A DNA stretch of 31,484 nt. It comes from a virus. Below the pieces are notes generated by a model. It did no database searches, was not told the origin of the DNA, and worked only from the letters and a program-made list of their open reading frames with translations. The DNA lies in IMG/VR virus record IMGVR_UViG_3300042301_001317, positions 1 to 31,484 of that record. One strand, written 5' to 3'. Of the stretch, positions 1 to 31,484 are shown one piece after another. Positions within the stretch are counted from its first letter, which is position 1. Each line of letters opens with the position of its first letter. The position numbers were made by a program, and so were the translations under genes.

Positions 1-320
1 ATGCACTTCACTTGAAGTTCAGAGATGGAGTCAATGATAAGTGACTTGAACTGATGCTTTCCAGTTTGTAACCACTGGAATGTTTTGAGAACAACATCGT
101 AGTCGCGAACGTTAACGACTACCGTATCCCAGGTGCCATCGGCAACTGGAGGTTCTTCTCGAATAGGGTCCCAGTACTTAACGGTGATAGGTAGGAATCG
201 ATGCCCACCCTCAACGTCAAGCATGAGACGCGGATATGGTGCGGTTACCGCGAAGGTTGATTTGCCAACCTTTGATTCGCCGTAAACCATGATAGTCAAC
301 GAACGTTGTACGTCAGACAT
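1..320 (-). CDS. RecA-like P-loop ATPase (Sak4/AAA_24 type), partial at left edge
   Basis: The first 106 codons are present and the 3' end is cut by the window edge. The N-terminus carries a clear Walker A loop, GESKVGKST at residues 14-22, and a Walker B-like strand SLIIDS near residue 93. This layout fits the RecA-like NTPases of phages (Sak4 or AAA_24 type), which act in single-strand annealing and recombination and are often encoded beside a Cas4-like nuclease, as here. The start is ATG at 318-320 with an AAAGGAAA ribosome site upstream. It follows the nuclease gene after a 39-base gap. A different P-loop ATPase, such as a DnaB-like helicase, cannot be excluded from the N-terminus alone. 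Confidence 0.7.
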   Translation of the reverse strand, partial: MSDVQRSLTIMVYGESKVGKSTFAVTAPYPRLMLDVEGGHRFLPITVKYWDPIREEPPVADGTWDTVVVNVRDYDVVLKTFQWLQTGKHQFKSLIIDSISELQVKC

Positions 321-359
321 CACTGTTTCCTTTCATCTCTTTGTGTGTGTTTAACATTA

Positions 360-1289
360 TTAAGCGTTACCCTTCTTCTCTTCTGCGCCGTAGTAGGCGT
401 ATGGGTCAGAAGGTTGGAACGCGTCTTCAAGTGCAGCCTCAGCCGCGGACCCGTCATCAAACATCGGACATATAGAGAAGAATGAGCATTTCCACTTGCA
501 ATCGCGTGAAGGACTTGGGTACACGATAAATCTGTGATCTCCACCTTCATCAAGTGCCTTACGTGCATCCATCATGTTAGTTAAAACACCGTGGATACGT
601 TGCCAAAATGAGCGCAAGGCAAAAACGTTATGACGAACTTCAATTTGTTCGTAGAAAGGCGGCTTTGCGTTTGCAGAGCGCTTAACCTTCTTTAACATAG
701 TAAAGATTCCGCCTTCAGAGCGTTCGCCTTCTTTGTTCTGCGCAGTTTCTAACATCATGTATGTAAGAATCTGTTCATTCATGTGTGCCATCGCAGAGAA
801 GTCAGTAAACGAACCTCCCACGGTCTTAAAGTCTCTAAACATACGCACTCCGTCAGCCTTACGACGTACACGCATATCAATCTTACCTTGTAGGATAACC
901 TCGCCGTTAAGCAAAGGCATCTCGATGATCTCTTCAGTAGAAATCATCTCTAGTTCAGAGTCAATACCGTTTTCATCAACCCAATCAAGGTAACCTTCAA
1001 GCATGATGCGACCAAGCTCAGCCTCAGAGTCTAGGTCGTACGTATCGCGGAATGAAGCCTCAAGAATTAACTTATCTTTCACGACAAGTTCAGAGTGAGC
1101 CTCAAGAAGTGGGATGCCTTTGCCGTAGTACATATCAAGCGCCTCGTGAACGCGAGAACCAAGTGCAAGTGCTCCTGTCATCTGTTGAGTTCTAGGTTGT
1201 AGGCGACGATAATATGATAACCACCATCTCCTACGGCAATCTTTGAAGGTTTGGATTTCTGAGTTTGAGATTCTTACCGGCTGGGTCAT
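360..1289 (-). CDS. Cas4-like / RecB-type PD-(D/E)XK nuclease with Fe-S cluster motif
   Basis: A 309-residue nuclease of the PDDEXK_1 / Cas4-RecB family. Seen in the sequence: RISNSEIQTFKDC at the N-terminus (Cys18), His48 in the GSRVHEAL helix, catalytic Asp138 (GKIDM), Asp153-x-Lys155 (RDFKT), a QxxxY motif at 173-177, and C-terminal Cys264, Cys268 and Cys274. One N-terminal plus three C-terminal cysteines is the known 4Fe-4S arrangement of Cas4 and AddB nucleases. Its start codon overlaps the helicase stop as ATGA, so the two are probably translationally coupled. Likely role: processing of DNA ends during phage recombination with the RecA-like ATPase downstream. There is no CRISPR context, so an adaptation role is unlikely. 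Confidence 0.85.
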   Translation of the reverse strand: MTQPVRISNSEIQTFKDCRRRWWLSYYRRLQPRTQQMTGALALGSRVHEALDMYYGKGIPLLEAHSELVVKDKLILEASFRDTYDLDSEAELGRIMLEGYLDWVDENGIDSELEMISTEEIIEMPLLNGEVILQGKIDMRVRRKADGVRMFRDFKTVGGSFTDFSAMAHMNEQILTYMMLETAQNKEGERSEGGIFTMLKKVKRSANAKPPFYEQIEVRHNVFALRSFWQRIHGVLTNMMDARKALDEGGDHRFIVYPSPSRDCKWKCSFFSICPMFDDGSAAEAALEDAFQPSDPYAYYGAEEKKGNA

Positions 1290-3088
1290 AGCTTTCCTGC
1301 CTTATCGTCTTTAAGTAGTGAGAGAAGCTTATCTTTATCTTTTACGATTTGTTCAAAATTATCAGCCTTAGTTGATAAAACTTGAATTACTCGTTCCTCG
1401 ATAGAACCATCTGTAACATAGTCCGTGACGATAATTGAGTCGTGGATTTCAGATCCGATACGGTGAACACGGTCAAGTGCCTGCTTGTGATCTACAAGTG
1501 ACCATGGACGCTGTAGCATTACTAAACGACGAGCCGCGGTAAGTGTAATGCCAACACCGCCAGCCTGCGCTGTAAAAAGTATCCACTTGATCTTGCCAGA
1601 TTGGAAGTCGTCAACCGCCTGTTGACGTTCGTCCTCGTCCTGGGCACCAGTGATGAGACCATGTGGAATCTTAGCCTTAGTCATTTCTGCACTAAGTAAA
1701 TCAATCAACTGACGTGACACCGCGCATACCGCAACGGAGTCATCTCCAAAGTCGCCGTTTGAGATATCGTCCATAAGTGAATCAACCTTACAGGAAGGCT
1801 CGGCAAGAATTGCACGCATCTCTCCGGTATCTTCATTTACGTCCATAGTTGCGTATGAACTTGCAAACTGAAGTAAACGAATTGTCTGCGTTAATGCTGA
1901 AGGTGCGGTAATTGCATCTCCGGATTCTAATTCTGCAATCATCGTGTCACGCATCTGGTCATAAGCTTTCTTTTGCTTAGTAGACATTTCAATATCGCGA
2001 CGTTCAAACATCATTTCAGGAAGCCAAGGCAATACCTTTGCCTTAAGCATACGACGCATGCGTGGATTTATAGTTGCGTAGAACTCTTGTTCCATGTGAG
2101 GCTTTACACCTAACACCATCATGCCGCCAAAGGCATTCAACATCACGTTAACCATGCGGTCAACCCAACGTGTCTTGCTTGGCCACTCTTCAGGCGATAA
2201 CCAGTGAAGGATTGACCATAGATCTAAAACGTTGTTTGCGATAGGTGTACCTGTTAAGGCAAAGCGAATATCCGCATCACCTGTTGCGGCCCATAAGGCA
2301 CGTGATTGCTTAGATTTTGGCTCCTTAGAGCGGTGAATCTCGTCTGCGACTACAGACTTAAAGTCAATCATGTTAAGTTCTCGCTTGTGAACCTCGCAGC
2401 GATTTATAGTAACCTTCTCGTCATGTCCGCCGCATTCTTGACACCGCGCGAGGGCAATAGAGCCGTAGGAAGAAAGTCTAGAATGAGAGCGCAAGGACTC
2501 CCAGTTAATAACGTATACGTCAGCCTCTTCCTCGAAGACTTTACGGCGTTGAGTTGCTGAGCCTTTAATAACCTCTACGTCAACTCCAGGCCACCACATA
2601 TCGAACTCGCGCTTCCAGTTCTTCTTTAACGTGTTAGGGCAAACGATTAAGGCAGGAAATACATCTTCCCCGTTATCCTGTAGTTGTTTTAATGCTCTAA
2701 TTGCCTGCGCTGTCTTGCCTAAACCAGGTTCATCTGCTAATAATGCTCTACGGGCTACCGATAGGAATTTGACGCCTGCACGCTGATGCGGGAACAGGTC
2801 CTCGTTGCCCTCTTCCAGGGTTTCTAGGTCACGTAACGTGTTCGCCGGGGTAATACGTGTGGCTACCTCGTTGGAAGCCCAGGCGGTCAATCTAGGGCCA
2901 ATTTGAAGGTCAGTTTTGAAGGTACTACGTAACGCCAAGCATGTCGCCCAACTTGTAGGCACGTTCCATACCTGAGTTCTTGCGTCCCACTTTGCTCCAG
3001 GAATACTTTTGCAAAGTTCCTTAAGACGCCACTCAGTATTGATAATTACGTGCTTGCCCGACTCGTCAAGCTCTACGTCAACTGGCAC
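1286..3088 (-). CDS. SNF2-family (superfamily 2) DNA helicase/translocase
   Basis: A 600-residue SNF2-type ATPase. Motifs seen: Walker A DEPGLGKT (119-126), DEIH box (249-252), LTGTP (278-282), AGGVGITL (509-516) and motif VI QALDRVHRIG (536-545). Residues about 16-75 have a KWDARTQVWNVP pattern like the HARP annealing domain of SMARCAL1-type proteins; this is tentative. Between motifs Ia and II lies an insert with Cys216, Cys219, Cys231 and His234, a possible zinc knuckle. The start is GTG at 3086-3088 with AAAGGA about 11 bases upstream. Probable role: remodelling of replication forks or joint molecules, next to the RuvC-like and Cas4-like nucleases. Confidence 0.9.
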   Translation of the reverse strand: MPVDVELDESGKHVIINTEWRLKELCKSIPGAKWDARTQVWNVPTSWATCLALRSTFKTDLQIGPRLTAWASNEVATRITPANTLRDLETLEEGNEDLFPHQRAGVKFLSVARRALLADEPGLGKTAQAIRALKQLQDNGEDVFPALIVCPNTLKKNWKREFDMWWPGVDVEVIKGSATQRRKVFEEEADVYVINWESLRSHSRLSSYGSIALARCQECGGHDEKVTINRCEVHKRELNMIDFKSVVADEIHRSKEPKSKQSRALWAATGDADIRFALTGTPIANNVLDLWSILHWLSPEEWPSKTRWVDRMVNVMLNAFGGMMVLGVKPHMEQEFYATINPRMRRMLKAKVLPWLPEMMFERRDIEMSTKQKKAYDQMRDTMIAELESGDAITAPSALTQTIRLLQFASSYATMDVNEDTGEMRAILAEPSCKVDSLMDDISNGDFGDDSVAVCAVSRQLIDLLSAEMTKAKIPHGLITGAQDEDERQQAVDDFQSGKIKWILFTAQAGGVGITLTAARRLVMLQRPWSLVDHKQALDRVHRIGSEIHDSIIVTDYVTDGSIEERVIQVLSTKADNFEQIVKDKDKLLSLLKDDKAGKL

Positions 3089-3175
3089 TGTTTGTCGTTC
3101 CTTTCGTCATTATTTCGCTATACTAACAGGATTTTGCAGAAGTTGTTTATTGTTTCTGCTTAGTATCTACTTTAT

Positions 3176-3628
3176 TTATTGTAGGAGCCTTCTAGGGATC
3201 CAACCAAGCTTTACACACTGAAGAAGGGCATGTCGTATCGCATCAAGCGCGTGTCCTTCACCGCCCTTATGCCAGTATTCCAGCTTCTTAAGTTTGGGAT
3301 TATCAAACATTGCCTTGGCGTCGGAAGGTGATTGGAAGATAACGTCATCTGCCTTTCTTCCTGCGTCCATAAGGCACTGCTTAAGAATACCAATCTGCTC
3401 AAGGCTGTAGGGAGCTTGCGTCTTTTTAGCAGTCTGAGCGTTAATGATAAAGCGCTCACAGACAACAGTCACATCAGGATACTCAATAAGAGTGTCACGG
3501 ATAGGCTTAGCATACTCTTCTTGTTGATACTCACCTGCCCAGATTAAGACTGGCTCCTGTCCTCTTTCAAACGAGAATAAAGTCATGCCTGTTGCCTTGC
3601 CTGGGTCTACCGATAAGATCATCTTCAC
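3176..3628 (-). CDS. RuvC-like Holliday junction resolvase / RNase H-fold nuclease
   Basis: A 150-residue protein with the acidic residues of the RuvC-type RNase H fold: Asp8 in SVDPGKATG, Glu58 in VVCERF, and His126/Asp129 in GEGHALDAIRHALL. Phage members cut branched DNA before packaging or during recombination. The first possible start is GTG (3626-3628), overlapping the polymerase stop TAG by one base; an ATG two codons later (3620-3622) would give nearly the same protein. It is followed by an 87-base gap, then the helicase. The fold is well supported; junction specificity is inferred. Confidence 0.8.
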   Translation of the reverse strand: MKMILSVDPGKATGMTLFSFERGQEPVLIWAGEYQQEEYAKPIRDTLIEYPDVTVVCERFIINAQTAKKTQAPYSLEQIGILKQCLMDAGRKADDVIFQSPSDAKAMFDNPKLKKLEYWHKGGEGHALDAIRHALLQCVKLGWIPRRLLQ

Positions 3629-5451
3629 TAGTATTTTTCTCCCCAGTTTTCCATAGGACCATCAATGCCGGCTGTAAGTGGGACTGCCCAACCTTCGGTA
3701 GTTGTCATGCACTCCTTAACGATACGCTTAATTTCTTCAACGTCGTTACGCGGTGCGTTAAGAACAATTTCATCGTGCACAGGGACGATTAGAAGTTCGG
3801 TTAACTCTGCCTGATCTAGTTTTACAAGATTTGCCTTAAAGATCTCAGCCGCACCTCCTTGGGCTAAATAATTAAGCAATGTATAAACTCGATCTTCATC
3901 GCAAGGAAGTCTGCGGCCTGTCCATGTGTGAACGTACCCTTGGCCTTCTGCCTTAAGACGACGCATTCCAACATCTTCAATTTTTTGCTGGAAACCGGTC
4001 ATGCCTGGAAAGCGTGCGTCAAATTGATTAACTACAGTCTTCATTATCGTCTCGGGCACACCTGCAGTTAGCGCTTGCTTTGCAACACCTGCGCCATAGA
4101 GACGACCATAAATCATGCCTTTAATAAGACCGCGTCGTTTATCAGAACGCTGGAAGTTTGGATCGCTGTATACTTCTTTTCCAATTTCAGTGAACGGATC
4201 TGATCCTGTGAGGTCTGCCTGATGAAACATACCGATAAGGTTTGGATCTCCAGTAAGAGACGCAACCATTCTAAACTCAACCTGGTCAAGGTCAGAGGTA
4301 ATAATCACGTGGTCATCGTCCTTAGGAATAAACGCACGACGTACAACGTCATCACCCTTAGGCAATGTCTGCAGCGCAGGGTTTTGGATTGACATGCGAG
4401 AGGTACGAGCGCCAAGCGTTTTTACAGAAGGGTGAACAAATCCATTGACGTTATCGTTAAGAAAGTTTGCAAAATATGTATTGGCAAGTTTATCTGCCTT
4501 GCGCTGCTTGAGTACGATTTCAGCTAAGGACTTTACCTCGTCGTTGCCTTCAATAGTAAGAAGCTTAAGTTGATCCTTTGAAGCTGATTTTTGTCCCGAA
4601 GGAGTGTATTCGTTAATCTCTGCGCCAAGAGATTCTAGTAAGCGCACTAGTTGAATATTGCTACCGATGGAAACACCGTTATATTTTTCCTTAGCCCAGG
4701 TCTTAACTGAGCCCGCGTACTCTGTTAACTCGTCAAACTTCTTCTTGGAGTAGTCAAGGTCAATACGTGCGCCGTTGATTTCCATGCGGGTAACAATGCG
4801 ACGTGTCGCCATTTCTAATTCGTATGCTCTATTGTATGGACCGTCAGGGCCACACTTTTCATAAAACTTTTCCCACAGGCGCATAGTTAAGATGCAGTCT
4901 AACGCACCGTATGCCCAGTAAGGTTGAAAATTAGTCGGAACGGTGCCCCATGTCCAGCCGTTAGTTGCTAACTCTGTATCTAACGTATCTTGAAGAGCAA
5001 CCGCGCGCCCGTCAACATATAAAGCTGCAAGACGTTTTAACGCACCGACACCAAGCGGATCAATGATATGGGCCATGATCATCGTGTCGTGCGACCTGTG
5101 CCACGGCAGCTTCCAACGTGATTGAATGTCAAACCACTTTGCCTCAAAGGCTATGTTGTGACAAACAATTTGCCCATCGAACTTATCCATAGCTTGATAG
5201 AACGCACCTGCCCACTCGTCCCACGGCATTGCCCACGCCTGTTGCCCATCACCAACCTGCACAAGACGAATTCGCCCGTGCCAAGGAGATAAGGCGTCCT
5301 TGCGATCTCGTCCTGGGTATTCTCCAGTTTCAGTATCAATCGCGATTGCATCATGAGGACGACGCTCGCCAAGCCAGGTTAAAAACTCGCCTGCCTTTTC
5401 AACGCTGTCTACGAGGTGAAGTTGTACGTCACCTAAGCCTTCAACTGTCAT
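3628..5451 (-). CDS. polA: Family A DNA polymerase with 3'-5' exonuclease domain
   Basis: A 607-residue PolI-type replicative polymerase without a 5' nuclease domain. Proofreading domain: Exo I DTETG (Asp39, Glu41), Exo II CHNIAFEAKWF (Asn99; Glu103 sits where Klenow has Asp424), Exo III YGALD (Tyr181, Asp185). Polymerase domain: motif A SDLDQVEFR (Asp387, Glu392), motif B KRRGLIKGMIYGRLYG (Lys444, Tyr448, Tyr452), motif C VHDE (Asp560, Glu561). Tyr448 occupies the position of E. coli Phe762, as in T7 DNA polymerase. Its start lies inside the end of the deaminase gene (11-base overlap), and its stop touches the RuvC-like start. Assignment is firm. Confidence 0.96.
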   Translation of the reverse strand: MTVEGLGDVQLHLVDSVEKAGEFLTWLGERRPHDAIAIDTETGEYPGRDRKDALSPWHGRIRLVQVGDGQQAWAMPWDEWAGAFYQAMDKFDGQIVCHNIAFEAKWFDIQSRWKLPWHRSHDTMIMAHIIDPLGVGALKRLAALYVDGRAVALQDTLDTELATNGWTWGTVPTNFQPYWAYGALDCILTMRLWEKFYEKCGPDGPYNRAYELEMATRRIVTRMEINGARIDLDYSKKKFDELTEYAGSVKTWAKEKYNGVSIGSNIQLVRLLESLGAEINEYTPSGQKSASKDQLKLLTIEGNDEVKSLAEIVLKQRKADKLANTYFANFLNDNVNGFVHPSVKTLGARTSRMSIQNPALQTLPKGDDVVRRAFIPKDDDHVIITSDLDQVEFRMVASLTGDPNLIGMFHQADLTGSDPFTEIGKEVYSDPNFQRSDKRRGLIKGMIYGRLYGAGVAKQALTAGVPETIMKTVVNQFDARFPGMTGFQQKIEDVGMRRLKAEGQGYVHTWTGRRLPCDEDRVYTLLNYLAQGGAAEIFKANLVKLDQAELTELLIVPVHDEIVLNAPRNDVEEIKRIVKECMTTTEGWAVPLTAGIDGPMENWGEKY

Positions 5452-5920
5452 TTACGTCCTCTGTTATTACTACCTCGATGTTGCACTTCTTAAAATAATC
5501 TACAGTCGCATCCGGCAAACGATGAGCCGCACGCGTTCCAATTCGCATAACAACGCGTGTAATTCCAGAGTTAGAAATTAACTTTGCACACTGATAACAT
5601 GCTGCGTCTGTTATGTATATGGTACCACCTTCTACGCGAGAACGGTCAACGTATAGTAGTGCGTTTGACTCTGCGTGAATTGATGGACATGAATCATATG
5701 TGTTATCGAGTGAGCTTAATCCTTGTGCTCGTGCACACCAGTTAATACAGTCGCCTTCCGCAGGAAACAAAGCTGCAGGACCGTTATACCCGGTAGAACT
5801 TATGCGTTGGTCCTTAGACACAACAACAGCTCCAATGTGTGCACGGCTACAGCGAGATCTTTGTGCGATTGCATCTGCAACCTGCATCCAGACCTCGTCC
5901 CAGGAAGGGCGATTACTCAT
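5441..5920 (-). CDS. dCMP deaminase (deoxycytidylate deaminase)
   Basis: A 159-residue zinc-dependent deaminase of the ComEB/dCMP type, converting dCMP to dUMP. The catalytic HAE motif is at 82-84 (PSIHAESNALL) and the second zinc motif is TDAACYQC with Cys108 and Cys111; Ala107 replaces the usual Pro before the first Cys. The TGYNGPAA segment at 43-50 is also typical of the family. The gene is coupled to the small upstream gene (ATGA) and overlaps the polymerase start by 11 bases. Alongside a dCMP-type hydroxymethylase candidate it could set the balance between dUMP/dTMP supply and modified cytosine, as in T4. Confidence 0.9.
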   Translation of the reverse strand: MSNRPSWDEVWMQVADAIAQRSRCSRAHIGAVVVSKDQRISSTGYNGPAALFPAEGDCINWCARAQGLSSLDNTYDSCPSIHAESNALLYVDRSRVEGGTIYITDAACYQCAKLISNSGITRVVMRIGTRAAHRLPDATVDYFKKCNIEVVITEDVNDS

Positions 5921-6096
5921 CTATCAATATCCTCAATTCCACCAATAACAGCACTTGAAAGTATCTTTGACACTAGGTGCAGTGCTTCCTTCTTGCTAAA
6001 GCCCGCAGATCTAAGTTCAACGTACATCTCGTGGAGTTGCACGGTTGCCTCGCGAAGTGGACTACTTTGTCCAAAACCCTCTAGCTCATTACTCAA
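5917..6096 (-). CDS. Small hypothetical protein (TTG start), 59 residues
   Basis: I do not recognise a family. I place the start at TTG 6094-6096: AAAGGAG (6103-6109) sits 6 bases upstream, and this start overlaps the glycosyltransferase stop by only 8 bases. The longer reading from ATG 6127-6129 has no ribosome site and would overlap by 41 bases. The product begins MSNELEGFGQSSPLR and is mostly predicted helix, with an acidic C-terminus and no membrane segment. It ends in an ATGA junction with the deaminase gene. Its position between the glycosyltransferase and deaminase genes suggests co-translation with the modification block, but its role is unknown. Confidence 0.65.
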   Translation of the reverse strand: MSNELEGFGQSSPLREATVQLHEMYVELRSAGFSKKEALHLVSKILSSAVIGGIEDIDR

Positions 6097-7132
6097 TTCG
6101 GTCTCCTTTCTGATTTGCCCATAGCTCATCGGACTTGCTGATATACTTATTAGTAACGTTGACCGCGAACTCTATTGCCTCTGATGATATTCTGTACATC
6201 ACATTATGGTGTTCTGGCCTTAGTATTTTTCCCCAGTAAGGCGCTAACTTCTCAGTTAGAGGAGCAAAACTTTTAGAAAGTGAAGAATCTTTAACTAAGA
6301 TTGGATTAGTGTCTCCAGGGTGCATTTGAAGTCTATCCCACATCTGTGCAATATCTTCATCAGGCGTTATCGTCTTTGCAAAAACTTTATTGGCAAAGTT
6401 ATTATTGACGCGTTCGTGCACATCCTTGCGAGCCTTAAATCTTTGTAGACTCGTGTAAGGAAGATGACATATTAACCAATCTTCCTTATTTGACGCGGCA
6501 ACCGTAGTATCCCAAAGGTGCCAGAACTTACCGTCCCCATATTTAAGCTGGTGCTGTCCTGCGTCAACAAAGTCACCGGAGTTGTTTTTTACCAGGATCT
6601 TTGAGGGAACCCTAAACTCGTGAAGAAGTTTCTCGTTTCTTTTAACCTGCTCGTGAAACTCGTCACGATCTCCTATGTGATTTACGGACGTCACATAATG
6701 ATCTATGAGATGATAATCATCTAGTCTGGTGTCAATAAATCCTAGTGGAACTATATAGTTTTCTAGCTGCATGGCTATAGCATTCCATTTTTCACCTAGA
6801 TTAGATAAAAGATCTTCTATATCTTTGTCGGTAGGGCTAACGAGAAACTCGTCTGCGTCAAAGATAAAGTTCCAGTCAGGATTTTCTTGATTACTGATAT
6901 GTAGAAGAATATTAGTTAAGGCTTCCTGGTCAAATAAGTTGTCCTCATATCTAAATACCTCTATCTGATCCGGCCAAACCTTTTGTAGCTCAGCAAGACC
7001 ATTTTTTGTGTCGTCGGTGCTGGAGTGGTCAATAACAAAAACTTTATCAACATGATAAAAAAGCGCATGCGAGATAGAGAGACCTAGTAAAGGCCACTCA
7101 TTTCTTGCTATTACTACTCCATGAATTTTCAT
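6089..7132 (-). CDS. GT-A type glycosyltransferase (family 2-like)
   Basis: A 347-residue protein with a family 2-like glycosyltransferase N-terminus: an opening strand KIHGVVIARNEW, DHSSTDDT at 35-42 and a metal-binding DAD (92-94) inside FIFDADEF. This resembles the Glyco_tranf_2_4 group, which transfers sugar from a nucleotide sugar. The C-terminal part is rich in His, Trp and Lys and is not recognised. Its ATG overlaps the stop of the thymidylate-synthase-family gene (ATGA), so the two are probably made together. That coupling, within a nucleotide block and far from tail genes, makes glycosylation of a modified DNA base a reasonable inference; surface glycan modification is the main alternative. 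Confidence 0.8.
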   Translation of the reverse strand: MKIHGVVIARNEWPLLGLSISHALFYHVDKVFVIDHSSTDDTKNGLAELQKVWPDQIEVFRYEDNLFDQEALTNILLHISNQENPDWNFIFDADEFLVSPTDKDIEDLLSNLGEKWNAIAMQLENYIVPLGFIDTRLDDYHLIDHYVTSVNHIGDRDEFHEQVKRNEKLLHEFRVPSKILVKNNSGDFVDAGQHQLKYGDGKFWHLWDTTVAASNKEDWLICHLPYTSLQRFKARKDVHERVNNNFANKVFAKTITPDEDIAQMWDRLQMHPGDTNPILVKDSSLSKSFAPLTEKLAPYWGKILRPEHHNVMYRISSEAIEFAVNVTNKYISKSDELWANQKGDRIE

Positions 7133-7980
7133 CTCTTATTGACTGCCTTAATCATGGCGTTTGCATACCATTGCTCAAAAGGGTGAAGACCGTACAGAAG
7201 CGCTTTTTCCTCATGATGAATTGCAGCCGTCAACGCGTTCATTGCGTAGTCTGAAACTTCTCCCCAAGAGTTACCTACCATAGCAGGGATCTTTTCGTAC
7301 GGAGCGTAAGTATGTTTTAAGCTTTCTGCAGAGTCATAGTGTTGCTCGTAGATATGAAGAGATCCGACGTGATGGTGATACGTTCCTGGCTCGATACCCA
7401 GGATAGATGCGATAGCAAGTTGAACGCGGGTAAACTGGAAGAAGTCGTACGCCGCTCCTAGCCATACGTCGTTTGAGCGCATGTAAACGCTCATGTTAAG
7501 TTTGTTGTTGCGAATCCTGAATTGATGAAGGATAGTGCACGGGTAGTCTCGCTTATTTGCAAGAAGATCTAGCTCCGGATTCCAAATCGTAACGACAGCC
7601 TGTCGCGTATCTGGGTCTGCCTTAAGTCTTTCAACTATAGGAGCATACTGTGACTGTGTGCGAATTCCATACGCTCCGTGAAATAATCCGTTATCCTCGG
7701 TATAGTTAGCAAACTGTGGACCGATGGCAATAACAAGTTTCGGTGTGCTTGCACCTGCGATAAGCTGGCAAGCCTCAACCGCACCGATACCTGGAACAGT
7801 TCCACGTCCTACACCTAAAGGTAAGGTGTTGTACACGTCATCTATACGAATAATTGCATCTTCAATCTCGCGCGTCTTCATACCGCGAGGAGCGACCTCC
7901 TTGCCGTATTTAAGTACGTGCTGCACAAGATCAACGTATCCGTTAACCGCGTCAGGTATGTTAATTATCGCAGTATCCAT
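7129..7980 (-). CDS. Thymidylate synthase-family enzyme, probable dCMP hydroxymethylase (or dCMP methylase)
   Basis: A 283-residue ThyA-fold protein. The catalytic Cys148 lies in DYPCTILHQF. The phosphate-binding and base-binding segment reads MRSNDVWLGAAYDFFQF (167-183), with Arg168, Ser169 and Asp171. Aligned to E. coli ThyA (Cys146, Arg166, Ser167, Asp169, Asn177), the Asn that selects dUMP is Asp179 here. His209 and Tyr211 match ThyA His207 and Tyr209; Glu69 matches Glu58. In known enzymes Asp at this place goes with dCMP as substrate, as in T4 dCMP hydroxymethylase. Hydroxymethylation versus methylation cannot be settled by eye. The gene overlaps the kinase by 16 bases and the glycosyltransferase by 4; AGGGAAG serves as ribosome site. 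Confidence 0.85.
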   Translation of the reverse strand: MDTAIINIPDAVNGYVDLVQHVLKYGKEVAPRGMKTREIEDAIIRIDDVYNTLPLGVGRGTVPGIGAVEACQLIAGASTPKLVIAIGPQFANYTEDNGLFHGAYGIRTQSQYAPIVERLKADPDTRQAVVTIWNPELDLLANKRDYPCTILHQFRIRNNKLNMSVYMRSNDVWLGAAYDFFQFTRVQLAIASILGIEPGTYHHHVGSLHIYEQHYDSAESLKHTYAPYEKIPAMVGNSWGEVSDYAMNALTAAIHHEEKALLYGLHPFEQWYANAMIKAVNKR

Positions 7981-8981
7981 TTATCTTCCCTGTCTTTTGT
8001 TTGTGTTAGTCGTGTTATTGCCTTGCCGTACTCTTCTTTTTGCGAGTTAAGAAATCGTCTAACATGCTGCGGGTGGGAGGTTACAGAGTAAAGATAGCTA
8101 GGTATGTCTGCGTAGATAAGTCCTTTTTCTGCAAGACGCCCTAAGGCAACTATAGGTGGACGACGCAGGGTACACCATAGATCCTCAAAACGCTCCGATG
8201 ACATATCGTTTATGTTAACGATACCCATGGTCTTCCACTTATCGGACTCGAGAGCCGTAAGTAAAAACTCGCCGGAGTTTCCATCAACAGGCATGAACGG
8301 CAGGATAGTTTCCTCGCCATATTTCTTAGTGATATTTCTTGTATCTCCTACGAGTAGTACCCTTGGAAATCTTTGTCCGATGTACTCCGGAAACTTTACT
8401 AGTTCCTGCGTGTCTTCTTGAAAAGCTTCCGCGCGGCTAATAACGTGTGACGCAAGATGAGATATGGCATCAAGTGAATCTGGAGAAGGAGTTAGGCGTC
8501 CTGCAAGTCCTGCGGAGTTTGCTGCCGCGAGCTCGTATAAACCTAAGATCTGTTCGAGCTCGTGCGCCTGTATGTAATCGTCACCGCGAGCATTAAGACG
8601 ACGAGTAATAACATCAAGAGGTTGATAGAGCCAAAATTGAGCAACACCGCGTGATTGAAGGAAAAGCTCTGTCCAACGCCAACCTGCTCTACCAAGGAGA
8701 CCGTATCCGTCGCCTGTACCCGTCTCAGGGCGTTTTATAGACGCATACGTGATTTCGCCCCAATGCCAGCGATCTGCAACCGCAATACGTTGAGACCAAT
8801 CTGCCTTTTCAATAGAGGTGACGTAGTCATATAAAACCCAACGACGAGACATCTCTTCAGGCTTAGACTTATGGTAGAACTCGATTTCTTTTTTAGGAAA
8901 CTTTTCGGTAAGTTGTTTTTGAACTTCAGACACTAATGTAGATTTGCCTGAGGCGTCCGTGCCTTCAATAACTATAAACAT
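7965..8981 (-). CDS. Thymidylate kinase-like dNMP kinase with extra C-terminal domain
   Basis: 338 residues, longer than the usual 200-220 of thymidylate kinases. Residues 1 to about 185 form a P-loop kinase: GTDASGKS (7-14), a DRW motif (70-72) followed by GEITYA, and a LID-like LNARGDDYI (129-137). The extra part (about 205-320) has LLVGD (209-213), NSGEFLLTAL, GIVNIND, PPIVALGRLAEKGL (275-288) and SHPQHVRRF (302-310). That order of elements resembles the uracil-DNA glycosylase superfamily, but this is pattern-level only and the motifs are degenerate. It is the first gene after an extended -10 promoter candidate, with AAAGGACG before ATG. Likely role: phosphorylating the product of the downstream synthase-like enzyme or dTMP. 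Confidence 0.8.
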   Translation of the reverse strand: MFIVIEGTDASGKSTLVSEVQKQLTEKFPKKEIEFYHKSKPEEMSRRWVLYDYVTSIEKADWSQRIAVADRWHWGEITYASIKRPETGTGDGYGLLGRAGWRWTELFLQSRGVAQFWLYQPLDVITRRLNARGDDYIQAHELEQILGLYELAAANSAGLAGRLTPSPDSLDAISHLASHVISRAEAFQEDTQELVKFPEYIGQRFPRVLLVGDTRNITKKYGEETILPFMPVDGNSGEFLLTALESDKWKTMGIVNINDMSSERFEDLWCTLRRPPIVALGRLAEKGLIYADIPSYLYSVTSHPQHVRRFLNSQKEEYGKAITRLTQTKDREDKWILR

Positions 8982-9007
8982 CTTTTGCGTCCTTTGTCTC
9001 TAAGAAA

Positions 9008-9016
9008 ATTATAACA
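9008..9016 (-). promoter_or_regulatory. Candidate extended -10 promoter for the kinase/modification block
   Basis: On the minus strand the bases read TGTTATAAT, a perfect extended -10 element, in the 47-base gap between the 156-residue hypothetical gene and the kinase. No good -35 box is seen 16-18 bases upstream, which is common for extended -10 promoters. A start about 7 bases downstream would give a leader of roughly 20 bases carrying the kinase ribosome site AAAGGACG. Confidence 0.5.
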
Positions 9017-9028
9017 CTAAAACTTGAT

Positions 9029-9499
9029 TTACGGAATAAGCTCTATCCTGTACACCGACTCAATACCCTTATCTACTTCAGAAGCGTCTTCTAGTAATCG
9101 TTGTGCAACGTTTGTTAAATAGCGAGCTCCAGATTGGTCGTATTTATACAAGGCGTCAAGTACGGGAGTTGGCTCCTCGGATACCTGTGCCCAATGACGA
9201 TGTTTCTCGGGGAAGATAACTGCAACGTTACGTGTAGGACGACATTCCTCGCAAGGAAGCGCGTCATCTACCAACGCAGATAGAGGCATCTCTATAAGGC
9301 CGTATCTTTTAACCAACTGGCACGCGGCTCCATGAAAAATTAAAGATACACCTATGCGAGAAAGAATATAGGAGCCATTGTCTGTTTTATAGAGCTTAAA
9401 CTCTATCCAACGGTATGTTCCAGAGCGCCAGGAAGAAGACTCCGCAAGAAGTTTTCCGCTAAACTGTAGGGTCCGCGAGCCGTCCTTTACCTCATGCAC
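9029..9499 (-). CDS. Conserved phage hypothetical protein with CxxC motif
   Basis: About 156 residues, family function unknown; the layout is reminiscent of proteins found in actinobacteriophages. I choose GTG 9497-9499 because AAGGAG sits 9 bases upstream and the overlap with the upstream gene is then 8 bases. The longer reading from ATG 9538 overlaps it by 47 bases and places the ribosome site inside the gene. Visible elements are a predicted beta-rich N-terminal half (RWIEFKLYKTDNGSYILSR), a PCEEC motif that could bind metal, then HRHWAQVSEEP and a helical C-terminus (LDALYKYDQSGARYLTNVAQ). It is the last gene before the promoter candidate at 9008-9016. Confidence 0.75.
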   Translation of the reverse strand: MHEVKDGSRTLQFSGKLLAESSSWRSGTYRWIEFKLYKTDNGSYILSRIGVSLIFHGAACQLVKRYGLIEMPLSALVDDALPCEECRPTRNVAVIFPEKHRHWAQVSEEPTPVLDALYKYDQSGARYLTNVAQRLLEDASEVDKGIESVYRIELIP

Positions 9500-9680
9500 T
9501 CGTTGGCTCTCCTTCAATCTTCTTGATGTTATCGCCATTGACTATATTAAGTACATCTTGAAGCTGAGTTAGATCTGCACGAATAGACGCGATAGCGCTT
9601 TCGTACTGCATGGCCATCTCACCGATGCGCTGTTGAAGCGCGATGATGATTAGCTCATCCTTAGTCTTTGGCTTGTCCAT
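9492..9680 (-). CDS. Small coiled-coil hypothetical protein, 62 residues
   Basis: I do not recognise a family. The protein begins MDKPKTKDEL and then forms one predicted long helix with heptad-like spacing (residues about 8-48), suggesting a coiled coil. No membrane segment or signal peptide is seen, so it is unlikely to be a holin. The start ATG 9678-9680 follows AAGGACG. It overlaps the next gene by 8 bases if that gene starts at GTG 9499. It belongs to the cluster of small genes between tail fibre and nucleotide genes. Confidence 0.7.
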   Translation of the reverse strand: MDKPKTKDELIIIALQQRIGEMAMQYESAIASIRADLTQLQDVLNIVNGDNIKKIEGEPTSA

Positions 9681-9710
9681 TAAGTAAACGTCCTTGTCGT
9701 AGGTTAGTTG

Positions 9711-9929
9711 TTAGGAAAGAGCTGTGATCTGTGCTTCTAAGGCTACAATCTGCGCGTCTGCCTCTGCGATAGTTGCGTTAGCGTCTGATATCTTAGTAGC
9801 AGAAGGGTTTGATGTAGCGTTTTCCTCGATGATAACTAACTCTGCGTTAAACTTATTATAGTTAATGTTTTTAATATGTGAGTTGACAACCGCGATTTTA
9901 TCTGCTGCGGTTAGGTCGTAGTCTGCCAT
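9711..9929 (-). CDS. Small hypothetical protein, 72 residues (possible paralogue of the 10000-10206 product)
   Basis: No family recognised. The N-terminus MADYDLTAADKIAVVNSHI resembles the start of the neighbouring 68-residue protein (Tyr at position 4, a Ser/Thr, then KI followed by hydrophobic-hydrophobic-x-Ser), so the two may be old duplicates. The C-terminal half is Ala-rich and helical (IAEADAQIVALEAQITAL), likely coiled coil. A strong ribosome site, AAGGAG, precedes ATG 9927-9929. No membrane segment is seen. Confidence 0.7.
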   Translation of the reverse strand: MADYDLTAADKIAVVNSHIKNINYNKFNAELVIIEENATSNPSATKISDANATIAEADAQIVALEAQITALS

Positions 9930-9946
9930 TGTGTCTCCTTGCGTCC

Positions 9947-9971
9947 ATTTAGCGTCCTTGTAACGCTAAAT
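9947..9971 (-). promoter_or_regulatory. 9-bp inverted repeat between small genes (operator or hairpin)
   Basis: Perfect arms ATTTAGCGT and ACGCTAAAT are separated by 7 bases in the 70-base gap between the 68- and 72-residue genes. There is no T-run after it, so it is not a normal terminator. It lies directly downstream of a -10-like TGTTATACA (9972-9980), a position suited to an operator. Confidence 0.5.
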
Positions 9972-9980
9972 TGTATAACA
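9972..9980 (-). promoter_or_regulatory. Candidate extended -10 promoter for the small-gene block
   Basis: The minus strand reads TGTTATACA, sharing TGTTATA with the candidate at 9008-9016. No clear -35 box is seen. Transcription would start within the inverted repeat at 9947-9971 and read the small genes from 9929 down. Confidence 0.3.
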
Positions 9981-9999
9981 TTTACTGCTGTATTGCGTG

Positions 10000-10206
10000 C
10001 TATTCTACTACAGTTTCTTTAAAGTTTTCTAGAGCAATTATTATGTTTTTATAATTAACTAGATGTTCTTCTAGTTGAATTCTAATTTGGATGTCTTCTT
10101 CCTGTGCTAGATCATATTCTATAGTTTCTTTCATACCGATCATACAAGAAAGCTTGCTTTGAATTATATCTATCTTTTCTTGCTTAGAAATAACGTATTC
10201 TTTCAT
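10000..10206 (-). CDS. Small hypothetical protein, 68 residues
   Basis: No family recognised. It is a highly charged, predicted all-helical protein starting MKEYVISKQEKIDIIQSKL, with two or three helices and no membrane segment. It begins 2 bases after the stop of the tail protein gene, so it is probably co-transcribed with the tail genes. Its N-terminal pattern is echoed by the next protein (72 residues), suggesting a divergent tandem pair. Confidence 0.7.
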   Translation of the reverse strand: MKEYVISKQEKIDIIQSKLSCMIGMKETIEYDLAQEEDIQIRIQLEEHLVNYKNIIIALENFKETVVE

Positions 10207-10208
10207 AC

Positions 10209-11669
10209 TTAGCCTACCGCCGTATTGTACGCGCCAGTGCCAATGGAGTTTACTGCCGCAACGGAGACCCTAATCCATGTTGCAGCCGTTCCAGTTACTC
10301 TTCCGTAGATCGTTTTTGGAGTTGTAGCATTCGCAGTTGTAAACGGGCTTGATGCGGTATAGGCCCCAGAATAAGTTCCACCTGCTGAAGTGCTTATTGA
10401 GGTAGTTGACGCAATCCAAGGGCCAGTGCTGCTTCCAGCACGCTCAACAAACACTTTATAGCTTGTTATCGTTGCACCGCCGTTTGAGGAAGGGGCAGAC
10501 CACGTCGCGTTCCAAGAAAGCGTAGAGCCCGAGAGTAAAGAGGTCGCCGTGAAGGAAGTAACAAGGCCAGGCACAGTTGCAGAAGTTATAGGTCCAATTT
10601 CTTGACCAGCTGCATACGCAGACGTGCCACCGGCATTAGTTGCAGACGCATATGATCTTAGATACAGCTGCCCGCTGTTATAGTCTGCCTGAGTTATTTG
10701 GTAGGTGTCGCTTATAGCGCTTCCTGCAAAGGCAACTACTGTCTCTGTCATAAGAACTCCCGCGGTGCCACGATATAGTCTTAAATCATAGCCTGTAGGA
10801 GAGTAGTCCCAAGATCCAACTCCAAAAGTTACAATGCTTCCTACAGATAAATTTCCACTAGTTGTTGGCATACTTGTATTTACTGGGACTAAAACAGGAG
10901 CAACTGCCGGCCCTACCTGCGTAGAGCTAACTTCCGTAGAAGTTCCAGCGGAGTTAGTAGCGGTAGCAAACGCCTTAAAGAATTTTGTAGCGTCGTCTTG
11001 TACAATAGTATACGTCCCAGACGCGCTAGACGTTGAAGCTCTAAGAGGGTCGCTAGTTAACACGGGGTTTGTTCCGTTATAAAGTCTTAGACTGTAGCTC
11101 GTCGGTGAGAAAGACCAGCCTGTAGTTGAAAAAGTTATAATGCTTCCAACATTGTAGTTTCCTGTATTTGTAGATATTGAAACTGTTCCGCCTGAAGGCA
11201 CAGCTGATACGGACACCGATGTACTTGTTGAGGTTGCGGAGGTAGAGTACGTAGAGTTCACCGCGGTTACGACAAAACGATAATACGAGATAGGAGCGGG
11301 AAAGTCTGAAGGTGTGAGCACGTAGGTTACGGTGTTTGAAGATCCTACAGAAGGGTTGGCGATAGACGTTGCAGAGCCTATGTTTGTAAAGTTAACGTTA
11401 TCGGAAGACTTTTGAAAGACATAGGTTAAGGACGTAGAGTTAGCCCATCTAAAGTTAGTGCCGGTAAGAGTTGAAGGGTACGTTGCGTTGTTGCGAGAGA
11501 TAGTTACCCTTAACGCGATTGAAGGAGTAAGAGCAGAGGTAAAAAAAGTACGCCATGTGCCTGAAACCTTTACATAGCCTGTACTTACAGTTCTCCATGT
11601 TCCAGAAACTTTTACATACAAATTTGTAAGAGTTCTCCATGATCCAGCTGACTTAACATGCCCAGTCAT
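10209..11669 (-). CDS. Tail tip/fibre protein with WRT repeats, Ig-like repeats and a fibronectin III-like domain
   Basis: 486 residues. The N-terminus holds three 14-residue-spaced copies of a YVKVSGTWRT motif (residues about 4-44), a motif seen at the N-terminus of many phage tail proteins. Two homologous Ig-like units of roughly 100 residues follow (VGSIITFSTTGWSFSPTSYS and VGSIVTFGVGSWDYSPTGYD as matching landmarks), then a fibronectin III-like domain from about residue 380. The composition is very rich in Ser, Thr and Gly. Start ATG 11667-11669 with AGGTGG upstream, one base after the preceding stop. Likely a surface-exposed adsorption or accessory tail protein; the ligand is unknown. 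Confidence 0.75.
   Translation of the reverse strand: MTGHVKSAGSWRTLTNLYVKVSGTWRTVSTGYVKVSGTWRTFFTSALTPSIALRVTISRNNATYPSTLTGTNFRWANSTSLTYVFQKSSDNVNFTNIGSATSIANPSVGSSNTVTYVLTPSDFPAPISYYRFVVTAVNSTYSTSATSTSTSVSVSAVPSGGTVSISTNTGNYNVGSIITFSTTGWSFSPTSYSLRLYNGTNPVLTSDPLRASTSSASGTYTIVQDDATKFFKAFATATNSAGTSTEVSSTQVGPAVAPVLVPVNTSMPTTSGNLSVGSIVTFGVGSWDYSPTGYDLRLYRGTAGVLMTETVVAFAGSAISDTYQITQADYNSGQLYLRSYASATNAGGTSAYAAGQEIGPITSATVPGLVTSFTATSLLSGSTLSWNATWSAPSSNGGATITSYKVFVERAGSSTGPWIASTTSISTSAGGTYSGAYTASSPFTTANATTPKTIYGRVTGTAATWIRVSVAAVNSIGTGAYNTAVG
11538..11660 (-). repeat. Triple 14-residue WRT repeat in a tail protein
   Basis: Three in-frame copies ending in SWRT or TWRT, with 14-residue (42-base) spacing, at the start of the 486-residue protein. 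Confidence 0.7.
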
Positions 11670-11670
11670 C

Positions 11671-13104
11671 TTATGACCACCTTAACCATACGTCTCCGTT
11701 GCCACCGTCGAGCGCGTCACTTGGTGCAGAGGATGATGCAAAAGTGTTTCTTAGCGAGCCGGAGACACCGCTGGTGTTGCTTCCACTTGATTGAAGATAC
11801 GGCGCGTTAGCAAGAGTTATAGAGTTGTACGCACCCGCTAAAATTACAGCCCCTGCATAAGCCATCGTTAGCATTGAGTCGCCTGACTGCATAACAACAC
11901 CCTCAGCTACGGCTGTTATTCTGCCAATTTCTGATCCGCTTACGTTAAAGAAAATTGAATTACCAGTGCCTGATGGAGCTAGCGCAAGACCTGTGCCACT
12001 TGGATAATTTGTAGACGTAAAAGTAGAACCTTTTACCTCACCTGTAAATACCGCTGTGCCAGTGTTAAGGATAGACACTGTTGCTACAGATCCGTTATAC
12101 GCAAAGAAGCCGCTAGAGTTTATTTCAATGCGAGGTGTAAATCCACCTGTGCCAGAAGCCGTGGCGCTCGTTGTAATTTTTACCGTACCGGCGACGTCTA
12201 AGTACCCAGTTGTAATTTTTCCGGCGTCAAGGTTGGCGATTACCGCGTTCCCAATTGGAGCAGACGTCCATGATGTGCCACCGGCACCTACATATTGTCC
12301 TACAACAACTCCACCAGAGTACTGCCACCAGATATCTCCAGCGGTGTTAGCCGTGCTGCCCGGCGCGGCAGTGTCATAGTAAACTTTATTTTTGCCGTTC
12401 GCTGTTGACTGCGCGGTGGAAATTGCACCATCTTGCGCAGAAACCCACGCGGTTCCACTATACCTATACAGCTTATTTCCGTCGTTAGTATCTATCCAAA
12501 GATCACCAACGTTGTACGCACCGCCGGTAGGTTCATTGTCCTGCACATACGTTTTTGCCTTACCATCAGCCGTAGCCTGCGCTGCTGCCGAGTCTTGCGA
12601 CAATACCCAGTCGGTGCCGTCCCAGGCGTAAAGTTTATCATTATCATTTGTATCAATCCAGATGTCGCCGACTTCATACGCCGTGCCCGCTGGTTCGTTA
12701 TCTTGGTAATAGACAGCGCTTTTAGAATCTGCAGCTGCCTGTGCAGCCGGATCAGTTATAGTTACAAAAGCTGAAACATCTTCACTGTAAACTTTCTGTG
12801 CACCTGTGTCAGGGTCAACTACAGTCGTTCCTTCTTTTACGATAGCAGGATCTGTATCAGAAACTACGGTAACTCCAAAAGCTGCCTCATTCGCTGTTAC
12901 AGCGTCAGTTGCGATATTTTCTGTTTCAACCGCGTCAACTTGAATTACCTTCGTTGTTACCGCGCGATAGCCAAGCTTCTCAGTTGTTACAACGTTTGCC
13001 TTAAGACGTTTTGCACCAGGTCGTTTTTCAACACGACGAACGCGACGCTCAACGTCAACTATAACCTTGCCGATACTCTTACGGCGTCTACGTCTACTGG
13101 CCAA
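11671..13104 (-). CDS. Minor tail / baseplate protein with three internal repeats
   Basis: About 477 residues. I choose TTG 13102-13104: GGAGG (13114-13118) lies 9 bases upstream, whereas the in-frame TTG at 13113 directly abuts it. The product opens with a basic stretch (MASRRRRRKSIGKV) and a short coiled coil, common in actinophage tail proteins. The middle has three copies of a unit with the pattern P-x-G-x-A-Y-x-V-G-D-I-W-I-D-T-N-D followed by a Trp-containing end. ANLDAGKITTGYLD (about 293-306 from the first TTG) resembles the C-terminal motif of GpJ-type tail proteins. The gene overlaps the hub gene stop by 11 bases. Probably a host-contact tail-tip protein. Confidence 0.75.
   Translation of the reverse strand: MASRRRRRKSIGKVIVDVERRVRRVEKRPGAKRLKANVVTTEKLGYRAVTTKVIQVDAVETENIATDAVTANEAAFGVTVVSDTDPAIVKEGTTVVDPDTGAQKVYSEDVSAFVTITDPAAQAAADSKSAVYYQDNEPAGTAYEVGDIWIDTNDNDKLYAWDGTDWVLSQDSAAAQATADGKAKTYVQDNEPTGGAYNVGDLWIDTNDGNKLYRYSGTAWVSAQDGAISTAQSTANGKNKVYYDTAAPGSTANTAGDIWWQYSGGVVVGQYVGAGGTSWTSAPIGNAVIANLDAGKITTGYLDVAGTVKITTSATASGTGGFTPRIEINSSGFFAYNGSVATVSILNTGTAVFTGEVKGSTFTSTNYPSGTGLALAPSGTGNSIFFNVSGSEIGRITAVAEGVVMQSGDSMLTMAYAGAVILAGAYNSITLANAPYLQSSGSNTSGVSGSLRNTFASSSAPSDALDGGNGDVWLRWS
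12265..12744 (-). repeat. Three tandem ~53-residue repeats in a baseplate protein
   Basis: Copies 1 and 2 share QDNEP, VGD(I/L)WIDTND and KLY; copy 3 is diverged (AGDIWWQYSGG). Each begins with an AQ-x-(A/T)-A-(D/N)-x-K helix. They look like small beta units joined by short helices. Confidence 0.75.
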
Positions 13105-15061
13105 TCTTGTCAACCTCCGGCTCTGTAACTAGTAGCAATTCAGTTTCTTCTGGGAAACTTGGTGTATCAGGAACTGATACCTTAAATCCTTCGATCTTAC
13201 GAACGATTACCGTATCACGAACCTCAAGGTCACTTGCAAGACGCATTCTTACAAACTCATCTTCAACAATAATCGAGCACCAGTCTCCTGGAACAAACTC
13301 TCCGATCTTAGGAGATAAAGATCCGTTAACTTTTACCTTGATGTCTGAGATAGGAGGGCGTGACTCCGCAAGGTAGCGTTGCGCGTGAGCATACAAGGCA
13401 GACTCTTCAGACTCCTCGCTTCTTGTCTCCTCTGCATCAAGGATAGGCCAGCCTGCTAATAAAAGATCAGTTGCAGACGCAACCGCGTACGGTTGGCTGA
13501 TGTCATCGCCAAGATCTGGGATATTTCCAACAACAAAGAAACGCGTTGCCGAGTCCTCGGCAGACTCTTCCATCGTCACGTCAATAATACTTCCAGGATA
13601 CTCGAATACAAGCTGGTCTGCTCCGTAGCGACTTGGAGGAGATACCTCTCCTTCCGCAGGAGGGTTTGGATAGTCAATAGGTAGTAAAACAAACGTGCGT
13701 GTAAACGTAGGTATGTCTCCTATATACACAAGATCACAGTCAATACGATACTCAAAGCCGTCTACAGTGTCAGAGTACTCGTCGAGTTCTTCACCAACTG
13801 AGCGAAGCTCAAATCCGCGATATGGATTATTTGGCACGTTCTTTCCGCTATACTCATCTGTTGAATACGAGATATCAATGTCAGAGTTTCCAGGAAACGG
13901 TCCGTATGTTCCGACGTTCGCAGTTGATTGAACAACAGCCGTTCCGCCAGTTACCGCCGTAGCAACCATGTCGCTATCTGCAACGTATACCCTAAACGTA
14001 GTTGCGCTTGGAATATCTACAATTTGGTACTCGCCGTCAAACACAATGATAAGAGAGGCAGGATCATCTACACCGCTAAGCACAACCGTGTCATATTGCG
14101 CGAAGCCGTGAGAGCTGCTTGTAGTAATAGTTGCGGTGAAGTCCGCGATAGACTTAGACGTTACTGTTTTAGTTATATTTTTTACCGAGGATGTTAATGA
14201 TGATGCAACAGTAAACGTAGTATCGCTAGGCACCGACGTTACATCCCACAAACCGTCTAGTCCAGCAGACACGTTATAGATCTCTGTTGTTTGAGTAGGT
14301 ATCAGCCCATGTGCAGATGCGGTAGTAACTGTAGTAATACTTGACGGCGCGGTAATAGATGTAATTCGTAAGCTATTAGTAAGCGCCGGCTCAATGTCTG
14401 TGTTAGGAAATGTTATATCGCTAAAGTCTACAAGAATCTCATCGAGCAGCTGGCGTACGTAGTCGTATGTATCAACGCGCGCGTAGACCGTCACACCGAC
14501 GTATGTTCCGTTAGGCACGGATGTTCCGGTGATGGTGAATGTTATATTTGTAGGAGAGGAGGCAATTACGTAATATGCGTTATACACAAAGTCAGAAACC
14601 TCTGGAAATATAAGACGAACAGACGAGCCTACAGGGAAGTCGTACTCTAAGGCTTCTAGAGTTGCAGTTAGAGTTCCGCCTGACGCAACAACGGTTGCGC
14701 CAAAGTCGTGCGTCCATGTCTTCCAGATATTACGGTGGAAGAAGTAGCTGGTAAACTCTGATGCGCTGACACTTAGTTCACGGTCAACGACATTGTAGTT
14801 ACGGTTCCAGATAATTCCGCCCCACACACACTCGCTATCACGCACAACGTAGAGTCCTGTTTTTCCAGGCATGGTGCTTTCATACAAGTTCATCGAGGCT
14901 GTCTCCGGGATAACCGGTATGTTTCCGCCAAAGCTGCCCGCTGCCTTGATAGATCTTTCAAAGGAAACTCCTTTGAAAGGAATTTCTGCAAGTACCTGAT
15001 TCGTTAAAAGATCAGTAGTAAAGTACCTATATACGGCTGCGTCTGATTGATACAGTGCCAT
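13094..15061 (-). CDS. Tail hub-like minor tail protein with inserted beta modules
   Basis: 655 residues. The N-terminus (FKGVSFERSIKAAGSFGGNI, VWGGIIWNRNY) and the C-terminus (KIGEFVPGDWCSIIV) fit the phage tail hub group (T4 gp27-like, Siphovirus Gp37-like). The hub appears split by an insertion from about residue 128 to 378 containing two clear and one diverged copy of a beta module shared with other virion proteins. The start ATG follows GTGAGGT after a 45-base gap. It lies after the distal tail gene, the usual place for the hub. An endopeptidase activity is not visible. Confidence 0.75.
   Translation of the reverse strand: MALYQSDAAVYRYFTTDLLTNQVLAEIPFKGVSFERSIKAAGSFGGNIPVIPETASMNLYESTMPGKTGLYVVRDSECVWGGIIWNRNYNVVDRELSVSASEFTSYFFHRNIWKTWTHDFGATVVASGGTLTATLEALEYDFPVGSSVRLIFPEVSDFVYNAYYVIASSPTNITFTITGTSVPNGTYVGVTVYARVDTYDYVRQLLDEILVDFSDITFPNTDIEPALTNSLRITSITAPSSITTVTTASAHGLIPTQTTEIYNVSAGLDGLWDVTSVPSDTTFTVASSLTSSVKNITKTVTSKSIADFTATITTSSSHGFAQYDTVVLSGVDDPASLIIVFDGEYQIVDIPSATTFRVYVADSDMVATAVTGGTAVVQSTANVGTYGPFPGNSDIDISYSTDEYSGKNVPNNPYRGFELRSVGEELDEYSDTVDGFEYRIDCDLVYIGDIPTFTRTFVLLPIDYPNPPAEGEVSPPSRYGADQLVFEYPGSIIDVTMEESAEDSATRFFVVGNIPDLGDDISQPYAVASATDLLLAGWPILDAEETRSEESEESALYAHAQRYLAESRPPISDIKVKVNGSLSPKIGEFVPGDWCSIIVEDEFVRMRLASDLEVRDTVIVRKIEGFKVSVPDTPSFPEETELLLVTEPEVDKIGQ
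13928..14161 (-). repeat. Shared beta module, copy in tail hub (C)
   Basis: Residues 301-378 of the hub. Landmarks: TITTSSSHGF, VVLSG, FDGEYQIVDIPSATTF. Resembles the E1-FCCH-like module found in many phage structural proteins. Confidence 0.7.
14162..14374 (-). repeat. Shared beta module, copy in tail hub (B)
   Basis: Residues 230-300 of the hub, directly before copy C. Landmarks: TTVTTASAHGL, GLDGLWDVTSVPSDTTF. Confidence 0.65.
14486..14680 (-). repeat. Shared beta module, diverged copy in tail hub (A)
   Basis: Residues 128-192 of the hub. Only the back half (YYVIASSPTNITFTI) fits the module pattern well, and the AHG signature is lost. Confidence 0.35.
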
Positions 15062-15106
15062 GGGTTATACCTCACTAAGTAGATTCGTCGTTAAACACAT
15101 TGTATA

Positions 15107-16744
15107 CTATCCAAGCCATGCAGAGCGGTAATACACCGTTAAAGATGCAGAGCTTGTTAGGTCGCCTTCATCGTAAAAACTAAATACGTTTGCGCCAGGA
15201 GCTAAGAGTGTCCACTCTGCAAGAACGTCAATAAGACTGCGCTTACCGACCGCGTCTCCGTTAAGCGCAACCTCGTGGTCACGCGTATCAATTTCAAGAA
15301 TATCTGCGCTAGATGTAATTGTTCCAGATGAAGCTACTGATACTACGTTGGTAGCTGTTTTAGCGTAGGTAAGCGTAGTTGTTGTTGGCACAGTTAATAT
15401 CGTAAAGGTGCCGTTAAATGTTGCGTGAACGCCAGATACAACTACCACATCACCCGCAAGAAGCCCGTGAGCAGCCGAGGTTGTAAGCGTTGCAATGTTG
15501 TCTGTTAAAGCCCTGTTAGAAACGGTAGGTGTCAGGACTCCGCGCAACGCGCCAATGATGGTGATAGACTCGTTAGTTGTCTCGTTAAGGATAGTTGCAG
15601 GACCAGTAAGAGGGCCGGTAACCTCAAAAATAACAGGCGAATATGCGTTTCCTGTATTTGTAACCGTGCCTGTTCCAGATCCGGGAGTTCCCGAATCTTC
15701 TCCTGCAATCGTCACCGCACGATAGCCTAGTTCGTTTCCTTCGTACCACTCGTACTTAAGAGGGTCTGGTGCACGTAGTCCGATAGAAAACTCTGTGCGT
15801 CCACGAGCGTTTACAGTTTGAATATCTGGTTGACCAGATAAACGAACGAACGAAGCCTTGGTAGGATTTTCATTTGTCTTCAACCATCCGCCAACGTATA
15901 CAAGATCTGTCTCTTGGATAAGCTTATCTCTTGACACTGGAATTAGCGATGGGTCTGGAGTAAGAAAGACTCCATTAAGTGTAATTTGGCGAGCTTGATA
16001 GCGTCCGCGCACATCGTAGGATCCGTCTCCCCAACCGCGAGGAATATCACGTACCTCCGGCTCAGGATGAACCCACCAACCTTCGATGTCCGTGCATACC
16101 CAGACAACGCCGTTTTCATCTACCGTGTTAAGAATAAGACTTCCGATTGAAACGTCAGCGTTAAGCTGCATTCCTGTGATCTTAGGGATAGGTAGTGGAG
16201 TAAGCCCAAGGTTGACGTACTTGTTTTCAGTTGCCTGCGTTACGTCGTCAAAATACTCGCCGACGTAGGATGCGGCCTCAAAGATAAAAGCATCTGCGTA
16301 GAATTTCTTACTAACCGTGCCAGCCAACGGTTGAACAATCGAGATTAGCGCTCCAAGGGCTAATGCAGGCGCGGTCATTACACCCATTAGTCTTATCCAG
16401 TCATCGCCTGGAGTGTTCTCTAGACTGATTGTGGAGGTCGTGGAGATAAGGCTACCACCGCTTAGGGCAGTGTACCAGCCGACGTTAATTTGAAAGGCAC
16501 CGGTTTCTTCTCCCGCAGGGACCTTTACGTATCCGGCAACCGCATACGAGGTAGCGGCGGAGACAGAGATGCGAGATGCAATCACCGCACCTGAGTTTAC
16601 GGCCGCGGCCTTCGTAATTTCTAGGCAGGAGGAGCCAAAGAACGCGTCGGTGGTAATACGAGTAATCGTTGAAGATCCTGTGGCAGACCAACCTGTTGTG
16701 TCTGTCTTAAATGAAGGGTTGACGATTAAGTTATTTCTCGCCAT
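15107..16744 (-). CDS. Distal tail protein (Dit-like) with N-terminal carbohydrate-binding-like domain
   Basis: 545 residues. Residues 1 to about 165 begin NNLIVNPSFKTDTTGWS and end YADAFIFEAA, the pattern of a jelly-roll carbohydrate-binding module. From about 185 the protein looks like a siphophage distal tail protein (GRYQARQITLNGVF, SIGLRAPDPLKYEW, C-terminal SLTVYYRSAWLG). A beta module shared with other virion proteins is inserted at 407-477. The gene begins one base after the tape-measure stop, the standard place for Dit. The added lectin-like domain suggests that the tail tip binds a host glycan; that is inference. Confidence 0.8.
   Translation of the reverse strand: MARNNLIVNPSFKTDTTGWSATGSSTITRITTDAFFGSSCLEITKAAAVNSGAVIASRISVSAATSYAVAGYVKVPAGEETGAFQINVGWYTALSGGSLISTTSTISLENTPGDDWIRLMGVMTAPALALGALISIVQPLAGTVSKKFYADAFIFEAASYVGEYFDDVTQATENKYVNLGLTPLPIPKITGMQLNADVSIGSLILNTVDENGVVWVCTDIEGWWVHPEPEVRDIPRGWGDGSYDVRGRYQARQITLNGVFLTPDPSLIPVSRDKLIQETDLVYVGGWLKTNENPTKASFVRLSGQPDIQTVNARGRTEFSIGLRAPDPLKYEWYEGNELGYRAVTIAGEDSGTPGSGTGTVTNTGNAYSPVIFEVTGPLTGPATILNETTNESITIIGALRGVLTPTVSNRALTDNIATLTTSAAHGLLAGDVVVVSGVHATFNGTFTILTVPTTTTLTYAKTATNVVSVASSGTITSSADILEIDTRDHEVALNGDAVGKRSLIDVLAEWTLLAPGANVFSFYDEGDLTSSASLTVYYRSAWLG
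15314..15526 (-). repeat. Shared beta module, copy in distal tail protein
   Basis: Residues 407-477. Landmarks: TLTTSAAHGL, GDVVVVSG, FNGTFTILTVPTTTTLTY. Close to the copy in the adaptor. Confidence 0.75.
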
Positions 16745-16745
16745 G

Positions 16746-19700
16746 CTATGCTCCTCCGCGACGAAGTTGGAATGCTATTTGACGTGAAATTATAGACGCA
16801 AGCTCTGATTCGTTCATACCTTGTGAAGGATAGACGTTAATTGTATTTCCACCACCGCCACCAGAAAGCATACTAATCATAGCCTTGTCACGCTTTGATA
16901 GTCCGTCTGGGTCAAGAGGCTCTACTCGCTCTGAACGACCAGCTTCTCCAATAACCGCAAGCGTGCCTCCGCGGGAAGCCGGAATAACTCCGCCTTGAGC
17001 TAACTGCACTGGAGAAATCGGAGAGATTTGAAAATTTACCTTCCCGAAAGTTGCAAATTTAAGACCCTTTAGAAGTAAATTGATTGCTCCAATAGCCCCA
17101 TTTAGACCTCCAATAATAAAGTTAATAACACTTTGAAGTCCGCCCTTTAGCCCATCCCACATTCCTTTAGCTGCATTTGCAATTTTTCCAGGAAGACTTT
17201 TAACAAAGTCAACCATTAAGCCGATGTTGCCCTTTAACGTTTCATATCGATCTTTAAAAAAGTCAACTAGCCAGTTAAATATGCCTGCTGCTGCAGTTTT
17301 AACTTTGCCTGGTAGACCAATTATAAAGGTAATAAATGCACCGATGTTGCCCTTTAATGTCTCGTATCGAGCTACAAAAAAGTCTACTAGCCAGTTCCAT
17401 ATTGCTTTTCCAGCTTCTGCAAGTTTACTACCTAATCCCTTAACAAAAGCAACAATTTCATCAAAGTTCTTTACTACAGCCAAAACTGCTAGTCCAAACG
17501 GTCCTGTAAGAATAGCAAGTATCATAGGCCAGTTGTTTTTCAAGAAATCAATTACTTTTAAAAAAGCATTTTTTATTGCCGTACCTATACCATCAACAAG
17601 ATTTTTAAAAGTTTCACTTTTTCCATAAAGTATCGCGATAGCAGCAATTACAAGACCTACTACCGTAAGAAAAACTCCAAGAGGGTTTGCTTTCATAACA
17701 ACACCCAAAGCTTTAAAAGCGCCAACAAGCTCTTTTCCTATCACCTTTGCAGTATCTTTAGCGCCTTTCTTTATTGAATCAAAGGCATACATGCCTTTAA
17801 GCGCTATTGTCTCTAGACCTGACTTAACTTTAGCAAGAACAGGGGCAGGCACAATAGCCTTTACCAGTGTACCAATACTACGTAGACTACTTTCAACAAC
17901 CTTTGTACCAAATTTACCAACTTTGCCAATCGTGCCAAGAGCCAAGCCAAAGGCTAGAATCTTTCCTGTAGCATTGAATACAGCCTTGATAAACTTGTTT
18001 TCTAAGAGGGTGTTTATTGCCTCCAGAACGGTGTTAAGCGTATTAAAGAATACCTTTATCGCGCCGGCGTCTGTAGTTGCCTTCGTAAACTTAAGAATGT
18101 TTACTACTAGTCTAGCAAGTGATGGGCCTGCTTCATTAGCTGACTTAAGAATGTCTCCAAAGATAGGAGCGCCTTCTTTTAACGTATCCCAGAAAACCTT
18201 AACATTAGGGTCTGCGCCAACTTTAAGAATTTCCTTTACAAATGCACCAACTGACTCTAAAATTGCTATTGAGTTTGTTGCCGCGCCCTTAAAGTACTCT
18301 GCTAATGAATCTTTTCCTTCTACTGACCCCGAGAATGCTTCAAACTTAGCAGTAATCTTTTCTAGCCAGTCAAGGACGATGTATCCACCGCCGCCAGGCT
18401 GGAAGTTGGCGCTGATGACATTAGAGATTCCACTAAATAAATTACCAAAAACTCCGCTTAACTGAGCGGCGATATTTCCTGCCTTAGTGAAAAATGCCTC
18501 TAGCTCTCCGCTGGCTTGCCCTGCGTTTAAGAATTTTGCAAAGTCTCCAGTTTTCTTAGTTAAGAAGTCAGTAAACTTGCGAATAAGAGGATCGGCGGCA
18601 ACGAGAATAGAAAGAATAGAATCGTAGACGTTTCCTATGGTCTCTCCAAGACCTTCAACTATATAACCTGACTGCTCAAATACTTTCTCAAGATCTTTAA
18701 TGTTTTCTGGTTTGACTATAGAGTCAATAATAGAGTTAAAACCCTTGCCGATAGAAGTTGCAAGCTTTGCAAGCATTGGCTCTAGCGGATCAAATAATTC
18801 TGTTCTTAGTTTTTCAAGGCCATTTTGTAGAAGAGGGAGAAGAGCTTCGGCAGCCGCATCTCTAAGTTTTTTAAGCGCGGGGATAAATGTACCAACAAGA
18901 TATTTAACAAACGCCTGAGCCGCAGGAGAAAGACCTTTTAATGCATTCGCGTACGCATCAACACCACCGGTAGCGCCTTTATTTGCAGTTTCCTGGTCTG
19001 CTAGTGCTCGAGCAAGATCATCATACGCGTCTTGAATACGGGCGATAAGATCTTCTTCTCTGTCTAAGTACCTTTGCTTAACATCTGCGTACTTCTGCTC
19101 TGCATCAGCTATCTTTCTAGCATTGTCTGTTTTTACGTTCGCAATATTCTTTTCTACATCAGCTATTTTTTTAGCATTCTCTATTTTTACGTTTGCAATA
19201 TTATTTTCTGCATTAAGAATCTTTATAGCATTAGAAGCTCTTACAGATGAAAGATTTGCCTCAGCTTCTTGTTGAGAGCGTAGCGCATTGCGCGCGACTT
19301 GAGCTACTGTTACCTGCGCGTCTTCTTGGCGCTTTAGCGCATCAATGTATCCTGTAGTATTCTTAGGATCTCCAGCTAGCTTATCTTGTTCCTTTTGAAG
19401 ATCTTTATTCTTATCTTTAGCACGACGTAGACCAAGTTCAGCCTCAGCAAACGCAAGTTGTGCTTCACGACGAGCGCGGGTATTCGGAGGTAGATCTTGA
19501 GTACGCTGTAAGGTCTCACGAGCTTTTTCAAGAGTAATAGATGCGCGCTTCTCTGAAAGAGCTGCGTCCTCTGCATCAAATCCAAGTTGTTGTACTTCTT
19601 CACGGCCAGCTTCCAATGCTTCTGTAAGATCAAGTTGTGCTTCCTTTAGGCGATTATTCGCCTCAATCATGGACTCGGTATTTTGCTCTTTAACTAGTGA

Positions 19701-20459
19701 AAGACGCTTCTCGGCTTCTTCTTCTCGAAGAGCTGCTTCTTCTACAGCTGAAGCTTTTTCTTGTATTGCTTCGCGTTCCTTCTGCGCCGCCTCTTGCACA
19801 ACTAAAGTTTTCTTTTCTACTGCTTCTCTTTCTTTTTGTGCAGCATCTTCTGCGGCTTGTGCTTTGTCTTGCTCGGCTTCTGCTAAATCTTTTAGACGGT
19901 CTCTTTCAAGACGGAAACTGTCCTTGCTAAGTTCTTCAATCCGCTTCTCGATGTCTTCAACTCTACGAGCTGCTGCAATCTTAGCAGCTGTGTTCTCTTG
20001 CGTTGCCTTTTTCTGTTGGTTTAGTCCAGCAGAGACAGCCTTGCCTACTCCACCAAGGGCAGCAACAGTTGTTATAGCCGCAAGACCAATTGCAGTAAAT
20101 ATTCCAGGAAGCACAACTAGAGCAGGCGTCGCAGCTCCGACTATAGAAAGAAGAGAGACAAAGCCTCCGCCAAGAGAGCCAAGGCTAGAGATAAGAGGAC
20201 CAATAGAGGCGGTAAGCACAAAGTTTGTTCTGACAAGACTTTGAAAAGTTGCTCGTGCAGCGTCAGCCTCGCTGGCAGAGAAGTCAAACTTCTTGCCTAG
20301 ACCTTTAGACAGACTACTACTAAACCCTTCTATAAAAGATTCACCAATAGACTCGCCGTCTGAATTAAGGTTGATACCATTAAGAGAACGACGTACGTCT
20401 TTTTCAAAGCCAGATGTAATAGCCTTTACGACTATATACGCATCGCCAACTACTGCCAC
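16746..20459 (-). CDS. Tail tape measure protein
   Basis: 1237 residues, the longest complete gene here. A hydrophobic stretch at about 84-140 is followed by a long, highly charged coiled coil (about 150-490) rich in Ala, Glu, Lys and Arg. Further hydrophobic segments lie near 17478-17540 and 17625-17685, and a 40-residue repeat is at 17160-17399. The C-terminus has GGVIPASRGG and GEAGRSERVEPL, typical of tape measures. Start GTG 20457-20459 has a near-perfect AAAGGAGGTGA upstream. At about 0.15 nm per residue the predicted tail is around 185 nm. It follows the tail chaperones, as expected. Confidence 0.95.
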   Translation of the reverse strand: MAVVGDAYIVVKAITSGFEKDVRRSLNGINLNSDGESIGESFIEGFSSSLSKGLGKKFDFSASEADAARATFQSLVRTNFVLTASIGPLISSLGSLGGGFVSLLSIVGAATPALVVLPGIFTAIGLAAITTVAALGGVGKAVSAGLNQQKKATQENTAAKIAAARRVEDIEKRIEELSKDSFRLERDRLKDLAEAEQDKAQAAEDAAQKEREAVEKKTLVVQEAAQKEREAIQEKASAVEEAALREEEAEKRLSLVKEQNTESMIEANNRLKEAQLDLTEALEAGREEVQQLGFDAEDAALSEKRASITLEKARETLQRTQDLPPNTRARREAQLAFAEAELGLRRAKDKNKDLQKEQDKLAGDPKNTTGYIDALKRQEDAQVTVAQVARNALRSQQEAEANLSSVRASNAIKILNAENNIANVKIENAKKIADVEKNIANVKTDNARKIADAEQKYADVKQRYLDREEDLIARIQDAYDDLARALADQETANKGATGGVDAYANALKGLSPAAQAFVKYLVGTFIPALKKLRDAAAEALLPLLQNGLEKLRTELFDPLEPMLAKLATSIGKGFNSIIDSIVKPENIKDLEKVFEQSGYIVEGLGETIGNVYDSILSILVAADPLIRKFTDFLTKKTGDFAKFLNAGQASGELEAFFTKAGNIAAQLSGVFGNLFSGISNVISANFQPGGGGYIVLDWLEKITAKFEAFSGSVEGKDSLAEYFKGAATNSIAILESVGAFVKEILKVGADPNVKVFWDTLKEGAPIFGDILKSANEAGPSLARLVVNILKFTKATTDAGAIKVFFNTLNTVLEAINTLLENKFIKAVFNATGKILAFGLALGTIGKVGKFGTKVVESSLRSIGTLVKAIVPAPVLAKVKSGLETIALKGMYAFDSIKKGAKDTAKVIGKELVGAFKALGVVMKANPLGVFLTVVGLVIAAIAILYGKSETFKNLVDGIGTAIKNAFLKVIDFLKNNWPMILAILTGPFGLAVLAVVKNFDEIVAFVKGLGSKLAEAGKAIWNWLVDFFVARYETLKGNIGAFITFIIGLPGKVKTAAAGIFNWLVDFFKDRYETLKGNIGLMVDFVKSLPGKIANAAKGMWDGLKGGLQSVINFIIGGLNGAIGAINLLLKGLKFATFGKVNFQISPISPVQLAQGGVIPASRGGTLAVIGEAGRSERVEPLDPDGLSKRDKAMISMLSGGGGGNTINVYPSQGMNESELASIISRQIAFQLRRGGA
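17160..17399 (-). repeat. Two tandem 40-residue repeats in the tape measure
   Basis: Copies start WNWLVDFFVARYETLKGN and FNWLVDFFKDRYETLKGN, exactly 120 bases apart. The DNA is also conserved (ccgatgttgccctttaa at 17221 and 17341). Confidence 0.85.
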
Positions 20460-20490
20460 TTACTCACCTCCTTTCGGTTTTTAATTTTTC

Positions 20491-20871
20491 TTATCCTCTA
20501 GTAATAGGACCGTCTAGCGTGTCGCCAAATGGCTGATCCGCTGCGGCATTTACTGTTGTAGGTCTAATAAACGGTTTAACTGCCTTTTGCTTTTGCAAGG
20601 GGTCAAAAGGGACTATCTTTTCTTCTTCCTTTTGAGAGATAGATTCAAAGTCATCAAAATTCCTGCTAAGTCCTTGGCCACCGGCTGTGGAACTTGAAGC
20701 AGCAGAGTAGGCATAAGATGATTTGTAGAAATCTTCATAGATAGCTACACGAGAACGGTCTCTGCCCTCTGCCTGTTCAACAGTTGAGTAGAACAGATCT
20801 TCTTCAAAGAAGTAGTGCAAGACGTCAAGCATGTCGCTTGCCTCCATTTCCTTTAAGTTTAGTCCGTTCAC
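20491..20871 (-). CDS. Tail assembly chaperone, downstream frame (probable -1 frameshift extension)
   Basis: 126 residues if read from GTG 20869-20871. The frame is open upstream to 20958, overlapping the end of the first chaperone frame, and lies in the -1 frame relative to it. Upstream in-frame residues WGIDLWPYINGKALVNG join smoothly to NLKEMEASDMLDVLHYFFEEDL, which resembles second-frame chaperones of actinophages. The GTG has only a weak ribosome site (GGAAAA, followed by GCACTC). The natural product is therefore probably the first protein fused to this tail part, made by a minority of ribosomes. It precedes the tape measure gene, whose folding and tail-length assembly it would assist. 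Confidence 0.8.
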   Translation of the reverse strand: MNGLNLKEMEASDMLDVLHYFFEEDLFYSTVEQAEGRDRSRVAIYEDFYKSSYAYSAASSSTAGGQGLSRNFDDFESISQKEEEKIVPFDPLQKQKAVKPFIRPTTVNAAADQPFGDTLDGPITRG

Positions 20872-20903
20872 GAGTGCTTTTCCATTAATGTAGGGCCAGA
20901 GAT

Positions 20904-20958
20904 CTATTCCCCAGGAGACGAGACTTCTGGCCCCTGAGTCGGGCGCGAGGTGTAACCC
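20904..20958 (-). promoter_or_regulatory. Window for programmed -1 ribosomal frameshift
   Basis: Both frames are open from 20958 to the zero-frame TAG (20904-20906). Candidate slip sites in the zero frame are CAG GGG CCA (GGGG at 20931-20934) and CCT GGG GAA just before the stop (20907-20915). Neither is a canonical X XXY YYZ heptamer. Confidence 0.55.
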
Positions 20959-21251
20959 TCAACTAGCCAGGCGCTAATTTCTCCTAGTTTTTCCATCTGA
21001 ACAATCTTGTCAGGGTGCAAAAGCAGAGCGTTAAATCGCTCGTAGCTTTCTTCCATAAGAGCATGCTTAAAGAAGAAGGTAATAGAGTTAGCAGCCTCTG
21101 CTGCATCATCTGAGTTTGATTTAGAAACTAGGTCTAAAAGAACTTTTCCTTGTAGCTCTGGGCGACAGAAAAATTCTTCGCCGTGAATCTTAAAAGATAT
21201 TTCTTCTTTTTGGCCGGTGTCTTCGGACCCAAAATCTTTGAACTTGGTCAT
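20904..21251 (-). CDS. Tail assembly chaperone, first frame
   Basis: 115 residues. Its position just before the second frame and the tape measure gene marks it as the G-type chaperone. Features: an opening EISFKIHGEEFFCRPEL strand pair and a helical body (ALMEESYERFNALLLHPDKI) typical of these proteins. A strong site GGAGG precedes ATG. It is preceded by a 58-base gap with an 18-base palindrome. The product made without frameshifting should be the abundant form. Confidence 0.8.
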   Translation of the reverse strand: MTKFKDFGSEDTGQKEEISFKIHGEEFFCRPELQGKVLLDLVSKSNSDDAAEAANSITFFFKHALMEESYERFNALLLHPDKIVQMEKLGEISAWLVEGYTSRPTQGPEVSSPGE

Positions 21252-21284
21252 TATTTCTTCCTCCGTATTGTGTTGGTGTCTTTA

Positions 21285-21302
21285 TTAAAGCACGTGCTTT
21301 AA
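21285..21302. promoter_or_regulatory. Perfect 18-base palindrome before the tail chaperone gene
   Basis: TTAAAGCACGTGCTTTAA reads the same on both strands, centred on CACGTG. It lies between the gp10-like stop and the chaperone ribosome site. As RNA it could form a 7-bp stem with an ACGU loop, but no U-run follows. It could be an operator or an mRNA-processing or stability element. Confidence 0.5.
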
Positions 21303-21309
21303 TTCTAGG

Positions 21310-21696
21310 TTATCTTATCAAATAAAGGTTGTCGGTGAGGTATCTGTTTGGCCTTGTTCCAGGGTGTCTTACCATATGTGTGTAGATCACTCTTGAGCCG
21401 GCAGTAAATCTAAGCACCTGAGATCTATTAGGAACTATTAGGTGCGGGCGGCTTCCTTCATGGTGTACTAACGCATGCTTAACAGGTGAGCCTACCTCAA
21501 TGTATTGACCCACGCCAGAGCGGCTGTGGCGCATGTGAATTGATGCCTTCAGTCTGCCTGTGTCAACACCCACCTGCCCTTTCGCAGCTGCAACTATACG
21601 CTGGCCTACAGACGCTAAGTATACGCCTACTGTTCCAGCGGGTGAGTTAAGAAGCGTGTCTAGCGCAGCAGGTCTAAATACTACTGTAACTGCCAT
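21310..21696 (-). CDS. HK97 gp10-like tail-completion/neck protein
   Basis: 128 residues with the pattern of HK97 gp10-type proteins: an early helix (VGVYLASVGQRIVAAAKGQV), GVDTGRLKASIH (43-54), then IEVGSPVKHALVHHEGSRPH and a C-terminal HPGTRPNRYLTD segment. These proteins sit at the head-tail joint. The ATG overlaps the upstream stop as TAATG. The order terminator-like gene, gp10-like gene, chaperone gene fits the neck module, although here the major tail gene comes earlier than usual. Confidence 0.8.
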   Translation of the reverse strand: MAVTVVFRPAALDTLLNSPAGTVGVYLASVGQRIVAAAKGQVGVDTGRLKASIHMRHSRSGVGQYIEVGSPVKHALVHHEGSRPHLIVPNRSQVLRFTAGSRVIYTHMVRHPGTRPNRYLTDNLYLIR

Positions 21697-22199
21697 TATG
21701 GGACCACCATAGATACCTGCATACGAACTGTCTCGAAGCCACCCTCAGGGTTACCAGCCTCGACGGTTGCAATGACACCCATGCCGTATTCGTTCTCTTC
21801 CCACTGGTCGAGTTTGCGCATAAGCTCCATAAATAGGTAGCAATCAACTGCCGCGATCTCTGAACCTTCTTGAATTTTTTCTCCCGTAGGAGCCTTGCCG
21901 TTATTTCCAACTACGGGGATCTGTCGAGATACCGCAATGCTAAGCACCGCTGTTCGTGGTTGGGTACAGCGTTGAGGCTGGCTTGCCTGATCTCCAGGAA
22001 GACCTAGATACATTTGAATAAATGACACAGAAAGCTGCTCGCAGTCAATCGCAGGCTCGCCCATTAACCAAAAACGACGTGAAGGCAGGTCTACGTTGTA
22101 CTCTTCATAGGTAGCAACTACCTTGGCAAGAACTGCGTCAAGAAAATCCTTAAGGTGTAACGCTTTAGAGTCAACCGTGGAGATGTCAATAATTGGCAT
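21696..22199 (-). CDS. Tail terminator-like / neck protein
   Basis: 167 residues, predicted alpha/beta. The order of genes (adaptor, this, gp10-like) and its size suggest a tail terminator or head-closure protein; I see no diagnostic motif. It opens MPIIDISTVDSKALHLKDFL and has a central RTAVLSIAVSRQIPVV strand pair and a C-terminal FETVRMQVSMVVP strand. A good ribosome site TAGGAG precedes ATG 22197-22199. The stop overlaps the next ATG by one base. Confidence 0.6.
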   Translation of the reverse strand: MPIIDISTVDSKALHLKDFLDAVLAKVVATYEEYNVDLPSRRFWLMGEPAIDCEQLSVSFIQMYLGLPGDQASQPQRCTQPRTAVLSIAVSRQIPVVGNNGKAPTGEKIQEGSEIAAVDCYLFMELMRKLDQWEENEYGMGVIATVEAGNPEGGFETVRMQVSMVVP

Positions 22200-22209
22200 A
22201 TTGCGTCTC

Positions 22210-23577
22210 CTAGTTGTCTAGTGTATATGTAGGTGTCGGTACAGCGCCAAGTTTAAGTGATAGGTTACCGGACGCAATATACACAGTTTCAGTTCCCTTT
22301 ACTGCATAGAGATCCCACGTACCTGGGTCAACAAAGCCCGCGTAGGCATATGCATCTGCGTAGGGAACCGATAATGTTAGTGTGTCGCGAGACTCGTTTG
22401 TAACAAGCGCCGTTCCGGTGTCTGCGCCGTACGCAACGTTGCTTGCAACCTTGACATACATAAAGGTAGTAGTCGTAGGGACATCCGCGATGTAGTACGA
22501 GCCGTTAAAGGTTGCGTTGATGCCTGAGATTGTCACGTAGTCGCCTGCTGAGAACCCGTGGGCAGTCGACGTGGTAATAATCGCCATGTTATCCGCGAGC
22601 TGCTTGTGAGAGACGGACTTAGAGATGTCGGTAGTGATGGTGTTAATAGAAACGGCGCCTGAGCCAAGATCTTTTGTCTTAGTTCCGCTGTAGTTACTGA
22701 TCTTAAGGTTAGGCACCCATGTATCATCTGTTACCAGGAACGCGGCGTTGATGTAGTCGATGTTTACGTCGAGAGTTCCGCCGTCATTTCCTGTGATGAT
22801 CATGTCAAGAACACTTGGAGCAAGAGAAAGAGGCTTAGAAACATGACGACGAGCGCGAGGAACGTCTGGAGAGAATACGCGTGCCTTTGCACGTGCCTTA
22901 TCTGGGTTTGAAGACTTAAGGAAGAGATCTACAACGTATAGACCTGTGCGTAGCTCATCAATGAAGTCCTGGTTGTCAAGAACAGTGTAGGAAACGCCTT
23001 GGCGAGAGATAGCGGTAATACGTTGAGGCAATGCACAGTCATCGTTGCCAGACCAGAGCTTAATAAACTCTGTAGCAAGGGTACGCGCGGCTGCCTTGCC
23101 AGACGCAGGAGGTGGAGATCCATATGTGTATGTAACTTCAATGTTGCAAGGTGCCCAGGCTGTCCCGGAGCGTGCTTGAAGCGTAGAATGATCTACTAAA
23201 TAGTAGTTAGAAGGGTCGACTATCATTCCAGTGCGGTCACGGACGGCGTCGATCTTAACTACAGGCCGTCCGCGTAGGCGTAGACGTGTAGAAGGTGACA
23301 TACCGTCTGTTGTAAGCTCGGCGTAGTCGTCAAATTCATCAAAAGGAAGGTTATACATGTCGCCGGCGACAAGTTCCGGCGTGTAGTTACGAGCAGAGGC
23401 GCCTAGACGATACGCACGTGACGCGCATACATATTTTTCTGTAACTGTATTGATTCCACCATACTTGCGACCAGACATAGACCATAGAAGTTGAGACGCT
23501 ACCTTAACGGCCTCGTACGCGTATTCATGATCCGCGTAGATATCTAGTTCTTCAACGTTAACCCAAAGGTTTGACAC
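22210..23577 (-). CDS. Head-to-tail adaptor with C-terminal beta extension
   Basis: 455 residues, about twice as long as ordinary adaptors. The N-terminal part (about 1-245: helix YEAVKVASQLLWSMSG, then RLRGRPVVKIDAVRD, IEVTYTYGSPPP, a helix AARTLATEFIKLWSG) fits the gp6/gp15-like connector of actinophages. From about 255 a beta-rich region follows, interrupted at 319-392 by the module shared with other virion proteins. Start GTG 23575-23577 with AGGA upstream. The extension probably decorates the neck; its function is unknown. Confidence 0.75.
   Translation of the reverse strand: MSNLWVNVEELDIYADHEYAYEAVKVASQLLWSMSGRKYGGINTVTEKYVCASRAYRLGASARNYTPELVAGDMYNLPFDEFDDYAELTTDGMSPSTRLRLRGRPVVKIDAVRDRTGMIVDPSNYYLVDHSTLQARSGTAWAPCNIEVTYTYGSPPPASGKAAARTLATEFIKLWSGNDDCALPQRITAISRQGVSYTVLDNQDFIDELRTGLYVVDLFLKSSNPDKARAKARVFSPDVPRARRHVSKPLSLAPSVLDMIITGNDGGTLDVNIDYINAAFLVTDDTWVPNLKISNYSGTKTKDLGSGAVSINTITTDISKSVSHKQLADNMAIITTSTAHGFSAGDYVTISGINATFNGSYYIADVPTTTTFMYVKVASNVAYGADTGTALVTNESRDTLTLSVPYADAYAYAGFVDPGTWDLYAVKGTETVYIASGNLSLKLGAVPTPTYTLDN
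22402..22623 (-). repeat. Shared beta module, copy in head-tail adaptor
   Basis: Residues 319-392. Landmarks: IITTSTAHGF, GDYVTISG, FNGSYYIADVPTTTTFMY. Confidence 0.75.
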
Positions 23578-23621
23578 TTATCTGTCCTGTCTAATCGTCG
23601 TTAATGTAGATCTTAATAAAG

Positions 23622-23665
23622 GAGCGGCATGCCTGTGTTGGTGGTAACACATCGGCATGCCGCTC
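23622..23665 (-). terminator. Strong hairpin after the major tail gene (probable terminator)
   Basis: Outer arms GAGCGGCATGCC and GGCATGCCGCTC (12 bp) enclose inner arms TGTGTT and AACACA (6 bp), with a 2-base bulge and a 6-base loop. On the minus strand the stem is followed by CTTTATTAAG, a modest U-rich tract. It lies in the 99-base gap before the adaptor gene, so it would reduce rather than abolish read-through. Confidence 0.75.
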
Positions 23666-23676
23666 ACATTCTATTA

Positions 23677-24726
23677 TTAAGAGGTTGGATCCTCTGTAGA
23701 CGCAATGATGAAGTCTACGTCGTTATCAGCGTTATAGTCCAAGCTGCCAGGAACGTTATAAGCTGTAGTTGAACCTTCTGACGCAAAGTCAGTGACCGCG
23801 CGTGAGTTTGTAGGTACTAGAGCTGTTCCAGTATCTGCAGCAGAAGTGATTGTTCCACTTGTTGCTGTTGTGTATGTGAAGGTTGTTGTTGTTGGTACAG
23901 TTGTGATTGTGTATGTACCATGCAAAGGAGCATTTCCGTTTGTACCGGAGATTGTTACTGTATCACCAACCTCAAAGGTGTGAGCCGTTGAGGTAGTGAT
24001 TGTAGCAGTCGTGCCAGTACGCTGTGAGTTAGAGATTGTCTTTGAGATATCTCCGTGCCATGTGTAGAAGCCCTTGCGGCCTGTTGGAGCCCAAGCATTG
24101 CGAGCATATGAGTATGGGCGCTCTGTTGCAACTGGGAATTCCCAGCGATCATCTAAGCCCATTGAGAATGCTGTGTTGCCAAGTCCGTAACCTTCGAATG
24201 TATTTGCAAGCAAACCATTCTCAATTACGCGGTCGCCTGAAAGGCGAAGTTTTGCGTATGGGAATACCCAGTGGAAGTAAGGAAGTGTTGCTGCCTTCTT
24301 GCCGTCAATGATTGCGTGTGACCATGTCTCAATAGCAACACCGTTACCTGCAGGATCATCACCTGTTGCAGGAGAAGACCAACCAACAGATTTGCGATCT
24401 GGTGTAGCAAATGTTCCAAGGTTCTTACGAAGCAATAGACCGCCTGAAAGAAGCTGCGTTAATTCTGTATCTGGCTCGCAGATTGCAAGTTCCATTGTGA
24501 TACGCTTTAGCGTATCTGGAGACTTGTATGTTACGCAGACAGCGCCGTTAGCGCCTTTTTCTGTAATTTCATCGCCTTCTTCATATTCTGGTGTGAATGA
24601 AAGACGCATGAATGCAGATGTTGTGTAGCTGTCGCCAGGCTCATTTAGGAGGTTACCAGACGCGTCAAGTCGAGTTACTCGAATTGAGACGCCCTGAATA
24701 CTGGCGGCGTATTCTTGAGTTGCCAT
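23677..24726 (-). CDS. Major tail (tube) protein
   Basis: 349 residues. The N-terminal two thirds match the pattern of actinophage tail tube proteins: SIQGVSIRVTRLDASGNLL, SFTPEYEEGDEITEKGANG, CVTYKSPDTLKRITMELAIC, and a later LDDRWEFPV. A module at 228-304 shared with adaptor, distal tail and hub proteins is added near the C-terminus, so each subunit would present it on the tail surface. A ribosome site AAGGAG precedes ATG 24724-24726. A strong hairpin follows the gene. It lies before the adaptor gene rather than just before the chaperones, which is not the usual lambda-like order. Confidence 0.85.
   Translation of the reverse strand: MATQEYAASIQGVSIRVTRLDASGNLLNEPGDSYTTSAFMRLSFTPEYEEGDEITEKGANGAVCVTYKSPDTLKRITMELAICEPDTELTQLLSGGLLLRKNLGTFATPDRKSVGWSSPATGDDPAGNGVAIETWSHAIIDGKKAATLPYFHWVFPYAKLRLSGDRVIENGLLANTFEGYGLGNTAFSMGLDDRWEFPVATERPYSYARNAWAPTGRKGFYTWHGDISKTISNSQRTGTTATITTSTAHTFEVGDTVTISGTNGNAPLHGTYTITTVPTTTTFTYTTATSGTITSAADTGTALVPTNSRAVTDFASEGSTTAYNVPGSLDYNADNDVDFIIASTEDPTS
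23815..24045 (-). repeat. Shared beta module, copy in major tail protein
   Basis: Residues 228-304. Landmarks: TITTSTAHTF, GDTVTISG, GTYTITTVPTTTTFTY. Confidence 0.75.
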
Positions 24727-24779
24727 TGTTTGTTTTTCTCCTTATTTTTGATGTATAACTGTCTGCTAATACGTATATT

Positions 24780-25658
24780 TTACGCGGTTAGATCGATCCT
24801 GACTGCTGCGTGAACAGACGAGTCAAAGTATACTGCTGCCGGGCGGATTGCCTTAAGAAGCATGTTGTTCGCGTTGCCTGATACGTCATAGCCTTGGGCT
24901 AGGTTATCGTTGACAACGTCAATATCGCCAAGAATGACCCTGACGTCTCCTGTCGCGTACATCCATTTGTTTGTCGCGCTTGGTGTTTCCGTGGCGTCTG
25001 CCGCGTCGGTTGGACCTGCCCCTGAGTAGCCAGAACCAATCACTATAGGAGTTCCACCAACAGTTCTAAGGAAGGTGTCACTGCTGCCAGTTGAAGGGTA
25101 GACTAGATTAGAGCTTGCAACAAGCGCCGCAACGTCGCGTGTCATGTGAATGACTCCTTGGATTCCGCACGCTGAAGATTCTCCAATTGTCTGCTCAAGA
25201 AGCGCTAGTGCGCGACGAGCGGATAATGCTGTACCTGAGTTAAGTATCGTAGCGGCAGGATCTACTAGTGCTCGATTTGCATGGCTAGCGCCAATGCGAA
25301 CTGCACCGTCCCACAGCTCTGTTTCAAGAGCTTTTTGCGTAATACACTCTAACTGACGCTTAAGTCTTTCAATATGGTCTATACCAAGTAGACCTAGAGT
25401 TGAGCGATAGTCCTCAACCTCAACAAAAAATGGTTTAACTTCTAGATAACGAGCAGGTGTTGCGTTGCTTACAATTGTAGATGAAGTTGTGTCTGTATCA
25501 TCCCAGTTTTTAGCGGAATATACTCCGCTGTCCCAGTACTGTGAAAAGCCGCGTACCCATTGATCTTCGTCTAAATTAGTCTGAGGTTTAACACAGCCAA
25601 GTAGACCAAAATTAGCACCCACAATCTCAGGTGCTTCAAATACTCCCGTAAAGGCCAT
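24780..25658 (-). CDS. Second HK97-fold-like capsid protein (possible pentamer protein)
   Basis: 292 residues. The order of elements fits the HK97 capsid fold: a long spine-like helix (IERLKRQLECITQKALETEL), a P-domain helix (LSARRALALLEQTIG), GVIHMTRDVAALVAS, TVGGTPIVIGSGYSG, then WMYATGDVRVILGDI and a C-terminal strand HAAVRIDLTA. It has no N-terminal scaffold region. Some actinophages are annotated with separate hexamer and pentamer capsid proteins, and the position right after the major capsid gene fits that. A head-decoration or minor capsid role is the alternative. AGGAAG precedes ATG 25656-25658. Confidence 0.65.
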   Translation of the reverse strand: MAFTGVFEAPEIVGANFGLLGCVKPQTNLDEDQWVRGFSQYWDSGVYSAKNWDDTDTTSSTIVSNATPARYLEVKPFFVEVEDYRSTLGLLGIDHIERLKRQLECITQKALETELWDGAVRIGASHANRALVDPAATILNSGTALSARRALALLEQTIGESSACGIQGVIHMTRDVAALVASSNLVYPSTGSSDTFLRTVGGTPIVIGSGYSGAGPTDAADATETPSATNKWMYATGDVRVILGDIDVVNDNLAQGYDVSGNANNMLLKAIRPAAVYFDSSVHAAVRIDLTA

Positions 25659-25713
25659 CTTGAATGTACTTCCTAACTTAAAAGTTGGTTTTAGCTATGT
25701 TGTTCTTCGTATC

Positions 25714-25739
25714 GGGAGCGCCCATTGCTGAGCGCTCCC
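25714..25739 (-). terminator. 8-bp GC-rich hairpin after the major capsid gene, no U-tract
   Basis: Perfect arms GGGAGCGC and GCGCTCCC with a 10-base loop. What follows is GATACGAAG, with no U-run, so intrinsic termination would be weak. It may protect the 3' end of the capsid message or pause transcription. Confidence 0.55.
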
Positions 25740-25757
25740 TCCACGACTTATCGAATT

Positions 25758-27746
25758 TTAGTATTCGACTGTAGCTGCTGTTGCGCCACCAAGTAGGTCG
25801 CGTAGTGCAGAAGCTGTACCGTTTACGTTGATTGTTGATGTCACCTTGAGAGATTCAACGCCAACCTTTGCAACGTTCTCGAAGGTTTCAACGAACATCT
25901 TGTAGTCGTTTGTACCAACGAGTGTTGAGTCACGGATAATTCCGAGATCCATTGTACCGCCGTCAAGGAACAAGAATGAACCTTCAGCGAACATGTACCA
26001 GATGAATGTATCTGGGAACTCGTTCATTGCGCCAGTGTCTTGAGCAGCAAATGCTGCTGTTCCACCAGCGATGTCGAGTGAGTAGCATACGTTGATACCA
26101 CGTGATGCAATGTAGCCTTCGATCTCTGCATATGCATTGAGAGTTGAATCTCCAGGCATTGATAGAGTTAAGTCAGCAGCCATTGCGTCCTTGATCCACG
26201 CTGGCATGATAACGCGAAGTGGCGCATCTGCATCTAGGCGGTGACGTGAACGGTATGCTGTTGCAGCGCGGCCAAGCTGGACTAGGAAGTCACGAGCAAG
26301 ACCAACAACAGATGTTGATGTAACAGCTGTTGATGCTGTGCCGATCTTTGTTAGAAGGTTGCCTTCAGCCTCGCGTGCATGCTGGATTAGACCAAGCTCG
26401 TTGTGACGAGCGATCAATTCAGGATATGCACGTGTTAGAAGGTTACCAAACTGTAGCTGTAGTGTTACAGCGTCTGTTGAGACTGTTGTCTCAGATGCTG
26501 CTGCTACAGTCAAGCTTAGCTTAGCTGATGGTGATGGTGTTTCTGCTGAATCGTTTGCAGCAGTCCAGATGCCCACGGCTGAGCCGTAGTCAGATAGAAC
26601 TGGTGGAACGATGTAGCGGATACCGCCACGATCTGCTTGGAAACGAGGTAGGCAATCGCGAACTGGGCGTACTGCTGTGCCAAGACCGAAGATGTCGTAC
26701 TTAGTTTCGAATGGAGCCTGGTGTCCGCCAGATGCAACAAGTGCCTCTGGGCCGACTACAGATTGGATCTTGTTCCAGTTAGCTTCTGCATCCTGCGTAA
26801 GAGTGCGCTCTTCTGGGAACTTAGTGGTGACAGAAGCAACGATGTGCTGCTCTCCATCTCCACCATTTACACGACGTAGTGTGTGGATACGCTTTGCCAT
26901 TGCTTCGGCAACTCCACTCATATCGTCAATTGAACTGCCAGCTGTGTAGCCAGGAATGTCAGCGCCAGCAGTGATTGCCACTGCAGCAGCTGATACCTGA
27001 GCAACAGGGCGGCGATCAGCTGGAGCTTCGATTAAAGCGTCCAACTCGTTGTTTGCGGCGGCGGTCACTGGTGCCTCCTGATCTTCCTGCGCGATTGGCG
27101 CTTCGATTGTTTCTGGTTCTGTTGATGGTACCTCTTCTTCAACTGACGCTACAACTGCTTCTTCAGCAGGTGCTTCTGCGACAACCTCAGGTTCGGTCGA
27201 TTCTGTTAGTACTTCTTCTACTGTTGAAAGCTCAGCTTGTGGAGTTGCCTCGACTGTTGCTTCTGCAGCAGCTTCGACCTCTACAGCAGCCTCAGCTGCT
27301 GGTTCAGTCTCAGTTGTTTCTGTTGGTTCTACTGAGGTTGAAAGCTCAGATCCTGTTTCCACAGATGTTGACGCTGCCATAGGCATTTCCTTTTTCTCTT
27401 CTTCAGGAGCCTCTTCAGGCTTCTCTTCAGTTTCAACAGGAGCTTCTTCAGCAGGCATTTCGCCTTCTGGAGCATCTTCTGCAGGAGCATCTTCTTGGCC
27501 TTTAACACGCATTGCTGCTTCTGCAGCACGTGCTGCAAGCTCTTCAGCTGCAGCTGCGCGACCCTTGATTTCACCGCGAACGGTGTCAAGCATATCGGCT
27601 AGTGATGTCATGGCGTCTACTGTCTGAGGGGTAGGATCTTCCTTCTCAACCGTTTCAAACTCATTGACGATGGCTGTCTGTAGATCTCCGAGTTGTTCCT
27701 CGTTGAGCTCAGTCAGGGTGTCAAGCATTGTTTTAATTTGGTCCAC
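25758..27746 (-). CDS. Major capsid protein with long acidic N-terminal scaffold region
   Basis: 662 residues. Residues 1-80 form a helical, coiled-coil-like segment; about 84-245 is a Glu/Ala/Pro/Thr-rich acidic linker with PAEEAP-type units; from about 265 the HK97-type capsid begins (FEERTL-like E-loop near EERTLTQDAEANWNK, spine helix, PLRVIMPAWIKDAMAADLT in the P-domain, WYMFAEGSFLFLDGG near the end). The N-terminal part probably serves as a fused scaffold (delta domain) removed by the upstream protease. Start GTG 27744-27746 has GAGGAGG 4 bases upstream. A structured leader precedes it and a hairpin follows. Confidence 0.9.
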   Translation of the reverse strand: MDQIKTMLDTLTELNEEQLGDLQTAIVNEFETVEKEDPTPQTVDAMTSLADMLDTVRGEIKGRAAAAEELAARAAEAAMRVKGQEDAPAEDAPEGEMPAEEAPVETEEKPEEAPEEEKKEMPMAASTSVETGSELSTSVEPTETTETEPAAEAAVEVEAAAEATVEATPQAELSTVEEVLTESTEPEVVAEAPAEEAVVASVEEEVPSTEPETIEAPIAQEDQEAPVTAAANNELDALIEAPADRRPVAQVSAAAVAITAGADIPGYTAGSSIDDMSGVAEAMAKRIHTLRRVNGGDGEQHIVASVTTKFPEERTLTQDAEANWNKIQSVVGPEALVASGGHQAPFETKYDIFGLGTAVRPVRDCLPRFQADRGGIRYIVPPVLSDYGSAVGIWTAANDSAETPSPSAKLSLTVAAASETTVSTDAVTLQLQFGNLLTRAYPELIARHNELGLIQHAREAEGNLLTKIGTASTAVTSTSVVGLARDFLVQLGRAATAYRSRHRLDADAPLRVIMPAWIKDAMAADLTLSMPGDSTLNAYAEIEGYIASRGINVCYSLDIAGGTAAFAAQDTGAMNEFPDTFIWYMFAEGSFLFLDGGTMDLGIIRDSTLVGTNDYKMFVETFENVAKVGVESLKVTSTINVNGTASALRDLLGGATAATVEY

Positions 27747-27769
27747 TGTCCCTCCTCTGGGCCAGTCAT

Positions 27770-27803
27770 GATGAACAAGATTAGTTAGTTCATCTCGCTA
27801 ATC
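27770..27803 (-). promoter_or_regulatory. Interleaved inverted repeats (possible H-type pseudoknot) before the capsid gene
   Basis: On the minus strand GATTAG (27798-27803) can pair with CTAATC (27779-27784), and GATGAAC (27788-27794) with GTTCATC (27770-27776). The pairs interleave, giving either an H-type pseudoknot with loops of 3, 3 and 2 bases or two exclusive hairpins. It ends 12 bases before the capsid ribosome site. The last loop is short for a pseudoknot. Confidence 0.45.
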
Positions 27804-27848
27804 AGTCAAGGCCGAGGGACTTAGACGCGGTTGCGTTAAGGCACTCCA

Positions 27849-27880
27849 CCTAGATTGAATAATACATTATATTTTCTAGG
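27849..27880 (-). promoter_or_regulatory. TATAAT box inside an inverted repeat before the capsid gene
   Basis: The minus strand reads CCTAGA, then AT-rich sequence with a perfect TATAAT (27866-27871), then TCTAGG, so a -10 candidate sits between 6-bp inverted arms. The protease stop codon (27876-27878) lies in the first arm. No good -35 is seen. It may be a capsid promoter with a bound regulator. Confidence 0.4.
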
Positions 27881-30800
27881 TTAATAGTCGAAGAAGTTTA
27901 CTTAACTCAGAGGAAATCTCCTGTTGAGTAAAGTAGTCTCCACCCGACATAAAGGACCGTAAGCCCACGGTTGCCTCTTCAGCGTCTTTTGCACCGATCT
28001 TGTCTGTCACTCGTGACAGCATATCGTCCATAAGATTTTTTAAAGCTGGAGGAAGATCACTATAGCGAACCTTCTCCGTTTCACTCCCAAACGGTAGGGG
28101 AAGGTTAGCAATAACCTCACCTAGAGCTTTTGCCGAGGAGCGAACATTTTCTATTGCCTGTGGGTTTAGGGCTCCAGCGTCTAGTCTGTCTACGATACCG
28201 ATAACATCGTTGGCAGCCTTAGCTGCATCTTGATAGTTACCAACCTCGTTAAGCTGCTCTGCCTCAGATACCTTTTGTACTACATCCTGTAATCCTGCGT
28301 CACCAAGATCCTGCTTGATACGCGCTAGAACTACACGAAACTTACCTTTTTCATCACGCGGTTGAGTGTCAGGTGTGTATTTACCCTGCTCTTGAGTCTC
28401 AACCGCTAATGTTTTTCCCATATCATCGCCTAGCTTGGCAGAAAACTGGGCTAGACGTGAACGAAGATCTTCAACGTCCTCGTCTACCGTAGAGAGTGAT
28501 TTCCAGTTTTCCGGGATGAGATCTGGGCGATCAAACTTACGAGCCATCTTTGAGATGTGGCGACGAACAGCTGCTCTGTTTCCAGGCTTAGCACGACCGT
28601 ACGCTTGGATTGAATCCTTTAGGGAATCAAGGTTAGTAATAGGGAACGAACCGTCTGGAAGAGCCTTGCCTTCCTTGGCTAGCTTCTGACGCTTTTCGCG
28701 TGAGATATATCCAAAGTTATCCTCATACTTAGGAGCACCGTAGATACGAGCGTAGGCTTCAGCAGCCTTAATTGAAAGCTGAGCTTCCTTCTCTTCACGA
28801 ACTTCGGTAAACCTTGCCTTTGCGACATCCGCTTTTGCAGAAAGTTGCGCATTTTCTAACTGCTCCAGTTTTTCAATTCTAGAGCTTAATTCTGTGACCG
28901 GATCTGACTTCATGCGTGCAAGTACCTGGGCACCTGCCGCAACCAATGCCATAACCGCGCCTGAGGCTACACGAGCCCGTGCGATAGGGAACCCTGGAAC
29001 GTTCACCTGACATACGGCAACGAGCTCAAGTTGTCCCTTGATTGGACGCCAGTCGCCAGAAGGTGCAGACGCACGAAGCGCGCGAACCTGCTCTGGAGAT
29101 GTGCCTGGGCGAAGAGCGCCAGAGACCCAGATACCGAAGGCATCTTCTCCAGCGTGAACATCTGCGATTGCGGAGCCTGTATCGTCATAATGACGAGCAG
29201 CCTCAGATGCTGATGCTTCTAGTGAGGCGTGGCCTCCTGCTAATGTTAATTGACCTACAGGAATATCTGTATTGTCATCTGTACGAACAACTCCTGTGTG
29301 GAAGTAGGCGTACTTGCTCTTTGAGCGCGGTGGACGGGTTCCAAAGGACATTCCGATATGGTCAACATGCCACGCGGCGATGTGCCCAAACACGCGACCG
29401 TCTTCATCTACTGTCAAAGGCGTTGCCTGACGTAGTTTAGGATTGTCAAACCATGAGCGCGGAGGTGTGACTGGTATAGATCCAGCAACTAGCCCACACG
29501 CAACGATAGCTGACGCTTCTACCGGATCCATTTCATCTGCGTATACTCCGTCTGGAATAACCACGATGTCCTCCTGTTTCTTGTCATTATTGACAAGGTA
29601 GATTTGGCACTCTTGAAATGCCGGTTTAGGCACTAGAGTTACCGCCATGACACGCGCATGAGTAATCATGAGCTTGTCGGTTCCAATTTTACCAGCATCT
29701 TCATCTTCAGATAATTCAGCTGTGTGCTGACTTGCCTCAAATTGATCCAAGTCAGCGGAAACACCACGGATAAAGCCTTCACGCACGAGGCGCTCAGCTT
29801 CCTGTCCGTAGGCACCCGAGTCAAAGACTCCGGTGGCATTTCCAATACCATTTTCAGTGCGTTCCATGAAATCAATGCGGCCAACTACGACCGATCCATT
29901 GTGGCCTTCGTCTGTCTTGATCTGCCACATCAAAGGAAGTGGAAGCTCACGAATCTCAATCGCGCCCTTCTTGAATTTACGACCGTCACCTGATTCAAGA
30001 TCTTCAGGGATAACAAGAGGGATTCTAAATGCTCCGCCGTCTACTGGGATAATCTCTGCGCCTGCAGTGATAACCCGCGAACGAGCATCTGCTGCTCTTG
30101 CCGATAGAGTTGAAGCTGCTAATACATCTTCATATGAGTTGATACCGTCGATGGCAAATGCTCCTTTTTTCATCCCCGGGTTATTTTTATCTCCAGGCCA
30201 CATACCTGTTACTTCGTGGTGGCGTAGGGAACAATATCCCTTAGCTCGTGGACCCATGTACTTCTTTAGGTTTCTATAGCAACGTGTCCAATCGCCAGGT
30301 GTGTTCCAGCGAATCTTTAGCGCGCCTTTCCCTACAGTCCAGTAGCGGCGAAGTGTTTCAGCGTTTCCGCGGTTTCTGTCTGCACCACCAGCAGCGGTCA
30401 TCACCATGACGTTTCCATTAGCGCCCCATAGAACTGTAATAATCTCGGAGTCGCTGTATCCAGAAGATACTAGAGGAATGATACCGTCAACCTGCTCGAT
30501 AACACTCTTTAGAGATTCTCCGTCTAGTGGGACTACCGGTGGAGGAGTTGGAGAGTTAAGATCCGCTAGGATAGCTTCTTCACGAGTCCACTTGTTATCC
30601 TTGCGGATATATGTCATAGGGTCTGTAGAGGTAGAGCTTGCAGGTACGAGTGACACGAGCTCTAGCACCGCGCCTGGATCATCTTGAGAAACAATAGCAA
30701 AGAACAAAGGCTGAACGTCGCTGTTAGCAGGTGTTACTTCCTTAGACTTACCAGCTTTTTCCGCGCTACCACGAATAATTGGCTGGTAGTACATCTTGTT

Positions 30801-31484
30801 TGGGTAGTAGTACTTGCCGTCAGATCCTTGAACCTTCTTGTTTAAGAATGGCTCTAGCAGTGGATGCTTGTACGGGTCAAACTCTAATTTAGCTCCAGTT
30901 AACTCTTCAAGTTCAGTTAGATACGCTGGCTTTTGAATATTCGGAAGTTGATCTTTTCCAGTAATTGTTTTAACAGGCTTAGGCGCATCTGGTACAGAAG
31001 TCTTTGCTGGATTAAATGCATCTCGCTGTGACTTAACCCACGCAGGCCAGTCACCCATCATCTTTCCAAGATCTTCAGGCGATAGGGCTGGAAGAGTTCC
31101 AGGTATTCTTGCGTTAGGACGGTCAATAGGAACTCTTGGCTCACCAAGAATTCCTGATGTATCTAATCCTTCAAATTCAATTGGCGCCTGCGTTGAGGAC
31201 GTAGGCGCGGCGGTAACCTCTGATTCCGTTGCGTTAGCTGGAACATCAACTACGCTGCCAGAATCAAGCTGAACACGCACGCTTTGTCTTGCAGGATCAA
31301 GGGCAATAATGTTTCCTGTACCTTTTTCAGTGTCTCCACCGATAACTACGCGTGAGCCAACCTTTGAAAACTTTCCGGTCTTATCGCGTACTTGTTTTTG
31401 TGCGTTTTGCGCACGTTCTTCAGGAGTGTAGTTTCCATCTCCTGGAACTGGAGCGTCCGCCGCGGCGGTAACAACTCTGTCAAT
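27876..31484 (-). CDS. Capsid maturation protease, multidomain, partial at right edge
   Basis: The frame is open to the window edge, giving at least 1202 residues; GTG 31278-31280 is not a credible start. Numbering from the first visible codon: a YTPEERAQ and RDKTGKF segment (19-39); a GALKIRW, NTPGDWTRC and GYCSLRHH region (about 387-423); a prohead protease-like domain (about 470-630) with GHNGSVVVGRID (candidate His528) and RGVSADLD (candidate Ser576), as in S78-type proteases; a further domain with GHIAAWHV and AGEDAFGIWVSGALRPG (about 690-837); a coiled coil (863-913); and a DUF6582-like part (about 923-1003) ending IPENW. It precedes the major capsid gene, whose scaffold region it probably cleaves. 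The full 5' end may include portal-like or MuF-like sequence. Confidence 0.8.
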   Translation of the reverse strand: MDRVVTAAADAPVPGDGNYTPEERAQNAQKQVRDKTGKFSKVGSRVVIGGDTEKGTGNIIALDPARQSVRVQLDSGSVVDVPANATESEVTAAPTSSTQAPIEFEGLDTSGILGEPRVPIDRPNARIPGTLPALSPEDLGKMMGDWPAWVKSQRDAFNPAKTSVPDAPKPVKTITGKDQLPNIQKPAYLTELEELTGAKLEFDPYKHPLLEPFLNKKVQGSDGKYYYPNKMYYQPIIRGSAEKAGKSKEVTPANSDVQPLFFAIVSQDDPGAVLELVSLVPASSTSTDPMTYIRKDNKWTREEAILADLNSPTPPPVVPLDGESLKSVIEQVDGIIPLVSSGYSDSEIITVLWGANGNVMVMTAAGGADRNRGNAETLRRYWTVGKGALKIRWNTPGDWTRCYRNLKKYMGPRAKGYCSLRHHEVTGMWPGDKNNPGMKKGAFAIDGINSYEDVLAASTLSARAADARSRVITAGAEIIPVDGGAFRIPLVIPEDLESGDGRKFKKGAIEIRELPLPLMWQIKTDEGHNGSVVVGRIDFMERTENGIGNATGVFDSGAYGQEAERLVREGFIRGVSADLDQFEASQHTAELSEDEDAGKIGTDKLMITHARVMAVTLVPKPAFQECQIYLVNNDKKQEDIVVIPDGVYADEMDPVEASAIVACGLVAGSIPVTPPRSWFDNPKLRQATPLTVDEDGRVFGHIAAWHVDHIGMSFGTRPPRSKSKYAYFHTGVVRTDDNTDIPVGQLTLAGGHASLEASASEAARHYDDTGSAIADVHAGEDAFGIWVSGALRPGTSPEQVRALRASAPSGDWRPIKGQLELVAVCQVNVPGFPIARARVASGAVMALVAAGAQVLARMKSDPVTELSSRIEKLEQLENAQLSAKADVAKARFTEVREEKEAQLSIKAAEAYARIYGAPKYEDNFGYISREKRQKLAKEGKALPDGSFPITNLDSLKDSIQAYGRAKPGNRAAVRRHISKMARKFDRPDLIPENWKSLSTVDEDVEDLRSRLAQFSAKLGDDMGKTLAVETQEQGKYTPDTQPRDEKGKFRVVLARIKQDLGDAGLQDVVQKVSEAEQLNEVGNYQDAAKAANDVIGIVDRLDAGALNPQAIENVRSSAKALGEVIANLPLPFGSETEKVRYSDLPPALKNLMDDMLSRVTDKIGAKDAEEATVGLRSFMSGGDYFTQQEISSELSKLLRLLT

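Follow-up and report, generated by a model that had tools for sequence, protein, structure and literature searches.

The ThyA-family protein of 283 amino acids encoded at positions 7129–7980 (minus strand) of the 31,484-nucleotide stretch of viral DNA analysed here (the window) is strongly supported, by its active-site residues, as a dCMP-using hydroxymethylase and not a thymidylate synthase. Its gene very likely provides 5-hydroxymethyl-dCMP for phage DNA in the manner of T4. The source is a freshwater phage whose host is probably an actinobacterium.

Active-site residues of the ThyA-family protein

Membership of the thymidylate synthase family is indicated by a match to PF00303 (1e-26) and by PDB matches across the family, the best of which (7e-24) is to MilA, the CMP 5-hydroxymethylase of mildiomycin biosynthesis. 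MilA is the closest solved structure and shares the C-T and D signature. Alignment showed D145, C148, T149, R168, S169, D171 and D179 to carry numbers identical to those of T4 gp42; the original prediction had named Cys148, Arg168, Ser169 and Asp179 at these positions, with Cys148 and Asp179 numbered as in gp42, and was correct on both counts. Codons 145–149 (D-Y-P-C-T), which include the catalytic Cys148, lie at 7534–7548, codons 169–171 (S-N-D) at 7468–7476, and codon 179, encoding Asp where dUMP-using enzymes have Asn (PMC8670742), at 7444–7446 (all minus strand). The signature D145/C148/T149/S169/D171/D179, and likewise R168, was kept in 80 of 80 close IMG/VR relatives (59 distinct sequences), a conservation that, judged on the sequences, is not chance.

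The reading as a dCMP hydroxymethylase is based on these residues. D179 and T149 match published determinants of cytosine use in the ThyA family (PMC8670742). D145 stands three residues ahead of Cys148, as expected for water activation; this Asp is needed for hydroxymethylation in T4, and thymidylate synthases have Leu there (PMC6400193). Deoxyribose is distinguished from ribose by Ser169 and a phosphate-site Arg in place of Ala/Lys (PMC5175136); the window enzyme carries Ser169 together with the Arg equivalent to R126, a pair that by comparison with MilA goes with dCMP and not CMP. D171 is a folate-site residue, in line with the use of methylene-folate. Ser94, a published signature (Ser/Thr two residues before the active-site Tyr), is absent, with Gly in the window (G102-A-Y104) and in 80/80 relatives. 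The same position is Gly in MW202621, annotated as a pyrimidine hydroxymethylase, and Ala in the SPO1 dUMP hydroxymethylase; T4 S94A retains approximately 25% activity (PMC6400193). The window protein would work like a dCMP hydroxymethylase, its strict membership by the published Ser94 signature being incomplete.

The same signature was present in 64 of 65 distant hydroxymethylases, gathered by a search led from a distant sequence. Neighbours of these genes include GT-like proteins, HMUDK_hel, TAGT (locus L399) and, immediately downstream of the hydroxymethylase at locus L390, a T4-type beta-GT. No hydroxymethylase relatives were found in genome_contigs, and hence no host link from that source.

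Organization of the locus

All genes described below are on the minus strand. The hydroxymethylase gene overlaps a P-loop (deoxy)nucleotide kinase gene (7965–8981) by 16 bp and a glycosyltransferase gene (6089–7132) through an ATGA stop/start sequence (7129–7132), as had been predicted. ATGA was present at the junctions read, in window-like contigs, and suggests that the hydroxymethylase and glycosyltransferase are translationally coupled. The kinase matched PHROG 761 (4.8e-13) and TIGR00041 (1.8e-5), with SPbeta YorR as its best PDB match (2e-5), and its gene order is the same in Actinomycetia phage DSL-LC01 and nearly all relatives. Its earlier description as a dNMP kinase agrees with a weak dTMP-kinase-like match confined to the N-terminal approximately 155 amino acids; the C-terminal approximately 180 residues, which are extra and without family match, had gone unremarked.

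The dCMP deaminase (5441–5920) was correctly assigned (PF00383, 9e-19; dCMP-deaminase PHROGs, with PHROG 174 at 1.5e-46). It had been described as following the glycosyltransferase gene, to which it is not adjacent: a conserved ORF of 70 amino acids with no assigned function (5917–6129) intervenes. This ORF had blastp matches in 74 of 83 tabulated loci and is thus detected in most relatives. The deaminase gene is in turn overlapped by that of a family A DNA polymerase (3628–5451; PF00476, 1.4e-52).

An accessory GT2-type glycosyltransferase gene

The glycosyltransferase is of GT2 type, with matches to PF13704 (5e-14) and PF00535 and a DxD motif (D92-A-D94) that is invariant in the alignment of close sequences; a structure prediction from eight close sequences gave a pLDDT of 38 and was not used. 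The gene is accessory, being present at 10 of 80 hydroxymethylase loci, every time in the same slot, and its GC content is 39.8% versus approximately 46% in the neighbouring genes. Since only about one in eight relatives has the gene, the basic modification of the lineage cannot depend on it. Pfam matches to known DNA glycosyltransferase families (AGT, BGT, TAGT) were absent from the window protein, and none of its close homologues is linked to DNA. Relatives beyond its lineage were not found in genome_contigs or phage records, and an alignment-based viral scan returned the same contigs only. Movement of the hydroxymethylase and glycosyltransferase genes as one block fits locus L020 and was rejected on the comparison of L040 with L007, where the hydroxymethylase is shared (97.7%) and the glycosyltransferase is not (86.4%). 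We propose 5hmC, or a sugar previously attached to it, as the target of the enzyme.

Cassette genes outside the window

Most of the remaining T4-like machinery appears to sit just outside the window. The original prediction recognized no dCTPase, which is true of the window itself; a contig whose shared genes are identical to those of the window has a candidate approximately 3.3 kb past the low-coordinate end. This dUTPase_2-family protein (G001:25669–26154; PF08761, 1e-10, a family match only) is probably the missing dCTPase. T4 gp56 scores 23.1 against PF08761, for which the cut-off is 22.9, and 23 of the 27 genomes or fragments examined from the group carry the family. MazG was dropped as a dCTPase candidate, with no PF03819 match in 27 genomes and PF08761 found instead.

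The dUTPase_2 gene is accompanied by genes for PHROG 14998, a protein of GT-B fold, for a weaker homologue of it and for a C5-methyltransferase homologue. PHROG 14998, represented for example by L085:18227–19444, was found approximately 7–9 kb downstream at 43 of the 49 loci reaching far enough, and its moderate-confidence model resembles GT-B glycosyltransferases, including T4 AGT (1ya6). It also occurs in Gordonia phages carrying the same cassette and in the T4-like Aeromonas phage 60AhydR15PP, where a T4-type hydroxymethylase is encoded and Pfam matches to AGT and BGT are absent. AGT and BGT models had no match in three related genomes. From outside the window there is thus support for an enzyme of dCTPase type and for GT-B-fold candidates within these genomes. 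The C5-methyltransferase homologue is hard to square with 5hmC taking the place of every C.

Comparison with known systems

In T4, b-gt is next to gene 42, and in the window the glycosyltransferase gene is likewise directly downstream of the hydroxymethylase; both genomes also encode a dCMP deaminase and a dUTPase_2-family NTPase (the gene 56 dCTPase in T4). The window lineage differs from T4 in its distant overall sequence, the Ser94 to Gly change, a family A polymerase, a glycosyltransferase of another family, and the additional GT-B (PHROG 14998) proteins and C5-methyltransferase homologue. Environmental 5hmC systems found by MetaGPA (PF00303 with carbamoyltransferase; PMC8670742) share Asp177, an altered residue 147 and a co-occurring dCMP deaminase, whereas the window lineage has glycosyltransferases, and neither the window nor the cassette showed a carbamoyltransferase gene.

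Phage DSL-LC01 and Gordonia phages Sixama, GodonK and GMA2 have the same hydroxymethylase signature as the window; annotation of these genes goes no further than thymidylate synthase, glycosyltransferase or hypothetical. DSL-LC01 has the kinase-TS-deaminase-PolA order of the window, and it and the Gordonia phages share the cassette of PHROG 14998, dUTPase_2 and C5-methyltransferase. DSL-LC01 differs from the window in that the interval from hydroxymethylase to deaminase lacks a GT2 gene, and its cassette includes a UDP-galactopyranose mutase.

Discussion

The annotation in DSL-LC01 and the Gordonia phages would make the ThyA-family protein an ordinary thymidylate synthase of nucleotide metabolism, with no DNA modification; the neighbouring kinase, in this reading a dTMP kinase, and the dCMP deaminase suit dTTP supply, and with no ThyX in nine long contigs there is no obvious alternative thymidylate synthase. 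This is highly improbable given that Asn177, His147 and Leu143 (E. coli numbering) are replaced by Asp, Thr and Asp in the window and in 80/80 relatives; moreover, Aeromonas phage 60AhydR15PP encodes a normal ThyA in addition to its hydroxymethylase. It is also very unlikely, if a little less so, that the enzyme takes dCMP and yields 5-methyl-dCMP, as the XP12 enzyme does, or 5-hydroxy-dCMP. D179 by itself leaves the product unfixed, Ser94 is not conserved, and a 5-hydroxy-dCMP synthase of the same superfamily is reported for Mosigvirus (PMC13390438), having D179 and T149 in common with the window enzyme. Asp145, Leu in thymidylate synthases, argues against such products, and the RB69 enzyme (ORF048c) departs from the window enzyme at D171 (N), at G175 (V) and at the equivalent of E. 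coli Tyr209 (F). We infer that the first two changes (N169 and V173, E. coli numbering) define 5-hydroxy-dCMP synthase activity; the window and 80/80 relatives have D and G.

An unlikely but more substantial alternative accepts the hydroxymethylase and has the GT2-type enzyme modify a virion protein or host envelope glycan, leaving DNA sugar to the GT-B proteins outside the window. The presence of the gene at 10/80 loci and its low GC suggest recent cargo, it matches no recognized DNA-glycosyltransferase family, a further GT2-type gene (PHROG 13126) is present elsewhere in these genomes, and virion glycosylation is known in actinophages (Freeman et al., 2023, as cited in PMC12619734). Set against this are the constant slot, the overlap, at those junctions that were read, with the stop codon of the hydroxymethylase gene, the replication/nucleotide and not structural nature of the operon, and the T4-type beta-GT in the equivalent place beside the same-signature hydroxymethylase of L390.

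We consider T4-type 5hmC hypermodification in a variant form, with a hydroxymethylase, GT-B transferase(s), an optional GT2-type transferase and a dUTPase_2 enzyme, to be the probable role of these genes. The hydroxymethylase would convert dCMP to 5-hydroxymethyl-dCMP with methylene-tetrahydrofolate; the kinase encoded by the overlapping gene probably helps to phosphorylate 5hm-dCMP, and the family A polymerase would incorporate 5hmC into DNA. The deaminase would supply dUMP, and the dUTPase_2-family enzyme, by homology, may clear competing dCTP and/or dUTP. For sugar addition to 5hmC, the conserved candidates of the lineage are the PHROG 14998 GT-B-fold protein and its weaker homologue. In the pathway as originally predicted, the hydroxymethylase step is upheld by sequence and the sugar step, assigned to the window glycosyltransferase, becomes a putative role of an accessory gene: a recently acquired optional transferase that may add to or vary the sugar. 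By analogy with T4, the outcome would be protection from host nucleases. It is doubtful, though conceivable, that 5hmC receives a branched or multi-sugar glycan from two PHROG 14998-type GT-B proteins and the optional coupled GT2, and that the C5-methyltransferase homologue, which recurs alongside the hydroxymethylase, has been repurposed into the pathway instead of methylating ordinary cytosine.

A literature search (Pyle et al., 2024, Cell Rep 43:114631, not covered) found no report of the GT2-type gene or PHROG 14998 being tested, and no paper reporting base modification in Gordonia phages was found. These genes would amount to a variant of the known T4-type DNA-armouring strategy in which the hydroxymethylase gene is coupled to a sugar-transferase gene of unfamiliar type. 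Should this reading hold, 5hmC hypermodification in the style of T4 reaches freshwater, probably actinobacterial, phages annotated just with thymidylate synthase or hypothetical genes, and the GT2-type gene and PHROG 14998 become two DNA glycosyltransferase candidates. Sixama and GodonK are relatives in culture on Gordonia terrae, in which the base modification could be tested directly.

Residue signature of the predicted dCMP hydroxymethylase

The thymidylate-synthase-family protein (7129-7980, minus strand) was aligned with E. coli ThyA, T4 gp42 and SPO1 gp29. The original observation of Asp in place of the dUMP-type Asn was borne out: Asp lies at the equivalent of E. coli position 177 and Thr at that of 147, two positions which distinguish modified-cytosine contigs from others in MetaGPA (PMC8670742). 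The protein also has Asp145, required by T4 hydroxymethylase for activating the hydroxylating water (PMC6400193); Ser169 and Arg, both of which accompany deoxyribose (PMC5175136); and, at the folate site, Asp171. Except for the Arg, every one of these residues has the number it bears in T4. This signature is common to all 80 close relatives (59 distinct), and 64 of 65 distant hydroxymethylases match at six tested positions, agreement that is partly by construction where the patterns used to retrieve this set contained the Asp or the MRS-D motif. The published Ser94 was not found: the whole window lineage has Gly here, as does a Manatee Spring protein that carries a pyrimidine hydroxymethylase annotation. 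The folate site is different in RB69 ORF048c, from a genus reported to produce 5-hydroxy-dCMP (PMC13390438), which argues against that compound as the product of the window enzyme.

Homologues of C5-methyltransferases recur within or beside dCMP hydroxymethylase cassettes (G001, L138:3906-5171; L235:13117-14415; L234:12327-13619; L338:63-1289; L355:3797-5002) and lie immediately upstream of the hydroxymethylase in 12 distant contigs. Those scanned match PF00145; the catalytic PPC/PRC motif is kept and the first motif is atypical. Proteins with the 5-hmdU DNA kinase helical domain, HMUDK_hel, were identified by Pfam in two loci and by sequence similarity in three (L340:2294-3151, L353:5917-7263, L341, L343 and L346); the hydroxymethylases that they adjoin have the cytosine-type Asp179, which suggests that these proteins target 5hmC and not 5hmU.

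Operon and glycosyltransferase

The 31,484-base window covers one entire IMG/VR virus record and may be part of a larger genome. Its minus-strand operon begins with the kinase (7965-8981), which has approximately 180 additional C-terminal residues without a family match; the Sixama kinase is shorter (approximately 198 amino acids). The hydroxymethylase, a GT2-type glycosyltransferase (6089-7132), a 70-amino-acid ORF conserved in 74 of 83 tabulated loci (5917-6129), a dCMP deaminase (5441-5920) and a family A DNA polymerase (3628-5451) follow, then a RuvC-like gene identified by comparison with Actinomycetia phage DSL-LC01, and helicase and nuclease genes. Most of the remaining window encodes structural parts of the virion (tail, connector, major head, portal). 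Four virion proteins, minor tail (13094-15061), distal tail (15107-16744), head-tail adaptor (22210-23577) and major tail (23677-24726), each have a short PHROG 9998 match resembling a common decoration domain.

The glycosyltransferase has PF13704 and PF00535 matches and a DAD motif, and a GC content of 39.8% versus 44.6-46.8% for its neighbours. It is present in 10 of the 80 hydroxymethylase contigs, always between hydroxymethylase and 70-amino-acid ORF, with an ATGA overlap with the hydroxymethylase gene at the junctions read; in L008 and L009, close contigs lacking it, the hydroxymethylase is six codons longer and runs directly into the ORF. Neither 50,697 phage records nor a pattern scan covering 84,980 species genomes yielded a detectable relative. 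Its position, and analogy with T4 b-gt/42 and with L390, in which a T4-type beta-GT directly follows a hydroxymethylase of the same signature, suggest DNA as its target.

Hydroxymethylase alleles undergo recombination. Between contig L020 and the window, identity reaches 98% for the kinase and 97% for the deaminase but drops to 87% for the glycosyltransferase and 75% for the hydroxymethylase; across 5400-9000 the two diverged genes sit inside near-identical flanks (97-99%). As recombination of the hydroxymethylase also occurs independently of the glycosyltransferase, joint transfer of the pair is not claimed.

A second candidate transferase beyond the window

Across the ten genes compared, the 55-kb contig G001 shows no difference from the window; after the nuclease it continues with RecA, a hypothetical gene, a 405-amino-acid PHROG 14998 protein, a weaker 348-amino-acid homologue, a 161-amino-acid dUTPase_2 protein, a small ORF and the C5-methyltransferase homologue. 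Extrapolating from the G001/window offset, the PHROG 14998 and dUTPase_2 genes start approximately 1.1 kb and 3.3 kb past window base 1; the dUTPase_2 model also matches T4 gp56, the dCTPase. PHROG 14998 is present in 43 of 49 loci extending far enough, a tally in which a few contigs are counted twice through overlapping loci. Its AlphaFold model (pLDDT 59.5, pTM 0.62) matched the GT-B glycosyltransferases MshA (9.5e-5), phage HY126 glycosyltransferase (4.5e-4) and T4 AGT with DNA (2.8e-3). In DSL-LC01 (L133:9285-12906) a UDP-galactopyranose mutase gene separates the PHROG 14998 gene from the weaker homologue; that phage's authors interpret the mutase as cell-wall related; alternatively, it could be a source of UDP-galactofuranose for DNA.

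Wherever PHROG 14998 matched over nearly its full length, in six records (DSL-LC01, Sixama, GodonK, GMA2, MW202657 and Aeromonas 60AhydR15PP), the same record harbours a cytosine-signature hydroxymethylase, that of 60AhydR15PP being T4-gp42-like in a record with no AGT or BGT match. Vibrio 6E35.1a and C48C1, with partial matches, gave no hydroxymethylase by PF00303. Being few and partly related, the six records provide supporting rather than statistical evidence.

Host and novelty

DSL-LC01 has a predicted Actinomycetia host (PMC10611076) and relatives of the window carry WhiB-like genes; no direct host link was found. Gene order, residue signatures, accessory distribution and the external cassette are read directly from the sequences. 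From these we would predict what the hydroxymethylase makes, which substrate the kinase takes, how the steps are ordered, that DNA is the acceptor and that protection results. DNA-hypermodifying virus-encoded glycosyltransferases are reported from metagenomic DNA (Pyle et al. 2024). The pathway logic is that of T4; the set of transferases and the phage group are different.
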